Source: Oscillospiraceae bacterium | GTDB taxonomy: Bacteria > Bacillota > Clostridia > Oscillospirales > Oscillospiraceae | Assembly (NCBI GenBank): GCA_902767915.1 | Contig: CACXJE010000013.1 | Coordinates: forward strand, 1-62,125 | DNA length: 62,125 nt | Direction of reading: 5' to 3' | Part shown: positions 1 through 62,125 of the stretch, one piece after another | How the letters are laid out: every line of letters begins with the position of its first letter | Position numbering within the stretch: position 1 is the first letter of the stretch | Position numbers and translations under genes: made by a program | Notes under the pieces: generated by a model | What the model was told of the DNA's origin: nothing | The model's input: the letters and a program-made list of their open reading frames with translations, nothing else | Databases searched by the model: none

Positions 1-2
1 CC

Positions 3-611
3 ATGGGCGCAAGCCGCGGCACAGACCGGATGCTTTCGGAATTTTTGGACTTTGTCGAAGCCCGCTTCTCTGAAGATTCGATCTACCTCGGCTTCCCGGC
101 GGAGAACCGCGAGGCCCTGGACTTTTTGCCGTCCAGAGGCTTCCGGCTGGGAGAGTCCACTTGGAACATGATCCTGCTGGGCCTGCCCCACGCCGAGCCG
201 GACCCGCCCGCCGAGACCGTGATGCGGATCGGGCGGGAGAATTTCGACCTGTTCCGGGTCCTGCACGCGAAAAACGGCGAAACCATGTACTGGAACGCCG
301 ACCGGATCGAAAAGACCCTCGATAACTGGATCCTTCTCGTCCTGGTCCGCGACGGCGTGCCGAAGGCAGCGGCCTGCTGCCACCGCGACGACTATGCCGA
401 GATCTTCAGCCTGGACTTCGCCGGGGACTTTGATCCATCTGCGGCCTCGACCCTGCTCCGCGCCGCCGCCCTCGCGGCGAAGGAAGACGGCAGCGCAGTC
501 CTGGGCTATTTCTGCGAGGATCAGGAAAAACAGGCCGTTCAGGACGCCGGCTTTTCCTGCGTCGGCAGGTACGTGATGATGGAGCGCGAAGCGCGTGCGG
601 ATTTCGCCTAG
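3..611 (+). CDS. GNAT-family N-acetyltransferase (5' end probably cut by window edge)
   Basis: Resembles the GNAT acyl-CoA-dependent acetyltransferase fold: an eNREALDFLPSRGFR segment near residue 40 matches the usual 'eN..a..fy.k.GF' helix-strand, and a second half (residues about 75-195) looks like another GNAT-type repeat ending in a GFSCVGRYVMM strand. The first ATG lies at base 3, with no room for a ribosome binding site, and the reading frame is open to the edge, so the true N-terminus is probably upstream. Substrate unknown. It is read toward, and convergent with, the infC-rpmI-rplT operon. Family assignment is moderately secure; function is not. Confidence 0.6.
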   Translation: MGASRGTDRMLSEFLDFVEARFSEDSIYLGFPAENREALDFLPSRGFRLGESTWNMILLGLPHAEPDPPAETVMRIGRENFDLFRVLHAKNGETMYWNADRIEKTLDNWILLVLVRDGVPKAAACCHRDDYAEIFSLDFAGDFDPSAASTLLRAAALAAKEDGSAVLGYFCEDQEKQAVQDAGFSCVGRYVMMEREARADFA

Positions 612-663
612 TCACCTCACCAGGGACCTGACTGCGCAGTTTGCCCGTCCCCTATTGCCCGTT

Positions 664-716
664 GACTAGTGACTAGTGACTAGTGACTGGTGACTAGTGA
701 CTGGTGACTAGTGACT
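664..716. repeat. Heptamer tandem array (GACTAGT/GACTGGT)
   Basis: Seven and a half head-to-tail copies of a 7-bp unit (GACTAGT, with GACTGGT variants as the 4th and 6th copies). It lies between the GNAT gene and the rplT terminator. It is one of eight or more 7-bp-period arrays in this window, each of different sequence. Confidence 0.9.
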
Positions 717-730
717 GCCCAACAATTCAA

Positions 731-764
731 GCCGCCCGGCAGGTCAAACGACTTGCCGGGCGGC
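731..764 (-). terminator. Terminator of the infC-rpmI-rplT operon
   Basis: A 15-bp GC-rich stem (731-745 with 750-764, one G-T pair) closing a 4-base loop, directly downstream of rplT on the minus strand. It is followed by a modest T-rich stretch (TTGAATTGTT). Confidence 0.75.
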
Positions 765-787
765 TGGTTTGTATCATTTGCGAAGTA

Positions 788-1141
788 TTACAGCGCCTTC
801 TTGGCGGTCTCCACCAGGGCTTCGAAAGCCTTGGGATCGGCGATGGCCATCTCGGAGAGGGCCTTGCGGTTCATCTCGATGCCAGCCTTCTTCAGACCGT
901 TCATGAACCGGCTGTAGTTGATGCCGAAGGGAGCGACAGCCGCGGAGATACGGGTGATCCACAGACGGCGGAAATCGCGCTTCTTCAGCTTGCGGCCGAC
1001 ATAGGCGTAAACGCCGGACTTCTTGACGGCCTGCTTGGCCATCTTGAAATGGGTGGACTTGGAACCCCAGTAGGACTTGGCCAGCCGCAGGGTCTTATTT
1101 CTTCTCTTGCGCGTCATCATTGCGCCTTTAACACGTGCCAT
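788..1141 (-). CDS. rplT: 50S ribosomal protein L20
   Basis: 117 residues, the normal L20 length, beginning [20 protein letters not shown], a clear L20 signature. L20 binds 23S rRNA early in large-subunit assembly and, in many Firmicutes, represses its own operon by binding the mRNA leader. The start ATG at 1139-1141 has AGGAGG eight bases upstream. It is the last gene of infC-rpmI-rplT, 19 bases after rpmI, and is followed by a strong hairpin terminator. Confidence 0.98.
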
Positions 1142-1160
1142 TTGTATATCCTCCTATCTC

Positions 1161-1358
1161 TTACTTGTAAGGAATCATCTTTTTGATGGCTTCCTGGTTG
1201 GTGACGTCGGCGTAGGTGGTCGTTCTCAGACGACGGGTACGCTTGGTGTCCTTCTTGGTGAGGATATGGCTCTTGAATGCGTGCGCTCTCTTGACCTTGC
1301 CGGTCTTGGTGAGGTTGAATCTCTTCTTGGCACCGCTGTGGGTCTTCAGTTTCGGCAT
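1161..1358 (-). CDS. rpmI: 50S ribosomal protein L35
   Basis: 65 residues starting [20 protein letters not shown], the universal L35 N-terminus, so the start is placed at the ATG at 1356-1358 rather than at an upstream in-frame codon. AAGGAG precedes it at good spacing. L35 is a small basic protein of the large ribosomal subunit. It is the middle gene of infC-rpmI-rplT. The gap to infC is unusually long for this operon because a palindromic repeat sits in it. Confidence 0.98.
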
Positions 1359-1402
1359 AGTGCGTTTCTCCTTTACGTATTCGATTCTTGGTTTCAGCCA
1401 AT

Positions 1403-1426
1403 GGCGCACTCTGTGCGCCGCTACAG
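1403..1426. repeat. Palindromic repeat inside the infC-rpmI gap
   Basis: GGCGCAC-TCT-GTGCGCC followed by GCTACAG. The same layout (GGCGCACAATGTGCGCC then GCTACA) occurs at 32684-32705. It lies between two cotranscribed ribosomal protein genes. Confidence 0.7.
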
Positions 1427-1436
1427 ACAAATGCGA

Positions 1437-1961
1437 TTACTTCTTGTTCTCCGCCTTGGGAGACAGGAACATGAACATGAATCTGCCTTCCAGCTTGGGG
1501 TTCTTTTCCATGTTGGCGACCTCATTACAGCCCTCGGCAAACTGAAGCAGCAGCTGCTCACCAATGTTGGTGTGCGCCATTTCACGGCCGCGGAAGCGAA
1601 CGGAGACCTTGACCCGGTTGCCGTCCTTCAGGAATTTGATCGCGTTCTTCATCTTGGTGTTGAGATCGTTGGTGTCGATGCCGGGAGACATCCGGATCTC
1701 CTTGATCTCAACGACACGCTGGTTCTTGCGGGATTCCTTTTCCTTCTTCATCTGGTCGAAGCGGAATTTGCCGTAGTCCATGATCTTGCACACGGGCGGA
1801 TTCGCCGTGGGAGAGATCTTTACCAGATCCAGGTCCTGCTCGGCTGCCAGCTCCAGGGCGGCCTCGCTGGACATGATCCCCAGCTGGGCACCGTCGGCGC
1901 CGATGACACGGATTTCATTGTCCTGAATTTCTTCGTTGAGCTGATGGGTTAATTTAGCGAT
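1437..1961 (-). CDS. infC: Translation initiation factor IF-3, apparent ATC start
   Basis: IF-3 prevents premature subunit joining and proofreads the start codon. The protein (about 174 residues) has the N-domain (DNEIRVIGADGAQLGI), the linker (PPVCKIMDYGKFRFDQMKKE) and the C-domain (RFRGREMAHTNIGEQLL). No ATG precedes the conserved N-terminus. A GTG at 1968-1970 overlaps the Shine-Dalgarno GGAGGTG itself, so it cannot be used with it. Eight bases after GGAGG lies ATC (1959-1961), followed by AKLTHQLNEE, which fits the family. Rare ATT/ATC starts are known for infC (ATT in E. coli), where IF-3 discriminates against its own mRNA. First gene of the operon. Confidence 0.93.
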   Translation of the reverse strand: MAKLTHQLNEEIQDNEIRVIGADGAQLGIMSSEAALELAAEQDLDLVKISPTANPPVCKIMDYGKFRFDQMKKEKESRKNQRVVEIKEIRMSPGIDTNDLNTKMKNAIKFLKDGNRVKVSVRFRGREMAHTNIGEQLLLQFAEGCNEVANMEKNPKLEGRFMFMFLSPKAENKK

Positions 1962-2104
1962 GGAAAACACCTCCGTTTAAATACAACAAAAGCGGATGCC
2001 GACTGCACCCGCACAAAGACCCGGAGCGGACTCCGGATGAACTGTGTTGACCTCTTTGCAAGCGCGGGAGGTGAGGCGGTGCAACCGACCTTCTTTGTTT
2101 TTGC
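1962..2104 (-). promoter_or_regulatory. L20-type leader of the infC operon
   Basis: About 140 bases of transcribed leader between the promoter and infC. It contains two strong hairpins: CCGGAG-TCCG-CTCCGG at 2021-2036, and a terminator-like stem at 1992-2012 followed by TTTTGTTG. In Bacillus and relatives, the leader of infC-rpmI-rplT is bound by L20 to cause premature termination. Position and structure fit that family; a covariance-model match was not possible here. Confidence 0.65.
1983..2012 (-). terminator. Attenuator hairpin upstream of infC
   Basis: 8-bp stem (1992-1999 with 2005-2012, one G-T pair), 5-base loop, then TTTTGTTGT on the minus strand. It lies about 22 bases before the infC ribosome binding site, the position expected for a transcription attenuator. 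Confidence 0.7.
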
Positions 2105-2110
2105 GAAGCA

Positions 2111-2139
2111 ATTATAATGGATGGATTCAGGTTTGTCAA
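2111..2139 (-). promoter_or_regulatory. Consensus sigma-A promoter for infC operon
   Basis: Minus-strand TTGACA (2134-2139) and TATAAT (2111-2116) separated by exactly 17 bases, a perfect match to the vegetative consensus. Confidence 0.92.
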
Positions 2140-2179
2140 GTGGTTTTTTCTATTTTTTCGGAAACACTCTGCAATCGTC

Positions 2180-2296
2180 ATCGCGGCGGCCATGGGTCTG
2201 GCCGCCCTACGCAAAATGATCGCGGCGGCCAGGGGTCCGGCCGCCCTACGCAAAATGATCGCGGCGGCCAGGGGTCTGGCCGCCCTACGCAAAATG
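2180..2296. repeat. Three tandem copies of a 39-bp palindromic unit
   Basis: Exact 39-bp period starting at 2180, 2219 and 2258. Each unit carries an inverted repeat, GGCGGCC...GGCCGCC, then CTACGCAAAATG. Copies differ by single bases (CATGGGTCTG, CAGGGGTCCG, CAGGGGTCTG). It lies upstream of the infC promoter, in a 385-base gap whose remaining content is the infC leader and promoter. Confidence 0.92.
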
Positions 2297-2355
2297 ATAG
2301 CCCTACCGGATGCGTAAACGCCCGCAGGACCGGGCAGGTCCTGCGGGCATTGGGC

Positions 2356-2976
2356 TCAGTTTTTCAGACGGTACCGCTTGGCCTTGGGGGCCTTTCTGCG
2401 GATCAGCCGCCAGAAGTCGGCCTCATCCCCGTTTTCAAAGCCCTGCCGGTCCAGGGGGACCAGGTGGCGGCTCTTGGTGGTGATGACGATGAGCCGTCTG
2501 GACTCCGTCAGCCGCTTCACCTTCCGGTAGGGCATGTGCAGAAGGGTCTCTGCCTCGCCCCGGCGGTTGGCGATGTTTTCCTCCTTGAAGTACAGAAGGT
2601 TCTCCAGCTCCTCGGCTCCCTCATCCAGGGCCAGGCGGACCATTCGGTTTTTCACGGCCTTCTTCGGGTAGTTGACGAATTGCTGCCAGTAGAAATACAG
2701 CAGCATGGCCAGGGCAAAGCCCGGCCAGATCAGCATCTGCGCGCCCTGCTTTCCGACCAGGGCCCAGAGCATCAGGCCCACACATACCGCCATCAGGAAC
2801 AGCTCGAAGTACCGGATAAACCGGAGCACCGGCGCCCCCATGGCCACCTTCACCGCCTCGGTGAAGGTCTCTCTGTTCAGAAGGCAGCGGTTGGACAGCA
2901 CGCCGGCGACGTTCTCCCGTTCCTCGGCCTCCGTCGGCGCTTCGCAGCCCGGGGCCGTAATGGGCAGCTCTGCCAT
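2356..2976 (-). CDS. YcxB-like membrane protein, paralogue 1
   Basis: 206 residues: a soluble N-terminus, two adjacent membrane segments (about 59-75 and 81-95), then a YcxB-type beta-rich C-terminal domain ending in the shared pattern FENGDEADFWRLIRRKAPKA. YcxB-like proteins are membrane proteins of unknown function. It is third in a row of three paralogues transcribed together, 3 bases after the preceding one, with GGAGGG ahead of the ATG. Family call from the two-TM plus C-terminal domain layout; no function can be given. Confidence 0.65.
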   Translation of the reverse strand: MAELPITAPGCEAPTEAEERENVAGVLSNRCLLNRETFTEAVKVAMGAPVLRFIRYFELFLMAVCVGLMLWALVGKQGAQMLIWPGFALAMLLYFYWQQFVNYPKKAVKNRMVRLALDEGAEELENLLYFKEENIANRRGEAETLLHMPYRKVKRLTESRRLIVITTKSRHLVPLDRQGFENGDEADFWRLIRRKAPKAKRYRLKN

Positions 2977-2979
2977 GTT

Positions 2980-3552
2980 TTATCTCCCTCCTGCAGGTCC
3001 TCCCTGCCGGTATTTCTTCGGGACCGCGTCGGGGCAGACTGCACACATCAGCTTCCAGAAATCCGCCTCGGTGCCGTTTTCAAAGCGGTCGAGCTCCAGG
3101 GAAAAGGACTTCCTGTCCTTCATCACCAGCGTCGCCGTCGTCTTTCCCCGGAATACATCCGTCAGGTCCCCGTAGCTGCGGTTCGTTGGCTCGGCCAGCC
3201 GGCTGTTTTCCGTGACGAACCGGTCCGGGTAAAACCGGATGATCAGATCCGAGTCCCGGCTGCCGATATCCCGGTCAATCAGCTCCAGAAACCGCCTGAT
3301 CCCCCGCGGGAGCACCAGGAAGGCCTGGTACAGAAGGAAGCCCGCCGCGGCAAAGCAAAAGAGGGTGGGAAAAAGCTGATAAAAGCCAAAGCTTCCGGAT
3401 CGGATGCACCGGATCAGGGTATAGGTCCCGATCCCCAGGCAAAACACCGAAAACACCAGATTCAGCGTCTTTGTGGTCCGGAACTGCTCGGCAAAGGCCC
3501 GGCGGACAGGGCCCTCATCCAGGCGGAATCGGCCGGTCAAACATGGTTCCAT
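2980..3552 (-). CDS. YcxB-like membrane protein, paralogue 2
   Basis: 190 residues with the same plan as its neighbours: short cytoplasmic N-terminus, two membrane segments (about 30-48 and 58-80), and a C-terminal domain ending FENGTEADFWKLMCAVCP. AAGGAGG precedes the ATG. It lies 10 bases after paralogue 3 (upstream) and 3 bases before paralogue 1, so the three are almost certainly cotranscribed. The sequences are well diverged outside the terminal motif, which argues for an old duplication. Confidence 0.62.
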   Translation of the reverse strand: MEPCLTGRFRLDEGPVRRAFAEQFRTTKTLNLVFSVFCLGIGTYTLIRCIRSGSFGFYQLFPTLFCFAAAGFLLYQAFLVLPRGIRRFLELIDRDIGSRDSDLIIRFYPDRFVTENSRLAEPTNRSYGDLTDVFRGKTTATLVMKDRKSFSLELDRFENGTEADFWKLMCAVCPDAVPKKYRQGGPAGGR

Positions 3553-3562
3553 AGCTGCCTCC

Positions 3563-4153
3563 TTATGCCTTGCGCTCCTTGGGAACAGCGCCGGGGCGCT
3601 TTTCGTTCATCAGCCTCCAGAAGTCAGCCTCGGTGCCGTCCTCGAAGCGGCCCGCGTCCAGCAGGATCATCTGCCTGTCCGCGGTAAACAGCAGGATCAG
3701 GTCCTTGGAGGGCACGGCCTTTTCCACAGTCCGGTAGGAAACCTGGGTGGTCTCATTGCCGGTGGGGTTGATAAAGCCGATGCCGCTCTCCCGGAACACG
3801 GTGCGGAAGCTGATGCCGCCGGTCTTCTGGCGGATCTTCTCCACCTGGGTCTTGGCGGACTTGCCGGGCAGCACAAAGAGCATATAGAGCAGGAACAGAC
3901 CCATGATCACGGCCACGCCGCCGAAGATCAGGTAGCGGGTCTCATGGAGCCGGAACCAGGAAATCACAGAGAACACCAGCAGCACCACCAGGGTGGCCGC
4001 CAGCAGCAGGTTCTGGACCCGCCGGGTCTGCCGCATCTGCTGGCGGACAGCCTCCGCCAGGTGGGCTTCGTTATACTCGCAGGCGTTGGAGAGCAGGATT
4101 TCCTCCGCAGCAGGAGACTCAGTCTCAACAGTTTGCAGTTCGGTATCTTCCAT
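3563..4153 (-). CDS. YcxB-like membrane protein, paralogue 3
   Basis: 196 residues. The start is placed at MEDTELQTVE (ATG 4151-4153) because AAGGAGG lies seven bases upstream; the longer open frame runs into a repeat. Two membrane segments (about 51-70 and 76-97) are followed by the C-terminal domain ending FEDGTEADFWRLMNEKRPGA, shared with the two genes downstream. It is the first of three tandem paralogues, and the repeat block behind ileS lies just upstream. Confidence 0.62.
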   Translation of the reverse strand: MEDTELQTVETESPAAEEILLSNACEYNEAHLAEAVRQQMRQTRRVQNLLLAATLVVLLVFSVISWFRLHETRYLIFGGVAVIMGLFLLYMLFVLPGKSAKTQVEKIRQKTGGISFRTVFRESGIGFINPTGNETTQVSYRTVEKAVPSKDLILLFTADRQMILLDAGRFEDGTEADFWRLMNEKRPGAVPKERKA

Positions 4154-4185
4154 AGAGAATCCTCCTTGTTTGTTCATTTCTGTTC

Positions 4186-4262
4186 CTACGGGCGGGCGGG
4201 CTGCGGGCCGTCGGGGACGCCGGCCCCTATGGGCGGGCGGCAAGTAGCCGCCGCCCCTACAG
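4186..4262. repeat. GTAGGGGCGG-type palindromic repeat cluster
   Basis: GC-rich inverted repeats bounded by CCTACGGGCGG at one end and CCGCCCCTACA at the other. On the minus strand, the terminal TGTAGGGGCGG supplies the TAG stop of ileS (4257-4259). Related elements lie at 18421-18663, 29815-29891, 31251-31350 and 32684-32705. Confidence 0.75.
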
Positions 4263-7070
4263 GGTCACATCCAGCTTGGTCATGACGGCGGCGCAGCGGG
4301 GGCAGAGGCCCTCGGCGTTGGCGTCAATGGAATGCATCCAGCAGCGGGGGCATTTGGTGCCCTGGGCCTCAGAGACGGTGATCAGCATGCCGGGGAAGTT
4401 GGTACCCTGGGCGGTGACGCCCTCCAGCTTGGCCTCGGGGATCAGGTCGGTGCCGCCGGTGACGCCGGAGACAATGAAGAGCTCCTTCAGATCCATCCGG
4501 CGGATGGCGTTGAGGGCGGTCTTGGCAGCCTCGTCCTGGGCCAGCAGATGGACCCGGGCTTCCAGGGCCTTGCCGATGCGCTTGTCGGCGCGGGCCTGCT
4601 CCAGAACGCCGTTCACATCCTCCCGGACCCGGATCAGGGTGTCCCACTTGGTCATGGTTTCCTCGTCCAGGGCGTAGTCCGTGAAGGGCTGATTCATCTC
4701 GTTGAACAGGATATTCCGCTTGTCGTCGCTGTCGCGGTGGGGCATGGCCTGCCAGATCTCATCGCAGGTGAAGGCCAGGACGGGGGCAAAGAGCTTGGCC
4801 ATGGTATCCAGAATCAGATACAGGGCGGTCTGGGCGGAGCGGCGGCGGAGGCCGTTGCGCTCGTCGCAGTAGAGCCGGTCCTTCAGGATGTCCAGATAGA
4901 ACTGGCTCAGCTCCACCACGCAGAAGTCGTTGACCGCGTGGGTCAGCACGTGGAATTCATAGTTGTCGTAGGCCTTGAAGCCGGTCTCGATCAGCTTGTT
5001 CAGCCGGGTCATGGCCCAGCGGTCCAGCTCCAGCATTTCCTCGGGCTTCACCAGGTCGTTGGCGTCGAAGCCGTCCAGGTTGCCCAGGCAGTAGCGGGCG
5101 GTGTTGCGGAACTTCAGATAGTTCTGGCTCAGCTGCTTGAAGATCTCCTTGGAGCAGCGGACGTCCGCATGGTAGTCGGCGGAGGCGGCCCAGAGCCGCA
5201 GCAGGTCCGCGCCGAAGTCCTTGATGATGTCGGCGGGATCCACGCCGTTGCCCAGGCTCTTGTGCATGGCACGGCCCTCGCCGTCCACGGTCCAGCCGTG
5301 GGTCAGACAGGCCTTGAAGGGCGCGCCCTGGCCCATGGCGCCCACGGAGATCAGCAGGGAGGACTGGAACCAGCCGCGATACTGGTCGGCGCCCTCCAGA
5401 TAGACGTCGGCGGGCCAGTTTTCGGGGTTCTCCCGCTTCAGGAAGGAGATATGGGTGGAGCCGGAGTCGAACCAGCCGTCCAGGGTGTCGGTTTCCTTCT
5501 CAAACAGCTTGCCGCCGCAGTTGGGGCAGGCAAAGCCCTGGGGAATCAGCTCCATGGCGTCCTTTTCAAACCAGATGTTGGAGCCGTGCTCCCCGAAGAG
5601 CGCGGAGATCCGGGCGATGGTTTCGGGGGTGCAGACGGGCTTGCCGCAGTCCTTGCAGTAGAACACCGGGATCGGCAGGCCCCAGCGGCGCTGCCGGGAA
5701 ATGCACCAGTCGTTGCGCTCCCGAATCATGGAGATCAGCCGGTCCTTGCCCCAGGCAGGCAGCCAGCGCACGTCCTCACAGGCGGCAGCGGCTTCGTCCT
5801 TGAAGGACTCCACAGAGCAGAACCACTGGGGGGTGGCCCGGAAGATGATGGGGCTCTTGCAGCGCCAGCAATGGGGATAGGAGTGGATCACGTCCTCGGA
5901 GGCCAGCAGCATGCCGCTTTCCTTCATGTCCGCCAGGATGATGGGGTTGGATTCCTCGGTCTTGAGGCCGGCGTACTTGCCGGCGTAGTCGGTGTGGCGG
6001 CCCTGGTCGTCCACGGGCACCACCAGATCCATGCCGTAGCGCATGCAGGTCTGATAGTCGTCGGCGCCGAAGCCGGGAGCGGTGTGGACGCAGCCGGTAC
6101 CGGAGTCCATGGTGACGTACTCGGCGTTCAGCAGCCGGGAGGTCTTGGGCAGGAAGGGATGCTTGGCCAGCATGTTCTCAAAGAAGGAGCCGGGATGGGT
6201 CTCCAGCACCTCCCAGGTATCAAAGCCGGCCACCTTCATGACCTTCCCAATCAGGGCCTCGGCCATCACATACATCTCCCCGTTGGGGGCCTTGACGATG
6301 GCGTAGGACTCTCTGGGATGGAGGGAAATGCCCATGTTGCCGGGCAGGGTCCAGATGGTGGTGGTCCAGATCACGAAGAAGAGTCTGCTGTGGTCCAGGT
6401 GGGACAGCTTGCCCAGGTCGTCCTGCATGGGGAACTTGACGTAGACGGTGGTACAGGGATCGTCCTGATACTCGATCTCCGCCTCGGCCAGGGCGGTCTC
6501 GTCCTTCGCGCACCAGTAGACGGGCTTCAGGCCCTTATAGATGTAGCCCTTGCGGTACATCTCGCCGAAGACCTTGACCTCCTCGGCCTCGAACTCCTTG
6601 TCCATGGTGCAGTAGGGCTTCTCCCAGTCGGCCACGATGCCCAGGCGCTGGAAGCCCTTGCGCTGCCGATCCACGTACTCTAAGGCGAAATCCCGGCAGG
6701 CGGAGCGGAAATCGGGGACGGACATGGCCTTCCGGTTGAGCTTGTTCTTCTTGATGATGGCGGACTCAATGGGCATGCCGTGGTTGTCCCAGCCGGGGGT
6801 ATAGGGGGTGTCGTAGCCCCGCATGGCGTAGGACCGGACGATGAAGTCCTTGAGGGTCTTGTTCAGGGCGTGGCCCATGTGGATATCGCCGTTGGAGAAG
6901 GGAGGGCCGTCGTGCAGCACAAACCGGGGCTTGCCAGCGTTCTTCTTCCGCAGCTCGGCATAGATGTCGATCTTATTCCATTCGGCGAGCATGCCCGGCT
7001 CCCGCTGGGGCAGCCCGCCCCGCATGGGAAAGTCGGTCTTGGGGGTGATGATGGTGGTTTTGTAGTCCAT
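4257..7070 (-). CDS. ileS: Isoleucyl-tRNA synthetase
   Basis: Charges tRNA-Ile with isoleucine in the cytoplasm. 937 residues, the normal bacterial IleRS length. The HIGH-type site is GDIHMGHALN (residues 61-70), followed by the editing domain, the second signature near residue 600 reading RAMHKSLGN in place of KMSKS, and a C-terminal zinc module with CPRCW and CPRCAAVM. AAGGAG precedes the ATG. An Ile-type T-box lies upstream, separated from ileS by a four-helix-bundle gene. The TAG stop lies in the edge of a palindromic repeat. Confidence 0.98.
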   Translation of the reverse strand: MDYKTTIITPKTDFPMRGGLPQREPGMLAEWNKIDIYAELRKKNAGKPRFVLHDGPPFSNGDIHMGHALNKTLKDFIVRSYAMRGYDTPYTPGWDNHGMPIESAIIKKNKLNRKAMSVPDFRSACRDFALEYVDRQRKGFQRLGIVADWEKPYCTMDKEFEAEEVKVFGEMYRKGYIYKGLKPVYWCAKDETALAEAEIEYQDDPCTTVYVKFPMQDDLGKLSHLDHSRLFFVIWTTTIWTLPGNMGISLHPRESYAIVKAPNGEMYVMAEALIGKVMKVAGFDTWEVLETHPGSFFENMLAKHPFLPKTSRLLNAEYVTMDSGTGCVHTAPGFGADDYQTCMRYGMDLVVPVDDQGRHTDYAGKYAGLKTEESNPIILADMKESGMLLASEDVIHSYPHCWRCKSPIIFRATPQWFCSVESFKDEAAAACEDVRWLPAWGKDRLISMIRERNDWCISRQRRWGLPIPVFYCKDCGKPVCTPETIARISALFGEHGSNIWFEKDAMELIPQGFACPNCGGKLFEKETDTLDGWFDSGSTHISFLKRENPENWPADVYLEGADQYRGWFQSSLLISVGAMGQGAPFKACLTHGWTVDGEGRAMHKSLGNGVDPADIIKDFGADLLRLWAASADYHADVRCSKEIFKQLSQNYLKFRNTARYCLGNLDGFDANDLVKPEEMLELDRWAMTRLNKLIETGFKAYDNYEFHVLTHAVNDFCVVELSQFYLDILKDRLYCDERNGLRRRSAQTALYLILDTMAKLFAPVLAFTCDEIWQAMPHRDSDDKRNILFNEMNQPFTDYALDEETMTKWDTLIRVREDVNGVLEQARADKRIGKALEARVHLLAQDEAAKTALNAIRRMDLKELFIVSGVTGGTDLIPEAKLEGVTAQGTNFPGMLITVSEAQGTKCPRCWMHSIDANAEGLCPRCAAVMTKLDVTL

Positions 7071-7111
7071 TGTTTTGCTCCTTATTTGGAAGGTTTTTTA
7101 TTCAATATTAA

Positions 7112-7146
7112 TTGAGAATTGAGAGGTGAGAATTGAGAATTTGAGG
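7112..7146. repeat. Heptamer array (TTGAGAA type) upstream of ileS
   Basis: Units TTGAGAA, TTGAGAG, GTGAGAA, TTGAGAA, then a degenerate copy, between the four-helix-bundle gene and ileS. It mirrors the array on the other side of that gene (7515-7542, reverse complement of the same unit). Confidence 0.85.
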
Positions 7147-7149
7147 AGA

Positions 7150-7171
7150 TTTTCAAATTGCAATTTGAAAA
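7150..7171. repeat. 22-bp perfect palindrome, copy 1
   Basis: Perfect AT-rich inverted repeat with half-site TTTTCAAATTG, abutting the stop codon of the four-helix-bundle gene. The identical palindrome occurs at 11407-11430, again between two heptamer arrays. It could act as a weak two-way terminator. Confidence 0.8.
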
Positions 7172-7510
7172 TCAGGATTCTCTCGTTGTTTTTACAATGC
7201 TTGCAAGAATGCGCCTGATTTCGTCACAGTCCTTATAAATGGAATTGAACTCCCGATCTGACAGATAGCCTGTTTCGTGAAGAAGTCTGAGCCAATAAGC
7301 AGTTTCCACCGCTTCTTTCAGAGCAATGGAGCTTTTAGACAGAAAATCGGCACGGCTCTGCCCTTGCCTTGCTTCGGTGACGTTTGCGCCGATGCTGCAG
7401 CCGGAGCGTTCCAGCTGATTTGAAAGGATGAACTCTTTTCTCTTTTCACGAAGCATGCGGCATAGTTTGACGATGCGCACGGAAAAAGAAAAAGATTTGG
7501 CTTCGATCAT
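7172..7510 (-). CDS. Four-helix-bundle protein (23S rRNA intervening-sequence family)
   Basis: 112 residues, mostly helical, with the family's SNQLERSGCSIGANVTEAR and ALKEAVETAYWLRLL segments. Proteins of this family are encoded in 23S rRNA intervening sequences of some bacteria and as free genes in many others; their function is unknown. The start is taken at MIEAKSFSFS (7508-7510); the preceding bases are a heptamer array whose GAGAATT offers only a weak ribosome binding site. The gene sits between the Ile T-box and ileS, bracketed by heptamer arrays, which suggests it was inserted as a unit. Confidence 0.82.
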   Translation of the reverse strand: MIEAKSFSFSVRIVKLCRMLREKRKEFILSNQLERSGCSIGANVTEARQGQSRADFLSKSSIALKEAVETAYWLRLLHETGYLSDREFNSIYKDCDEIRRILASIVKTTRES

Positions 7511-7514
7511 TGAA

Positions 7515-7542
7515 TTCTCAACTCTCAATTTTCAATTCTCAA
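7515..7542. repeat. Heptamer array (TTCTCAA type)
   Basis: Four copies: TTCTCAA, CTCTCAA, TTTTCAA, TTCTCAA. It fills the space between the T-box hairpin and the start codon of the four-helix-bundle gene. Confidence 0.88.
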
Positions 7543-7544
7543 TT

Positions 7545-7792
7545 GAGGAAGAACGCCTTTGTCTCTCCAAGAGACAAAGGCGTTCTTCCTCTGCGGTACC
7601 ACTCTTATTGCCATACGAAAGTATGGCCGCTCGTACATGGTGTAACGCCCATGAAACGCCCCGGACTACGCAGGCAAAAGCCCTTCGGCGGGGTGCTCGG
7701 GGAGGATCCGCAGTGCGCCTTCACGCCGCCTTACACCGACCGGCGGCTCTCTGTGCTTCCGCGCGCAATGCACGTTCCCTTCAAAGCATAGT
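7545..7792 (-). promoter_or_regulatory. T-box riboswitch, isoleucine type
   Basis: Minus-strand RNA with the T-box motif (AGAGTGGTACCGC at 7593-7605), a stem I region with AGAGAGCCGCCGG, and a distal 21-bp perfect hairpin (7545-7565 with 7571-7591). The T-box class senses uncharged tRNA and raises downstream expression when charging is low. An ATC triplet in the stem I region (GCGGATCCTCC) fits an isoleucine specifier, and ileS lies downstream. The hairpin is not followed by a T-run; it abuts a heptamer array instead. Confidence 0.88.
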
Positions 7793-7827
7793 ATTCAGTT
7801 CTCAGTTCTTAGTTGTCAGTTGTTGGG
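7793..7827. repeat. Heptamer array (TTCAGTTC type)
   Basis: Units ATTCAGT, TCTCAGT, TCTTAGT, TGTCAGT and a degenerate fifth, between divIVA and the T-box. Confidence 0.82.
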
Positions 7828-7854
7828 TCCGGCTGACAACTGCGGCAAAGCCGC

Positions 7855-8559
7855 TTACATCTGATAATTCTTGCCGAATTTCAGGTTGGCAAACTTGGCC
7901 GTGGTGCGCTCGTCCAGGTCGATGGGCGGCATCACACGGGTGGTCGCCATGGGATCCTGGGGCGGACGGGGGGTATCGCCGGTGATGTTGGCCACGTTCT
8001 GCTCGATCTGGGCGGCGATCTCCTCGGCGTTGACCTTGGGAGGATCCTGCTCAGACTCGTAGTCGTAGGCCCGGCGGGTATTGGGTCTGGGCTGCTGCTC
8101 GGTGGGAAGGTCCATCTTTTTGAGCATTTCCAGGCTCTGCTGCTGCTTTGCCAGCTGGGCCTCCACGGCAGAGACGAATTCCGCCGTGCTGGCCTTGATC
8201 CGGCGCAGCCGCTCCTGCTCGGCAGCGGCGGCGGAGTCGATGTCCCGGCTGCGGGCCTGGGCGTCGGCCTGGGCCTTGCGAAGCAGCTCGTCGCTTCTGG
8301 CCTGGGCCTCGGCGATCATCTGCTCGCTGCTCTTGCGGGCCGCTTCCATCTCTTCCTTCATGGCCGCCTCGTTGGCACGGTACTCCTCCAGGCGCTCCAC
8401 CAGCAGCCGCATCTTGCTTTTCAGAACGGCGTTTTCCTTATAGAGGGTGACGTAGTCATCCATCAGAGGCTCCAGGAATTCGTCCACCGACTTCATCACG
8501 TAGCCGCCGATTTTCGCTTTTTCAAAGGATACTTCCTGAAGATCTTGTGGGGTCAGCAT
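7855..8559 (-). CDS. divIVA: DivIVA-family cell division/polarity protein
   Basis: 234 residues. The N-terminal lipid-binding DivIVA domain (MLTPQDLQEVSFEKAKIGGY) is followed by a long coiled coil (about 35-145, heptads rich in Ala/Glu/Arg) and a low-complexity tail. DivIVA binds negatively curved membrane at septa and poles and recruits division or segregation partners. It is cotranscribed with sepF and ylmE, as in the classic ylmD-ylmE-sepF-ylmG-ylmH-divIVA-ileS order, but ylmG and ylmH are absent here. Confidence 0.92.
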   Translation of the reverse strand: MLTPQDLQEVSFEKAKIGGYVMKSVDEFLEPLMDDYVTLYKENAVLKSKMRLLVERLEEYRANEAAMKEEMEAARKSSEQMIAEAQARSDELLRKAQADAQARSRDIDSAAAAEQERLRRIKASTAEFVSAVEAQLAKQQQSLEMLKKMDLPTEQQPRPNTRRAYDYESEQDPPKVNAEEIAAQIEQNVANITGDTPRPPQDPMATTRVMPPIDLDERTTAKFANLKFGKNYQM

Positions 8560-8586
8560 ACCCTTGCTTCCTTTCTGTTTCTGTCT

Positions 8587-9066
8587 TTAGAAGTAGATGC
8601 CGCTGTTTTCCAGCTCCTCCACCAGGTCCCCGACGATTTCCACGTTGTAGGGGGTCAGAATGTAGGTGGAGATGGCGACCTTCTTGATCTTGCCGTCCAG
8701 AGCGTAGGCAACGCCGGACAGGAAGTCCACCAGCCGACGGGCAACGTCCTTGTTCGTGGACTCCAGATTCAGGACGATGGACTGCTTCTCCCGCAGATGA
8801 TCGGCGATCTCGGAGACGGTGTCGAACCGGTCCGGCTTCACCAGAATGACCTGCATGGCGGAGTTGTTGTTCAGGTTGACGACCTTTGCGGGGCCGCGGC
8901 GGGTCTCCTTGGGCTCGGGCGCGGTATAGGCAGAACGGCGGGGAGCCGCAGGAGCGGGAGCCGGTGCGGGCTCGGAATCCATTTCGGGTTCCTCGTCGTA
9001 ATCGTATTCTTCCTCTTCTTCGTTGTAGGGACGGGTCAGCTTTCTCAGTTCATCCATCAAACCCAT
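8587..9066 (-). CDS. sepF: Cell division protein SepF
   Basis: 159 residues: an N-terminal amphipathic helix (MGLMDELRKLTRPY) that would bind membrane, an acidic/Pro-Ala linker (20-60), and the C-terminal SepF domain with VILVKPDRFD and RRLVDFLSGVAYAL. SepF polymerises into rings that bundle FtsZ and tether it to the membrane. It lies between ylmE and divIVA with AGGAGGAAG ahead of the ATG. Length and domain order are typical. Confidence 0.95.
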   Translation of the reverse strand: MGLMDELRKLTRPYNEEEEEYDYDEEPEMDSEPAPAPAPAAPRRSAYTAPEPKETRRGPAKVVNLNNNSAMQVILVKPDRFDTVSEIADHLREKQSIVLNLESTNKDVARRLVDFLSGVAYALDGKIKKVAISTYILTPYNVEIVGDLVEELENSGIYF

Positions 9067-9100
9067 GGTGCGCTTCCTCCTGTATGTATATAATATCGTT

Positions 9101-9811
9101 TCAGCTTTCTTGTTTTTTGGAATAATCTCTCGGCCCGAAAATCGCGGTGCCGACGCGGATCATTGTGCTGCCCTCGGCGATGGCGTCTTCATAATCGTCG
9201 CTCATACCCATAGACAGACATACCATAGATACATTATCGTATTTTTTCCCGCCAATGTCAACAAAAAGATTTCTCATTTTTGCAAAATATTTCCGATTGT
9301 CGCCCTTTTTCTCGCTGATGGGAGGAATTGCCATCAGTCCGCAGAGCCGGACGCCGGGGTACTCTCCCATGCGGGGGGCCAGCGCAAGGGCCTCCTCCGG
9401 GGAGAAGCCCCCCTTCTGGGGCTCGGCGGCGATGTTGATCTCAAACAGGATGTCCTGCCGGATCCCCAGCCGCAAAGCCGTCTTGTTGACGGCCTCCAGC
9501 AGCTCCATCCGGTCCACAGACTGGATCAGATCCACCTTGCCCACCACCTTGTTGACCTTGTTGGTCTGCAGGTGGCCGATAAAGTGCAGCGGCTTGCCGA
9601 CATAGGCCCCCAGGGGCTGCTTTTGCACCAGCTCCTGGACCCGGTTTTCTCCGCAGGCGTCCACCCCGGCGGCCACAGCCTCCCGGACCCGGTCGGCGTC
9701 GTTCATCTTGGTGGCGGCCAGCAGCAGAACCTCCCGGGGATCTCTTCCGGCTGCCCGGGCGGCTGCGTCCATGTTGGCGCGAACCGCCGCCACATTTTCA
9801 GAAATGCTCAT
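9101..9811 (-). CDS. ylmE: PLP homeostasis protein (YggS/YlmE/PROSC family)
   Basis: 236 residues, a single-domain alanine-racemase-like barrel without the second domain. VLLLAATKMNDADRV holds the family lysine that binds pyridoxal phosphate; GENRVQELVQK and HFIGHLQTNKV are family signatures. The protein carries and buffers PLP rather than catalysing a known reaction. Its ATG overlaps the stop of the upstream adaptor gene by 4 bases (ATGA), so translation is probably coupled. It precedes sepF, its usual neighbour. Confidence 0.94.
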   Translation of the reverse strand: MSISENVAAVRANMDAAARAAGRDPREVLLLAATKMNDADRVREAVAAGVDACGENRVQELVQKQPLGAYVGKPLHFIGHLQTNKVNKVVGKVDLIQSVDRMELLEAVNKTALRLGIRQDILFEINIAAEPQKGGFSPEEALALAPRMGEYPGVRLCGLMAIPPISEKKGDNRKYFAKMRNLFVDIGGKKYDNVSMVCLSMGMSDDYEDAIAEGSTMIRVGTAIFGPRDYSKKQES

Positions 9812-11019
9812 TTTCCCATAACCTTCCCTTCAAACAGTTCTTCCTTGGTGAGGATGATTCCGTCCTCAGGCCAGAGGTTGTCTATACTGGATTTATCCTC
9901 GGCGACCAGATAATCCTCGCCGTTGTCATAGATGATCTCCACCGACTTCCAGGCGGCCTTTGCGCCCTCCAGCACATAAACGCCCGCCTCCCCCTCCTCG
10001 TTGACGTAGATGGCGTCCTTCGGCACCAGCAGGCCGCTGTAGCTCCGGATATACAGATCCGCCGTCAGGCTTCTGGCAGAGACCGCCTCCTGAATGTCCC
10101 GCTCCGACGAGAGCACCAGCAGGCAGACGCCCTCCTCAGAGGGGCTGATCCGCTCCACCTTCATGCTCAGGGTCTGGTTGAAGGCGGAGGTAAAGCTGAC
10201 GTCCACCCGGTCTCCGGCTTCCAGGCCGGCGATTTTTTCCGGGTCCACCAGGGTCGCGTAATACCACTTGGGGGAGGTGACCACCTTTCCGACGGCATTG
10301 GTGACGTTCAGCGGAGTCCGCAGATTCCGGAACTGGGTCACCGAGGCGGTCTCCAGAAAGCTGGGGGTCATGACCAGCTCGTAGCCGTCCGCCACCGAGG
10401 AGAAATAGCCCGCGTCGGTGGTCGTGATCTTGCCGGATTCTGTTTCGGACTGGGCATAGAGCTGATTCAGCCGGTCCTTGGTCTCCGAGATCCGCTCCCA
10501 GAGGGTCTGGGCGTCGTCGGAGGTGAGATAGCGCCGCAGAATGTAGGTTTTCAGCTGCTCGGCGGAGGCGTTCGCCTGGCTGTACTCCCGGCGGCTGCCG
10601 CTGAGGGCCACCTGGCTGATCAGCCGCCGGATGTCGGAATCCAGGGTGGCGGAGTCCTCGCCGGTGGAGGAGAAGGAATAGGCGTATTCCATCTGGGACA
10701 GCTCCAGCTCCAGCTCGTCGATCCGGTCCTGGCGATCCTTTGCCTCGTCGTCCCGGAAGGTGGCCGCCACGGTCTGGCCCACCCCCACCCGTTCTCCTTC
10801 CGCCCGGGTGTAGACCACGATGTCCTCCGTCCGGCCTGTGATGGGCCGCTCGGAACGCACCACAAAGCCGGAGGTCGTATAACCGCCGACTTCATAGTAC
10901 ACAGCTTTATAAAGTGTATAGCCCTCGTCCGGCCCCCGGATGACGGAGGCCACAATATAGCAGGCCACCACACCGCACAGGATCAGCACGACCAGGCGCA
11001 GATATTTATCGCTTTTCAT
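9808..11019 (-). CDS. HlyD-like membrane-anchored adaptor protein
   Basis: 403 residues: one N-terminal membrane anchor (about 8-27), then an extracytoplasmic lipoyl/barrel-sandwich-type segment (GYTTSGFVVRSERPI), coiled-coil stretches (about 95-200) and a beta-rich C-terminus (YSGLLVPKDAIYVNEEG) typical of HlyD/RND-type adaptors. No transporter partner lies beside it; it is translationally coupled to ylmE in a cell division cluster. That context suggests a role in envelope or septum work rather than efflux, but this is inference. Confidence 0.7.
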   Translation of the reverse strand: MKSDKYLRLVVLILCGVVACYIVASVIRGPDEGYTLYKAVYYEVGGYTTSGFVVRSERPITGRTEDIVVYTRAEGERVGVGQTVAATFRDDEAKDRQDRIDELELELSQMEYAYSFSSTGEDSATLDSDIRRLISQVALSGSRREYSQANASAEQLKTYILRRYLTSDDAQTLWERISETKDRLNQLYAQSETESGKITTTDAGYFSSVADGYELVMTPSFLETASVTQFRNLRTPLNVTNAVGKVVTSPKWYYATLVDPEKIAGLEAGDRVDVSFTSAFNQTLSMKVERISPSEEGVCLLVLSSERDIQEAVSARSLTADLYIRSYSGLLVPKDAIYVNEEGEAGVYVLEGAKAAWKSVEIIYDNGEDYLVAEDKSSIDNLWPEDGIILTKEELFEGKVMGK

Positions 11020-11078
11020 CGGAGCGTTCCTCCCTGCGATCCTCCGCCGGGCCGCGGCTCCGTCTGCCGGACTTGCCG

Positions 11079-11303
11079 CTATGGGGTGCCGAATTTCACC
11101 GGATGGGCCGGGACTACGGTGGAGATCGCGTGTTTGTAGATCATCTGCTGCCGGCCTTCGGAGACCAGGCAGACCACAAAGCTGTCAAAGCCCGTGATGA
11201 CGCCCTTCATCTGAAAGCCGTTCATCAAAAAGACCGTGACAAGCTGATGTTCTTTTCGGGTTTCGTTCAGGAACAGGTCCTGGAGAGTTTCGGCTGCTGC
11301 CAT
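11079..11303 (-). CDS. hfq: RNA chaperone Hfq
   Basis: 74 residues from the ATG at 11301-11303, with GAGGTAATTCCC ahead of it; the longer open frame upstream runs into repeats. The Sm1 motif ([19 protein letters not shown]) and Sm2 motif ([12 protein letters not shown], with the YKHA signature) are complete. Hfq forms hexamers that bind A- and U-rich RNA and pair small RNAs with targets. It lies after miaA, the usual order, here separated from it by heptamer arrays and a palindrome. Confidence 0.96.
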
Positions 11304-11370
11304 GGGAATTACCTCGTTTCTATGTAGATTGGTGAATCCCATGGTAGCAGAGTTTGTTTGTCGAATACAG

Positions 11371-11398
11371 TTGAAAATTGAAAGTTGAAAGTTGAAAA
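11371..11398. repeat. Heptamer array (TTGAAAG type)
   Basis: Four copies: TTGAAAA, TTGAAAG, TTGAAAG, TTGAAAA, between miaA and hfq. Confidence 0.88.
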
Positions 11399-11406
11399 TG
11401 AATGTG

Positions 11407-11430
11407 TTTTTCAAATTGCAATTTGAAAAA
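11407..11430. repeat. AT-rich perfect palindrome, copy 2
   Basis: Inverted repeat identical to that at 7150-7171 but extended by one base pair on each side. It sits between two heptamer arrays, as copy 1 does. Confidence 0.8.
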
Positions 11431-11440
11431 CTCCGATAAC

Positions 11441-11468
11441 TTTCAACTTTACACTTTCAACTTTCAAC
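11441..11468. repeat. Heptamer array (TTTCAAC type) overlapping miaA stop
   Basis: Copies TTTCAAC, TTTACAC, TTTCAAC, TTTCAAC. The last two encode, on the minus strand, the final residues and the TGA stop of miaA (11457-11459). Confidence 0.88.
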
Positions 11469-12380
11469 TCGCAGCAGGCGCATTGCCGCTGCGGTCAGGT
11501 CCGCCGTCTCGTCGACGTACAGCCAATGGATGGCTTCGTTGCGGCGGAACCAGGTGAGCTGCCTTTTGGCATAGCGGCGGGAGGACTGCTTGATCTGCTC
11601 CACCGCCTGCTCCAGGCTGCACTCGCCCCGGAGCGCAGCGGCCATTTCCTTGTAGCCGATGGCCTGCATGGCGGTGGTTTTGGGGTCGATCCCCTTCTCC
11701 AGCAGCGCCCGGACCTCGGTTTCCAGCCCCTGGGCCAGCATCTGATCCACCCGGGCGTCGATGCGCCGATAGAGCTTGTCCCGATCCCGGAAGCTCAGGC
11801 CGATCCAGACCGGCTCATACTTGGGTGCCTGGAGCTTGGACTGGGCGTTGTGCCAGGACAGGGGCATGCCGGTGATCAGAAACACCTCCAGGGCCCGGAT
11901 GATCCGCTTGCGATCGGACAGATGGAGCCGCTCGGCGGTTTCCGGATCCGCGTCCTTCAGCATATTGTAGACGTATTCAATGCCGTGCTTTTCCGCGATG
12001 CCCTCCACATATTCCCGCTGGGCGGGACGGGTGGGAGCCGCAAAGGCCTTGCCCTTCACCAGGCTGTCCATATACAGGCCGGTGCCGCCGCAGACAATGG
12101 CGGGCTTGCCCCGGCCTTGGATGTCCCGGATGGCGGCGTCCGCCAGCTCCACGTAGCGGCTCACGGAGAAGTCCTCTCCAGGCTCCGCCACGTCCAGCAG
12201 ATGGTGGGGGACGCCCTCCATCTCAGCGGTTGTGGGCTTGGCGGTGCCCACATCCATGCCGCGGTAGATCTGCATGGAGTCGCAGGACACCACCTCGGCG
12301 TTCAATTTCTTAGCCAGCGCCACCGCCAGCCCGGTCTTTCCGGAGGCGGTAGGGCCGCAGATACAGATGAGGTTATTCAT
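11457..12380 (-). CDS. miaA: tRNA dimethylallyltransferase
   Basis: Transfers the dimethylallyl group to A37 of tRNAs that read U-starting codons, the step before MiaB. 307 residues with the P-loop CGPTASGKTGLA (residues 8-19), DSMQIYRGMDVGTAKP, and the zinc/insert region of the family. GGAG precedes the ATG. The end of the gene (RVES, stop) lies inside a heptamer array, so the C-terminus has been set by a repeat. It is cotranscribed with miaB-mutS-mutL upstream and hfq downstream. Confidence 0.96.
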   Translation of the reverse strand: MNNLICICGPTASGKTGLAVALAKKLNAEVVSCDSMQIYRGMDVGTAKPTTAEMEGVPHHLLDVAEPGEDFSVSRYVELADAAIRDIQGRGKPAIVCGGTGLYMDSLVKGKAFAAPTRPAQREYVEGIAEKHGIEYVYNMLKDADPETAERLHLSDRKRIIRALEVFLITGMPLSWHNAQSKLQAPKYEPVWIGLSFRDRDKLYRRIDARVDQMLAQGLETEVRALLEKGIDPKTTAMQAIGYKEMAAALRGECSLEQAVEQIKQSSRRYAKRQLTWFRRNEAIHWLYVDETADLTAAAMRLLRVES

Positions 12381-12442
12381 GGATGCTCCTGGATCGCCTC
12401 CCGGCAGTACCGGCCCGCAGCAAGAGGTACAAGCTCCCCCCT

Positions 12443-12480
12443 GTCATTGCGAGCCAGTACGCACACTGGCGTGGCAATCC
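12443..12480. repeat. REP-like palindrome P1
   Basis: GTCATTGCGAGCCAGT...ACTGGCGTGGCAATCC inverted repeat between the GIY-YIG gene and miaA. The same family occurs at 12835-12876, 12898-12935 and 28957-28996. Confidence 0.85.
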
Positions 12481-12497
12481 GTACTCCTTTGCATGAA

Positions 12498-12797
12498 TTA
12501 TTCAAACAGCCTGGGATACAGATCCTCCCAGTGGGGATTTCTGGAATTGACCAGCTTGTTTTTTCGTGCCCGGTTCCAGCTTTTGATCTGCTTTTCCCGT
12601 TCAAAGGCTGCCAGCGGCTCCCGGCCTGCTTCCTCATAATACACCAGCTTTGTCACGTCGTATTTGGCGGTGAAGCTGTTGGGATCCATGTGATCCTTGT
12701 GCTCCCGGATTCGGGCGGGCAGATTGGAGGTGACGCCGGTATAGATGGTGGTGTTTGTTTTATTGGCAAGGATGTAGACGAAAAAGTGCTTTTCCAT
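12498..12797 (-). CDS. GIY-YIG domain protein
   Basis: 99 residues, a stand-alone GIY-YIG nuclease domain: FFVYILANK then TTIYTGVTSNLPARIREH, with the conserved Tyr/Tyr pair and the Arg helix. Relatives of the UPF0213/YhbQ type are common; their substrate is not settled. The start is at MEKHFFVYIL (12795-12797); the longer open frame overlaps mutL. The gene is flanked on both sides by members of the same REP-like palindrome and interrupts the usual mutL-miaA junction. Confidence 0.88.
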   Translation of the reverse strand: MEKHFFVYILANKTNTTIYTGVTSNLPARIREHKDHMDPNSFTAKYDVTKLVYYEEAGREPLAAFEREKQIKSWNRARKNKLVNSRNPHWEDLYPRLFE

Positions 12798-12834
12798 AGC
12801 TTGCTCCTGGTCGGAAGGTAAGGACGGGGGATGC

Positions 12835-12935
12835 GGATTGCCACGCCAGTGACATCGGTCACTGGCTCGCAATGACAAGGGAAAGGACGGGGGATGCGGA
12901 TTGCCACGCCAGTGTGCGCACTGGCTCGCAATGAC
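12835..12935. repeat. REP-like palindromes P2 and P3 in tandem
   Basis: Two copies of GGATTGCCACGCCAGT...ACTGGCTCGCAATGAC (12835-12876 and 12898-12935), 63 bp apart, each preceded by AAGGACGGGGGATGC. They lie between mutL and the GIY-YIG gene. Confidence 0.88.
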
Positions 12936-12948
12936 AGACTGAGAGGTA

Positions 12949-15027
12949 TCAGGTAATCCGCTTAAACTGCTTCTCCATCTGTTTTTTGGTGATGAAGGTG
13001 CAGATGGGTCTGCCGTGGGGGCAGTATTTGAGATCCTCCCGGCTGAGGACCTGGGCGGCCAGCCGCTCCAGCTCCACCGGGTCGGTGATATAGCCGGCCT
13101 TGATGGCAGCCTTGCAGGCGATCGTATGCAGGGCCTCGTCCCGGAGCCGCTCCGGGGTGTCCAGCCGGCCGTTCTGCAGATGGCCCGCAATCTCGGACAG
13201 GGTGGCCGCCGCGTCGGAGGGGCAGATCTCCGCCGGGATCTGCCGCAGCAGCAGGTCTCCCCCGCCGATGTCGTCCAGATCGTAGCCGAAGTCCAGCAGC
13301 GCCTCCCGGTGCTCCAGAAGCAGGGCGGCCTCCTCCCGGTCCAGGCTGCAGGTCAAGGGCGTCAGCAGGGTCTGGCCCACCACGGTGTTCCCCTGGGCCC
13401 GAAGCCGTTCAAAGTTAATCCGCTCGTGGGCCGCGTGCTTGTCGATGAGGATCAGCTCCTCCCCCTGCTCCACCAGGATATAGGTGCGGAAGACCTCGCC
13501 GATGTAGCGGAAGTCGGGGGCCTTTTCCAGGCCCTCCAACTGCAGAGGCTTATCCGCAGGGTTCTCCGCCTGAGGCGCCGCGGGATGATCGTCCCCGCTG
13601 CGGGGGGCAGGATCCTTCTCAGCGGAGAATTCCGGGATCGGCAGCGTGTGAGAAGCTCTCTCCCACGTAACGTCTTGCCGCTCGTTTTGCGCTTCCTCCC
13701 GGTCCGTCGGCAGAGTCACGGGGCTGTTCAGGGTCCCGGCCTTTACCGCATCCAGCAGGGTCCGGCTGGGGGTGGGCTTCGGCCCGGTCTGCAGGGCCTT
13801 GGTCATCTGCTCATATTCCCAGCGGGTCACGGTGTGGATCGGCTGGGCCGGCTTGCCGGCGGGCTTTCCGCCGGAACGGTATTCCTCGGCGGTCATGGTT
13901 CGGAAGAAATTCGGGTCCCGCTGGGTTTGGAACCCCTCCACCGCTGCCTTCGGCAGCGGTCCCCCTCCCCTATAGTCGCCTTCGGCGCCGATAGGGGCGG
14001 TTTTTTCTGTTCCCTTTAACTGGAAAGCCACCTGGCCGGGGGCCCGGCTCAGGGCGCCCTTGACGCCGTAGTGGACACAGTCGAAGATCTCCCGCTCGTT
14101 GAGGAACTTCACCTCGGTTTTGGCTGGGTGTACGTTCACGTCCACGGCGGAGAGAGGCACCGTGATGTTCAGCACGCAGGAGGGGAACCGGCCCACCATG
14201 ATCTGGTTGCGGTAGGCCTCCTCCAGAGCGGCGGTCAGGGTTTTGGACCGGATCAGCCGGTGATTGACAAAGAAGATTTGATACGCCCGGGTGCCCCGGG
14301 TGGCGGTGGGCCGGGAGACATAGCCGGAAACCGCCAGCTTCTCCCATTTGCTCTCCACCGGGATCATCTCCCCCGCGGTCTGCCGGCCCAGGACGCTGTA
14401 GACGGCGGACAGAAGCGCCCCGTCGCCGGGGGTCTGAAGCTGCTGTTCCCCGTCCTTGATCAGCCGGAAGGAGATCTCCGGATGGGCCAGGGCCTGCTTC
14501 TGCACGGTGCTTGCCACCGCGGAGGCCTCCACCGAATCCCGCTTCATAAACTTCATGCGGGCCGGGGTGTTGTAGAACAGGTCCCGCACCACAATGGTGG
14601 TGCCCACAGGGCAGCCGGCGCTCTCACAGGACAGGAGCTTGCCGGCCTCCAGCCGGAGGCTGGTGCCCTCGGCGTCCTCGGCGGTACGGGTCAGCAGATC
14701 CACCCGGCTCACAGCGGCTGTGGCCGCCAGGGCCTCGCCGCGGAAGCCCAGGGTGCCGATGGCCTCCAGGTCCTCCTTCCGGCGGAGCTTGGAGGTGGCA
14801 TGGCGCAGAAAGGCCGTCTTGGCGTCCTCCCGGCCCATGCCGCAGCCGTCGTCGCTGACCCGGAGGAAGGTCATGCCGCCGTTCTGGATCTCGACGGTGA
14901 CGGTCTTCGCACCGGCGTCTATGGAATTTTCCACCAGCTCCTTCACCACCGAGGCGGGCCGCTCCACGACCTCGCCGGCCGCGATCAGGTTCGCCAGATG
15001 GGGGTCCAGCTGCATGATTTTTGGCAT
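12949..15027 (-). CDS. mutL: DNA mismatch repair protein MutL
   Basis: Links MutS mismatch recognition to repair. About 692 residues. The GHKL ATPase has IAAGEVVERPASVVKELVEN, ENSIDAGA, DDGCGMGRED and GTLGFRGEAL. The C-terminal domain has ILIDKHAAHERINFERL and ends with the CPHGRPICTFI zinc/endonuclease-region motif. The start is the ATG at 15025-15027 with AAGGAG upstream, not the GTG nine codons earlier. The linker contains a repeat-derived insert (about residues 344-363; see 13941-13997). Follows mutS and a CPBP gene. Confidence 0.96.
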   Translation of the reverse strand: MPKIMQLDPHLANLIAAGEVVERPASVVKELVENSIDAGAKTVTVEIQNGGMTFLRVSDDGCGMGREDAKTAFLRHATSKLRRKEDLEAIGTLGFRGEALAATAAVSRVDLLTRTAEDAEGTSLRLEAGKLLSCESAGCPVGTTIVVRDLFYNTPARMKFMKRDSVEASAVASTVQKQALAHPEISFRLIKDGEQQLQTPGDGALLSAVYSVLGRQTAGEMIPVESKWEKLAVSGYVSRPTATRGTRAYQIFFVNHRLIRSKTLTAALEEAYRNQIMVGRFPSCVLNITVPLSAVDVNVHPAKTEVKFLNEREIFDCVHYGVKGALSRAPGQVAFQLKGTEKTAPIGAEGDYRGGGPLPKAAVEGFQTQRDPNFFRTMTAEEYRSGGKPAGKPAQPIHTVTRWEYEQMTKALQTGPKPTPSRTLLDAVKAGTLNSPVTLPTDREEAQNERQDVTWERASHTLPIPEFSAEKDPAPRSGDDHPAAPQAENPADKPLQLEGLEKAPDFRYIGEVFRTYILVEQGEELILIDKHAAHERINFERLRAQGNTVVGQTLLTPLTCSLDREEAALLLEHREALLDFGYDLDDIGGGDLLLRQIPAEICPSDAAATLSEIAGHLQNGRLDTPERLRDEALHTIACKAAIKAGYITDPVELERLAAQVLSREDLKYCPHGRPICTFITKKQMEKQFKRIT
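13941..13997. repeat. Palindromic element inside mutL coding sequence
   Basis: CCGCTGCC-TTC-GGCAGCGG (13941-13959) followed by CCCCTATAGTCGCC...GGCGCCGATAGGGG (13967-13997). It is read in frame as part of the MutL linker (APIGAEGDYRGGGPLPKAAV). Confidence 0.8.
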
Positions 15028-15050
15028 TTTCGGATTCTCCTTTTTGAGAT

Positions 15051-15785
15051 TCACCGCATCCCGAACACCAGCAGCAGGGCGATGCTGTTGATGATCCCGT
15101 GCAGGAAAATCGAGGCCCAGATGGACTCGCTGCGCTCATAGACCCAGGCCAGGGCAAAGCCTGCCGGCAGATAGGACAGGAAGTTGATCAGACTCACCAG
15201 GGGCGGCTGGTCCAGCACATAGGCAAAGACGTGGGCGAAGGAAAAGACCGCCATGGAGAGGGCATAGGCCCAGAACCGGGAATGCCGGTACAGGCCGCAG
15301 AAGATCAGGCCCCGGCAGAGCACCTCCTCCGTCAGAGGGGCCAGCAGGCAGACGTCCAGGATCATAATGGGTGGCACCGTGGTGACCAGCTTTTCCACCA
15401 CGGCCTGGTTTGTGTTCTCCGGCGTGATGCCCAGCTTCCTGATCAGCAGCTCGGTGATCAGATTGACCCCGAAGCTCAGGCCGAAATACAGACCGATGCC
15501 GATGCCCAGGTCGCCGAAGGTCCGTTTGCCCCGAAGCGCGGTGAGCCAGGTGAATTGCTGCCGCAGAAAGGGCAGGAAGAAGGGCAGCAGCACGCCCAGG
15601 GTGATCAGCGTGACGATGAGATTGTACCAGGCCAGGCCGCTGAGACTGTTGAGCTTTCGATGGAACAGCCACAGAATCAGGGCCACCAGCAGCTGGCTGC
15701 CCAGCAGAAACATGGGCCAGCCCAGGATCCCGCCGATGACCTCCCGCTTGTGCAGGGTTCCGATGTTGTGTTTTTTCGTTTCCAT
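15051..15785 (-). CDS. CPBP-family intramembrane metalloprotease
   Basis: 244 residues, about eight membrane segments. The three CPBP (Abi/Rce1-type) motifs are visible: EEVLCR (EExxxR), FSFAH (FxxxH) and HGIIN (HxxxN). These glutamates and histidines form the membrane-buried active site of Rce1-like proteases. The ATG begins two bases after the mutS stop, and the stop lies just before the mutL start, so it is embedded between mutS and mutL. Natural substrate unknown. Confidence 0.88.
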   Translation of the reverse strand: METKKHNIGTLHKREVIGGILGWPMFLLGSQLLVALILWLFHRKLNSLSGLAWYNLIVTLITLGVLLPFFLPFLRQQFTWLTALRGKRTFGDLGIGIGLYFGLSFGVNLITELLIRKLGITPENTNQAVVEKLVTTVPPIMILDVCLLAPLTEEVLCRGLIFCGLYRHSRFWAYALSMAVFSFAHVFAYVLDQPPLVSLINFLSYLPAGFALAWVYERSESIWASIFLHGIINSIALLLVFGMR

Positions 15786-15786
15786 A

Positions 15787-18399
15787 TCAGTTTTGCGTGA
15801 GCTTCTTCAGCTCGTAGAGGATGTTCATGGCTTCAATGGGGGTCAGGGCCTCCACGGTCAGCGCCTCCAGGCGCTTGCGGATGTCCTCGTCCACCGGGTC
15901 CTTCAGGACGGTCTGGTCGATGGGCAGCTGGGTCTCATAGAGGGGGGCGCGGACCGGCACGATGATCCGGCTGGGGCCCTTCTCCTCCAGGTCCTGCAGG
16001 ATCTGCCGGGCCCGCTTGATGACCCGGTCCGGGATCCCCGCCAGCTTCGCCACCTCCACGCCGTAGCTGCCGTCGGCCACACCGGGCAGGATCTTCCGCA
16101 GGAAGATGATCTCATCCCGGCGGCGTTTGACGGAGATATTATAGTTTTTGATCTCGGGATGGCTGTCCGCCAGGGCGGTGAGCTCATGGTAGTGGGTGGC
16201 AAAGAGGGTCTTGCAGCCGATCCGCAGCCGGTCGCTGACATGCTCCAGCACCGCCTGGGCGATGGCCATGCCGTCATAGGTGGCGGTGCCCCGGCCGATT
16301 TCGTCCAGGATCAGCAGGCTCCGGGGGGTGGCGTTTTTCAGAATGTCCGCCACCTCGGTCATCTCCACCATGAAGGTGGACTGGCCGGCGGCCAGATCGT
16401 CGGAGGCTCCTACCCGGGTAAAGAGCTTGTCCACCACGCCGATCCGGGCGGATTTTGCCGGGACAAAGCTGCCCATCTGGGCCATCAGCACGATCAGGGC
16501 CACCTGCCGCATATAGGTGGATTTGCCCGCCATATTGGGGCCGGTGATCACGGCCACCCGCTCCTGCCTGCCGTCGAGATAGGTATCATTGGGCACGAAC
16601 AGGCTGTCGGTCAGGACCCGTTCCACCACGGGATGGCGGCCGTCCTTGATTTCAATGACCTCGGACAGATCCACCTCGGGCCGGCAGTAGCGGTTGCGAA
16701 CCGCCAGCTCCGCCAGACAGCAGAGCACGTCCGCCGCGGCAACCGCATGGGAGGTCTGCTGGATCCGGGCGGCGTTTTCCGCCAGGTATTCCCGCAGCTG
16801 GGTGAAGGCCTCGTATTCCAGGGCATTGACCCGGTCCTTGGCTCCCAGGATGGTGTTTTCCAGCTCCTTGAGCTCCTCGGTGATGTAGCGTTCCCCGTTC
16901 ACCAGGGTCTGCTTGCGGATATAGGTATCGGGCACCAGGCCCACCTGGCCCTTGGCCACCTCGATATAGTAGCCGAAGACCCGGTTATAGCCCACCCGCA
17001 GGTTTTTGATGCCGGTTTTCTCCTTTTCCCGGGCCTCGATCTGGGCCAGGGTGCCCTTGCCGCCGGACATGATGTCCCGCAGACGGTCGATTTCCTCGGA
17101 AAAGCCCGAACGGATCAGGCCTCCCTCCCGGACAGAAAAGGGCGGCTCGTCGGCGATGGTCTGCACAATCCGCTCCCGCAGATCCGACAGCTCGTCCAGC
17201 TCCCCGTCGATGACCCGGAGCATGGAGGCCTTGTAGCCTCCCAGGCAGGTCTTCACCGCCGGCAGCGTGGCGCTGCCCTGGGCCAGCTGCAGCAGATCCC
17301 GGGCGTTGGCGGCCCCGGTGACGATCCGGGCGGTGACCCGCTCCAGATCCGTGACCGCCTTCAGCGCCTCCAGCAGCTCCTGCCGGGGCAGGGTGGCCTT
17401 GTAGAGCTCCTCCACCGCGTCCAGCCGGGCCAGGATCTCATTGGGGTTCCGCAGGGGCTTTTCCATCCAGCCCCGGAGCATCCGGGAGCCCATGGCGGTC
17501 TTGGTGTGATCCATGACCCACAGAAGGCTGCCCTTCTTCTCCTTGCCCCGCAGAGTTTGCGTCAGCTCCAGGTTCCGGCGGGCGGTCAGATCCAGCTCCA
17601 GATACCGGCCGGACTGATAGTATTCCACGTGATGCACGTGACGCAGGTCCCCTTTTTGCAGATCCTTGAGGGTCTGGATCAGAGCCCCCAGGGCCATGTG
17701 AACCGGCCGGGGCAGGGCGGAAAGATCCTGGTCGAACTGGGTCTTCAACAGGGGCTCCGTGATCCGGGGATCGTAGATCCGGGGCGTGCCCACGTTGACG
17801 GCGCAGTTCAGCCGGATCTGCACGTCCCGGGCAAAGGCAGGGGCTGTGGCAAAGGACTGATCCACGATCAGCTCCTTGGGCTCGAAGCGGGCCAGCTCGG
17901 TGAAGGCCTTGTCCCGGGCGTCTGCCCCGGCGGAAAGGGTGGCGTAGGTCTCGCCGGTGGAAATGTCGCACAGGGCCACGCCGATGCCCTCGTCGGCGGC
18001 GTAGAGACTGGCATAGTAATTGTTGGTGCCCTCGTCCAGCATGGAGCTTTCCACCACGGTGGCGGGGGTGATGATCCGGATGATATCCCGATCCACCAGG
18101 CCCTTGGCCAGGGCAGGGTCCTCCATCTGCTCGCAGATGGCCACCTTGTAGCCCTTGGCCACCAGCCGGGCGATGTAGCCCTCGGCGGAGTGATAGGGCA
18201 CGCCGCACATGGGGGTCTGCTCCTCCGCGGACTTGCCCCGGTCCCGGGTGGTCAGGGTGAGATCCAGCTCCTTGGAGGCCGTTCTGGCGTCCTCGTCGAA
18301 CATCTCGTAGAAGTCTCCCAGCCGGAAAAACAGCAGGCAGTCCGGATGCTGGGCGTGGATCTCCATATATTGCTTCATCATTGGCGTCAATTCTGCCAT
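15787..18399 (-). CDS. mutS: DNA mismatch repair protein MutS
   Basis: 870 residues. The mismatch-binding N-terminus has FFRLGDFYEMF (the Phe-x-Glu wedge) and a connector. The ABC-type ATPase has ITGPNMAGKSTYMRQ (Walker A, about residue 620), LILDEIGRGTATYDG (Walker B) and FATHYHELTAL. The start is at MAELTPMMKQ (18397-18399) with GAGGT upstream; the longer frame extends into a repeat block. Follows miaB and precedes CPBP and mutL on one transcript. Confidence 0.98.
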   Translation of the reverse strand: MAELTPMMKQYMEIHAQHPDCLLFFRLGDFYEMFDEDARTASKELDLTLTTRDRGKSAEEQTPMCGVPYHSAEGYIARLVAKGYKVAICEQMEDPALAKGLVDRDIIRIITPATVVESSMLDEGTNNYYASLYAADEGIGVALCDISTGETYATLSAGADARDKAFTELARFEPKELIVDQSFATAPAFARDVQIRLNCAVNVGTPRIYDPRITEPLLKTQFDQDLSALPRPVHMALGALIQTLKDLQKGDLRHVHHVEYYQSGRYLELDLTARRNLELTQTLRGKEKKGSLLWVMDHTKTAMGSRMLRGWMEKPLRNPNEILARLDAVEELYKATLPRQELLEALKAVTDLERVTARIVTGAANARDLLQLAQGSATLPAVKTCLGGYKASMLRVIDGELDELSDLRERIVQTIADEPPFSVREGGLIRSGFSEEIDRLRDIMSGGKGTLAQIEAREKEKTGIKNLRVGYNRVFGYYIEVAKGQVGLVPDTYIRKQTLVNGERYITEELKELENTILGAKDRVNALEYEAFTQLREYLAENAARIQQTSHAVAAADVLCCLAELAVRNRYCRPEVDLSEVIEIKDGRHPVVERVLTDSLFVPNDTYLDGRQERVAVITGPNMAGKSTYMRQVALIVLMAQMGSFVPAKSARIGVVDKLFTRVGASDDLAAGQSTFMVEMTEVADILKNATPRSLLILDEIGRGTATYDGMAIAQAVLEHVSDRLRIGCKTLFATHYHELTALADSHPEIKNYNISVKRRRDEIIFLRKILPGVADGSYGVEVAKLAGIPDRVIKRARQILQDLEEKGPSRIIVPVRAPLYETQLPIDQTVLKDPVDEDIRKRLEALTVEALTPIEAMNILYELKKLTQN

Positions 18400-18420
18400 G
18401 ATATTACCTCCAATTGAGGA

Positions 18421-18663
18421 TGTAGGGGCGCTCCTTGAGCGCCCGCCGATCTGCGGAAAATCAGCGATTTGACGTAGGGACAAGCCGCGCTTGTCCGCCT
18501 CGCCGCAGGCGAGGGATCGCGCGGCGCGCGATCTGCCGCAGCCGGTCGGTCTTGGTGATTTGCCTCCGGCAAATTGCATTCGTGCCGAATGCCGGACAAG
18601 CAAGGCTTGTCCCTACGGCAGAGGCGGGCCCGGCGTGGGCGGGCGCGCAATGCGCGCCCCTAC
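18421..18663. repeat. Nested palindromic repeats between miaB and mutS
   Basis: About 240 bases of stacked inverted repeats: TGTAGGGGCGCTCC/GAGCGCC, GTAGGGACAAGCC...GGCTTGTCCCTAC as distant arms, GATCGCGCGGC-GCGCGATC and GGGCGCGCAATGCGCGCCCCTAC. The far arms GTAGGGACAAGC (from 18475) and its complement (ending near 18616) bracket the inner ones, as if one element had landed in another. The distal edge provides the miaB stop codon. Confidence 0.82.
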
Positions 18664-20066
18664 GGCGTGAGGGCGCCGATCAGCGACCAGGTGGTGGCGT
18701 CGGTGATCGTGACGCGGATAAACTGCCCGATCAGGGAATCGTCGCCCGCCAGGCGCACCAGGCGGCCGCCGTCGGTGCGGGCGGTGAGCTTGTCCCCGTC
18801 CTTCCCGTCCACCAGGACCCGGAGGGTTTTGCCGATATAGGCCCGGTGCTTTTCCTCGGAGATGGTGTTCTGCACCTGCAGCAGCCGGTCAAACCGGCGG
18901 TTTTTCTCCTCCTTGGGGGTGGGGTCCGGCAGCTCCGCCGCCGGAGTCCCCGGCCGGGGAGAGTAGATAAAGGTGAACAGGGCGTCGAACCGCACCCGCT
19001 CGATCAGACGGATCGTATCCTCGAACTCCTCTTCGGTCTCGCCGGGGAAGCCCACGATCACGTCGGAGGTATAGACCAGCTCCGGCATCAAGGACCGGCC
19101 GTAGTCGATGAGCTCCAGATATTTCGCCCTGTCGTAATGGCGGTTCATGGCCTTCAGGATCCGGTCGTTTCCGGACTGGAAGGGCAGGTGGAACTGCTTG
19201 GCGATCTTCGGATGGGCAGCCATGGTGTCAAAGAGCTTGTGGCTGGCGTCCCGGGGATGGGAGGTCATAAACCGCAGAGTGAATTCCCCCTCCAGCTCCG
19301 CGATGCTTGCCAGCAGGTCGGCAAAGTCGATATCCATGCCCAGGTCCTTGCCGTAGGAGTTGACGTTCTGCCCCAGGACAGTGATCTCCTTATAGCCCGC
19401 GGCGATCAGCTCCCGGCACTCGGCCAGAATGTCCTCCGGGAGACGGCTCCGCTCCCGGCCCCGGACGTAGGGGACGATGCAGTAGGTGCAGAAGTTGTTG
19501 CAGCCGTACATGATGGAGACCCAGGCCTTCAGATTGTTGGTGCGGATCACCGGCAGGCCCTCGGCAATGGCCCCGGCGGAATCCTCCACCGCCCAGGCCT
19601 TCCGGTGCCGGATCAGCACCCGGTAGAGGTGCTCCGGCAGCTGCCACAGGTGGTGGGGGGAGAAGATGCCGTCCACGTGGGTATAGCTGTTCTTCATGCG
19701 GCCGGAGATCTCGGGATTGCCCATCATGCAGCCGCAGACGAAGATCTTCTGGCCGGGATGCCGCCTTTTGGTGTGGACCAGGGCTCCCACGTTGCCGAAG
19801 ACCCGCTGCACCGCGTGGTCCCGGATGGCGCAGGTGTTGATGATCACCAGATCCGCCCCCTCGGCGGAGTCGGTGAAGCCGTAGCCGCAGCGGTCCAGGA
19901 TCCCCCGGATCTGCTCGGAATCCGCCTCGTTCTGCTGGCAGCCGTAGGTCTCCACATAGGCCGTCGGGGTGATCCCCTGGCCCTGCCACCAGGTTTTGAT
20001 ATAGTCGCTGATCTCCTCCTGCCGGCGCAGGTCCTCGGGAGAAATCAGGGGTGTTTTCCGTTCCAA
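18660..20066 (-). CDS. miaB: tRNA-2-methylthio-N6-dimethylallyladenosine synthase
   Basis: Radical-SAM methylthiotransferase that adds the 2-methylthio group to i6A37 after MiaA. 468 residues: an N-terminal UPF0004 domain (ETYGCQQNEADSEQI), the radical-SAM cluster CNNFCTYC (about residue 188) in MYGCNNFCTYCIVPYVRGRE, and a C-terminal TRAM domain. The start is TTG (20064-20066) with GGAGG eight bases upstream; no better ATG exists. Its TAG stop (18660-18662) is the edge of a palindromic repeat. First gene of the miaB-mutS-CPBP-mutL run. Confidence 0.96.
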   Translation of the reverse strand: MERKTPLISPEDLRRQEEISDYIKTWWQGQGITPTAYVETYGCQQNEADSEQIRGILDRCGYGFTDSAEGADLVIINTCAIRDHAVQRVFGNVGALVHTKRRHPGQKIFVCGCMMGNPEISGRMKNSYTHVDGIFSPHHLWQLPEHLYRVLIRHRKAWAVEDSAGAIAEGLPVIRTNNLKAWVSIMYGCNNFCTYCIVPYVRGRERSRLPEDILAECRELIAAGYKEITVLGQNVNSYGKDLGMDIDFADLLASIAELEGEFTLRFMTSHPRDASHKLFDTMAAHPKIAKQFHLPFQSGNDRILKAMNRHYDRAKYLELIDYGRSLMPELVYTSDVIVGFPGETEEEFEDTIRLIERVRFDALFTFIYSPRPGTPAAELPDPTPKEEKNRRFDRLLQVQNTISEEKHRAYIGKTLRVLVDGKDGDKLTARTDGGRLVRLAGDDSLIGQFIRVTITDATTWSLIGALTP

Positions 20067-20115
20067 ATCGCAGTCCTCCGATTCGAGATGATATTACTCC
20101 ACGATAATTCATGAT

Positions 20116-20144
20116 ATTATACCATTTTCCCCGTCGGATTGCAA
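20116..20144 (-). promoter_or_regulatory. Promoter for miaB operon
   Basis: Minus strand TTGCAA (20139-20144), 17-base spacer, TATAAT (20116-20121), about 50 bases before the miaB start. Diverges from the YibE/F promoter at 20169. Confidence 0.85.
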
Positions 20145-20168
20145 GGAATTTTTCCGGGCGGCCCGCCG

Positions 20169-20197
20169 TTGACAAGCGGTGATTTTTCCGGTATCAT
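20169..20197 (+). promoter_or_regulatory. Promoter for YibE/F gene
   Basis: TTGACA (20169-20174), 17 bases, TATCAT (20192-20197), about 30 bases before the ATG. Confidence 0.85.
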
Positions 20198-20227
20198 AGA
20201 GACAATCAAGCAAGGAGGCGCCGTCTG

Positions 20228-21517
20228 ATGAACGCCAGAAAACAACCGAAGCCCCGGCAAGTTCGGGCTGCGGCGGAGCCCAAGCCGCCCCTGCCCCGCC
20301 GATTTGCGGCATGGCTGCGCCGCAGCTGGCCGGCGATTCTGATTCTCATTCTCACCACCGGAGTGTTTTTCTATCTGTTTTTCACCGCCAACCAGGGCCG
20401 GATCTTCCGGAACGAAGCCAGCCGGGAGGAGGGCCGGCGCACCGTCAACGGTGAGACCGTCCAGGTCACCGTGGAGCGGGCCAAGATCATCAACCTGTCC
20501 AAGGACACCGTCAACCCGGATCCCATGAACCCCGACGGCAAGGAAAAGGGCACCCAGCGGGCGCTGATCGAGCTCCGGTCCGGTACCCATGCCGGCGAGC
20601 GGTTTGAGCTGGACGTGATGCCCGGCTGGTACACCGACGACAAGCTGGAGCTTGGCAGTCTGATCACCATCGCCGTGGCGGAAAACCTGGATACCGGCGA
20701 GATCCAATTTGACAGCTCAACCTACAGCCATGACCGGTCCACCGGTGTCTACGTGGTGCTGGGACTGTTTCTGCTGGTGGTGCTGCTGGTGGGAGGGCGG
20801 ACCGGGCTGAAATCCCTGCTGGGTCTGGTCTTCACCGTGGTGGCCCTGATCTGGATCTTCTGCCCCCTGTGGATGAAGGGCGCAGAGCCGGTTCCCCTGG
20901 CCTTCGGGCTCTGTGTGCTGGTGTCTGTGATGAGCTTTACGATCCTCGGAGGCGTCAGCCGGAAGACGATCTGCGCCGTGCTGGGCACTGTGGCCGGCAT
21001 GGGGCTGGCCGCTCTGTTCTCCTTCCTGGCCCAGCGGATCTGCAAAATCGACAGCTACGCCCTCTACGACGCGGGCCGGGACTTCGTGGATCTGGCCAAC
21101 CTGCAGCAGCGGGGCTACGGCCTCCACCTCCAGGGCCTTTTGAGCGCCGGCATCATCATTGCCTCCCTGGGCGCGGTGATGGACGTGGCCATGAGCCTGT
21201 CCTCCGCGGTCAGCGAGCTGAAAACCGTCAACCAGTCCCTGGGCTTCGTCGGGCTCTGGCGCTCCGGCATGCGGATCGGCCGGGATATGGTGGGCACCAT
21301 GACCAACACCCTGATCCTGGCCTTCGTGGGCAGCAGTCTGGTGCTGGTGCTGCGGCTCTGGTCCCAGGGCCCCAGCTACACCCGGCTGATCTCCTCCCGG
21401 TATCTGTCCGTGGAGCTGATTTCCGCCCTTTCCAGCTCCATCGGCGTGATTCTGGCGGTCCCTCTGACCGCCCTGATCGGCGCGGCCTTCTTCGGGAAGG
21501 CGAAATCCAGACAGTAA
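20228..21517 (+). CDS. YibE/F family membrane protein
   Basis: 429 residues. One N-terminal membrane anchor (about 37-57), an extracytoplasmic beta domain (70-165), then seven or so membrane segments carrying the YibE/F signatures VVLLVGGRTGLKSLLGLVFT, GIIIASLGAVMDVAMSLSSA and DMVGTMTNTLILAFVGSSL. YibE/F proteins are conserved in Firmicutes and Actinobacteria; no function is established. CAAGGAGG precedes the ATG. Monocistronic: a promoter lies directly upstream and a hairpin terminator downstream. Confidence 0.9.
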   Translation: MNARKQPKPRQVRAAAEPKPPLPRRFAAWLRRSWPAILILILTTGVFFYLFFTANQGRIFRNEASREEGRRTVNGETVQVTVERAKIINLSKDTVNPDPMNPDGKEKGTQRALIELRSGTHAGERFELDVMPGWYTDDKLELGSLITIAVAENLDTGEIQFDSSTYSHDRSTGVYVVLGLFLLVVLLVGGRTGLKSLLGLVFTVVALIWIFCPLWMKGAEPVPLAFGLCVLVSVMSFTILGGVSRKTICAVLGTVAGMGLAALFSFLAQRICKIDSYALYDAGRDFVDLANLQQRGYGLHLQGLLSAGIIIASLGAVMDVAMSLSSAVSELKTVNQSLGFVGLWRSGMRIGRDMVGTMTNTLILAFVGSSLVLVLRLWSQGPSYTRLISSRYLSVELISALSSSIGVILAVPLTALIGAAFFGKAKSRQ

Positions 21518-21553
21518 ACGGGCCCGGACCCTACAAGGAAATCAATTGAAAAT

Positions 21554-21597
21554 GACCGGATGTTACAGTTTGTTCTTGTACTTCCGGTCTTTTTCTG
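21554..21597 (+). terminator. Terminator after the YibE/F gene
   Basis: GACCGGA (21554-21560) pairs with TCCGGTC (21583-21589), followed by TTTTTCTG. The hairpin loop contains the -35 box of the next gene's promoter, so terminator and promoter overlap. Confidence 0.55.
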
Positions 21598-21604
21598 TTA
21601 TAAT
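21576..21604 (+). promoter_or_regulatory. Promoter for the RlmB-like gene
   Basis: TTGTAC (21576-21581), 17 bases, TATAAT (21599-21604). The expected transcript start is about 28 bases before the ATG at 21639. Confidence 0.82.
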
Positions 21605-21638
21605 AGATTAGATATTGTGAGAAAGTGTGTCTATTGCC

Positions 21639-22427
21639 ATGAAAACCAACAGAATTCCCCGACACTTTGAAGACAAAAAACAGCCCGACGAGCTTCCCGA
21701 GGGCATGATCGAGGGCCGCAACGCCCTGACCGAAGCCCTGAAAAGCGGCCGCACCATCGACAAGGTCTTTGTGGCCGAGGGCAACACCGACCGTTCTCTG
21801 GCCCGGCTGGTGGCCCAGGCCAAGGAGGCCGGCGCCGTGGTGGTCCCTACCGACCGGCGGAAGCTGGACTTTATGAGCCCCACAGGGGCCCATCAGGGTG
21901 TGATCGCCTCGGTGGCCGCCCATGAATACGCCTCCCTGGAGGACATTCTGGCCAGAGCCGCCGAAAAGGGCGAGGCGCCCCTGATCGTGATTTGCGACGA
22001 GCTTTCCGATCCCCACAACCTGGGCGCCATCCTCCGCACCGCCGAGTGCGCCGGGGCCCACGGCGTCGTCATTCCCAAGCGCCGCAGCGTGGGCCTCACC
22101 GCCGTGGTGGCGAAGACCTCCGCGGGAGCCGTGGAATACCTGCCCGTGGCCCGGGTCAGCAACATCAACCAGGCCATCCAGACCCTGAAGGACAACGGCG
22201 TGTGGATCTACGGCACCGCCGCCGACGCCGACAGCCCCCTCTATCGGACGGATCTCACCGGCCCCACCGCCATCGTCATCGGAAACGAGGGCGAGGGCAT
22301 GAGCAAGCTGGTCCGGGAGAACTGCGACGTGCTGGTCAGCATCCCCATGAAGGGGCAGATCTCCTCCCTCAACGCCTCTGCCGCCGCCGCGGTCATGCTG
22401 TATGAGGCCCTGCGCCAGAGAGCATAG
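21639..22427 (+). CDS. rlmB: TrmH/SpoU-family rRNA 2'-O-methyltransferase (RlmB-like)
   Basis: 262 residues from the ATG at 21639 (a GTG four codons upstream is possible; neither has a strong ribosome binding site). An N-terminal substrate-binding domain (GMIEGRNALTEALKSG) is followed by the SPOUT knot with SDPHNLGAILRTAECAG, IVIGNEGEGMSKLVRENCD and IPMKGQISSLNASAAAAVML, the three SpoU motifs. RlmB methylates the ribose of G2251 in 23S rRNA using SAM. Assignment within the family rests on the N-terminal domain; a tRNA target is possible. Confidence 0.87.
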   Translation: MKTNRIPRHFEDKKQPDELPEGMIEGRNALTEALKSGRTIDKVFVAEGNTDRSLARLVAQAKEAGAVVVPTDRRKLDFMSPTGAHQGVIASVAAHEYASLEDILARAAEKGEAPLIVICDELSDPHNLGAILRTAECAGAHGVVIPKRRSVGLTAVVAKTSAGAVEYLPVARVSNINQAIQTLKDNGVWIYGTAADADSPLYRTDLTGPTAIVIGNEGEGMSKLVRENCDVLVSIPMKGQISSLNASAAAAVMLYEALRQRA

Positions 22428-22432
22428 CGTAG

Positions 22433-22466
22433 TCAATTCTCACCTCTTCATTCTCAGTTCTCAGGG
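22433..22466. repeat. Heptamer array (TCAGTTC type)
   Basis: Units TCAATTC, TCACCTC, TTCATTC, TCAGTTC, TCAGGGA directly after the RlmB-like gene. Confidence 0.75.
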
Positions 22467-22530
22467 AAATGACGCAGGAGGGTTTCAATGATCCAGCCCC
22501 TCGTCCCTTCGGGGCGCGCGGGCCGGTCCG

Positions 22531-22565
22531 GTCCCTATTCCCTGTTCCCTATTCCCCAGTCCCTA
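22531..22565. repeat. Heptamer array (TTCCCTA type)
   Basis: Five copies: GTCCCTA, TTCCCTG, TTCCCTA, TTCCCCA, GTCCCTA, ending 20 bases before the start of the next gene. Confidence 0.9.
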
Positions 22566-22585
22566 ATTTGTTTGGAGTGCGTCAG

Positions 22586-25500
22586 ATGAAAAAGCACAAG
22601 AAACAATTGAATGATGACCGGATGCCGCCGGAGGCCTCCTCCGCCGTCCAGCCCGACGAGGATTTCGCCCGGATGCTGGCAGCGATGTTTGAGGCGGAGC
22701 TGGGCGACGGCAGCGAGGAGCGTCGCGGGTCTGCGCCTGCTCCCCGCTCGCCGGAGCTGTCCGCCGAACCGGAGGCGCCTTCCGCGCCGGACGCAGCCTC
22801 AGGCGCCGACAGCGCGGATCTGTTCCGAGCCGTTGACGAGCTTCTGGGTCCGTCTCAGCCTGCGGAAGCCGAACCGGAACCGGTCCCCGCGCCTGCGTCT
22901 CTGCCGGACCGGAGCTCCGCTTCTCTGCATACCGAGTCGGAGCCGGAGGAAGCGCCCCTCGGCAGAAAGGCGCTGCGGGCCCGGCGAAAAGCCGAAAAGC
23001 AGGCCCGCCGGGCGGCAAAAAAGGCGCAGGCAGAGGAGGACGACGGTCCCCTGGTGCTAAGCGCTTCCGGGCGGCAGGCGCTTGATCCGGCCCCGGACAG
23101 GCGCTCAGCCCCGGGAGACACCGGCCGCCTGGAGCTGCCGTCTCTGAACGCAAAGGCGCCTGAAGCCTTCGATCCTCTCCCCGCAGCGACCCAAAAGCCC
23201 GTCCCGGGCCGGGCCGCTTCGGAAAAGGACAAGCTTTTCACCATTCAGTTTGAAACCTTCCGGATTCCCAAGCTCTCCGAGACGCCCGCCCCTGCGGCGG
23301 AAGTGCCCGTCCGGGTCCCAAAGGAGCCGGTCGTCACGCCTGGTTCCCCTGCCCCCGGGGATCCGGAGGCACCGGAAGACGCGGACTGGTCCGATGCGCG
23401 GCTGTTCGCGGAGATTGACCGGGTCCTGTCCTATGACCCGTTCAGCGGAGATGCCCCGGCTGCTCCCCGGGAGGAGGTCCCCGAATCGTCGACTCCGGCG
23501 GAGCCTGATCGCCGCGACCTGTCCGCCCGGACAAAGCGGATCGAGACCGCAGCTCCTTTGCAGGAGGCGGAGCCCGCCGCCGCACCCATTCCTTCGGCGG
23601 ACACCGGGACCTCCGCCCCGGTAACGATGCCCTCCGCAGAAACCCTGAAGGGTCCGGGCCGCGGCGCTCTGATCGATACGGAGCCGCTGCCCAGTCTGGA
23701 GGAGCTGTTCCCCGCAGCAGTCGAGCCGGCTCCGGAGCCCATACCCGAACCGGTTCCGGAACCTGCGGAGGAACCTCTGCCGGAGACAGCGCCGGCACCG
23801 GAGGCTCCGGCGGACATTGCCTCCGCCGAGCCAGAAGCAGACGCCGCTCCCGAAAGCTGGGAGGCCCTGCCCTCCCCCCGGGAGCTGTTTGACAAACCCA
23901 CACGGGACACCTCGGCGCAGGAGGCAACGGAAACGCCCGAAGCCGACGCAGAACAGGCCAAGCCCCAGGCGCACCGCCGCAGGCGCTTCGGCTCCTGGCT
24001 CTCCGACCTGCTGCACCCGAAATTCAACGATTTACCGGAGGAGGAGCCGGACTTTTCCGTTCCGTCGGATCTGACGGAGGCGCCTCTTCCTCGGACCATA
24101 GATGCCCTGCCCGATCAGCTGCCGCTGGAGGGCTTCACGGCACCGGACCCCGGCAATGCCGACAGCGCAGAGCTGCCGGAGCAGCTGCCCCTTCTGGGCT
24201 TTGCTCCGGAGGCAACTGCCCCGGAGGAACCGGCTGTGCCGGTCCCACCCGCTCCCTTCGCTCCTGCTCCGGAGGCAACTGCGCCGGAGCGCCCGGCAGC
24301 TTCCCCCGTCCTTCCCTACGACTTCGAGGAGGAGCCAGAGGGAGAAGACGGGCCGGACCTGATCCCCCAGGTGCGGAACACCGGCAGCGCCGGCGGGAAA
24401 AGCCGTCGGGGCTCCCTGTCTCTGCAGGAGCTGCTGGCCGCCGCCATCCCCATGGAGGAGGCGGAGCCGCCTCTGGGCAGCGTCCGGCAGCCCCGGCCCC
24501 CGAAGCCCCCGGCGCAGCCCAAGGAGGAAACCGTCTCGGTGCCCCGGGAGGTGCCGGATCAGATCTCCACAATTCCGGAAAATCCCGCGGGTCTGATTCG
24601 GAAGGAGGCCTCTGCGGCCCAGAGCGCCAAGCCCGATACCTTCCAGTCGAAGTCCCCCGCGCCTCCGCAGGAGGCAGCGGAAGCCCGGCCCCGGAAGCCC
24701 GCCAAAAAACCGGCTGAACGGGAAGAACACCGCAAGGCTCCGGCTGCGCCCCCCGCAGCTCCGGTTCCCGCCGCTTCGGAGGCTGTCCCGCATCCGGCCC
24801 CGGCTGCTCCGGCCAAGGCCGCCGCGCCGGCCGCCCAGGACGTTCCGGTTCCCTCCGCTTCGGTCCGAACCAATCGGGAGCGGGCCCGGGCAGCGGCCCA
24901 GGCGGAGGCCCAAAAAACCCGGCAGGAGGCCCCGCCCCCGAAGCCCCGGCAGACCGAACGGCCCAGGCCGGCTCCCGCAAAGCGGGAAATCGCCATCCTC
25001 CATCCCGAGGAGGCCTATCGGAAATACGCGAAGTCCGTTTCTACCCTGGGCTCCCGGATGGTTCTGACCGGGCTGTTCACCGTGCTCAGCCTGTTTTTGA
25101 CCCTCTATCTAAGCCTGCAGTGGAAATTCCTGCCGGAAATCTTCTCCGGCGGCACCTCCACCTATGTGCTGCTGGCCCTGCTGATTGCCATGGTGCTGAC
25201 CAATCTCAGCCTGTACGCCGACGCTGTCAAGTCTCTCAAGGGCAAGAAGCACAGCCCCAATCTGCTGATCCTGCTGGCCACGATCTTCACCGCCCTGGAT
25301 ACCTTCCAGGCAGCCAAGGACCTGCGGCCCCAGTTCACCGCGGTGGTGGGTCTGCTGCTGCTGATCTCCCTCTGGGGGCAGTACGATCTGGGCATGGCCC
25401 TGATCACCACCGTGAAGGTCCTGCGGGACGGGGACGTCTCCGTCGGCGTCTCGGACGTGCCCGACATCACCAAGGGCAGCCGGGGTCTGACCCGGACGGA

Positions 25501-26617
25501 GCCGGACGTGGAGCAGTTCATGGAAAAGCTGGAGACCCGGGATCTCTGTGAACGGGTGGTCAGCGTCTACACGCCGATTGCCGCCCTGGCCGGGCTGGCC
25601 CTGACCGCGCTGGTGGCCTTCGGCCTCCACCGGGATCCCTTCTGGACCGGCTCCCTCATAATGATCGGAACGGTCCCCCTGACAGGCCTCATTGCCTTCC
25701 CGCGGCTGTTCCTGCTGCTGTCCCAGCGGCTTTCCGCCGCCAGGACCGCCCTGTGCGGTTACCACGGCGCCGAAGCCTTCGGCGGCGAGCACGCGATCCT
25801 GATCGGGGACGACGACGTCTTCCCCCAGGGCTCCCTGACCCTCAACGGCTTCAAGGTCTACAGCGGAAATCCGGACCGGATCATCGCCTACGCCGCGGCC
25901 GCCACCCGGAGCTCCGGCAGCGCCCTGGCGCCCCTGTTTGAGGATCTGCTCCGGACCCACGTGGGCCGCCGCTACAGCGTGGACGCCTTCCGCTTCTATG
26001 ACAGCGGCGGCATCGGCGCCACCATCATCGGCGACGTGGTCCTGATGGGCTCCCTGGACTTCATGCGGCGCATGGGCGTCCACATGGACAAGGGCAGCAA
26101 GGTCCGGCAGGCGGTGTACCTCTCCATCAACGGCGAGCTGGCCGCGGTCTTCGCGGTAAAATACACCCCGCCGGAGAATCTTCGCAGAGGTCTGGCGGCG
26201 CTGGCAAACAACCGCCACTTCAAGGGCATCCTGGTGACCCGGACCTTCCTGGGCACCCCGGGCTTCCTGAAGGCCAAGTTCGGCATCCCCATCGGCTCCT
26301 TCACCTACCCCTCCACCAAGGAGCGGCTGCGGCTGTCTGAGGCGGAGCTGAAGCACGCCGGCGCCCAGGGCGCCCTCCTGGCGGAGGACAGCTTCACGGG
26401 CTTTGCCCAGGCCGCCGCCGGCGGCAGGACCCTCCGCTCGGCCTCGGTGCTGGCTGCGGTTCTGTCCCTGCTGGCCGGGTCCGTGGGGCTGCTGCTGATG
26501 TCGATTCTGGCGGCCCTTCCCGCCTACGAAACGGCCACCGCCGTCAACCTGCTGCTGTTCGAGGCTGCCTGGCTGGCCCCGACCCTGCTTCTGTCCGGCT
26601 GGACAAGGCACTTTTAG
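22586..26617 (+). CDS. P-type-ATPase-like membrane protein lacking catalytic motifs, with long disordered N-terminus
   Basis: 1343 residues. Start at MKKHKKQLND with GGAG upstream. Residues 1-800 are Pro/Ala/Glu-rich and probably unfolded. The rest has the layout of a P1B ATPase: four membrane segments (about 825-935), a short linker, two more (990-1050, with VPLTG where CPx would be), a 230-residue soluble loop, then two last segments. The loop matches N/P-domain elements (IGDVVLMGSLDFMRRMGV; AVYLSINGELAAVFAVKY), but the DKTGT site reads IGDDDVFPQGSLTL, and no TGD or GDGxND motif is visible. It therefore should not hydrolyse ATP by the normal cycle. Role unknown; a regulator or scaffold is possible. 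Confidence 0.72.
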   Translation: MKKHKKQLNDDRMPPEASSAVQPDEDFARMLAAMFEAELGDGSEERRGSAPAPRSPELSAEPEAPSAPDAASGADSADLFRAVDELLGPSQPAEAEPEPVPAPASLPDRSSASLHTESEPEEAPLGRKALRARRKAEKQARRAAKKAQAEEDDGPLVLSASGRQALDPAPDRRSAPGDTGRLELPSLNAKAPEAFDPLPAATQKPVPGRAASEKDKLFTIQFETFRIPKLSETPAPAAEVPVRVPKEPVVTPGSPAPGDPEAPEDADWSDARLFAEIDRVLSYDPFSGDAPAAPREEVPESSTPAEPDRRDLSARTKRIETAAPLQEAEPAAAPIPSADTGTSAPVTMPSAETLKGPGRGALIDTEPLPSLEELFPAAVEPAPEPIPEPVPEPAEEPLPETAPAPEAPADIASAEPEADAAPESWEALPSPRELFDKPTRDTSAQEATETPEADAEQAKPQAHRRRRFGSWLSDLLHPKFNDLPEEEPDFSVPSDLTEAPLPRTIDALPDQLPLEGFTAPDPGNADSAELPEQLPLLGFAPEATAPEEPAVPVPPAPFAPAPEATAPERPAASPVLPYDFEEEPEGEDGPDLIPQVRNTGSAGGKSRRGSLSLQELLAAAIPMEEAEPPLGSVRQPRPPKPPAQPKEETVSVPREVPDQISTIPENPAGLIRKEASAAQSAKPDTFQSKSPAPPQEAAEARPRKPAKKPAEREEHRKAPAAPPAAPVPAASEAVPHPAPAAPAKAAAPAAQDVPVPSASVRTNRERARAAAQAEAQKTRQEAPPPKPRQTERPRPAPAKREIAILHPEEAYRKYAKSVSTLGSRMVLTGLFTVLSLFLTLYLSLQWKFLPEIFSGGTSTYVLLALLIAMVLTNLSLYADAVKSLKGKKHSPNLLILLATIFTALDTFQAAKDLRPQFTAVVGLLLLISLWGQYDLGMALITTVKVLRDGDVSVGVSDVPDITKGSRGLTRTEPDVEQFMEKLETRDLCERVVSVYTPIAALAGLALTALVAFGLHRDPFWTGSLIMIGTVPLTGLIAFPRLFLLLSQRLSAARTALCGYHGAEAFGGEHAILIGDDDVFPQGSLTLNGFKVYSGNPDRIIAYAAAATRSSGSALAPLFEDLLRTHVGRRYSVDAFRFYDSGGIGATIIGDVVLMGSLDFMRRMGVHMDKGSKVRQAVYLSINGELAAVFAVKYTPPENLRRGLAALANNRHFKGILVTRTFLGTPGFLKAKFGIPIGSFTYPSTKERLRLSEAELKHAGAQGALLAEDSFTGFAQAAAGGRTLRSASVLAAVLSLLAGSVGLLLMSILAALPAYETATAVNLLLFEAAWLAPTLLLSGWTRHF

Positions 26618-26620
26618 CCC

Positions 26621-26655
26621 TTGACATTTGCGAATTGCCAATTGACAATTGCCAA
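26621..26655. repeat. Heptamer array (TTGCCAA/TTGACAA type)
   Basis: Five copies: TTGACAT, TTGCGAA, TTGCCAA, TTGACAA, TTGCCAA. The fourth provides the -35 box of the next gene. Confidence 0.92.
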
Positions 26656-26670
26656 GGAATTGTATATAAT
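26642..26670 (+). promoter_or_regulatory. Promoter for the EF-G-like gene, -35 box within heptamer array
   Basis: TTGACA (26642-26647) from the fourth heptamer copy, 17-base spacer, TATAAT (26665-26670). Confidence 0.88.
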
Positions 26671-26725
26671 AGTTTTAATTGTGGCGTAAACGGCGTTTGG
26701 GCCGCACGAAAGGAGAAAATAATCT

Positions 26726-28735
26726 ATGTATACTGCGAAGGATATCCGCAATATCGCATTGCTGGGCCACGGCGGCGACGGCAAGTCCGCCCTGTGCGAG
26801 AGCATGCTCTTCAACACCAAGGTGATCACCCGTCTGGGCAAGCGCGCCGACGGCACCACCGTCTCTGACTTCGACGAAGAAGAGAAGAAGAGACAGTACT
26901 CCATCAAGACCTCTGTCATCCCCGTGGAGTACAACAAGACCAAGCTGAACATTCTGGACAACCCCGGCTACTTTGACTTCGCAGGCGAAGTCGTGCAGTC
27001 TCTGCGTGTGGCCGACTCCGGCGTCATCGTTCTGACCGCCAAGTCCGGCATCGCCGTCGGCACCGAAAAGGGCTGGAAGGCGCTGGCCGACCGGGAGCTG
27101 CCCGCCATGTTCTACGTCTCCAAGCTGGACGAGGAGCACGCCAACTTCTTCGGCACCCTGCAGAGCATGCGGGATACCTTCGGTGCCTCTGTCATCCCCT
27201 TCACCTTCCCCATCCTGAACGGCGAGCAGCCTGTGGGCGTCGTCGATCTGATTGAGAAGAAGGCCTACGACGCCGCCGGCAACGAGATCGCGCTGCCCGC
27301 CGACGCCGAGGAAAAGATCGAGGAATACATGATGGAGCTCAACGAGCAGGTCGCCGAGACCGACGAAGCCCTCATGGAGAAGTTCTTCATGGAAGAGCCC
27401 TTCACCGAAGAAGAGCTGGCCAAGGGCATCAAGGACGGCATCGCCCAGAGAACCATCACCCCCGTGTTCTGCGGCTGCAACACCACCGGCCTGGGCGTCA
27501 ACGCCCTGATGGCCAACCTGGTCAAGTTCGCGCCCTCTCCCCTGGAGGGCAAGCCCATGGTCACCGTGGACGAGGATGGCAACGAGGGCGAGTTCAAGCT
27601 GGATCCCGCCGGCAGCCCCATGGCCTTCGTCTTCAACACCATGTCCGACCAGTATGGCAAGAATTCCTACTTCAAGGTCATTTCCGGTGACATTGAGGAC
27701 ACCCTCACTGTGGTTAACGGCCGCACCGGCACCAACGAAAAGCTGGGCAACACCTTCTTCCCCCGCGGCAAGGACAACATGAAGACCTCCAAGGTCTGCT
27801 GCGGCGACATCGGCGTGTTCACCAAGCTGGCCTCCGTCCGCACCGGCGACACCCTGGGTCTGGCCGGCAAGGTCGTGAACCTGAAGCCCATGGAGTACGA
27901 CGAGCCCTGCTACCGCATGGCCATCTACGCCAAGACCAAGGGTCAGGAAGACAAGGTCGCCGCCGGCCTCGCGAAGCTGAACGAGGAAGACGCCTCCTTC
28001 ACCTACGGCAACGATCCCGAGACCAAGGAAATGATCATCGCCGGTGTCTGCGACATCCATCTGAGCGTGATCATCGCCAAGCTGGCCTCCAAGTACAAGG
28101 TCGAGGCTGAGCTGCGGCCCGCCAAGATCGCCTACCGCGAGACCATTAAGAAGAAGATCGAGCAGCACGGCCGCCACAAGAAGCAGTCCGGCGGTCACGG
28201 CCAGTTCGGCGACGTCTATATCCGCTTCGAGCATCAGGATGAGCAGGACGACATGATCTTCGCCGATGAGACCGTCGGCGGCTGCGTGCCCAAGAACTTC
28301 ATCCCCTCCGTCGAAAAGGGCCTGCGCAACTGCGTCAGCAAGGGCGTTCTGGCCGGCTACCCCGTGGTGAACCTGAAGGCCACCCTGTACTTCGGCTCCT
28401 CCCACCCGGTCGACTCCTCCGATATGGCGTTCCAGACCGCTGCCGGCATCGCCTACAAGGAAGGCCTGCCCCAGGCCGGGGTCTATGTGCCCGACACCTA
28501 CACCGGTGACGTCATGGGCGACCTGAACAAGCGCCGCGGCCGCGTCATGGGTATGGGCGGCGGCGTCATCGAGGCCGAAGTCCCCATGGGCGAGATGAGC
28601 TCCTACGCCATCGACCTGCGGTCCATGACCCAGGGCAGAGGCTCCTACAGCATGAAGTTCGTCCGCTATGAGGAAGTGCCGCAGATGAACCAGGCCAAGA
28701 TCATCGAAGACGCCAAGAAGGAAGAGGAAGAATAA
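26726..28735 (+). CDS. EF-G-like GTPase (divergent paralogue)
   Basis: 669 residues with the full EF-G domain order: G domain, domain II, III, IV (GGHGQFGDVYIRFEH) and V (MGDLNKRRGRVMGMGGG). It departs from housekeeping EF-G in the GTPase motifs: the P-loop is GHGGDGKSA (canonical GHIDAGKTT) and the base-recognition motif is SKLD (canonical NKxD). This matches the EF-G-like/FusA2 group, whose role is unsettled; classical fusA is not in this window. AAAGGAG precedes the ATG, and the gene is bounded by a consensus promoter and a strong terminator. Codons are highly biased, suggesting strong expression. Confidence 0.88.
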   Translation: MYTAKDIRNIALLGHGGDGKSALCESMLFNTKVITRLGKRADGTTVSDFDEEEKKRQYSIKTSVIPVEYNKTKLNILDNPGYFDFAGEVVQSLRVADSGVIVLTAKSGIAVGTEKGWKALADRELPAMFYVSKLDEEHANFFGTLQSMRDTFGASVIPFTFPILNGEQPVGVVDLIEKKAYDAAGNEIALPADAEEKIEEYMMELNEQVAETDEALMEKFFMEEPFTEEELAKGIKDGIAQRTITPVFCGCNTTGLGVNALMANLVKFAPSPLEGKPMVTVDEDGNEGEFKLDPAGSPMAFVFNTMSDQYGKNSYFKVISGDIEDTLTVVNGRTGTNEKLGNTFFPRGKDNMKTSKVCCGDIGVFTKLASVRTGDTLGLAGKVVNLKPMEYDEPCYRMAIYAKTKGQEDKVAAGLAKLNEEDASFTYGNDPETKEMIIAGVCDIHLSVIIAKLASKYKVEAELRPAKIAYRETIKKKIEQHGRHKKQSGGHGQFGDVYIRFEHQDEQDDMIFADETVGGCVPKNFIPSVEKGLRNCVSKGVLAGYPVVNLKATLYFGSSHPVDSSDMAFQTAAGIAYKEGLPQAGVYVPDTYTGDVMGDLNKRRGRVMGMGGGVIEAEVPMGEMSSYAIDLRSMTQGRGSYSMKFVRYEEVPQMNQAKIIEDAKKEEEE

Positions 28736-28752
28736 GCCCTCCCCTGTGATAC

Positions 28753-28790
28753 AATAAATATCCCCCGGCTAAGCCGGGGGATATTTATTT
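28753..28790 (+). terminator. Strong terminator after the EF-G-like gene
   Basis: 17-bp perfect stem (28753-28769 with 28773-28789) with a 3-base loop, a GC-rich core and AT-rich base, ending TATTTATTTTG. Confidence 0.9.
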
Positions 28791-28838
28791 TGAGGCGGAA
28801 TTTCCTGATAAAAACCCGGATTTTTGGAAAAATAATGC

Positions 28839-28867
28839 TTGCATTCCCGCTTGCTATCATGTATAAT
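28839..28867 (+). promoter_or_regulatory. Promoter for rpsB-tsf
   Basis: TTGCAT (28839-28844), 17 bases, TATAAT (28862-28867). The transcript would have a leader of about 200 bases containing a REP-like palindrome and a CACGCTC/GAGCGTG stem near 29007-29030. That leader, with the terminator upstream, accounts for the 339-base gap between genes. Confidence 0.83.
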
Positions 28868-28956
28868 ACATCGGCACGGGTGAAAAAGCCCGCGCCGCTG
28901 CAACTCACACACCCAGGGATTTCTCGTTTGTGCCGAATGAAAGAGCTTTGGAGTAC

Positions 28957-28996
28957 GGATTGCCACGACCAGCGTGCGCGCTGGTCTCGCAATGAC
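28957..28996. repeat. REP-like palindrome P4 in the rpsB leader
   Basis: GGATTGCCACGACCAGC...GCTGGTCTCGCAATGAC, same family as the copies around the GIY-YIG gene. Confidence 0.85.
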
Positions 28997-29074
28997 AGAA
29001 ACATGGCACGCTCTGTTCGGTGAGCGTGGAAGATGATTGGGGTGGAGGAAAAAACAAAAAAGGAGAATTTGAAA

Positions 29075-29806
29075 ATGGCAGTCGTATCTATGAAGCAGCT
29101 GCTGGAAGCCGGTGTCCACTTCGGCCACCAGACCCGCCGCTGGAACCCCAAAATGGCTCAGTATATCTACACTGAGCGCAACGGCATCTATATCATCGAC
29201 CTGCAGAAGACCGTGAAGAAGCTGGAAGAGGCTTATTCCTTCGTCCGTCAGCTGGCCGAGAACGGCGAGAGCATCCTCTTCGTCGGCACCAAGAAGCAGG
29301 CCCAGGACGCCATCAAGGAAGAGTCTGAGCGCGTCGGCATGTACTACGTCAACGCCCGTTGGCTCGGCGGCATGCTCACCAACTTCAAGACCATGCGCAC
29401 CCGGATCGACCGTCTGGCCCAGCTCCGCAAGATGGAGACCGACGGCACCTTCGCCATGCTGCCCAAGAAGGAAGTCATCAAGCACCAGGGCGAGATCGCC
29501 AAGCTCGAGAAGTACCTGGGCGGCGTCAAGGAAATGAAGAAGCTCCCCGGCGCCCTGTTCATCGTTGACCCCCGCAAGGAGCGCAACGCCATCGCCGAAG
29601 CCCGCAAGCTTCACATCCCCATCGTTGCCATCGTTGACACCAACTGCGACCCCGACGAGGTCGACTACGTCATTCCCGGCAATGACGACGCCATCCGCGC
29701 CATCCGCCTGATCGCCGCCACCATGGCCAACGCCGTGATCGAAGGCCGTCAGGGCGAGCAGCTGGAAATGGCTGAAGAAGCCCCCGCCGCCGAAGCCGCT
29801 GAATAA
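29075..29806 (+). CDS. rpsB: 30S ribosomal protein S2
   Basis: 243 residues from the ATG at 29075 (AAAAAGGAG upstream). Contains [51 protein letters not shown] and [21 protein letters not shown], all S2 signatures. S2 joins the small subunit late and bridges S1-type interactions. It is transcribed with tsf, as in most bacteria, although a palindromic repeat separates the two genes. Confidence 0.98.
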
Positions 29807-29814
29807 TTCAACTC

Positions 29815-29891
29815 TGTAGGGGCCGATGCCCACATCGGCCCCTTTCTCAATCCCGCAACAGATCGGGCCGATGTGCGCATCGGCCCCTACG
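29815..29891. repeat. GTAGGGGC-type palindromic repeat between rpsB and tsf
   Basis: TGTAGGGGCCGATG...CATCGGCCCC, then a second half, GGGCCGATGTGCGCATCGGCCCCTACG. The outer ends GTAGGGGCCGATG and CATCGGCCCCTAC are inverted copies of each other about 77 bases apart. Confidence 0.85.
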
Positions 29892-29916
29892 AATGATAAT
29901 TAGGAGGATAAGAACA

Positions 29917-30843
29917 ATGGCATTTACCGCTGCTGATGTAAAGACCCTGCGTGAAAGAACCAACGTGGGCATGATGGACTGCAAGAAGGCCCTCACCGAG
30001 TGTGACGGCGATATGGATAAGGCCATCGAATGGCTCCGTGAGAAGGGCCTGGCCAAGGCCATCAAGAAGTCCGGCCGCATCGCTGCCGAGGGCATGGCTT
30101 ACGCCGTGGTCGAAGGCAATGTGGGTGCTGTGGTCGAGGTCAACTGCGAGACCGACTTCTGCGCCAAGTCCGCTCCCTTTGTCGAGTTTGTCAAGGGCAT
30201 TGCCCAGGTCGTCGTGGATTCCAACCCCGCCGACGTGGACGCTCTGAAGAAGTCCCCCTTCCCCGGCACCGCGCTGACCGTCGAGGGCGTTCTGCCTGAG
30301 AAGGTCATGTCCATCGGCGAGAACCTGCAGATCCGCCGCTTCGCCCGTTACGACGACAACACCTCCGTGGCTTACGTCCACGCCGGCGGCAAGATCGGCG
30401 TTCTGGTGAACCTGGCTGTCGAGGGCGGCATTGACGCCACCGAGATCGGCAAGAACGTGGCCATGCAGATCGCTGCTCTGAACCCCCGCTTCTGGGACAA
30501 GGCTGACGTCTCCGCCGAGGTCCTGGAGGAGGAGAAGAAGGTCCAGCTGGCTCAGATGGACGCTGACCCCAAGATGGCCAACAAGCCCGCCCAGGTCAAG
30601 GAAAAGATCGTGGCCGGCAAGATGAACAAGTTCTACGAAGAGAACTGCCTGCTGCAGCAGGACTTCGTCCGCTCCGACCTGTTCCAGGGCTCCGTCGAGA
30701 ACTACATCGCCGACGCTGCCAAGAAGCTGGGCGGCAAGGTCACCTTCGTCAAGGCTGTTCGCTTCGAAAAGGGCGAAGGCATTGAGAAGAAGGTCGAAGA
30801 CTTCGCTGCCGAGGTCGCCGCGCAGATGAACATGAGCAAGTAA
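29917..30843 (+). CDS. tsf: Translation elongation factor Ts
   Basis: Guanine nucleotide exchange factor for EF-Tu. 308 residues from [20 protein letters not shown] (TAGGAGG upstream). The N-terminal UBA-like domain with [14 protein letters not shown] is followed by the EF-TS core ([10 protein letters not shown]). The terminal 95 bases overlap, in the opposite direction, the open frame of aroQ, and no terminator is visible after the TAA. Confidence 0.98.
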
Positions 30844-31207
30844 CGGCAACACAGGCGGGGCGGACGTAGCTGATCTGCCGGAAGGGCTCCCGTTGGGACA
30901 GGTCGGAGATGTGGACCTCCACCGTGGGGATCCCAACAGCCTGCACCGCATCCAGGATCGCCACCGAGGTGTGGGTATAGGCCGCCGGGTTCAGCACGAT
31001 CCCGTCGAATTTGCCCCGGGCCGCCTGGATCCAGTCCACCAGCACCCCCTCATGGTTGGTCTGGCGGATCTCCACCGAGACCCCAAGCTCTGCTGCATGG
31101 GCCTCGATAAGTTTACATAAGTCATCATAGGTCCGGCTGCCGTAGATCTCCGGCTCCCGGAGCCCCAGCAGGTTCAGGTTCGGACCGTTCAGGATCAGAA
31201 TGTTCAT
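30749..31207 (-). CDS. aroQ: Type II 3-dehydroquinate dehydratase with replaced C-terminus
   Basis: Converts 3-dehydroquinate to 3-dehydroshikimate. The first 118 or so residues are normal: [17 protein letters not shown] (catalytic Arg and Tyr), [23 protein letters not shown] (Glu, His, Arg). After SYVRPAC, the expected last 25-30 residues (the G.G..GY..AL helix) are missing. The frame instead reads into the antisense of the tsf 3' end for about 33 residues before a stop. The catalytic residues are intact, but the C-terminal helix is not. Could be a recent deletion, an assembly join, or a functional altered tail. Last gene of the shikimate operon. Confidence 0.8.
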
Positions 31208-31250
31208 GGTCGGTTCCCCTTTTTGTGAGATTGGGATTTGCGGGTAGCTT

Positions 31251-31350
31251 GCGTAGGGCGGCCACCTGTGCCCTTTATGGGTAGACCCTTGGCCGCCGCC
31301 GACAGGCAGATCCTCATCGCGGCGGGCTGAGGTCAGCCCGCCCTACGCAG
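31251..31350. repeat. GTAGGGCGGC-type palindromic repeat
   Basis: GCGTAGGGCGGCC at one end and GGCGGGCTGAGGTCAGCCCGCCCTACGC at the other, with an inner GGCCGCCGCC stretch, between aroE-aroK and aroQ. Confidence 0.78.
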
Positions 31351-31379
31351 TTTTTCATAGTGGCCCCACAACCCCCGAT

Positions 31380-32615
31380 TTACGTGTTTCCCAGGATCGA
31401 CGCGGCGGTCTCCGCCGGGGTGCCGGTGACGGAGACGGTTTTGTCGGCGGCGGCCAGGTAGATGGGTCGGCGGGTCTCATAGAGGGCCCGGAGCTTTTCT
31501 TGCGTGTCGCTCAGAGGGCGGTCCGGGGCAGGACGCAGGTCCTCAAGGGGCCGGTCCAGGAAAATCAGGCTGCCGTTCTGCTTCAGCCGCAGGACGTTCT
31601 CCGGCCGCAGGACCGTACCGCCGCCGCAGGCCAGGATCTTCCCGCCGGTGCGGGACAGCTCCCGGACCAGGTCGGTTTCCAGATTCCGGAACCAGGTCTC
31701 CCCCAGCCGGGCAAAGATCTCCGGAATGGACATTCCGGCCCGACGGGACAAAAGCTCGTCCAGATCCGCAAATTCCCGGCCCGTCTGCTTGGCCAGCAGG
31801 CGGCCCAGGGAGGTCTTCCCTGCCCCCGGCATACCGATCAGCACCAGGCTCTCCCGTTGGGCCCGGAGGCCCCCGCAGACCGCCTGGATCTGGGCCTCCA
31901 CCGGGGGAAAGCCGGTAAACAGGCCGCCTGCCAGGGCTGCCTGCCGGACCAGCATCTCCAGGCCTCCGGCTGCCGGGATCCCCAGGCGCTCCGCCTCCAG
32001 CACCAGCCGGGTACGGAGGGGATTATAGACGCAGTCGAACACCCCCGAGAGGTTGGGAAAGGCCGCCGGGGCAATGGGCAGGCCTTCTGTATCCGGGTAC
32101 ATCCCCACAGGGGTAGTGTTGAGGAGCAGATCTGCTGCCTTCCAGTCGGACAGGGCCTCCGCATAGGTCAGCGCTTCCTCCCGGCCCGTGCGGCTGACCC
32201 GCCGGATCCGGGCTGCGCCAAGGGCTTGGCAGACCGCCTCCGCGGTTTTGGAGGTGCCGCCGGTGCCCAGGATCAGAACGGTCTTGCCGCTGAGCGTGCC
32301 GCCCATCAGCCGCTGCAGGGCCTGCAGCAGCGCGCCGTAGTCCGTGTTATAGCCCCGGAGCGCCCCGTTCCGGTTCACCACCGTGTTCACGGCTCCGATG
32401 GCGGCAGCCCGGTCGTCCAGGCTGTCCAGGTAGGGGATCACTGCCTGCTTGTAGGGCACGGTGACGTTCAGGCCCAGGAAGGCCCGGGCCTTCAAAAAGG
32501 GGCCCAGCTCCGCCGGCGTCAGCTCCTTAAGACCGTAATCCGTGCGGCCGAAGGCCCGGTGGATCTCCGGTGAAAAGCTGTGGCCCAAATGTTCGCCGAT
32601 CAAATAATAATTCAT
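31380..32615 (-). CDS. Bifunctional shikimate dehydrogenase/shikimate kinase
   Basis: 411 residues, two enzymes in one chain. Residues 1-250 are AroE: GHSFSPEIHR (shikimate binding), NVTVPYKQAV (catalytic Lys), AVNTVVN, LILGTGGTSKTAE (NADP-binding glycine motif). Residues about 255-411 are AroK: IGMPGAGKTSLGRLLA (P-loop), FADLDELL (shikimate-binding Asp), LACGGGTVLR, RPIYLAAAD. It would carry out two consecutive steps, dehydroshikimate to shikimate to shikimate-3-phosphate. It lies 85 bases after aroC, with a repeat in the gap. Confidence 0.95.
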   Translation of the reverse strand: MNYYLIGEHLGHSFSPEIHRAFGRTDYGLKELTPAELGPFLKARAFLGLNVTVPYKQAVIPYLDSLDDRAAAIGAVNTVVNRNGALRGYNTDYGALLQALQRLMGGTLSGKTVLILGTGGTSKTAEAVCQALGAARIRRVSRTGREEALTYAEALSDWKAADLLLNTTPVGMYPDTEGLPIAPAAFPNLSGVFDCVYNPLRTRLVLEAERLGIPAAGGLEMLVRQAALAGGLFTGFPPVEAQIQAVCGGLRAQRESLVLIGMPGAGKTSLGRLLAKQTGREFADLDELLSRRAGMSIPEIFARLGETWFRNLETDLVRELSRTGGKILACGGGTVLRPENVLRLKQNGSLIFLDRPLEDLRPAPDRPLSDTQEKLRALYETRRPIYLAAADKTVSVTGTPAETAASILGNT

Positions 32616-32683
32616 AGCGTTCCTCTATGGTTCTGGTGGTTTGCCCATGAAGGGCGCAGGTGCGGCCATTGCGGTATCCGGTG

Positions 32684-32705
32684 GCGCACAATGTGCGCCG
32701 CTACA
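32684..32705. repeat. Palindromic repeat supplying the aroC stop
   Basis: GGCGCACA-ATGTGCGCC then GCTACA. On the minus strand, TGTAGC contains the TAG stop of aroC (32701-32703). Same layout as 1403-1426. Confidence 0.78.
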
Positions 32706-33768
32706 AGGGTTGTATCAAATCCAGCAGCACCAAGGCGGTCAGGCTGTCCTGAACCACCCGGGCCCGGTGGACGATGCAGGGATCATGACGGCCGGTGAGG
32801 GTCAGCTCCACGTTCTCCCCGGCGGAGAGGTCCACGGTCTGCTGGGGCAGGCCGATGGAGGGGGTGGGCTTGACGGCGGTGCGGAAGATTAGGGGCATGC
32901 CGTTGGTGAGGCCCCCGTTGACGCCCCCGTTGTGGTTGGAGGCGGTGACCACCCGGCCGGCTTCCATCCGGAAGGGGTCGTTGGTCTCGCTGCCCCGGCC
33001 CTCCGCCAGGCCAAAGCCGTCCCCGAACTCCACCGCCTTCACGGCGGGGATGGAAAACAGGGCGTGGGACAGCAGCCCTTCCATGGTATCGAACCAGGGC
33101 TCTCCCAGCCCCGCAGGCAGACCCAGCACCGCGCTTTCCAGGATGCCGCCGACGCTGTCGCCGTCCTTGGCGGCGGTCTCGATGGCTGCCCGCATCTTCT
33201 CCCCGGCGGCTTCGTCCAGCACCGCAAAGGGCAGGCTGCCAAGGCGGGCCACGTCCTCCCCCAGGTCATCAAAGGGCCGGTCGGCAATGCCGGCCAGGCG
33301 GGCAATGTGGGTGCCGATGGTGACGCCGCGGCTCCGAAGGGCCCCGATCGCAATGGCCCCGGCCGCCACCAGGGGCGCCGTGAGCCGGCCGGAAAAATGC
33401 CCGCCGCCCCGGGGATCCCCAAAGCCCCGGTATTTCACAGAGCCGGTATAGTCCGCGTGACCGGGACGGGGCGTAGTTTTTAAGTTGACATAATCTTCGC
33501 TTCTCGCCTGGGTATTGGGGATCAGGATGCACAGTGGGGTGCCGGTGGTTCGGCCCTGATAGACGCCGGAGACGATACGGAAGGGATCCGGCTCCACCCT
33601 GGCGGTGGAAATGCGCCCCATCGGCCGGCGCAGGGCCAGCTGGGCCGCGATGAAGTCCTCGTTCACGTGGAGGCCGGGAGCAAGGCCGTCCACCACGCAG
33701 CCGATTTCCGGCCCGTGGCTCTCCCCGAACAGGGTGACGGTAACATTCGTTCCGAAGGTATTACGCAT
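32701..33768 (-). CDS. aroC: Chorismate synthase
   Basis: Removes phosphate from EPSP to give chorismate using reduced FMN. 355 residues, normal length. Signatures: GESHGPEIGCVVDGLAPG, the FSGRLTAP region after the RGFGDPRGGGH loop, and RHDPCIVHRARVV near the C-terminus. Its ATG overlaps the last codons and stop of the chorismate mutase-AroB gene by 8 bases (ATGCGTAA), so translation is coupled. The stop is formed by a palindromic repeat. Confidence 0.97.
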   Translation of the reverse strand: MRNTFGTNVTVTLFGESHGPEIGCVVDGLAPGLHVNEDFIAAQLALRRPMGRISTARVEPDPFRIVSGVYQGRTTGTPLCILIPNTQARSEDYVNLKTTPRPGHADYTGSVKYRGFGDPRGGGHFSGRLTAPLVAAGAIAIGALRSRGVTIGTHIARLAGIADRPFDDLGEDVARLGSLPFAVLDEAAGEKMRAAIETAAKDGDSVGGILESAVLGLPAGLGEPWFDTMEGLLSHALFSIPAVKAVEFGDGFGLAEGRGSETNDPFRMEAGRVVTASNHNGGVNGGLTNGMPLIFRTAVKPTPSIGLPQQTVDLSAGENVELTLTGRHDPCIVHRARVVQDSLTALVLLDLIQPL

Positions 33769-35065
33769 TCTGTATCCCTCCCTGAGGCAGCAGCGTTTGC
33801 AGCCGCTCCCGAAGCTGTGACAGCGTCATCTTCTCAAACTGCCAGCGGCCGATTTCCGGGACGGTGACCACTTCGATCCCGTCGGCACCGGCTTTTTTGT
33901 CATGGGCAACGGCGGCCAGCACCGCCTCCACGTCCACAGAGACGGTTGTGGGCAGCTCCAGCCCTTCCAGCACCGGCAGCAGCCGGGCCCGGACCGCCGG
34001 GCCGCACAGGGGCAGCATTCCCAGGGCCACGCACTCCCCATGGAGGAGGGCGCCCCGGCCGCTTTGGGCCGCCTCGATGCCGTGGCCCAGGGTGTGACCG
34101 AAGTTCAGCACCCGCCGCAGGCCGGCTTCCCGCTCGTCCTGCTCCACCACGGACTGTTTCAGCGCCACAGCCTGGGAGATCAGAGCTTCCAAATCCCCGG
34201 GGCCAGCCGGGTCCTCGAACCGGGTAAAGAGCGTCGGATCCAGGGTCAGGCCCAGCTTCAGAATCTCCGCCATGCCGTTGGACAGCTGCCTGGCGGGCAG
34301 GGTCCCCAGCACCTCCGGGTCCATCAGCACCGCCTTAGGCCGCCAAAAAGCCCCGATGGGATTCTTCGTCCCAGCAAAGTTCACGGCGGTTTTGCCCCCC
34401 ACGGCGGCGTCCGCCATGGCCAGCAGGGTGGTGGGCACGTTGTAGAAGTCCACGCCCCGCATGAAGCAGGCCGCCGCAAACCCGGCCAGGTCCCCCACCT
34501 TGCCGCCGCCTACCGCCAGGACGCAGTCCTGCCGGGTCAGGCCGTGGCGCAGCATGGCCTCCCAGACGTTGGCCAGCTGCTCCAGAGACTTGCTCTGCTC
34601 TCCCTTGGGCAGGGTAAAAATCGTATGGTGGGCGCATTGGGCCGCCAAGGCTTTCACATAGGCGGCGGGAACGCCGCTGTCTGTCACCAGGAAGACCCGC
34701 CGATCCAACCGGAACAGCTCCCCTGCCCGGGCAAGGGCCCCTCGTTTGATCACCACAGGGTAGTCGGTGAAGATCCGGGCCTCGTCAGCGTCGGTCCGGG
34801 GCAGCAGCGCGGTCTGATACGCCCGGGACAGCTCCAGCAGGCAGTCCTGGAGCCGGGCATAATAGGGCCGCAGGGCTGGATCCGGCATCCGGGCAGGCAG
34901 CTTCTCAAGGATGGCCCGTTCCCGTTCCGGGTCCCGGACCGGCAGGCCGCGCGCCTGTTTTTGGGCCGCGATTTCGGCAGCCACAGTCATCCGCTCCTGA
35001 AAGAGCCCGGCCAGCGCGGCATCAATACGGTCGATCTCCGCCCGCAGCTCCTGCAGTCTGTCCAT
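33761..35065 (-). CDS. Chorismate mutase/3-dehydroquinate synthase fusion
   Basis: 434 residues. Residues 1-90 are an AroQ-class chorismate mutase helical domain (MDRLQELRAEIDRIDAALAG; VRDPERERAILEKL). Residues about 100-434 are AroB: AVGGGKVGDLAGFAAACFMRG, NVPTTLLAMADAAVGGKTAV, and zinc ligands in LNFGHTLGHGIEAA. AroB makes the first ring of the pathway, while chorismate mutase acts after its end, toward phenylalanine and tyrosine. So the fusion joins non-adjacent steps. Start ATG at 35063-35065 with GGAGGAGG upstream. First gene of the operon. Confidence 0.93.
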   Translation of the reverse strand: MDRLQELRAEIDRIDAALAGLFQERMTVAAEIAAQKQARGLPVRDPERERAILEKLPARMPDPALRPYYARLQDCLLELSRAYQTALLPRTDADEARIFTDYPVVIKRGALARAGELFRLDRRVFLVTDSGVPAAYVKALAAQCAHHTIFTLPKGEQSKSLEQLANVWEAMLRHGLTRQDCVLAVGGGKVGDLAGFAAACFMRGVDFYNVPTTLLAMADAAVGGKTAVNFAGTKNPIGAFWRPKAVLMDPEVLGTLPARQLSNGMAEILKLGLTLDPTLFTRFEDPAGPGDLEALISQAVALKQSVVEQDEREAGLRRVLNFGHTLGHGIEAAQSGRGALLHGECVALGMLPLCGPAVRARLLPVLEGLELPTTVSVDVEAVLAAVAHDKKAGADGIEVVTVPEIGRWQFEKMTLSQLRERLQTLLPQGGIQNA

Positions 35066-35095
35066 AGTGCCCCTCCTCCTCGTTTGTTTGGGTCT

Positions 35096-35124
35096 ATTAT
35101 AGCAAACCCCACGTACAAATGCAA
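35096..35124 (-). promoter_or_regulatory. Promoter for the shikimate operon
   Basis: Minus strand TTGCAT (35119-35124), 17 bases, TATAAT (35096-35101), about 30 bases before the start of the chorismate mutase-AroB gene. Confidence 0.85.
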
Positions 35125-35165
35125 TGGGAGAACCTTCGGCCAGCGGCGCTGTTTTTCTCTGCATC

Positions 35166-35194
35166 TTGCTTTTTGTCTTCCGATCGTGTATAAT
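35166..35194 (+). promoter_or_regulatory. Promoter for the His-rich protein gene
   Basis: TTGCTT (35166-35171), 17 bases, TATAAT (35189-35194), divergent from the shikimate promoter. Confidence 0.83.
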
Positions 35195-35222
35195 GTAAAA
35201 AAAGCAGCATGGGGGTGTTGAA

Positions 35223-35756
35223 TTGGACCAGCCTTCTCAATTTCATATGACGGTTGTTACCAGAAAGCGACGGGAAGGCCCCTCCGGCAGCCGTCAGTCT
35301 GCCGCACCGGGCCCGAACGAGGCGGGACAGCACAGCCAGGCGGAAGAACACCGCCACAGCGGAGCGCATCACCATCACAGCGAAGCTCATCACCACAGCG
35401 GGGAGCACCGCTCCCACCGGCACTATCAGGATTTCGGCACCGTGAATCTGGGAACCCTCACAGAGCAGCCGGATACCCAACGGGAGTCCCTTCCGCAGGC
35501 CGCCAAGCCGGTCAGCGAGGACGCCCATCGGCAGGACACCTCCTTTTCCTCGGAGCAATACGCCATGCTTCTGAACCGGAAATTCCGAAAACGCAAGAGC
35601 AGCAGGCTCTCGATCGTCCTTCTGGTGGTCGGCGTCCTGCTGGTGATCTCAATTATGCTTTTTGTGTTTCTCCGCGGCCGCTCGGGCAGCAGCGACGAAG
35701 GCATTGAAACCCTGGAGCCTCTGGAGAGCTTCGACCTTGGAGACCTGGACGAATGA
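35223..35756 (+). CDS. Histidine-rich single-pass membrane protein, unknown function
   Basis: 177 residues from a TTG start (TGGGGGTG upstream); an ATG at codon 9 is the alternative. Twelve of the 25 residues at 43-67 are histidine, which suggests metal binding. A basic stretch (119-128, RKFRKRKSS) precedes one membrane segment (130-150), then a short acidic tail ending DLGDLDE. By the positive-inside rule, the His-rich part would be cytoplasmic. Not recognised as a named family. It has its own promoter and a hairpin terminator shared with the convergent CD1247-type gene. Confidence 0.65.
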   Translation: MDQPSQFHMTVVTRKRREGPSGSRQSAAPGPNEAGQHSQAEEHRHSGAHHHHSEAHHHSGEHRSHRHYQDFGTVNLGTLTEQPDTQRESLPQAAKPVSEDAHRQDTSFSSEQYAMLLNRKFRKRKSSRLSIVLLVVGVLLVISIMLFVFLRGRSGSSDEGIETLEPLESFDLGDLDE

Positions 35757-35783
35757 TCTGGCCGCATTTCGCAGCCAAAGCAA

Positions 35784-35830
35784 GTGCAAAAAACGCGTCG
35801 GCTTGAACAGCCGGCGCGTTGTTTTATTGT
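35784..35830. terminator. Two-way terminator between convergent genes
   Basis: 12-bp stem (35792-35803 with 35809-35820, one G-T pair). Plus strand continues GTTTTATTG; minus strand continues TTTTTTG. It would serve both the His-rich gene and the CD1247-type gene. Confidence 0.82.
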
Positions 35831-35834
35831 GGGA

Positions 35835-36302
35835 TCAGAAGGGCTCGCCTTCCTCCTCGTCATCCTCGTCATCCTCGTCGAACTCAAATTCCAGTTCCTC
35901 GCCGCACTTGGAGCAGGGCATGGAGCCGTTGAGCAGGTCCGCTTCGCTGAACTGCTGGACCTCTCCGCACTTGGGGCAGGTGACCTCATAGAGGGGATCC
36001 TCGTCGAAGTCGTACTCGTCCTCGTCGCCGAAGTCGTACTCGTCCTCGTAGTCGTCGTAGTCATCCTCGTCATCTTCGTCCTCGTCCATCAGGAACTCGT
36101 CGATGGCGTCCAGGTTTTCTTCGATTTCATCCAGCTCGTCAGACACCGCAATGGCGTTGTCTTCCAGATCGTCGATGGAAACTGCCATATCCTGGAGCAG
36201 ATCCACCACGGCCTTCAACAGGCGGTTCTCGTCCTTCTCGGTGTCCAGCTTGATGCCATCCATCAGGCCCTTGAGATATGCTGCTTTTTCGGATAATGTC
36301 AT
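35835..36302 (-). CDS. CD1247-type protein with zinc ribbon
   Basis: 155 residues from MTLSEKAAYLKGLMDG (ATG 36300-36302). N-terminal helical CD1247-type domain (1-70; LLQDMAVSIDDLEDNAIAVS), an extremely acidic Asp/Glu/Tyr stretch (about 73-105), then CPKCGEVQ...CSKCGEEL (four-cysteine zinc ribbon, about 112-136), and an acidic tail. The family is conserved in Clostridia with unknown function. It follows efp, its frequent neighbour. Confidence 0.8.
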   Translation of the reverse strand: MTLSEKAAYLKGLMDGIKLDTEKDENRLLKAVVDLLQDMAVSIDDLEDNAIAVSDELDEIEENLDAIDEFLMDEDEDDEDDYDDYEDEYDFGDEDEYDFDEDPLYEVTCPKCGEVQQFSEADLLNGSMPCSKCGEELEFEFDEDDEDDEEEGEPF

Positions 36303-36381
36303 GGTGATTGCTCCTTTCTTTTCAGTCCGATTGGGATGGCCGCAGAGGTCCGCGGCCACTACGGAATTGTCAACAGATGAA

Positions 36382-36951
36382 TCAGCCCTTGGCGCGGCCC
36401 ATGTATTCGCCGGTACGGGTGTCGATCTGGATCAGGTCACCCTCGTTGATGAACAGGGGGATCTTCACCTCGGCGCCGGTCTCAACGGTGCCGGGCTTCA
36501 GGGTGTTGGTGGCGGTGTTGCCGGCCAGGCCGGGCTCGGTATGGGTGACCTCGAGGATCACGAAGTTGGGGCACTCAACGCCGAAGACGTTGCCCTTGTA
36601 GGACAGGAGGGTGCACTCTTCGTTTTCCTTCACAAACTTGAAGGCGTCGGGCAGCACGTCCTTGCCCAGGGGGACCATATCGAAGGTCTCGTTGTCCATG
36701 AAGTAGTACAGGTCGCCATCGTTGTAGGAGTAGGCCATCTTCTTGCGCTCGACAAAGGCTTCCTCGAACTTGGCGGTGGGGTTGAAGGAGGTCTCGGTCA
36801 CGCCGCCGGTGATGATGTTTCTCATCTTGGTGCGAACAAAAGCCGCGCCCTTGCCGGGCTTGACGTGCTGGAACTCCACGACCTGATAAATCTTGCCGTC
36901 CATTTCAAAGGTCTTGCCGTTTCTGAAATCACCAGCGGTAATGGTTGCCAT
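36382..36951 (-). CDS. efp: Translation elongation factor P
   Basis: 189 residues, three beta-barrel domains; [20 protein letters not shown] is a typical N-terminus and [10 protein letters not shown] a typical end. EF-P relieves ribosome stalling on proline runs. The loop that carries the modified residue reads KPGKGAAFV, with lysine at the tip, so a lysine-type or no modification is expected. GGAGG precedes the ATG. It has its own promoter and is probably cotranscribed with the CD1247-type gene. Confidence 0.97.
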
Positions 36952-37015
36952 ATATGTTTCCTCCAAAATCGTTAGATATACAGGATTTCTGCCGTTCCGG
37001 CATTTTTACTGATAT

Positions 37016-37044
37016 AGTATACTACATACGCAGATAATTTGCAA
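37016..37044 (-). promoter_or_regulatory. Promoter for efp
   Basis: Minus strand TTGCAA (37039-37044), 17 bases, TATACT (37016-37021), about 60 bases before efp. Confidence 0.82.
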
Positions 37045-37059
37045 GCATTTTCTTTTCTG

Positions 37060-38124
37060 TCAGATGAAACGCTTGACGCCCGGGATGCAGCGCAGGAGAA
37101 TTGTGGCCGCCATGCAGGCTCCGAAGATCGCCAGCTCATAGAGCAGCATGGCGCCCATCGGATGCATGGCTTTGCTCAGGGCCAGGTAGACCCTCTCCAG
37201 CTCCTGTTTGCCCAGGTCCCCCAGCAGATAGATGCCGAAGGCCTGGGAGCCCAGGAAGGCCAGGATCCTGCCGGCGGCAGGGCGGTTCTCCAGTCCGCGG
37301 CACAGCCGGCGAGCCATCACAAACAGACAGGCGGCCTGGGTCGTGATGGTGAGCTGGATCCGGTTATCCAGGGCCAGGTAGGAATCGGGGTTTTTGCTGT
37401 AAAGTCCCCGGGTCCCCGTCAGCTCCCCGGCCAGGAGCAGGCAGAACACCAGCAGCGCAAGCAGAGCGGTCCTCCTCTTCGGCGCCGTATAGGTCTGCAG
37501 ATAGTGGCCCAGGAAGAGCAGTCCCGCATAAACGCTCAGGGCCAGATTGCCGTACCCGACGTTTAGCCGCAGGGCCTTGGAGAAGGCCGGCAGCAGCTGT
37601 ATCACGCCGCCCAGGCCCACCGACAGCAGAATCAGCAGCTGCTCCTCCCGCCGGGTGAGGGCTTGGGCAAGCTTGCGGAAGAAGGGCATGAACAGCACCA
37701 TGGCAAACCAAAGATAGAGATACCAAAGGGCTGTGGAGCTGCTGTAGAAGAGATTCTTGACGGCAAAGTAGAGGCCTAATCGTTTTTTGCCCTTCCAAAC
37801 ACCGTAGAAATAATAGCCGAGATTGGCCGCAAGCAGCACCGTCAGCGCCCGCAAAACCTGCCAGGGCCACCGCTTCCAGTCCGTCTGCCTGCCCAGGGAC
37901 AGGGCCCCGGAGATCATCAGAAAGAGAGGCACCGCAGCCTTGGACAGGAAAAACCAGGCCAGGGACAGATACCAGGTCGCGGAGGGCGACATGCTCTGAA
38001 AGATCCGGCTGTTGGTGTGATTGACAATGACAAAAAACGCCGCAGCCAGCCGCAGGAGGTCCAGATAGAGGATCCGGTTGTTTTCCCTTCCTACGGGTGC
38101 TTTCGACAGGCTGTTCCCTGTCAT
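37060..38124 (-). CDS. Acyltransferase-3 family membrane protein
   Basis: 354 residues, about ten membrane segments. YLDLLRLAAAFFVIVNHTNS near the N-terminus has the conserved R...H of OafA/WecH-type O-acyltransferases, which acylate cell-surface sugars or lipids. FLMISGALSLGR and a basic loop after it fit the family. Its ATG overlaps the pepP stop by 4 bases (ATGA). The acceptor cannot be told from sequence. Confidence 0.88.
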   Translation of the reverse strand: MTGNSLSKAPVGRENNRILYLDLLRLAAAFFVIVNHTNSRIFQSMSPSATWYLSLAWFFLSKAAVPLFLMISGALSLGRQTDWKRWPWQVLRALTVLLAANLGYYFYGVWKGKKRLGLYFAVKNLFYSSSTALWYLYLWFAMVLFMPFFRKLAQALTRREEQLLILLSVGLGGVIQLLPAFSKALRLNVGYGNLALSVYAGLLFLGHYLQTYTAPKRRTALLALLVFCLLLAGELTGTRGLYSKNPDSYLALDNRIQLTITTQAACLFVMARRLCRGLENRPAAGRILAFLGSQAFGIYLLGDLGKQELERVYLALSKAMHPMGAMLLYELAIFGACMAATILLRCIPGVKRFI

Positions 38125-39194
38125 GCCTCGATGATGATCAGCTCCTTGGGGCTGTGGGCCAGGATCTCAACCCCGTCTTCCTTGATGATCAGGCAGTCCT
38201 CGATACGGACGCCGAACTTGCCGGGCAGGTAGATGCCGGGCTCGGCGGAGCTGACGGAGCCCGCGGGCATGGGCTTGTCGTTGGAGGGGTTGCACATGGG
38301 GTGCTCATGGATCTCCAGGCCCAGGCAGTGGCCGTAGCCGTGGCCGAAGCAGTCGCCGTAGCCGGCCTCTGCAATCAGCTTCCGGGCAGCGCCGTCAATG
38401 GCCTGGCCGGTGACGCCGGCCTTGGTAATGGCAATGCCGGCCAGTTGGGCCTGGCGGACGGTCTCATAGACCTTCTTCATCTCGTCGGTGGCGTAGCCCA
38501 GGGCCACGGTACGGGTCATATCGGAGCAGTAGTCCTTGTAGACCACGCCGAAGTCCATGGTGATGAAGTCGCCCTGCTGCAGCTTCCGCTCGCCGGGCAC
38601 GCCGTGAGGCATGGAGGAGTTGGGGCCGGACACCACGATGGGCGCAAAGGACAGGCCCTCGGCGCCGTTCTTATAGAGGCAGTAAATCAGCTCCGCGCAG
38701 AGCTCCTTCTCGGTCATGCCAACCTTGATCCGCTTGCAGACCTCGGTGAAGGCCTTGTCGGTGATATTCTGGGCCTGGCGCATCCGCTCCAGCTCATATT
38801 CCTCCTTCACCACACGGAAGGCGTTGATGTCCTTCTGGCAGGGCACCAGCTTGGCGTTGAGCTTGTTCTCATAGCTGCGGAACTCGGCCACGGTCAGGAA
38901 TTCCTCCTCGAAGCCCAGGGTGAAGACCTCAAAATCGGCAATGGCTTCGTTGAGCTGCTTGATATAGCCGTTGTCCTTGGAGACCATGCGGACCTCAAAG
39001 CCCTTCAGGTTCTTTTCGGCGGTCTCGATGTAGCGGGAGTCGGTGAAGTAGCGGCAGCCCTTCTTGGAGACAATGGCCACGCCCTCGTCCACGTTGAACT
39101 CGGCGCAGTACTTCCGGGAGATGGCGCTGGTCAGCAGCAGGCCGTCGTAGGAGCCCTTTTCCAGCAGGGACAGGTATTTCTCTAAGTTTTTCAT
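38121..39194 (-). CDS. pepP: Xaa-Pro aminopeptidase (M24 family)
   Basis: 357 residues from MKNLEKYLSLLEKG (ATG 39192-39194, AAGGAG upstream). An N-terminal creatinase-like domain is followed by the pita-bread M24 domain with metal ligands in ITMDFGVVYKDYCSDMTRT (two Asp), GHGYGHCLGLEIHE (His), SAEPGIYLPG (Glu) and RIEDCLII (Glu). Removes N-terminal residues ahead of proline. Coupled by 4-base overlaps to yqeG upstream and the acyltransferase downstream; efp lies just beyond, a common pairing. Confidence 0.93.
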   Translation of the reverse strand: MKNLEKYLSLLEKGSYDGLLLTSAISRKYCAEFNVDEGVAIVSKKGCRYFTDSRYIETAEKNLKGFEVRMVSKDNGYIKQLNEAIADFEVFTLGFEEEFLTVAEFRSYENKLNAKLVPCQKDINAFRVVKEEYELERMRQAQNITDKAFTEVCKRIKVGMTEKELCAELIYCLYKNGAEGLSFAPIVVSGPNSSMPHGVPGERKLQQGDFITMDFGVVYKDYCSDMTRTVALGYATDEMKKVYETVRQAQLAGIAITKAGVTGQAIDGAARKLIAEAGYGDCFGHGYGHCLGLEIHEHPMCNPSNDKPMPAGSVSSAEPGIYLPGKFGVRIEDCLIIKEDGVEILAHSPKELIIIEA

Positions 39195-39697
39195 GGTGTT
39201 TTGACTCTCCTTTTTCTTGCGATCAATATAAACGGCTTCTCCGCCACGTGGCGAAGCTTCAGCCAAAAGTTATGCAGATGGATGGGCTTGACCAGAATGG
39301 ACATGGCCCCGGCACAGTTGGCCCCCAGAACGTCGGTGTAGATCTGATCCCCCACCAGGGCGGCCTGCTCCGGCTTCAGGGAAAACTGCTCCAGGCAGCG
39401 GCGGATCCCCCGGTTGAAGGGCTTTTTGGAGTGGGTCACGCAGCCGATGTGATGCGCCATGCAAAAGTCCTTTGCCTTGTTCTTTTTGCTGTTGGAAACC
39501 ACGCAAAGCCGGATCCCGCCCCGCTTCATCCCGTCGATCCACCGAAGGAGCTCCGGGGTGGGGGTTTTGGAGGTGTAGGGCAGCATCGTATTATCAAAAT
39601 CCAGCATCAAAAGCTCCCGGCCCTGCCGATGCAGAAACTCCGGGGTGATGTCCGTCAGCTTTTGAAAAATTGCTTTCGGCAGCAGCGAGAAGGGCAT
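39191..39697 (-). CDS. yqeG: YqeG family HAD-type phosphatase
   Basis: 168 residues. The HAD core has LMLDFDNTMLPY (nucleophile and general-acid Asp), VVSNSKKNKA (motif II) and LVGDQIYTDVLGAN (motif IV); there is no large cap domain. Bacillus YqeG belongs to this group; substrate uncertain. The stop overlaps the pepP ATG by 4 bases. First gene of yqeG-pepP-acyltransferase. Confidence 0.93.
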   Translation of the reverse strand: MPFSLLPKAIFQKLTDITPEFLHRQGRELLMLDFDNTMLPYTSKTPTPELLRWIDGMKRGGIRLCVVSNSKKNKAKDFCMAHHIGCVTHSKKPFNRGIRRCLEQFSLKPEQAALVGDQIYTDVLGANCAGAMSILVKPIHLHNFWLKLRHVAEKPFILIARKRRVKTP

Positions 39698-39758
39698 AGT
39701 CAGGTCCTCGCTTTCATAGGTTCTTTGTATAATATATCACGATCGGGGGACGTTGTCC

Positions 39759-40397
39759 ATGGAAAATTGCATATATTTTGCCGGGAATTCTGAACTTTCT
39801 GTGACCGAGCCGGCCCTGCTGCTGGGCTGGGGGTTTTCCGAGACCGGGCTGCGGCGGCCCGGCGCCCCTCGTTTCGGCTGCGCAGGCCTGGTGTTGGACG
39901 ACAGGGTCCTGCCGGGCCGAGGTGTTCTGGATGCTGCCGAGGCCGCCCTGCGGGCCGCCGGCGGCGTAGTGGTCTGTGACTTTGAGCGGCCGGCGGATCC
40001 GGTTTTGGAGGCGCTGCTGTCCCGGCTGGGGGATCTGGAGCTGGTGGTGCCGCCCCAGTATGCGGGCCTGCCCCACGCCGCCGTGCTGGCGGGGCCTTAC
40101 CTGCCGGGACTCTCCTTTCGCCGGTGGCTGACGGCGCAGCAGGCCAAATACGGCCCCGTAGTGCTGGACGGGGCCCCGCTCCGGCACCTGGTACGGCCCG
40201 GCTGTCCGCCGATTGGCTGGACGGAGCCCCTTCCCGATTCCGGAAGCTTCAATCCCGGCTCCGCCTGTCTCACCTGCCGCAGGCCGGAGGGCTTCCTGTT
40301 CTGGGACGACCGGGAAACCCTCCGCCGCCGCTGCGAAGCCGCAGGGGTTCCCGTAATCCTGCTGCAGCAGGAGTGGGAGAACCTGCCGCGGTCGTAG
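39759..40397 (+). CDS. Protein of unknown function
   Basis: 212 residues from the ATG at 39759 with GGGGGA eight bases upstream; a TATAAT lies at 39728-39733, but no good -35 box. Not recognised. It looks soluble and alpha/beta, with alternating strands such as GGVVVCDFERP, DLELVVPPQYAG and AAVLAGPYLPG that suggest a barrel or Rossmann-like fold, and a CLTC pair near residue 175. It is divergent from yqeG and is read toward the Cys-rich gene on the other strand. Confidence 0.6.
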   Translation: MENCIYFAGNSELSVTEPALLLGWGFSETGLRRPGAPRFGCAGLVLDDRVLPGRGVLDAAEAALRAAGGVVVCDFERPADPVLEALLSRLGDLELVVPPQYAGLPHAAVLAGPYLPGLSFRRWLTAQQAKYGPVVLDGAPLRHLVRPGCPPIGWTEPLPDSGSFNPGSACLTCRRPEGFLFWDDRETLRRRCEAAGVPVILLQQEWENLPRS

Positions 40398-40442
40398 GCA
40401 TCGCTTATGCCCGCACAGGTGGGCAGGATCGTACCCTGCGAG

Positions 40443-40474
40443 ACGAAAAGGGCCCACGGGTTTCCCCGTGGGCC
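40443..40474 (-). terminator. Terminator of the Cys-rich small protein gene
   Basis: 10-bp stem GGCCCACGGG/CCCGTGGGCC (40451-40460 with 40465-40474), 4-base loop, followed on the minus strand by CTTTTCG. Confidence 0.85.
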
Positions 40475-40489
40475 GGGCCTGGACCGGAC

Positions 40490-40681
40490 TCAGCAGCCGC
40501 AGCCGCAGTTGTTGTCGCAGCCGCAGCCGTTGTTGCAGCCGCAGCCGTTGTTGCAGCCACAGCCGTTGTTGCAGCCGCAGCCGCAGCCGCAGTTGCCGCC
40601 GTAGCCGTAACCGCCGCCCAGAAGCAGAACGATCACGATGAGGATCCACAAGTTGTTGCCAAAGAAGCCATTATTACACAT
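40490..40681 (-). CDS. Small cysteine-rich membrane protein with CGCNNG repeats
   Basis: 63 residues from MCNNGFFGNN (ATG 40679-40681, GGGAGG upstream). One membrane segment (about 11-22) and a Gly/Tyr linker, then residues 31-63 made of CG pairs and CNNG units with 13 cysteines in 33 residues. It has its own strong terminator, so it is a real short transcript. The tail could bind metal or cross-link by disulphides. Short Gly/Cys-rich membrane peptides occur around spore formation in Firmicutes, and a PdaA-like gene is next door, but no function is established. Confidence 0.72.
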   Translation of the reverse strand: MCNNGFFGNNLWILIVIVLLLGGGYGYGGNCGCGCGCNNGCGCNNGCGCNNGCGCDNNCGCGC

Positions 40682-40791
40682 ATTGCTACCTCCCGCAAAA
40701 GATCTTGCGCCTTCTCCCAAAGCCGAAGCGCTTCGGAAGGATTTCGCTCAATCCATCTTATGCGAAAGCCGCAATCCGGTGCATGCTTTCC

Positions 40792-41586
40792 TTATCCTCC
40801 CGCAAACAGGTCCTCCAAGGTGCCGAAGCTGTAGCCCATATCCTCCCAGCGGGACAGCAGTTCATCCAGGATGGCCGCGTTGGTGGCGGAGGTGCTGTGC
40901 AGCAGCACCACGGCCCCGTTGTGGATCCGGGGGATCAGCTTGGAGAAGGCCTGCTCCGCTGTGGGCTGGTCGTCCTGGAGCCAATCCACGTAGGCCAGAG
41001 ACCAGAACACGGTCTGATAGCCGCAGGCCTTTGCCATCCGCAGATTTTCCTCGGAATAGATCCCCTGGGGCGGCCGGTAATACTTGGGCAGCTCCTCGCC
41101 CGTGGCCTTCTGATAGGCCGTCTCCAGGTCCGACAGCTCCTGCCGGAAGGTAGCCTCGTCCGAGATTTTTGACATATCCCAGTGATGGAAGGTGTGGTTG
41201 CCCACGATATGACCCTCGGCTGTCATCCGCCGGACCAGCTCCGGGTGGGATTCCACAAAGCTGCCCACCACAAAAAAGGCCGCTTTCACCTCATGCGCCT
41301 TCAGCACGTCCAGGATCGGCGCCGTGTTCCCGTTGTCATAGCCGGCGTCGAAGGTCAGGTACAGCACCCGCTCCTCCGGATCCCCCACATAGGCCGCGTT
41401 ATACCGGGCCAGCTCCTCCCGGGTGGCGGAGCCCACCGGGCAGCCGCCCTCCTTCGGGAAGGACAGGCCCCAGGCCGCCGTCTGGACCGCCTCCGGCGTC
41501 TTTCGGGCCGCCAGCCAGGTTCCTGCCCCCAGGGCGGCCAGCAGCACCAGGCCCACCGCCAGCAGACGCATCCGCTTTTTTCCCAT
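40792..41586 (-). CDS. pdaA: PdaA-like polysaccharide deacetylase
   Basis: 264 residues. An N-terminal membrane anchor or signal (about 6-26) is followed by a carbohydrate esterase 4 domain: LYLTFDAGYDNGNTAP (catalytic and metal Asp), GHIVGNHTFHHW (metal His pair), YYRPPQGIYS, and FWSLAYVDW. The lead-in WGLSFPKEG and the LTFDAGYDNG form match PdaA, which removes N-acetyl groups from muramic acid to make the muramic-delta-lactam of spore cortex. This supports a spore-forming ancestry but does not prove sporulation. Confidence 0.87.
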   Translation of the reverse strand: MGKKRMRLLAVGLVLLAALGAGTWLAARKTPEAVQTAAWGLSFPKEGGCPVGSATREELARYNAAYVGDPEERVLYLTFDAGYDNGNTAPILDVLKAHEVKAAFFVVGSFVESHPELVRRMTAEGHIVGNHTFHHWDMSKISDEATFRQELSDLETAYQKATGEELPKYYRPPQGIYSEENLRMAKACGYQTVFWSLAYVDWLQDDQPTAEQAFSKLIPRIHNGAVVLLHSTSATNAAILDELLSRWEDMGYSFGTLEDLFAGG

Positions 41587-41669
41587 TTGTCATTCCTCCT
41601 TTGCCAAAGCCTATGCGGAAACGCGGGACCTTATGAACACAAAACCCGGCATTTTTTCGCAATAACCCG

Positions 41670-41698
41670 TTGCCATTTCCCGCGGAATTTGCTATACT
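41670..41698 (+). promoter_or_regulatory. Promoter for malQ-greA
   Basis: TTGCCA (41670-41675), 17 bases, TATACT (41693-41698), about 40 bases before malQ. Confidence 0.82.
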
Positions 41699-41739
41699 GA
41701 CAGGTGGAAGCTTTTACATTCTGACAGAGGTGAAATACT

Positions 41740-43221
41740 ATGAAACGAGAAAGCGGTATTCTGCTGCACATCTCCTCTCTGCCCACCAAGTACGGCATCG
41801 GCACCCTGGGTGAGGAGGCCTATCGGTTCATCGACTTCCTAAAACGGGCGGGCCAGCGCTACTGGCAGATCCTGCCCATCGGCCCCACCAGCTACGGCGA
41901 CAGTCCCTATCAAAGCTGCTCCATCTACGCCGGCAACCCCTATTTTGTCGACATCGACACCCTGCTGGCCGAGGGCATTCTGGTGCCCGAGGATCTGGAG
42001 GACTGCTGGTGGGGCGCCCCGGGACGGGTGGACTACGCCGCTCTGTACTACTACCGGATGCCCCTTCTGGAAAAGGCCTATCGCCGGGGCAAGGAGCTCC
42101 GCAAGGCCGGCTTCGCCGCCTTCCGGGCCCAGAATCCCTGGGTGGAGGACTACGGTCTGTTCATGGCCCTCAAGCAGAAGTTCGGCATGCTGCCCTGGAG
42201 CCAGTGGCCGGAGAAGCCCGCTGCCCGGGATCCGGAGGCTCTGGCCCGGTATCGGGAAGAGCTGAAGGAGGACATCTCCTGCTTCGCCTTTACCCAGTAC
42301 CTGTTCTATGAGCAGTGGGATCGGCTGTTTGCCTACGCCAAGGCCAACGGCATCAAGATCATCGGCGACATCCCCATCTACGTCACCATGGACTCCTGCG
42401 ACGTCTGGATGAACCCGGACCTGTTCCAGCTGGACGAGTTCCGTGCCCCGGTGGCGGTGGCGGGCTGTCCCCCCGACGGCTTCTCCGAGGACGGCCAGCT
42501 CTGGGGCAACCCCCTCTACGACTGGCCCAAGCACGAGGAAACCGGCTTTGCCTGGTGGAAGGAGCGGATCCGCGCCTCCGCCCGGTTCTTTGACGTGATC
42601 CGCATCGACCATTTCCGGGGGCTGGAAAGCTACTGGTCCGTCCCCTTCGGCGACGCCACCGCCCGGAACGGCAAGTGGGTCAAGGGCCCCGGCATGAAGC
42701 TGGTGGAGGCGGTCCGGGAGGCCGTGCCCGGCACGGACTTCATCGCGGAGGATCTGGGCTACCAGACCCCCGAGGTGGCCCAGCTGCTGAAGGATTCCCA
42801 ATTCCCCGGCATGAAGGTGCTGGAATTCGCCTTCTACGGGGAAAACGGCGACTATCTGCCCCACAACATTGTTCCCAACTCCATCTGCTACACCGGCACC
42901 CACGACAACTTCACCCTGGCCCAATGGCTGGATACGGAATCGGAGGAGACTGTGGGCAAGGCCGTCAGGTACTTAGGCCTGAACAAGGAGGAGGGCTACA
43001 TCCGGGGCATCATCCGGGGCGGCATGAGCTCCGTGGCCCGGCTGTTTGTGGCTCAGCTGCAGGACTGGCTGGAGCTTGGCGCCGAGGCCAGAATGAACGC
43101 CCCCGGCGAGCTCAGCCCCATGAACTGGAGCTGGCGGCTCACCGAGCTGCCCTCCGGGGAGCTGGCAGACGAGATTTACGAAATGACACGGCGTTACGCA
43201 AGATTAGGAGCGGAGATCTGA
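41740..43221 (+). CDS. malQ: 4-alpha-glucanotransferase (amylomaltase)
   Basis: Moves maltosyl or longer alpha-1,4-glucan segments between chains. 493 residues, GH77 family length. Signatures: RESGILLHISSLPTKYGIGT, YWQILPIGPTSYGDSPYQS, GDIPIYVTMDSCDVWMNPDL, RIDHFRG (catalytic nucleophile Asp), FIAEDLG (acid/base Glu), CYTGTHDN. AGAGGTG precedes the ATG. Its stop is directly followed by the greA ATG. Confidence 0.97.
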   Translation: MKRESGILLHISSLPTKYGIGTLGEEAYRFIDFLKRAGQRYWQILPIGPTSYGDSPYQSCSIYAGNPYFVDIDTLLAEGILVPEDLEDCWWGAPGRVDYAALYYYRMPLLEKAYRRGKELRKAGFAAFRAQNPWVEDYGLFMALKQKFGMLPWSQWPEKPAARDPEALARYREELKEDISCFAFTQYLFYEQWDRLFAYAKANGIKIIGDIPIYVTMDSCDVWMNPDLFQLDEFRAPVAVAGCPPDGFSEDGQLWGNPLYDWPKHEETGFAWWKERIRASARFFDVIRIDHFRGLESYWSVPFGDATARNGKWVKGPGMKLVEAVREAVPGTDFIAEDLGYQTPEVAQLLKDSQFPGMKVLEFAFYGENGDYLPHNIVPNSICYTGTHDNFTLAQWLDTESEETVGKAVRYLGLNKEEGYIRGIIRGGMSSVARLFVAQLQDWLELGAEARMNAPGELSPMNWSWRLTELPSGELADEIYEMTRRYARLGAEI

Positions 43222-43728
43222 ATGCACGACAAACTCACGAAAAAAGACATTGAGCTGATGGAAAAGGAGCTGGAGGATCGGCGGCTGAACATCCGTCCCG
43301 CCATTATGGAGGAGGTCAAGCGCACCCGGGCCTTCGGCGATCTCAGTGAAAACTATGAATACAAGGCGGCCAAGGACGCCCAGCGCCGCAACGATTCCCG
43401 GGTCCGGTACCTGGAGAACATGATCAAGACCGCCCGGCTCATCGACGAGGAAAAGGGCGCCCCCGACGGGGTGAAGCTCTATGACAAGGTGACCCTCTGG
43501 CTCCCGGAGGACGAGGAGGAGATGGTGATCCAGGTGGTGTCCACGGTCCGGACCAATCCCGACGCGGGCCTGATCTCCCTGGAGTCCCCCCTGGGCAAGA
43601 TGGTCCTGGGGGCAAAGGTGGGAGCCGTGGTGACTGTCCGGGTCAACGACGCCTATTCCTATGACGCCGAGATCCGCGCCATAGAGCCCGCCCAGGACGA
43701 CGGCTCCGCCCCGCTGCTGCCGTATTGA
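43222..43728 (+). CDS. greA: GreA-type transcript cleavage factor
   Basis: 168 residues: an N-terminal coiled coil carrying RTRAFGDLSENYEYKAAKDAQ, whose DLSEN tip holds the acidic residues that reach the RNA polymerase active site, and a C-terminal FKBP-like domain (TLWLPEDEEEMVIQVV; SPLGKMVLGAKVGAVV). Rescues backtracked polymerase by stimulating RNA cleavage. It starts immediately after the malQ TGA, so it is probably translated by coupling, an unusual partner for greA. Confidence 0.93.
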   Translation: MHDKLTKKDIELMEKELEDRRLNIRPAIMEEVKRTRAFGDLSENYEYKAAKDAQRRNDSRVRYLENMIKTARLIDEEKGAPDGVKLYDKVTLWLPEDEEEMVIQVVSTVRTNPDAGLISLESPLGKMVLGAKVGAVVTVRVNDAYSYDAEIRAIEPAQDDGSAPLLPY

Positions 43729-43750
43729 TTCAAATTTACAAACCATATTC

Positions 43751-43782
43751 AGCGGGACTGCCTTTGGTCCCGCTCATCTTTT
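43751..43782 (+). terminator. Possible terminator after greA
   Basis: AGCGGGAC/GTCCCGCT stem (43751-43758 with 43767-43774) with an 8-base loop, followed by CATCTTTTCC. The T-run is weak and it overlaps the leader of pcp. Confidence 0.5.
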
Positions 43783-43798
43783 CCTGTGGAGGCAACCG

Positions 43799-44404
43799 AT
43801 GAAGCTCCTGCTGACTGCCTTTGAGCCCTTCGGAGGCGAAACCGTCAACGCCGCCTGGGAGGCGGTGAATCTGCTGCCGGACCGGCTGGGCGCGCTTGAA
43901 ATCATCAAGCGGACCGTTCCCACGGAATTTGACCGCTCCATCGCGTGCGTCACCGCCGCCGTGGAGGCGGTCTGCCCCGACGCGGTGCTCTGCGTGGGCC
44001 AGGCCGGAGGCCGGGCCGCTCTGACCCCGGAGCGGATCGCCGTAAACCTGCGGGACGCCCGGATCCCGGACAACGGGGGCTTTCAACCCCAGGACGAGCC
44101 GGTGGTTCCCGGAGGCCCTGCGGCTTACTTCTCCACCCTGCCGGTGAAGGCCATGGCCCAGGCCATCCAGGCGGCGGGTCTGCCCGGGGAGGTGTCCAAC
44201 ACCGCCGGGCTCTACGTCTGCAACAATCTGATGTACGGCCTGCTGCACTTCCTGGCCGGGACCCGCCGGAATATCCCCGGGGGCTTCCTCCATGTGCCCT
44301 TGACCGACGCCCAGGCTGCCGCCCGGGAGAAGCCCACTCCCGGCCTGCCTCTGAAGGACATCGCCCGGGGTCTCACCGCGGCAATCTCCGCGATCTTCCC
44401 CTGA
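43799..44404 (+). CDS. pcp: Pyroglutamyl-peptidase I
   Basis: Cysteine peptidase (C15) that removes N-terminal pyroglutamate. 201 residues: LLTAFEPFGGETVNAAW at the N-terminus, catalytic Glu in LTPERIAVNLRDARI, Cys in SNTAGLYVCNNLMY, His in GGFLHVPL. Length is typical. GGAGG precedes the ATG. It leads a run with the kinase-like and MATE genes. Confidence 0.95.
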   Translation: MKLLLTAFEPFGGETVNAAWEAVNLLPDRLGALEIIKRTVPTEFDRSIACVTAAVEAVCPDAVLCVGQAGGRAALTPERIAVNLRDARIPDNGGFQPQDEPVVPGGPAAYFSTLPVKAMAQAIQAAGLPGEVSNTAGLYVCNNLMYGLLHFLAGTRRNIPGGFLHVPLTDAQAAAREKPTPGLPLKDIARGLTAAISAIFP

Positions 44405-44445
44405 CCGGCAATCAGATACCCGCAACACAACAATCGGAGGTTATT

Positions 44446-45063
44446 ATGAGAATCATTACCGTCAGCCGTGAATTCGGCAGCGGCGGCCGGGAGCTGGGAA
44501 AACGGCTCGCAGAGCTGCTGCACTATGACTACTACGACAGCGAGATCATTTCCGCCGTGGCCAAAAAGAGCGGATTGGATCCCAATTATGTGGAGAACAC
44601 CCTGCGGGACCACGGCTGGCAGAATCAGCCCATCTCCTTCCGGGGCACCCTCCGGTCCAGCGCCTATCTGCAGGCCTCCAAGCTGGAGCTGCTGCTGGAG
44701 CAGAGAAAGGTGATCGAGGAGATCGCCGGCCTCGGCAAGGACTGCGTGATCGTCGGGCGAAACGCGGATGAAATTCTGCGGGATTATCAGCCCTTCAACA
44801 TCTTCGTCTGCGCGGAAACCGAATCCAAGCTGGAACGCTGCCGGAGCCGGGCGTCGGAGAACGAAAATCTCTCCGAGAAGGAGCTGCTGCGGAAGATGAA
44901 GCGGATCGACAGCGTCCGGTCCCAGACCCGGGCTATCATGTCCGGGGTCCCCTGGGGACAGCGCACTGCCTACCATCTCACCGTCAACACCACCGGCTGG
45001 GAGATCCGGGATCTGGCCCCCGCGGTGGCGGACTTCGCCGAACGCTGGTTCGGGAGGGAGTAA
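44446..45063 (+). CDS. Cytidylate kinase-like family protein
   Basis: 205 residues from MRIITVSREFGSGGRELGKR (ATG 44446, CGGAGG upstream). The P-loop is SREFGSGGRELG; YYDSEIISAVAKKSG and an RNADEILRD segment fit the cytidylate-kinase-like group found in Firmicutes, which differs from true Cmk and has no agreed substrate. TAATG overlap: its stop shares a base with the MATE gene's ATG, so the two are coupled. Confidence 0.88.
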   Translation: MRIITVSREFGSGGRELGKRLAELLHYDYYDSEIISAVAKKSGLDPNYVENTLRDHGWQNQPISFRGTLRSSAYLQASKLELLLEQRKVIEEIAGLGKDCVIVGRNADEILRDYQPFNIFVCAETESKLERCRSRASENENLSEKELLRKMKRIDSVRSQTRAIMSGVPWGQRTAYHLTVNTTGWEIRDLAPAVADFAERWFGRE

Positions 45064-46400
45064 TGAAGCAAAAAATCCAGCTCTCGGATCATTTTACCTA
45101 TGGCAGACTGCTGCGGTTTACGGTGCCCTCCATCGGCATCATGCTCTTCACCTCCATCTACGGCGTGGTGGACGGGTTCTTCATCTCCAACTTTGTGGGA
45201 AAGACCGCCTTCGCCTCCGTCAACCTGATCATGCCCTATCTGATGATTCTGGGGGGCGTGGGAGCCATGCTGGGGGTGGGCGGCAGCGCCCTGGTGGCCA
45301 AGACCCTGGGAGAGGGCGACGAGGCCCACGCCGGCAGATACTTCACCATGATGATCGGCCTGATGGGCGTCAGCAGCATCCTTTTGACGGTCCTGGGCAT
45401 CGCGGTGCTGCGGCCGGTGGCCTATCTGTTCGGCGCCACCGAGAACATGATCGGGGACGTGATGACCTACGGAACGGTCTGCCTGCTGTTCAGCCTTGCC
45501 ATGCACGGTCAGTACACCTTCCAGAGCTATCTGATCGTGGCGGAAAAGCCGAATTTTGCCCTGGCCGTGGTGGTGGCCGCCGGTGTCAGCAATATGGTCC
45601 TGGACTATCTGCTGATGGCCGTCTTCAAGCTTGGGGTCGTCGGCGCAGCCCTGGCCACCGGTCTGAGCCAGTGCGTGGGCGGCCTGCTGCCCTTCTTCTG
45701 GTTCCTCAGTCGGCGAAACACCTCCGCCCTGCGCTTTTCCAAAACCCGGATGGAGTTCAAGCCCATTCTGAAGGCCTGCGGCAACGGGGTCTCTGAGATG
45801 CTCTCCAGCGTCTCCGGCTCCGTCACCGGTATCCTCTACAACTGGCAGCTGATGCGCCATGCGGGAGAGGACGGTGTGGCGGCCTATGGGGTGGTCATGT
45901 ATGCCGCCTTTGTGTTTATCAGCGTATTCGCCGGCTATTCCAACGGCAGCTCCCCCATCATGGGCTATCACTTCGGCGCCGGGAACCGCCCGGAAATGAA
46001 AAATCTGCTGAAACGGAGCATGGTCCTGCTGTCCGGTTCGGCTGTGGTGCTCACCGCCGCGGCCATTCTTCTGGCCCGGCCCCTGGCAAGGATGTTTGTG
46101 GGCTATGACCCGGCCCTGGTGGAGCTGACCGGCCACGCCTTCACCATCTGCGCCATGCCCTTCCTGCTCATGTGGTTCAACATCTACACCTCCAGCTTCT
46201 TTACCGCCCTCAATGACGGGGCGGTCTCCGCGGCCATTTCCTTTATGCGGACCCTGGTTCTGCCTGTGATCTGCATCCTTGTGCTGCCCATGCTTTGGAA
46301 GCTGGACGGGGTCTGGTATTCCTTGGCTGCCAGCGAGGTGCTGGCCGTGGGTGTTTCCCTGTTCTTTATGCTGGGAAAACGCAAGAAGTATGGGTATTGA
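45063..46400 (+). CDS. MATE-family efflux transporter
   Basis: 445 residues with 12 membrane segments in two homologous halves. GGVGAMLGVGGSALVAKTLGEGDEA and GYSNGSSPIMGYHFGAGNR are paired MATE motifs at equivalent places in each half. MATE proteins export cationic drugs or metabolites using Na+ or H+ gradients; the substrate here is unknown. Translationally coupled to the cytidylate-kinase-like gene. Confidence 0.93.
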   Translation: MKQKIQLSDHFTYGRLLRFTVPSIGIMLFTSIYGVVDGFFISNFVGKTAFASVNLIMPYLMILGGVGAMLGVGGSALVAKTLGEGDEAHAGRYFTMMIGLMGVSSILLTVLGIAVLRPVAYLFGATENMIGDVMTYGTVCLLFSLAMHGQYTFQSYLIVAEKPNFALAVVVAAGVSNMVLDYLLMAVFKLGVVGAALATGLSQCVGGLLPFFWFLSRRNTSALRFSKTRMEFKPILKACGNGVSEMLSSVSGSVTGILYNWQLMRHAGEDGVAAYGVVMYAAFVFISVFAGYSNGSSPIMGYHFGAGNRPEMKNLLKRSMVLLSGSAVVLTAAAILLARPLARMFVGYDPALVELTGHAFTICAMPFLLMWFNIYTSSFFTALNDGAVSAAISFMRTLVLPVICILVLPMLWKLDGVWYSLAASEVLAVGVSLFFMLGKRKKYGY

Positions 46401-46403
46401 CCG

Positions 46404-46432
46404 TTGACATGTCCTTCGAAAAGGGCTAAAAT
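46404..46432 (+). promoter_or_regulatory. Promoter for the zinc-ribbon protein gene
   Basis: TTGACA (46404-46409), 17 bases, TAAAAT (46427-46432), immediately after the MATE stop codon. Confidence 0.88.
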
Positions 46433-46478
46433 AGATACAGGCCGCAAGGACGGCCCGAGATTGAAGGAGGTACCGGAA

Positions 46479-46886
46479 ATGGCAAGAACCTTTCGTATGA
46501 AATGTCCCAACTGTGGAACTGTGCAGAACTTATTCGCATCCGGCCCCTGCGGCAAATGCGGCACCCCGCTGTATGTGGAGCAGCCCGCCGCCATCGCCCT
46601 CTATCGGATGGGAAACTTTATGGGTATGGCCAACGGCTTCAGCCTTTACCTGAACGAGACACCCTTCGGCGCCATCGGCAACCGGGAGAGCCTTTGCATT
46701 CCCCTGCCCTACGGAGACTACAAGCTGCACATTGTCTGCGGCATGAACCGTAAATGCAACGACCCGATCATCAGCCTGAGCCCCCAGGATCCCTACGTCT
46801 GCCTGAAGGTCCACATGAAGCCGGGCTTCATCCAGAACAAGTTCGTGATCGAGCGGGTGGATCCCGCCACCATGCCCCAGGACTAA
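46479..46886 (+). CDS. Zinc-ribbon protein of unknown function
   Basis: 135 residues from MARTFRMKCPNCG (GAAGGAGG upstream). Four cysteines in CPNCG...CGKCG (residues 9-31) form a zinc ribbon, followed by a beta-rich domain (about 40-130; GFSLYLNETPFGAIGNRES, LPYGDYKLHIVCG) resembling a small sandwich. Not recognised as a named family. Own promoter and terminator. Confidence 0.7.
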   Translation: MARTFRMKCPNCGTVQNLFASGPCGKCGTPLYVEQPAAIALYRMGNFMGMANGFSLYLNETPFGAIGNRESLCIPLPYGDYKLHIVCGMNRKCNDPIISLSPQDPYVCLKVHMKPGFIQNKFVIERVDPATMPQD

Positions 46887-46917
46887 ACCGGAGCCGTTCC
46901 GTATGATTGCATGAATG

Positions 46918-46950
46918 GAAAAGCACCCCATAAGGGGTGCTTTTCCTGTT
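46918..46950 (+). terminator. Terminator after the zinc-ribbon gene
   Basis: GGAAAGCACCCC pairs with GGGGTGCTTTTCC around a 4-base loop (46930-46933), followed by TGTT. Confidence 0.85.
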
Positions 46951-47029
46951 GTGCCCGGATAGTCTCATATGATACCACGAAAAACCTATGTCTTTTGCGG
47001 GCTGTCATATGAGGGGGCAGGTTTCCGGA

Positions 47030-47779
47030 TCATCTCCTCCCGGTCCCGTTGCAGGAGGTGCATTCCCCGACGGTGTACGGATCATATCCGTCCAGGTATG
47101 CCTGAAGGTCGCTGTCTCCGTAGTAGTATTTCACGTAGCCGGTTCCGTTGCAGACCGGACATTTTTCCCCTGTAGGACGACTCCCGGCGGAACTGTTCCC
47201 GGTGGAACCTTGGCTGCCGAAGGAATTGATGTCGTCTCCAACGCTGGCTGGCGCGGTCAGTTCCGCATCAGGTGAAATATAGGCGATGGTATCCCCCTTC
47301 AAGAGAACGTCCTCCGACACCGTGTATTCATTCCCGTCTTCATCCCGAATGATCGGGTAAAGCAAGCAGGAGCTTGCACGGATCGAAAACCCATTATGTT
47401 CCATCTCTTCATACTCAAATTCGATGGTCGACAGCTGACGCAGCATCTCTTCCGTAAAGGTACCGTCTCGCAGGTGCCCTGACAGCGTAGGGGAAAGGAT
47501 AATATCGCGAATACCGCAGGAAACGTGCGTATCACCGATCATTTTAAATGTTTTGATCTGCACCTCAACGGACAGATCGTCCACCTGAAATGCCTTTTTG
47601 TATTCGTTGATTTGAGGAGCAAGGAATTCTTCGATCACCTGCGCGGCTTCCGATTCCGTAATTCTCTGATTCTCCGGTTCTTTTGCGCATCCGGTAAAGC
47701 ACAGCATCAGCATTCCGCAAAGGACCTCAAACAAGAGGAGGCCTCTGCACATTTTGTGGGATAAGGGTTGCTTTTCCAT
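47030..47779 (-). CDS. Lipoprotein with DnaJ-type CxxCxGxG zinc motifs
   Basis: 249 residues. Signal peptide with lipobox-like CFTGC (Cys31). The mature part is soluble and ends in two DnaJ-like motifs, CPVCNGTG (about 212-219) and CTSCNGTG (about 239-246), separated by a Tyr-rich loop, predicting one zinc site outside the membrane. AAAGGAG precedes the ATG. It lies 51 bases after the ABC exporter gene on the same strand and is the last gene of the cassette at 47-53 kb. Function unknown; a chaperone-like or assembly role for exported product is conceivable. Confidence 0.7.
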   Translation of the reverse strand: MEKQPLSHKMCRGLLLFEVLCGMLMLCFTGCAKEPENQRITESEAAQVIEEFLAPQINEYKKAFQVDDLSVEVQIKTFKMIGDTHVSCGIRDIILSPTLSGHLRDGTFTEEMLRQLSTIEFEYEEMEHNGFSIRASSCLLYPIIRDEDGNEYTVSEDVLLKGDTIAYISPDAELTAPASVGDDINSFGSQGSTGNSSAGSRPTGEKCPVCNGTGYVKYYYGDSDLQAYLDGYDPYTVGECTSCNGTGRR

Positions 47780-47830
47780 GTCATTCTCCTTTCTTGAGGC
47801 GAAGGGGATCTGTTTTTTGATTCCTGGTCG

Positions 47831-49609
47831 TCAGAAATCCATGGCCATCCGCGCAGAGGTCTCCTGGTCCAGCTCGGTGACGGATTTTTTTGTCACCTGG
47901 TAGACCCGGCTGCAGAGGCCCAGCACGCTGGGGCGGTGGGTGGTCACCACACAGGTCTTGTTGGGCGCCTGGGTCATGATGTTTTTCAGAACTCGGCGCT
48001 CCGTGGCCACGTCCAGGGCGGAGGTGGCCTCGTCCAGCAGCAGGATCGGTGCGTCCCGCAGCAGGGCCCGGGCAATGGACAGCCGCTGGGCCTGCCCCTC
48101 GGAAATTCCCTTGCCCCGGCGGCCCAGGGCGGTCTGCAGACCGTTGGGCAGCTTCTCCACAAAGTCCCAGGCGCAGGCCAGCTCCAGGGCCTTCCGCATC
48201 TCGGCCTCGGTGGCGTCCTCCTTGCCCATCCGCAGATTCTCCTCGATGGTGCCGGAAAGCACGTTGTTCCCCTGGGGTACGTAGGCGATCAGCGGCCGGG
48301 TATCGGCGTTCAGGGCCAGCTCGGTGCCGTCCGCAGCCCGGATCACGGCTGCGCCGCGATCGGGATGCACCAGGGCCAGCAGCAGCCGGACCATGGTGGT
48401 CTTGCCCTCGCCGGAGGCGCCCACCAGGGCCACGATCTCTCCGGGCCGGGCAATAAACCGGGCGTCCTCAATGACGGGCTCCCGCTCCTTGTAGGAGAAG
48501 GTCAGATCCCGCAGCTCCAAAGACAGACCGTCCGCGGCTTTGTCGAACAGCTCCTCGCTTTCGATCAGGTGGACCTCCTTGGGGATCTCCACCAGCTCCC
48601 GGACCCGGTGGGCCGAGATCGAGCTGCTCAGAAAGTTCGGGATGATGGAAACCAGCTTCTTAAAGGCGCTGGACAGGCCATTGGACTGCTGCAAAAACAG
48701 GGTCATGGTGCCGAAGGTGAAGCCGGTGCCCGCCCAGAGCCGATACAGGCAGTAGCCGAAGGTGGCCATGGACACCGCCGTGCCGGACAGGCCCATGAAA
48801 ATATTCGTGTGGATCGTGAAGCGGTTATAGTCCAGGGCGACCTTCTTGATGTCCTCCAGCTGGACGTCCAGCTTTTTCTCGTACTGGTCCGTGATGCCGA
48901 AGGATTTGATTGTGTCCAGGTTGTAGAAGGTCTCCACCTCGAAGCTCATCATGGTGCTGCTCTGCTCCCGGAACTTCTGGCCGTAGTACCGCTGCTTCCG
49001 CAGCACGAACCGGGAGGCAAACAGCAAAATCGGCGCCATGGCCAGGGAGAAAAAGGCGATCAGGGCGTCATAGTGGTACAACACCAGGAAGGTGGCTACG
49101 AATCGGTAGGTGGATATCAGAATCGTCGGCAGCCAGCTCACCGCGTTGGAGCCGATGGTGTTCACGTCGTTGGAGAAGCGGTTGACGATGTCGCCGCTTT
49201 GGTATTTGTTCAGCTCGGCCCAATCGCTGTCGATGATCTTGGAGAAGATGTCGGCCCGGATGTCGTTGCCGATCTTGATGCCGATTTTCAGAGAGATCCG
49301 GCCCAGCAGATTTTCAAAAACCATGCTGAACACGGCGCTGCCCACCATGATCGTGAACAGCAGCCAGAGCCGCGAGGCCTTGTGGCCGATGATGATGTCC
49401 AGGGTGACCTTTGCAAGGATGCTGGAAACCAGCCCCAGGGTCGTGCCCAGGATGCCGGCGATGGTATAAAAGGCGATGGCCCATTTGTAGCGTTTGGAGT
49501 AGGAGAAGATCCACTTCCAGTCGTCCAGGATCTCCCGGAAGGTGCCGTCCTTGAAACGCCTCCGCATTTCCTTGACAAACTGGAAGGAACCGCTCTTTTC
49601 TTCTTTCAT
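47831..49609 (-). CDS. ABC exporter, fused permease and ATPase
   Basis: 592 residues from MKEEKSGSFQ (ATG 49607-49609, GAGG upstream; a TTG five codons earlier is an alternative). Six membrane segments (about 40-310) and one nucleotide-binding domain: VGASGEGKTT (Walker A), ISEGQAQRLS (signature), ILLLDEATSALD (Walker B), THRPS (switch His). Works as a dimer. There is no N-terminal C39 peptidase, so it would not itself cleave a double-glycine leader. It follows the nucleotidyltransferase gene by 24 bases. Type and place fit a peptide or glycolipid exporter. Confidence 0.93.
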   Translation of the reverse strand: MKEEKSGSFQFVKEMRRRFKDGTFREILDDWKWIFSYSKRYKWAIAFYTIAGILGTTLGLVSSILAKVTLDIIIGHKASRLWLLFTIMVGSAVFSMVFENLLGRISLKIGIKIGNDIRADIFSKIIDSDWAELNKYQSGDIVNRFSNDVNTIGSNAVSWLPTILISTYRFVATFLVLYHYDALIAFFSLAMAPILLFASRFVLRKQRYYGQKFREQSSTMMSFEVETFYNLDTIKSFGITDQYEKKLDVQLEDIKKVALDYNRFTIHTNIFMGLSGTAVSMATFGYCLYRLWAGTGFTFGTMTLFLQQSNGLSSAFKKLVSIIPNFLSSSISAHRVRELVEIPKEVHLIESEELFDKAADGLSLELRDLTFSYKEREPVIEDARFIARPGEIVALVGASGEGKTTMVRLLLALVHPDRGAAVIRAADGTELALNADTRPLIAYVPQGNNVLSGTIEENLRMGKEDATEAEMRKALELACAWDFVEKLPNGLQTALGRRGKGISEGQAQRLSIARALLRDAPILLLDEATSALDVATERRVLKNIMTQAPNKTCVVTTHRPSVLGLCSRVYQVTKKSVTELDQETSARMAMDF

Positions 49610-49633
49610 GGCAGGTTGCCTCAACTGTTTCGA

Positions 49634-50920
49634 TTATGATTTGCTTTGATCGATGATGTCGTACTGTTGCAGCAGGGCCACCCGCTCCCGGCCGATCCGC
49701 AGAGAGGCGGTGGGGCTCTGTTTGCCGTATTTCCCGCGGTGCAGCAAATAACCTGTCAAGCGGTGCGTCCATGCAGCCGGCACCATCCAGGGATGTTTTT
49801 TCAGGAAGGGATAGCTGCCGGACAGCTTTTGTGCCGACGGAAACAGGCTGGCGCGAAGACCGCTTGTTTGATTTTTGGAGCCCAGGCGGTCGTCGGCAAC
49901 CGTGGTCAGGGTGATGTTGGCGCTGTGGAGCCGGTCGATGTCCGCCCCGTGGAGGCCGGATTCCAGCACGTCCGTCAGCAGAGGGCCTTCGTCCACCTCC
50001 AGGGCGGCGAAGGCTGCCGGCGCGGGGATGCCGAGGTATTTTTCTCCGATGCGATAGACCGCCGCTGTGAACCGGTGGCATCGGAGCTCGGTGCAGATTT
50101 GCAGCAGTTTTTCAAAGTCGATCCGCGCGGCATAGGCCCGGCTGAACAGGCAGACGTCCGAGATGATCCGCAGGCCGAAGCCACTGAACAGGAAGTGCTT
50201 GTAGGCGTGGAGGATCAAAAACAGCAGGTGCAGATTGGGCTCCGGGGTCAGCAGCTCCACGTCCTGGACCTGTTCCCGGTCCGGGGCATCGAAGGCATCG
50301 GCAAAGAGGCCGTTGAAGCCGCTGAAAATCGGGGATTCCGGATCAAAGAGGCAGGTGTGGAGCTCGATGTAGAGCGGAGAGTCCGGCTTGTGATAGGAGA
50401 GCTCCCAGAGCGCATTCGGATCTGTGGCCCCGTGGTCCTCCGTCAGACCCAGCTCCAGCAGGGCGGCATGGAAGGCCGCGGCCTGCTCGGGACGGATCAG
50501 CAGATCGTCGTCCACCGAGGGCCGCAGCAGGGGCTTCGGATAGAGCTTGCGGCAAATCGCGCCCTTCACCATCAGGGGCTCCAGCCCCCGTTCCCGCAGG
50601 GCCAGGATCAGATTCAGAAACTCGTTCTCCTGGACCACCTGGCGGTTGACCTGCGAAAGCACGAGGGTTCTCCAATCGGGACGCCCCTCATCCGTCGCCT
50701 CCGGCGACACCTTCCCCCCGGGGGGAAGGCTTTTCCCGAGGACAGCACGGGCGGAGGGCAGAGAGAAGGCGGCGTCCAGCACCAGCGGCAGCAGCTTGTG
50801 ACGCTCCGCCAGCTCCAGAACCGTTTCCCATTCCGAGCCGTCCAGCGCCGGATCCGTAGGCTCCTCCCCCTGAATACCGGCCTGCACCAGGGCAAGAAGA
50901 GTTTGGTCATTTCTCGTCAT
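49634..50920 (-). CDS. Uncharacterised nucleotidyltransferase-family protein (NTP_transf_5-like)
   Basis: 428 residues. MVKGAICRKLYPKPLLRPSV then DDDLLIRPEQ is the nucleotidyltransferase core of the PF14907-type family, with the Asp cluster that would bind metal-NTP. HTCLFDP and LHLLFLILHAYKHFLFSGFG are also typical. Such proteins recur in lasso-peptide and other RRE-containing clusters, where their reaction is unknown. Its ATG overlaps the PqqD-like gene by 14 bases. Residues about 61-78 (LPPGGKVSPEATDEG) are encoded by an inserted palindromic element. Confidence 0.85.
   Translation of the reverse strand: MTRNDQTLLALVQAGIQGEEPTDPALDGSEWETVLELAERHKLLPLVLDAAFSLPSARAVLGKSLPPGGKVSPEATDEGRPDWRTLVLSQVNRQVVQENEFLNLILALRERGLEPLMVKGAICRKLYPKPLLRPSVDDDLLIRPEQAAAFHAALLELGLTEDHGATDPNALWELSYHKPDSPLYIELHTCLFDPESPIFSGFNGLFADAFDAPDREQVQDVELLTPEPNLHLLFLILHAYKHFLFSGFGLRIISDVCLFSRAYAARIDFEKLLQICTELRCHRFTAAVYRIGEKYLGIPAPAAFAALEVDEGPLLTDVLESGLHGADIDRLHSANITLTTVADDRLGSKNQTSGLRASLFPSAQKLSGSYPFLKKHPWMVPAAWTHRLTGYLLHRGKYGKQSPTASLRIGRERVALLQQYDIIDQSKS
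50685..50730. repeat. Palindromic element inside nucleotidyltransferase gene
   Basis: GTCGCC-TCC-GGCGAC (50694-50708), then a perfect 20-bp palindrome CCTTCCCCCCGGGGGGAAGG (50710-50729). Both are read in frame. Confidence 0.83.
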
Positions 50921-51209
50921 TTTCAGACTCCATTGTGTCTTTAATCAAAAAGCCTTTTTTATACATTTCAGCATAAAATGCATCCAGTCTGCTTTGGATT
51001 TCCTCATCCGTTTTTTTCGTCAGGATTTGATGTACACGAAGAATCTTCGCATCCGAATCCTCTCTCCCCAACAACTCCCAGGTTGCAGCCCATAACATTG
51101 TGAGACGGATAATTGTATTGCACTCCTGCCAAACTGCGCGCGTTGGAATCAATACGTTCGCATTGCATATTTTTGTCAAAACAATACCGGGACGAGGTAG
51201 ATACTTCAT
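50907..51209 (-). CDS. PqqD-like peptide-binding protein (RRE)
   Basis: 100 residues. LPRPGIVLTKICNANVLIP is the beta-strand lead of the PqqD fold, followed by a helix-rich part (RLTMLWAATWELLG; HQILTKKTDEEI). PqqD-type domains (RiPP recognition elements) hold the leader of a precursor peptide for modifying enzymes. Its ATG overlaps the stop of the kinase-like gene by 4 bases, and its end overlaps the nucleotidyltransferase start by 14, so the three are translated together. The call rests on fold pattern and context rather than strong motif identity. Confidence 0.72.
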   Translation of the reverse strand: MKYLPRPGIVLTKICNANVLIPTRAVWQECNTIIRLTMLWAATWELLGREDSDAKILRVHQILTKKTDEEIQSRLDAFYAEMYKKGFLIKDTMESENDEK

Positions 51210-52027
51210 TGTATATTTCCTGCTTTCTGTGGATCTGAAAAAATAGCGTCGAGCAACAGCATAGTAGAGCCCGGCACCTCATGGGTAACAAGTTTCCAGA
51301 GGGGAACCGCTCGAAGCAGCCTTGTCTCAAGCGCAGCTACGCTACGAATCGTTTCTGGAGCCCAAGCTGTATGAATGAAATGTGTATATAAAGGGAGAAT
51401 CGCTTCTTGCTCAGTGATTGCGGATAGCTTGTTTTCTTCGCCGCGCTCCAAAAGAATAATGCCCGCCAATGGGGCAGCCTCGGCACCTCTCCAGTTCTCT
51501 TTCCCATTCCACGGGGATGGGTGGATGCGGACAGACTCCACCTCCGGCTTTGCCGGTTCCCCTCCCCGAAAGCCGCTTTGCGGCGTTTTGGGAGGTTTTT
51601 GCGAAACGTCGAGGACCGATTCGGAATGGCAGAATTCAAGAACAGGGCGGTCGCCGCAAATGATGCCGAATTCCCCCGGGCGGAGAGCCTGCAGCGTCTT
51701 CGCCTGGGTGGATTTCCCCACGCCGCTGTTGGCGCAGATCAAATAGGCCTTGTCCTGCCAACGCAGCGCAACAGCATGGAGGATCACGCGGTCAAACGGC
51801 AGCAACACATCGGAGCAGCAGTTTGTAAACACACTATACTCGGAATAGGCGTTAAAAGCAATCCCCTGTTTTGCCATTTCGTCCCAATCTCTTTGCGGGA
51901 GAACAGCCACGGGCGCAGTCTCTGCTGCCTTTGAAGCAGAATAATCGCGGAAGTATTCAATTGTACCAGAGAAACGGAAATCACAAGTCACCGTGATACC
52001 CGCAAGGTTGATTTGATATGTATACAT
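51206..52027 (-). CDS. HPr-kinase-like P-loop protein
   Basis: 273 residues if started at MYTYQINLAG (ATG 52025-52027). A longer frame to 52075 exists but would begin inside a hairpin, and neither start has a clear ribosome binding site. Walker A is CANSGVGKSTQA (98-109), with GDRPVLEF and SPWNGKENW beyond it, as in HPr-kinase-like proteins of RiPP and HPr-rel-type clusters, which phosphorylate peptides in some lasso pathways. A 25-residue insert between GDRPVLEF and VRIHPSPW is repeat-encoded (KPPKTPQSGFRGGEPAKPEV). Lower GC than the housekeeping genes. Substrate unknown; the 82-residue product next door is a candidate. Confidence 0.8.
   Translation of the reverse strand: MYTYQINLAGITVTCDFRFSGTIEYFRDYSASKAAETAPVAVLPQRDWDEMAKQGIAFNAYSEYSVFTNCCSDVLLPFDRVILHAVALRWQDKAYLICANSGVGKSTQAKTLQALRPGEFGIICGDRPVLEFCHSESVLDVSQKPPKTPQSGFRGGEPAKPEVESVRIHPSPWNGKENWRGAEAAPLAGIILLERGEENKLSAITEQEAILPLYTHFIHTAWAPETIRSVAALETRLLRAVPLWKLVTHEVPGSTMLLLDAIFSDPQKAGNIQ
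51540..51597. repeat. Palindromic element inside the HPr-kinase-like gene
   Basis: CCGGC-TTT-GCCGG (51544-51556), GCCGC-TTT-GCGGC (51572-51584) and an outer CCTCCC/GGGAGG pair (51561-51566 with 51590-51595). Read in frame as a Pro/Gly/Lys-rich insert. Confidence 0.82.
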
Positions 52028-52038
52028 AACCGTAATAC

Positions 52039-52073
52039 GAAAAGAGAAGGACGCGTATGCTCCTTCTCTTTTC
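52039..52073 (-). terminator. Hairpin between the 82-residue gene and the kinase gene
   Basis: 13-bp perfect stem (52039-52051 with 52061-52073), 9-base loop. The minus-strand 3' arm ends CTCTTTTC then GTATT. It is placed as an attenuator or processing site that would make the upstream small gene more abundant than the downstream maturation genes. Confidence 0.7.
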
Positions 52074-52086
52074 ATCAAATTTCAGA

Positions 52087-52335
52087 TTAAGGCATTATAA
52101 TATTCGGCTGGACAGAATTCGTAAAATAGGCTTCTCCGAGAGCAACCTCGTCGATCCAACCGGTGATTGCATCAAGATCTCCGTCCATCAAATCCGAACG
52201 TAAAGCGAACCAATAGGAATACCCAGGAATCTGAAAGAAATCTCCAAGATTTTTGCCATTAAGCAACTCGTTAAGCTCCTGATACTGTTCATTTGTAAGC
52301 ACAACATAGGGCTGGTTAATTACAATGTTTCCCAT
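52087..52335 (-). CDS. 82-residue protein, candidate peptide substrate of the cassette
   Basis: 82 residues from MGNIVINQPYVVLTNEQYQE (AGGAGGGA upstream). Acidic overall, no signal peptide, one Trp-rich/aromatic stretch (PGYSYWFALRSD, about 37-48), ends VQPNIIMP. No family recognised and no Cys. It lies directly upstream of the kinase-like, PqqD-like and nucleotidyltransferase genes, separated from them by a hairpin, which is the usual place of a RiPP precursor. That role is inference; a small accessory protein is the alternative. Confidence 0.6.
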   Translation of the reverse strand: MGNIVINQPYVVLTNEQYQELNELLNGKNLGDFFQIPGYSYWFALRSDLMDGDLDAITGWIDEVALGEAYFTNSVQPNIIMP

Positions 52336-52358
52336 ATGAATCCCTCCTTTATTATCAT

Positions 52359-52721
52359 TTAATTACCGCCGACGCCGATGTTCTCAGCGATTGTTTCCGT
52401 ATATTCATCCTCAATATCAAGGCCGGAGAACTCCGTTTCCGGTTCCGACTGCGTATCAGCGGCCGAAGGAGAAGCAGGCGGTTCCAAACCGGGTTCTTCA
52501 CTCTGAGCAGGAACCTCCGGTTCAGAAGCACCCGTATCCTGATTTACAGCCCCGGATTCGGGGATATTCTCGTCAGGATCAAGCTGCGCAGAGTCGCCGG
52601 TCGGATCATTAATATCGGGAACTATCGGCTTTTGGTCAGCCTTTTTTGACTCTGGCGTACACGCCGCAAAGAGCAAGCTGATTACCAACAAGCAGGCAAG
52701 AATCATCCATATACGTTTCAT
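52359..52721 (-). CDS. Small acidic lipoprotein
   Basis: 120 residues. Lipoprotein signal with LLFAAC (Cys21), then a mature chain of about 100 residues, rich in Pro, Glu, Asp and Ser with hardly any hydrophobics, ending GLDIEDEYTETIAENIGVGG-N. No Cys after the lipobox. GGAG precedes the ATG. It lies 23 bases upstream of the 82-residue gene. Either a surface partner of the cassette or, given the glycine-rich C-terminus, an alternative substrate. Not recognised. Confidence 0.65.
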   Translation of the reverse strand: MKRIWMILACLLVISLLFAACTPESKKADQKPIVPDINDPTGDSAQLDPDENIPESGAVNQDTGASEPEVPAQSEEPGLEPPASPSAADTQSEPETEFSGLDIEDEYTETIAENIGVGGN

Positions 52722-52755
52722 TCAAACAATCTCCCGTCGTGCGGTTTTTCTTTTT

Positions 52756-52780
52756 CCGGCGGGGGCTGCGCCCCCGCCGG
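52756..52780 (-). other. GC-rich hairpin between the surface protein and lipoprotein genes
   Basis: 11-bp perfect stem CCGGCGGGGGC/GCCCCCGCCGG with a 3-base loop. On the minus strand it is followed by AAAAAG, not T, so it should slow or stabilise the message rather than end it. Confidence 0.6.
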
Positions 52781-52815
52781 GCCATTCTTGATCAAGTCAA
52801 AAGATCAGGAAGGAT

Positions 52816-55800
52816 TTAATTGGGGAAGTGACCCCATTCCGAAGCAGTTCCGTTATTCCAGAACTTTGTGACGAAGTTCTCGCTGCTAGGTGCACTATCA
52901 TTGCTGCTTCTTATTGTCAGTTGTTGAGTCGCATTCCAGAAGTTGTCCCCTGCAGGAGTCGTGTTGGGATCGAATCTCGCAATGCGGAAATATTTCCAGG
53001 AACCGGCAGGAACAGCAATCGAGCGGATATCACCGCTTCCGGTAGGAGCAGCAAGTACCCATTCACTGCAATTCGTTTCGTAATTGCCGGCTTCATTGTA
53101 GAATCTGACCCAAATCTTTGCTCCAGCAGTAGCCCATCCTCCTCCGATCTCCTGACCATTCGCAACATTGATGTACAGCTTCTCGGTGCCGTCGAAGGAG
53201 CGGTTCCAGCTAAGCGCAGTCTTTTGATCATTGAAGTTGACGGTCAAGCCGTTGTTGCGAACCTCTACACCGTCGGGAGTGGTCCAGGTGGGCAGCATGG
53301 TGAAGGTCTTGGTGTTTGCGTCGGTCGCAAGCTCGGTCATGCGAGTCACCAAAACCGCACCGCCGGACAGCCCGAAGTTCTCCGCGGTAACTGTGGTCGC
53401 AACAGGATTCTCCGGATCGCCGTCAGAGCCGGCTTGCTGCACCAGGGTGAAGCTGGTGGAGAGACCGGTCTTGCTCTTGAAGTTGTCGGTCGTCGTTGTA
53501 GTGCCGCCAACATTGACGTAGAAGCCCGCCTTGTTTTTCTGATAATTGCCATCATCATACAGAGACAGCAGATACACGTCAATGATCTTATTGCCCAACG
53601 TGGTATCGAAGGTGTAGATGACCTTGGAGGTCAGATACTTGGAGGAGACCTCCTTCAGGTAATAGACCTTGTTGGCAACGGGGGTCATAGTCTTGCCGTT
53701 GACGGTTTCGGCATCGGCTGCAGTCCAGACCGCGGGCCACTTCTTGATATTGCCTTGGTCGTCGCGGACGTAATCGTCGCCTTCCTTCATATACGCCTTA
53801 TTCGTGCCGTTGGTGTAGAGGGAGCTGCCGTCGTAGACATGGAATCCGGAAATCGTCTTCCGAGCGATGGGGGAGGCAACTGCAGACGTTGCAGAGGTGG
53901 GCACGGCAGTCCAACCGACGGAGACAGAAGAAGCGGTGTAAGCATCTGCCTCAGCCTGAACAGCAGTGTGCTCAATGTAACCATAGGCCAGGCCGTCGTT
54001 GTTCTTTTCGGTGTAGTAACCACCGTACAGATAACCGGGCTGCACGAAGGTGGTCAGGTCTGCGGTGCCGACTGGATAGCTCATGCCAGCGGGTGCGTCA
54101 CCGGTGCCGACAGGCATGCCGACCGCTTCCATCACACCGGTGGAGGAGTGGACTACGTAGAACACGTCGCGCTTCCAGACGGCGTAGAGGCCGTGGTAAG
54201 GCATCTTCTCGTTGGGGGCGATCTGCGTCACCTCGGTGCCATCGGTCATACCGGTTTCGTTCTTAACCGTGAAATAGGCCTCGGTATGGTTTTCATCAGC
54301 AGGATGGTAGACCAGCCAGAGATCCTCCTCATTCAATCCATAGTAGGACTTGATTTTTGTTTTACCATCCACTGTGTCCACATAGGTCTCATACATGCTT
54401 TCGTCACGCAGTTTCTCCGGTGCGTAAGTGTTTACGTGCTCGGGTCGCTCCGGGAGTCTTGCCCAGCCGAGGAAGGTATAGCCGTCATATTCCAAGTCAT
54501 TTCCTGTACCATCCTTAAACATCTCAAAGGTCTCGATGTCAAAGCCCTCGTTCATGAAAACATCATTGGAATCATCCATGTCATCGGTACCGTTGTTAGC
54601 GTACCATGTTACATGGGTTTTCTTCTGAGGCTCAATCGGAGCGTAAACCGCATGGAGGGTGATGGCATACTGCTTGGTCACGATCTTCTCAAAGACAGGG
54701 GTAACGATCAGGTCAGACTGGACGTTGCTAAAGTCTACGTCCCAGCCGATGAAGCGGTAGTTGCCGGATGGAGGCGCAGGATCGGCAGGGGCCGTGGCAG
54801 CTCCACCCTCTTCAACCGTTTGCCGGGAAATCACGTTGGAATCCTTGTCAACAAAGACGACCGTATAAACGTTGGTACCGGTTTCGGTCTCAAACTGCGC
54901 GTAGACGTCCATGTCTTCTGTGACGTAATCAAATCCGGTCTGATCCCATCCGGTAAAGACATATCCGGCAGGCATGCCAAGCTCACTCTCATCGGGCTCG
55001 TCCGCGGCGCCGTTTTCTTCTACCTCCTGCGTAGAAATCAGAGCGCCCTGCCAGCCGTAGAACTTGACTGTGTACATGGTCTTATTGTGGACGATTTCTT
55101 TGCGGTAGAGCTGTATGGTCTGCGCATATTGAGAATCAAAATCAGTTGCAAAACGTGTAATCTCTCCAGTGCTTTGATTGTAGTAGCGACTCATATACTT
55201 TGTGCTAGTGCCGATTCTCAACTGCAGCTGTCTGTTGGTATAATACCAGCCACCATAAGTCTCATCAGATTCGCCGGGATACAAAGCTTCATTGCTTGTA
55301 CTGGTGCTAGCATAGGTTCTCAGATACATACTTGCATTATTCCCGGATTGAATCAGATACTTACCAGAAGTGTTTGTACTGATGAATTTCCAGACAACGT
55401 GATCAATATTTGCATTTATAATGCTGTCATTAGAAACACCAGTTACATTTCCCTCGTTGTCCCTGACAGCTGCAATCGAATAAGCAAACCAATTTCTACC
55501 AGAAGTTAAATAGTATCGACTCGCATCAGGGTTATAATTCATTAGGAGGTAGGCAGTCCCATTGCTGGAAATAATGCCAATCAGGTATTCCTCATTCGGC
55601 TTGATCTCATCTGTAGGAACCCAAAGAACTTCGTCTCCTTCTTCTGCCTGCTCGGGAGTGTTGACAACCTCCATATCGTCAACTGCAAGAGCGAACATAT
55701 CTGTTACGTCGTGGTGGCGAAGAACGATATACACGTTTCCGGAATAAGAGGAAGGAATCGTGTAGCTGTACTGTTTATACTCTCCCGTCAGTGTGATCTG

Positions 55801-58800
55801 ATCCAACTTCGTTCCGTTGCTCTCAATGCTTCCGGTATTGGAGATATTCGTGGTAACATAGACAGAAATCACTTCAGATGCATAGTTTGCGTCAACGCCT
55901 TTTGCCCAGAAGGATATTGTGTTCTCACCGTCGGCAGGAAGATTTACAGCAGGCGTGCAGATCCAGTTGTCCGGGGTCAGCGCTTCTCCATTGGTTGAAG
56001 AAACATTGATGTAGGAGTCGGATCTCAAATAGTAGGTGCCGCCATGGGAAATAGTAGCTGTAGATGGATTCTCACTGACCGCAAACTGATACCCATCTCC
56101 ATCAGAGTCAAACCGTGTCCACCCCGTCAAGCTATTATCTTCAAAGTCCCAGCTTGCAAGCGTGGTCGCATCTTCCGCTGCCAGGGGGCGGTTTCCGCCG
56201 CCGATACTGCGGTTCAGCGCAGCAGCCGGGTTGACAGAGGCCGTACTTCCAACAAGGGATTGCGAATTGACGTCAGAAACCACGGCGTCTTCCGCATTCA
56301 GCGTAAAGGGTTTACCGGGGTAAACGTGGACGGTTTCACCTGCCTGATTCGTATACTCCCAATACAGGAAGCGCTTCCCGGTTTCCGGATCCGAAGCCGC
56401 ACGTCCAATCGCCTCCGTGCCGTCCTGATAGGGTTTTCTGTCGGTGGAGGTCTTGTTATCGGTGCCGTCATAATTGGAGGGGAAGGTTCCTGTTCCGGTG
56501 GAGGGATTATTGAGATCGTCTGCTTTGTAAATAACTGTCAGGCCGTTGGCGCCGGGCAGATCCTTCCGCCACTTGGCATAGAGCTTGCGAATGCCGACCA
56601 CGAAGGGACGCTCAGAATCGCCGAACGTTTCTCTGTCCGTCGTAGAATAGAACGCTGCCGTGCTGGTGCTGTCGTTCTCTTTGTAGAAGAGTTTGGAGGC
56701 AAAGTTATAGGGAGTGGTAAAATTCGGATCCTGATACCAACCGACGAACTCATAGCCGGTTCTGGTGGGCTTGATCTCCTGGCCGGAGGAAATTTGTTCA
56801 TACTCCGCGATCTTAAATTCCCAATCCTGGTTTTCCGGCAGAGTACCGTCGTTGGCGTACAGCGCTACACGGATCGCCCTCTGCTGCCACTTGGCATAGA
56901 GGACAACGCCGTCCATCGGCATTTTCGCCAAGGTCGTAGTGGTAGCCGGATTCTGACAGGCGCTGTCCAGATACCAGCCTTGGAAGTCAAAGCCGGTCAG
57001 AGTCGGAATATAGTAGTTTGCTCCGCCGACATCGTAGGAGGTGATGTCATCCTGATACAGGATATTGCCGTCTTCGTGGATATAGGTACGGTAATTGACT
57101 TTGTCGCGGCCCAAAATCTGATTTCCGCCTGTACTATTATCCTTACTGTGGCTGTAGTATATGCCGTCCTGATACAGGATGCTGTAAGATTCACGGTCGT
57201 ACAGGAAATACAGGGTATTTTCCGCAGCGCCGGAGGCGAACTGACCGCTGACGGTCGTAGTACCGCTGGAAGAGGAGGTCCAGGGCGTACCGTCTTCAGC
57301 AATCGTAATCGATTTGCCTGTGCTGTCTGTAATCCTGTCACGGATAAAGCCGTTCAGTTCCCAGAAGTCGTCATTGTAGAATACAATGTTGAAGTCGTTT
57401 TCAAAGTCGTCGTAGACTACATACTCTTTTCCGGAAATCGTGACCTTATTCTCTGATTCGGGCAGGGCTTCCACATAATACACAAAACGCCGTTTCGTAT
57501 TGCTTGTCGTCATGTGCCGATATGTGATATCCTCCGCCGGCATCTTGGGAATCTTTGTAATACGTGCGGTATAGGTCGTGGAATTGGTTGGCTGCCAGGA
57601 AGAAACGGGATCTGTCTGCGGATAGGTTTTTCCGTTGCTGCCGGTAAAATTCCAGATATCTACGATATCAGCTCCGTAAGGCTTCTGTACAGTCTTGACT
57701 GTTATATAATTGGCCTCCTGATAGTAGGTCGGATTTGATCTATAATAGACCTGCGCATCTCCAAGATAGTATGTCGACGATGATGATACGCGAATAACCC
57801 AGCCTGCACTCGATGAATACCAGTATACCGGATAATAAGAACCATTTTGTACAGCAACAAACGGCGTGCTGCTATAACTTGTATAACTGCTGCCATTAAT
57901 CGATGCAAAATCATCCGCGGGTACTGTGGCATATGTATAGCTGCTGGTTTTTTCATAAACCTGCCAGTATTTCGTTGTATTATTTATCGTGAAAGTAACG
58001 TAATAATCCCCGTTGCTTGCGTCACTGGTAGAAACGTTACTGGCTCGGACCTGCGTGTAAGTCCCGTCTTTGTCAGTGAACGTAAACGTATACTGGTTCC
58101 GGTCAAAGTAGACGTTGATAACCGTGCTGTCGTCCGGCTTAACCGTCGCAGACTCGATGGTTCCGGTTTTGACCCGGAAGCCCTCATACTTGGTTTCCAC
58201 GCCGTCGACAGTGACATAGGTGTCGTTGCCGGATCCGTTTTTGGTGACGGAAGTGCTGCTGTCAACGGTAGCATTCCGCACAATCTGGGATTTGTCGAAG
58301 TCGTAACCGTTCCCATCCAGATTCTGCTTCCAGAACAGGACGGTATAGTTGGCCTTGGTATTTCTGGTCCAGTGGGCTTCCAGATCGTAATTTGTCTGAA
58401 TGGTCCTGTCGGAGAAGGTAAACTCGGTGTTGGTGCCCTTCAAAAACCAACCATCGAAAACGTAGCCGTTCAAAGTTGGTTTCGTCGGCTCGTCCGACTT
58501 TTTCAACTCGCCGTCCAGGATGAAGATCGGCGGGGTGTAGGTGGCGCCCTTGTACTCGTCGCTGCCGCCGGTCTTCTCGGAGAAGGTAATCCACTTACCC
58601 TTGCGGACATATGCCTTGAAGCTGAGATCCTCATCGATCTGGATCTCTTCATAGTTCTCGTACACTGTCTGGGAAGGATCGCCCACTATGGTCCAGCCGC
58701 GGAATGCCGCGTCGCTGTTCTCTGCGCTGTACGAAGCAAAGATACTGTAATCCATCTTGCTCTGCTTGGTGTAGATGGAGTCAGATTTGACGATGGTGGA

Positions 58801-60243
58801 ACCCGTCTCGTTGAGATAGGTGACCGTGAAGTTATTGAAGTACATGGCGTAAACCTTGTAGGTATCGCCTTCCTTCACGGTACCACTTTCAAGCAGGGTA
58901 ATGATATCCGCACGGACCCTATCCAGGCTGCAGTCCTTATAGGTGCCATCGGTGTTCAACAGATCGTCCGCCGTATAATCGTCATTCGTGGTCCACCCGC
59001 AGAACGTCATGGTGTTCTGCATCTGGGAAACAGCAGGATCCGCGACAACGTTCTCAATGGACTTGCTGCCGTCCACAGTGACAATATCATGCTTCGTAAC
59101 CGTGTAGGACTTGACAGGTGCGGCGCCGGTACGGGTGCTGTCATAGAACTCGACCGTCAGACGGGCGTTGTCACCGGTCTCGCCGTCGCCGATGACCGCG
59201 TATACAGAAAAGTCCTTGGCGTAGAAACGCAGAGCTTTCTCAGTAGCGGAACGGTTGGTGGAAACCATCTCCACGCCGCTGACTGCCTCTACGTTGCCCG
59301 ATTTATTGATGTGGACCACCGTCGGGTTTTCGATGTTCTGCAGATTGTCCAGGGAAATCTGCACTTCAACTGCAGCGTTGGGTTCGATCTCTTCCCCATC
59401 CTTGATAAAGGAAATATCTGCAGCAGCAAATACCCGAGATTGCGCTTTGGCTGCGAGGATCTCCAGGGAAGCCTCGTCGGTTACAGGTGCAAGTGCCATG
59501 CCGGTGCCCTCAGGCAGAGCGCCCTCGGGGGCGTTGACCGCAACGTTCATGTCCTCGCCGGCTGCGCCGTTGAAGCTCTGGGCGGGCATCGGGACAGGAT
59601 CCACAGGCTTGCCTTCCAGCAGCTCGGCCAGACGCATGATGATCACAGCGATCTGCGCACGGGTGGCGGTGCCCTTCGGACGGAAGGTGCCGTCAGAGAA
59701 GCCCGCGATCAGGTTCGCAGCGGTGCACTCCGCGACCGCGCCTCTCGCGTAGCTGCTGATGGTGGCAGCGTCGTTGAAGTTCGCGGCGCCGTTCTGCGGC
59801 AGCTCGTATTCCATGACCTGCACAAACTTGGACAGGATCACGCACATATCCTGACGGGTAATCTTGCGGTTCGGCGCAAATTCCGTCGCGCTGACGCCGC
59901 TGACGATCCCGTTCTGTGCCGCCCAGGCCACAGAGCCGGTATACCACTTGCCGGCCGGTACGTCACTGAATACAGAAGCCGTATCGTCCAGGCCCTTCAC
60001 TCCGGCAACCTTGGCCAGCACCGTGACGAACATCGCACGGGTGACCGGGGTGTTGGGAGCAAAGCTGTCCTCACTGACGCCCGCCATGTAGCCTTTTTCC
60101 GTGACGTATTCAACCGCCGCAGAATACCAGCTGCTGTCGGGGACATCCTGGTACTTGCCCGCTGCCATTCCGGGAATCAGAATGGAAGGAAGCAGCATCA
60201 CCAGGGCGAGGACCACTGCAAGTCCACGTCGTACATTTCTCAT
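52816..60243 (-). CDS. Giant SLH-domain surface protein with InlB-type repeats
   Basis: 2475 residues from MRNVRRGLAVVLALVMLLPS (ATG 60241-60243). Signal peptide (1-27), three SLH domains (about 30-80, 90-142, 155-208) that would anchor it to pyruvylated wall polymer, a ZU5-like domain (about 220-350), then many InlB B-repeat/Flg_new-type modules (GFDFQGWYLD, GYEFVGWYQD, LYAKW). A choice-of-anchor-J/cleaved-adhesin domain lies at about 1360-1530 (WDFEDNSLTGWTRFD), followed by more repeats (1720-1870) and a beta-rich C-terminus ending in FWNNGTASEWGHFPN. No LPxTG. Likely an adhesin. Located just upstream of the PqqD/kinase cassette on the same strand. Confidence 0.93.
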   Translation of the reverse strand: MRNVRRGLAVVLALVMLLPSILIPGMAAGKYQDVPDSSWYSAAVEYVTEKGYMAGVSEDSFAPNTPVTRAMFVTVLAKVAGVKGLDDTASVFSDVPAGKWYTGSVAWAAQNGIVSGVSATEFAPNRKITRQDMCVILSKFVQVMEYELPQNGAANFNDAATISSYARGAVAECTAANLIAGFSDGTFRPKGTATRAQIAVIIMRLAELLEGKPVDPVPMPAQSFNGAAGEDMNVAVNAPEGALPEGTGMALAPVTDEASLEILAAKAQSRVFAAADISFIKDGEEIEPNAAVEVQISLDNLQNIENPTVVHINKSGNVEAVSGVEMVSTNRSATEKALRFYAKDFSVYAVIGDGETGDNARLTVEFYDSTRTGAAPVKSYTVTKHDIVTVDGSKSIENVVADPAVSQMQNTMTFCGWTTNDDYTADDLLNTDGTYKDCSLDRVRADIITLLESGTVKEGDTYKVYAMYFNNFTVTYLNETGSTIVKSDSIYTKQSKMDYSIFASYSAENSDAAFRGWTIVGDPSQTVYENYEEIQIDEDLSFKAYVRKGKWITFSEKTGGSDEYKGATYTPPIFILDGELKKSDEPTKPTLNGYVFDGWFLKGTNTEFTFSDRTIQTNYDLEAHWTRNTKANYTVLFWKQNLDGNGYDFDKSQIVRNATVDSSTSVTKNGSGNDTYVTVDGVETKYEGFRVKTGTIESATVKPDDSTVINVYFDRNQYTFTFTDKDGTYTQVRASNVSTSDASNGDYYVTFTINNTTKYWQVYEKTSSYTYATVPADDFASINGSSYTSYSSTPFVAVQNGSYYPVYWYSSSAGWVIRVSSSSTYYLGDAQVYYRSNPTYYQEANYITVKTVQKPYGADIVDIWNFTGSNGKTYPQTDPVSSWQPTNSTTYTARITKIPKMPAEDITYRHMTTSNTKRRFVYYVEALPESENKVTISGKEYVVYDDFENDFNIVFYNDDFWELNGFIRDRITDSTGKSITIAEDGTPWTSSSSGTTTVSGQFASGAAENTLYFLYDRESYSILYQDGIYYSHSKDNSTGGNQILGRDKVNYRTYIHEDGNILYQDDITSYDVGGANYYIPTLTGFDFQGWYLDSACQNPATTTTLAKMPMDGVVLYAKWQQRAIRVALYANDGTLPENQDWEFKIAEYEQISSGQEIKPTRTGYEFVGWYQDPNFTTPYNFASKLFYKENDSTSTAAFYSTTDRETFGDSERPFVVGIRKLYAKWRKDLPGANGLTVIYKADDLNNPSTGTGTFPSNYDGTDNKTSTDRKPYQDGTEAIGRAASDPETGKRFLYWEYTNQAGETVHVYPGKPFTLNAEDAVVSDVNSQSLVGSTASVNPAAALNRSIGGGNRPLAAEDATTLASWDFEDNSLTGWTRFDSDGDGYQFAVSENPSTATISHGGTYYLRSDSYINVSSTNGEALTPDNWICTPAVNLPADGENTISFWAKGVDANYASEVISVYVTTNISNTGSIESNGTKLDQITLTGEYKQYSYTIPSSYSGNVYIVLRHHDVTDMFALAVDDMEVVNTPEQAEEGDEVLWVPTDEIKPNEEYLIGIISSNGTAYLLMNYNPDASRYYLTSGRNWFAYSIAAVRDNEGNVTGVSNDSIINANIDHVVWKFISTNTSGKYLIQSGNNASMYLRTYASTSTSNEALYPGESDETYGGWYYTNRQLQLRIGTSTKYMSRYYNQSTGEITRFATDFDSQYAQTIQLYRKEIVHNKTMYTVKFYGWQGALISTQEVEENGAADEPDESELGMPAGYVFTGWDQTGFDYVTEDMDVYAQFETETGTNVYTVVFVDKDSNVISRQTVEEGGAATAPADPAPPSGNYRFIGWDVDFSNVQSDLIVTPVFEKIVTKQYAITLHAVYAPIEPQKKTHVTWYANNGTDDMDDSNDVFMNEGFDIETFEMFKDGTGNDLEYDGYTFLGWARLPERPEHVNTYAPEKLRDESMYETYVDTVDGKTKIKSYYGLNEEDLWLVYHPADENHTEAYFTVKNETGMTDGTEVTQIAPNEKMPYHGLYAVWKRDVFYVVHSSTGVMEAVGMPVGTGDAPAGMSYPVGTADLTTFVQPGYLYGGYYTEKNNDGLAYGYIEHTAVQAEADAYTASSVSVGWTAVPTSATSAVASPIARKTISGFHVYDGSSLYTNGTNKAYMKEGDDYVRDDQGNIKKWPAVWTAADAETVNGKTMTPVANKVYYLKEVSSKYLTSKVIYTFDTTLGNKIIDVYLLSLYDDGNYQKNKAGFYVNVGGTTTTTDNFKSKTGLSTSFTLVQQAGSDGDPENPVATTVTAENFGLSGGAVLVTRMTELATDANTKTFTMLPTWTTPDGVEVRNNGLTVNFNDQKTALSWNRSFDGTEKLYINVANGQEIGGGWATAGAKIWVRFYNEAGNYETNCSEWVLAAPTGSGDIRSIAVPAGSWKYFRIARFDPNTTPAGDNFWNATQQLTIRSSNDSAPSSENFVTKFWNNGTASEWGHFPN

Positions 60244-60374
60244 AGTGTCTTTCCCCCTTGTGTAACATAAATAACATACTGATTTGGTAGCATTGTCGGA
60301 TTTTGCCGTTTCTCTGCAGCAAAGCCAAGGTGGCCACTCCACCTTTCACTAATACTCCATATTATGTTCAAGTT

Positions 60375-60403
60375 ATTTTACATCACAATTGCATGATTGT
60401 CAA
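60375..60403 (-). promoter_or_regulatory. Promoter for the SLH surface protein
   Basis: Minus strand TTGACA (60398-60403), 17 bases, TAAAAT (60375-60380). Gives a leader of about 125 bases, AT-rich, ending AAGGGGGAAAGACACT before the ATG. Confidence 0.85.
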
Positions 60404-60589
60404 TATTTTAGGCCAAGATTTGCGGTAAAAAATTGACGAGTTTTTTAGAGTCCCTTCGGGCGATTTTGTCTACTTTTCCCTTGAAAAATCCGATCTTTTT
60501 TGCAGGGCAGCCGTATCTTGTGTCCAGCGCTGCCGGACCACAAAATATTGGGGTTGACGCATCGGAATACAGGGTTCGGCATTTTGCAC
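60404..60589. other. Intergenic stretch with no gene found
   Basis: Between two divergent promoters. It holds short T- and A-rich runs and a TTGACG (near 60432) with no matching -10 box; no gene, RNA or clear repeat is visible. Confidence 0.5.
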
Positions 60590-60618
60590 TTGCATTTTTT
60601 TGCAGTTTCAGCTATAAT
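60590..60618 (+). promoter_or_regulatory. Promoter for tRNA-Pro
   Basis: TTGCAT (60590-60595), 17 bases, TATAAT (60613-60618), 12 bases before the mature tRNA. Confidence 0.88.
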
Positions 60619-60630
60619 ACTCCCGCAGCA

Positions 60631-60707
60631 CCGGGTTTAGCGAAGTTTGGTATCGCGCTTGGTTTGGGACCAAGAGACCGTGGGTTCAAGTCCCGCAACC
60701 CGGACCA
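60631..60707 (+). tRNA. tRNA-Pro(TGG), CCA encoded
   Basis: Full cloverleaf: acceptor CCGGGTT/AACCCGG, D-stem GCGA/TCGC, anticodon stem CTTGG/CCAAG with loop TTTGGGA (anticodon TGG), T-arm GTGGG-TTCAAGT-CCCGC with one G-T pair, discriminator A and genomic CCA (60705-60707). Confidence 0.96.
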
Positions 60708-60742
60708 AAAATCGGAGGGCGCTTTTGCGCACTCCGATTTTT
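60707..60742 (+). terminator. Terminator of tRNA-Pro
   Basis: AAAAATCGGAG (60707-60717) pairs with CTCCGATTTTT (60732-60742); an inner GCGC-TTTT-GCGC extends the stem. The following 100 bases to the next gene hold nothing recognised. Confidence 0.9.
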
Positions 60743-60844
60743 GTGTCATCGGATTCGTGGAGGGACTTGAAAAGGGCGGCGGCAATGCCGCGAAAAACAG
60801 TCCCTCCCGGGAAGCAGCGGCTTTGCGCTAAGAGAAGCGCCTGC

Positions 60845-62113
60845 TCATCTCCAAACAAACCAGATAAAGAGATATCCGACAAAGACGGCTGTGAGCGTAA
60901 AGGAAATTCCGATTCGGGAAAAATCCTTGAATTTCACCTCGTAGCCCTGCTTCCGCAAAAGCCCCGTGGCCGTGATGTTGGCGGAGGCCCCCACCGGCGT
61001 CAGGTTGCCGCCCAGGGTCGCGCCGCAGAGCAGGCCGAAATAGAGCAGATAGGGCTCCGCACCCATCTTTGCCGTCACAACTGACAGCACCGGCAGCATG
61101 GTCGCCACATAGGGTATGTTATCCACAAAGGCGGAAATCAGCACGGAGCCCCAGACCACCAGGCTGTAAAGCAGGAACAGATTGCTCCCCCCTACCCGGA
61201 CGATCCATTTTGCAAACGCGTCGATGATTCCGATATTGGTGATGCCCGCGATCACACAAAACAGCGCCGTCAGAAGCAGAAGCGTTTCGTAGTCTACGCT
61301 CTTGATGGCCCCAACGAGTCCCTTCGGGCTCTTTTCCCGGGCCAGCTCCAGGGCCATGGTAATGATTGCCAGCGCCATGCAGATCAGGCCGTTGGTAAGC
61401 TCCGGCTTTTCCGGCAGGAAGGAGGCCGCAATCAGCAGCGCCACCATCAGCAGCAGGGTCACGCTGGGAACGTAATCCGACACTTCGACATGGGCCTCAG
61501 AGCGGACCGGCTGCCGATCCTTCCGAAACAGGACCATCATAATCGGAATCGTGGCCAGCGCGCCCAGCTCCACGGCAAAGAACATGCCGGGGCGGCCATT
61601 CATCCAGAAGAAATCCATAAAGTCCATATCGGCATGGGCGGCCAGCATGATGGAGGTGGTATCCCCCACCAGGGTCGCGGCGCCCTGCAGGTTCGAGGAA
61701 ACCGCAATGGAAATAATCATGCCCACAGGATTGATCTTCAGCTTTTTACACACCGCCATGCCCACCGGCGCCACCATCAGCACCGTCGCCACGTTGTCAA
61801 TGAAGGCAGAGACAATGCCCGAAAACAGCGACATCAGGATCGTCACCCACATCACATTCGGCGCCTTGCGCAAAATGGCGTCGGCGATCCGGTTGGGCAT
61901 CTGGGATTCAATGAAATAATACACGATGAGCATGGTGCCCGCGATCATCATCAGCGCGTTCCAATTCACGGCACCAAATACCCGGTTCAGCGGCAGGATC
62001 CCAAGCACAATGTAGGCCGCCGCCACCGCCAGGGCCACCCACATTTTATATTTCGGGAAGCCGATGACGCCCACATACAGCAGGCCGAACAGCACAAGGG
62101 CAATGATTTTCAA
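60845..62113 (-). CDS. SLC13/ArsB-NhaD-type permease
   Basis: 422 residues, about ten to twelve membrane segments in two inverted halves. Each half has the family hairpin and cation-site motif: SAFIDNVATVLMVAPVG with SSNLQGAATLVGDTTS in the first, SAFVDNIPYVATMLPV with GATLGGNLTPVGASAN in the second. Members move anions (arsenite, citrate, sulfate) or exchange Na+/H+; the substrate cannot be told here. The start at 62111-62113 is close to the window edge, so a longer N-terminus cannot be excluded. Confidence 0.88.
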   Translation of the reverse strand: MKIIALVLFGLLYVGVIGFPKYKMWVALAVAAAYIVLGILPLNRVFGAVNWNALMMIAGTMLIVYYFIESQMPNRIADAILRKAPNVMWVTILMSLFSGIVSAFIDNVATVLMVAPVGMAVCKKLKINPVGMIISIAVSSNLQGAATLVGDTTSIMLAAHADMDFMDFFWMNGRPGMFFAVELGALATIPIMMVLFRKDRQPVRSEAHVEVSDYVPSVTLLLMVALLIAASFLPEKPELTNGLICMALAIITMALELAREKSPKGLVGAIKSVDYETLLLLTALFCVIAGITNIGIIDAFAKWIVRVGGSNLFLLYSLVVWGSVLISAFVDNIPYVATMLPVLSVVTAKMGAEPYLLYFGLLCGATLGGNLTPVGASANITATGLLRKQGYEVKFKDFSRIGISFTLTAVFVGYLFIWFVWR

Positions 62114-62125
62114 GGTTTCTTCCGA

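Follow-up and report, generated by a model that had tools for sequence, protein, structure and literature searches.

The question raised by this locus is what a compact group of RiPP-type modification and export genes acts upon. The window, meaning the whole stretch of 62,125 nucleotides analyzed, originates from an Oscillospiraceae genome that is 78 percent complete. A sequence-only reading had described tightly packed genes on one strand, and the coordinates agreed with this order, strand and packing (seven genes, all on the minus strand), including overlaps of 4 bases between the PqqD-like and kinase genes and of 14 bases between the NTP_transf_5 and PqqD-like genes. The conserved unit extends beyond these seven genes and comprises a giant surface protein, a lipoprotein stalk and a small ORF, followed by the kinase, RRE, NTP_transf_5 and ABC exporter genes. 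Regarding the five-gene cassette proposed earlier, the kinase, NTP transferase and exporter set holds, but it is not free-standing, being linked to the giant protein and the stalk. The following features were assigned:

52816..60342, minus strand: giant surface protein, 2508 aa as an ORF
53206..54162, minus strand: C-terminal domain (CTD) of the giant, from an alignment of 35 members
52359..52721, minus strand: lipoprotein stalk with a lipobox-like Cys and phmmer relatives
52087..52335, minus strand: 82-aa small protein, candidate substrate, by family profile
52037..52075, minus strand: attenuator-like hairpin, by folding against dinucleotide shuffles
51206..52027, minus strand: HprK-like kinase, by motifs and relatives
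51535..51603, minus strand: dispersed repeat, in frame within the kinase gene, with copies elsewhere in the same genome
50907..51209, minus strand: PqqD-like discrete RRE, by profile and predicted fold
49634..50920, minus strand: NTP_transf_5 protein (PF14907)
47831..49624, minus strand: MsbA-like ABC exporter (PF00664 and PF00005)
47030..47779, minus strand: CxxCxGxG lipoprotein, same strand, outside the conserved set

The window thus shows the order that defines the giant-linked CTD class (CTD giant, small ORF, hairpin, kinase and RRE). According to the reading favored here, to which a probability of roughly one half is given, a cassette resembling that of the linear polyphosphorylated peptides (LPPs), with RRE, HprK-like kinase, NTP transferase and ABC exporter, is part of a surface-assembly operon and modifies and exports a small partner of the giant adhesin. 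The recurring gene set was found in gut and rumen bacteria, and the membrane-tethered disordered stalk was often, but not always, present. The loci compared had been ranked by the similarity of their kinases, the best 80 of 331 being retained (76 distinct loci, 7 of them without a kinase call), and their genes were called with a codon-model caller; linkage rates obtained from them consequently describe close kin only. No gene called in the other loci proved to be a relative of the CxxCxGxG lipoprotein. A role as a defence system was considered and rejected, no PADLOC match being obtained for five proteins.

The kinase carries the P-loop SGVGKST and the motifs GDRP and WNGKE. The earlier assignment as an HPr-kinase-like protein was confirmed via relatives, but the listed TTG start at 52078 had to be corrected: this codon abuts the hairpin, through which an ORF beginning there would run, and alignment with relatives places the most likely start at the ATG at 52027. 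Relatives are about 30 residues shorter in the middle of the kinase, at the site of the dispersed repeat, which was matched at 14 further places in the same genome (E ≤ 1, of which 11 with E < 2e-5). This insertion may impair the kinase copy of the window. Since neither the kinase nor the PqqD-like protein of the window alone reaches a Pfam or NCBIfam cut-off, their identity is drawn from relatives, profile and predicted fold.

For the PqqD-like protein, a leader-binding type of fold had been proposed, and the predicted structure bears this out. The window sequence alone matched no family, whereas 33 of 44 members of its family match PF05402, and the family profile matches TbiB1, chain 9x8z and TfuB1. 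In the AF2 model (pLDDT 91.5), Foldseek ranks 1-6 were TbiB1 or TfuB1 with leader (TM 0.68-0.84), the first match being the only one to reach E ≤ 0.001. The protein is accordingly modelled as a discrete lasso-type RRE with the winged-helix fold of TbiB1 and TfuB1. The two remaining enzyme assignments also stood: the nucleotidyltransferase matches PF14907 (E 1.7e-39) and contains the KG..DDD motif, a pattern fitting 42 of 65 NTP proteins, and the only domains named by Pfam in the exporter were PF00664 and PF00005, with no peptidase domain among the matches.

Paeninodin-type clusters contain the same types of RRE, kinase and NTP genes (PMC8498205), which raises the possibility of a lasso-peptide cluster whose cyclase and peptidase were lost or lie elsewhere. 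Of 20 cassette genomes, 4 gave a match to the B2 peptidase PF13471 with E ≤ 0.001, one of them above the cut-off; none of these matches lay near a cassette, and none was obtained in the window's own genome. The cyclase family PF00733 gave some match in all 14 of 14 genomes, as predicted for a common fold, the nearest one seen being partial and about 10 kb from the cassette of genome G004; in the window's own genome (78 percent complete), three partial matches were found, none of them on the cassette contig. With no complete lasso set found near the cassettes of the window or its relatives, this explanation is largely refuted and appears highly improbable, in agreement with the earlier statement that this is not a standard lasso cluster.

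The candidate substrate is the 82-aa protein, for which no signal peptide was seen. A profile built from 15 ORFs of other loci matches it with E 3.6e-4 among 234 proteins, a score reached by 0 of 2000 shuffles. As anticipated for a conserved small gene, members of this one family occupy the equivalent position in relatives, and the contrary result, loci without a small gene, did not appear. A Ser in the tail is retained in all 16 of 16 family members and is the ninth residue from the C-terminus in the 82-aa protein. Of 65 related small ORFs, 34 contain the leader-like motif [FYW]xxP (mean 2.7 and maximum 9 in 1000 shuffles). The 65 derive from 77 kinases, comprise 64 distinct sequences, since two kinases of locus L072 share one ORF, and include some ORFs that are probably not genes. 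Reading the window's 82-aa ORF by eye revealed neither a YxxP-type leader nor the motif YxxPxVLxHQxIxFETxxS, and contact of the RRE with this ORF is for that reason unproven. A strict EF-hand pattern, which fits 11 of the 65 small ORFs in a reading of the leader-bearing ones, is not relevant to the window ORF.

The hairpin between the small ORF and the kinase, already proposed from the letters, is real as a prediction (52037-52075; z -6.7 against dinucleotide shuffles). A hairpin was predicted in 42 of 46 such gaps folded; with plain shuffles, the values were 39 of 41 such gaps and 38 of 109 other same-strand gaps.

The earlier description had not recognized that the conserved unit includes the upstream surface protein of 2508 aa (52816-60342). 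The likely start of this protein is the ATG near 60243, and it carries three SLH stretches, Listeria-Bacteroides repeats and a Cleaved_Adhesin domain. The CTD ends about 129 residues before its C-terminus. None of the 35 aligned members matched Pfam at E ≤ 0.01, and with the AF2 model of the domain (pLDDT 80, pTM 0.82) no fold in the PDB reached E ≤ 0.001; antibody chains came first in the fold listing, but were rejected as relatives with a TM near 0.2. Among 47 giants of at least 900 aa, a hydrophobic C-terminus was found in none, an LPxTG-like motif in one and SLH in three; as the SLH profile derives from the window giant's own three repeats, it may miss distant SLH.

Within 200 same-family genomes, CTD matches were obtained in six, and these are the six with the closest kinase matches (E < 1e-13; next-best genome 1.5e-9). 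One of the CTD matches is weak (G123, 2.6e-8) and located on contigs other than the cassette contig; G123, G466 and G519 have weak CTD matches without a cassette in the DNA examined. As the CTD alignment was built from kinase-adjacent giants, including those of the window, G004 and G174, the real test is the absence of the CTD from the other 194 genomes. In the kinase tree, from which kinases below 225 aa were left out, a clade of 69 (100/97) holds 52 of the 53 CTD-linked rows, with L036-L050 labelled as lacking the CTD on the basis of the 200-genome search rather than a search of their own DNA. Of the kinases with at least 1.5 kb of upstream DNA, 45 of 52 in this main clade, and 47 of 60 among all called kinases, are preceded within 2 kb by a CTD giant; among these 47, a PqqD call was present in 40 and an NTP call in 36 within 2.5 kb downstream.

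These counts bear on a further explanation, namely that the cassette is an ordinary LPP-like RiPP system releasing a free phospho-peptide and that the giant is merely a frequent neighbor in surface or capsule loci. It would fit the 7 of 52 main-clade kinases without an upstream CTD giant, the locus L033, in which CpsB/CapC and two Wzz/BY-kinase-like genes lie 3' of the ABC gene, and the frequent co-localization of LPPs with capsule loci, the role of LPPs, as of paeninodin-type lasso peptides, being described as unknown (PMC13381572). On the other hand, the CTD genomes and the kinase genomes coincide (6 of 6 in 200), the order giant, small ORF, kinase is conserved, and gene calling in the window and the CTD loci yielded no SpI-like leader peptidase, so that a free peptide seems rather unlikely. 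An SpI-like gene was found beside the kinase in L113, L117, L121, L124, L038, L039, L042 and L046, and in the SpI-linked loci examined this kinase falls among the other 20 tree rows; one of the five search queries (L044, 3652-4131) was not SpI-like, and its two extra matches (L107, L117) were dropped. In the window's own genome, S26 matches were located on contigs C1 and C51, and not on the cassette contig C13.

The stalk consists of a hydrophobic start with a lipobox-like Cys, a low-complexity acidic linker and a short tail (..IGVGGN). Relatives were detected with phmmer in L122, L106, L115, L123 and L082, and a stalk candidate was present in only 41 of 69 kinase loci. Size, composition and a hydrophobic start served to select fifty candidates; before the tail alignment, nine were dropped by eye and 41 kept for a similar C-terminal tail. 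This similarity would suit the view that the giant or the anchored stalk is the main target of the enzymes, the tail being modified before Sec export and the small ORF serving as chaperone or regulator. Proteins exported by Sec make poor substrates for a kinase in the cytosol, the aligned stalk tails contain no conserved Ser or Thr, and the leader-like motif occurs in the small ORFs instead; this view is therefore considered improbable. A tail motif common to stalk and small ORF, which had looked likely by eye in L096, L104 and L112, is not claimed: it failed the profile test (3 of 62 versus 0.55 in shuffles, the best score being below the shuffled maximum).

Under the favored reading of a modified and exported small partner, the giant and the stalk would exit via Sec, while the 82-residue protein would be bound in the cytosol by the RRE. 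The HprK-like kinase would phosphorylate it, most likely on the conserved Ser of the C-terminal tail, and the NTP_transf_5 protein would then decorate the phosphate. The term 'nucleotidylated', used earlier for this step, is doubtful, as PsmN, the relative studied in a phospho-lasso cluster, places one or two hexoses on the phosphate (PMC8498205). Export through the ABC transporter would proceed without cleavage of a leader, and outside the cell the small protein would partner the giant, probably through the CTD. Attenuation at the hairpin would make the enzymes scarce, whereas the giant, the stalk and the small protein would stay abundant.

More tentatively, it is conceivable that Bacillota of the gut and rumen possess a new system of surface assembly, in which RiPP-type enzymes modify a signal-peptide-less small protein in the cytosol, its own ABC transporter exports it to join the CTD of the giant, and a disordered stalk with a lipid or membrane tether retains the complex through its conserved tail. 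If true, RiPP machinery would build a cell-surface structure and not a diffusible natural product, and a possible answer would be given to how giant proteins mostly without a recognizable anchor are retained on the cell. The link to the giant provides a testable physical partner, through which the purpose of the modification can be addressed directly, and it draws attention to components of rumen and gut bacteria, namely a Pfam-less C-terminal domain, a family of small proteins and a stalk protein.

Compared with known systems, the kinase has weak P-loop similarity (E about 0.01) to HprK-related kinase A and SynChlorMet ScmC (TIGR04352, TIGR04249), and its score of about 15 bits lies below the cut-offs of both classes (200 and 125). 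The phosphorylated lasso peptides paeninodin and pseudomycoidin share the RRE, HprK-like kinase, nucleotidyltransferase and exporter, but differ from the window, where no lasso cyclase or B2 peptidase was found beside the cassette and no lasso-like core was seen (PMC8498205). The closest known system is that of the LPPs, published in May 2026 (Popov et al., Nat Commun 2026, PMC13381572), whose kinase phosphorylates a precursor Ser. The main text of that paper does not contain the words adhesin, S-layer, lipoprotein and Clostridia, and no giant-linked form of the cassette was found in the open-licence literature searched. LPP loci resemble the window in having a discrete RRE, an HprK-like kinase, an NTP transferase and an MsbA-like exporter with no cyclase, and they resemble the giant-linked class in a small ORF of 35-200 aa and, in some loci, capsule-type neighbors (PMC13381572). 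In contrast to LPP loci, the window cassette lacks an SpI-like peptidase and the YxxPxVLxHQxIxFETxxS motif, the CTD-linked kinases belong to another clade than the SpI-linked kinases examined (LppK not being among the sequences of the tree), and a giant CTD protein and a stalk belong to the window's unit.

The giant surface protein of the window and the gene cassette beside it form a conserved, specific gene system, in which RiPP-type enzymes may plausibly be linked to assembly of the giant. The sequence-only reading had proposed a five-gene cassette; its enzyme set and small gene were found to recur, but the unit also takes in a stalk lipoprotein and the giant itself, which bears a conserved domain near its C-terminus (CTD). 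Coordinates and overlaps previously given for the cassette genes were correct on re-reading of the window. The kinase start appears better set, from alignment with relatives, at the ATG at 52027. In order of transcription, the genes are:

52816-60342, minus strand: surface protein (giant), 2508 aa, first in order
52359-52721, minus strand: lipoprotein (stalk), directly after the giant
52087-52335, minus strand: small ORF, 82 aa, followed by a hairpin
51206-52027, minus strand: HprK-like kinase, start by alignment with relatives
50907-51209, minus strand: PqqD-like protein, after the kinase
49634-50920, minus strand: NTP_transf_5 protein, after the PqqD-like gene
47831-49624, minus strand: ABC exporter, after the NTP_transf_5 gene
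47030-47779, minus strand: CxxC lipoprotein with a CxxCxGxG motif, last in order; no relative among the called genes of other loci

The window kinase matched at E<=0.001 in 33 of 200 same-family genomes, the top matches (E<1e-13) being in the window's own genome (G000), G123, G174, G004, G195, and G104, and the next-ranking genome reaching 1.5e-9. A search with a 35-row alignment detected the CTD in these same six genomes and in none of the other 194. The giants that went into this alignment had been located through neighbouring kinases and included that of the window and apparently those of G004 and G174, so that the weight of the co-occurrence lies in the lack of CTD matches in the remaining 194 genomes. 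The CTD matches in G123 were weak (best 2.6e-8) and located on contigs other than that of the cassette, which stops just past the small ORF. In a class-wide sample, the CTD was present at E<=1e-6 in 4 of 391 genomes. The giant of G491, the only strong case besides the window, adjoins PqqD-like, kinase, and ABC genes; for the weak cases G466 and G519, no kinase or PqqD match was detected within the 11-19 kb examined per place. PqqD-like proteins matched in 102 of the 391 genomes, and the RRE alone is thus not specific. ORFs of 42-45 aa and of one kind (..F..A.LE....F...DVIT.S....) directly adjoin giants with weak CTD likeness in L152 (8842-8970), L153 (9861-9989), and L154 (8720-8857), with no kinase cassette in the DNA examined.

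Scanning named genomes with a kinase alignment yielded 76 loci (from the best 80 of 331 matches), mostly from rumen or gut Bacillota MAGs, going by titles. Profile-based gene calls revealed a recurrent order of CTD giant, small ORF, kinase, PqqD, (stalk), NTP, and (ABC), or alternatively, as in the window, an order in which the stalk comes after the giant and before the small ORF. Among these loci, 60 of 77 called kinase genes had at least 1.5 kb upstream, and in 47 of the 60 a CTD giant lay within 2 kb upstream on the same strand. A tree of 89 kinases was split in two (support 100/97): 69 rows, with 52 CTD-linked, 7 not, and 10 unknown, and 20 rows, with 1 CTD-linked and 19 not. Within the larger clade, the CTD giant was upstream in 45 of the 52 kinases having enough upstream sequence. 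The window kinase is the sister (99/95) of that of L109, whose giant also has SLH domains. An SpI-like gene (leader peptidase) lay beside the kinase in L113, L117, L121, L124, L038, L039, L042, and L046, among others, these kinases falling in the 20-row group; none was seen among the called genes of CTD loci.

Several individual loci deserve mention. A second HprK-like kinase of the window's own genome (L049, G000:C14, 2941-3663) falls in the other clade, and L083 and L090, from MAGs labelled Bacteroidota, belong to the larger one. Giants without the CTD also adjoin kinase/RRE clusters that include an SpI-like gene (L045, L039, and L050), L045 additionally having a radical SAM gene. In L033 (1027-5652), the ABC gene is followed by CpsB/CapC, an Ig-like surface protein, and two Wzz/BY-kinase-like proteins; genes of similar size, by length comparison only, recur in L058, L061, L068, and L088.

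No CTD of the 35 members had a Pfam match at E<=0.01. The predicted model is mostly beta (pLDDT 80, pTM 0.82), and no PDB fold matched it at E<=0.001. The CTD ended at most 42 residues from the C-terminus in 48 of the 57 giants found, and a further 107-233 residues followed in nine; the window giant likewise has such an extension. Giants of 900 aa or longer numbered 47. A hydrophobic stretch occurs within the first 60 residues of 34 of them, a hydrophobic C-terminus in none, an LPxTG-like motif in one, and SLH domains in three; the window giant also carries SLH domains. Fifty candidate stalk proteins were chosen solely on size, hydrophobic start, and low-complexity composition; 41 were retained by eye because their C-terminal ends looked alike, showing in rough outline a short strand rich in [IVL], then Gly or an acidic residue, in many cases Q, and G among the final residues. 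A stalk candidate was present in 41 of 69 kinase loci.

A small ORF, mostly of 60-115 aa, was called just upstream of 65 of 77 kinases. In 34 of these 65, [FYW]xxP follows a basic residue or Asn within the first 22 residues (1000 shuffles: mean 2.7, maximum 9), resembling the RRE-bound leader motif described for lasso precursors and those of linear polyphosphorylated peptides (LPP) in PMC13381572. The window small ORF belongs to another group, without this motif. When 15 ORFs of other loci, put together by eye in advance, were made into a profile, this matched the window ORF with E 3.6e-4 in a set of 234 small proteins, a score reached by 0 of 2000 shuffles; the 82-aa ORF is one of a family, in agreement with the conserved small gene expected earlier. 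All 16 small proteins have Ser among the last 15 residues (window tail FTNSVQPNIIMP). This conserved Ser is likely the phospho-acceptor, by analogy, because the LPP kinase LppK phosphorylated Ser, not Thr or Tyr substituted at that place, according to PMC13381572.

Between small ORF and kinase, the intergenic DNA is predicted to fold at z<-2 in 42 of 46 loci, with z -6.7 for the window. When the comparison was repeated against plain base shuffles, folding was found in 39 of 41 such gaps, compared to 38 of 109 other same-strand gaps; gaps 3' of the giant also fold (9 of 11). The window hairpin was absent from the results of a terminator-like pattern scan. A stepwise drop in expression would suit an operon whose structural genes precede its enzymes.

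Regarding the enzymes, PF05402 matched 33 of 44 RRE relatives at E<=0.01; the window's own PqqD-like protein had no such match. The RRE profile found TbiB1, chain 9x8z, TfuB1, chain 9x90, and one PqqD in the PDB. The proposed RRE fold was supported by AF2 prediction for the window's PqqD-like protein (pLDDT 91.5); Foldseek ranks 1 to 6 for this model were TbiB1/TfuB1 chains, the first at E 9.6e-4. The kinase P-loop pattern was present in 67 and W.GKE in 74 of 76, and KG...D.D in 42 of 65 NTP proteins and in that of the window. A repeat of ~70 bp with palindromic parts (51535-51603, minus strand) lies in frame within the window kinase gene, where relatives are without about 30 residues; matches to it occur at 14 additional sites of the same genome (E<=1), and 11 of these reach E<2e-5. 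The NTP_transf_5 gene of L035 (7314-8576) is broken into two separate ORFs.

Searches of the open-licence literature for work linking PqqD/RRE and HPr kinase to adhesins or surface proteins listed no description of this system. The LPP pathway, published in May 2026, has the same enzyme set and no cyclase; its leader peptidase is SpI-like, its precursor carries YxxP, and it has no known role (PMC13381572). Compared with this account, the giant-linked class differs in peptidase, precursor, and partner proteins, and also in kinase clade, among the kinases compared. Its likeness is confined to the enzymes, and since two LPP-defining features are lacking, it was not assigned to LPP. In pseudomycoidin, the nucleotidyltransferase extends the phosphate by one or two hexoses (PMC8498205), and by analogy a glycosyl-phosphate would therefore be a likelier product of the giant-linked class than a nucleotidyl group.
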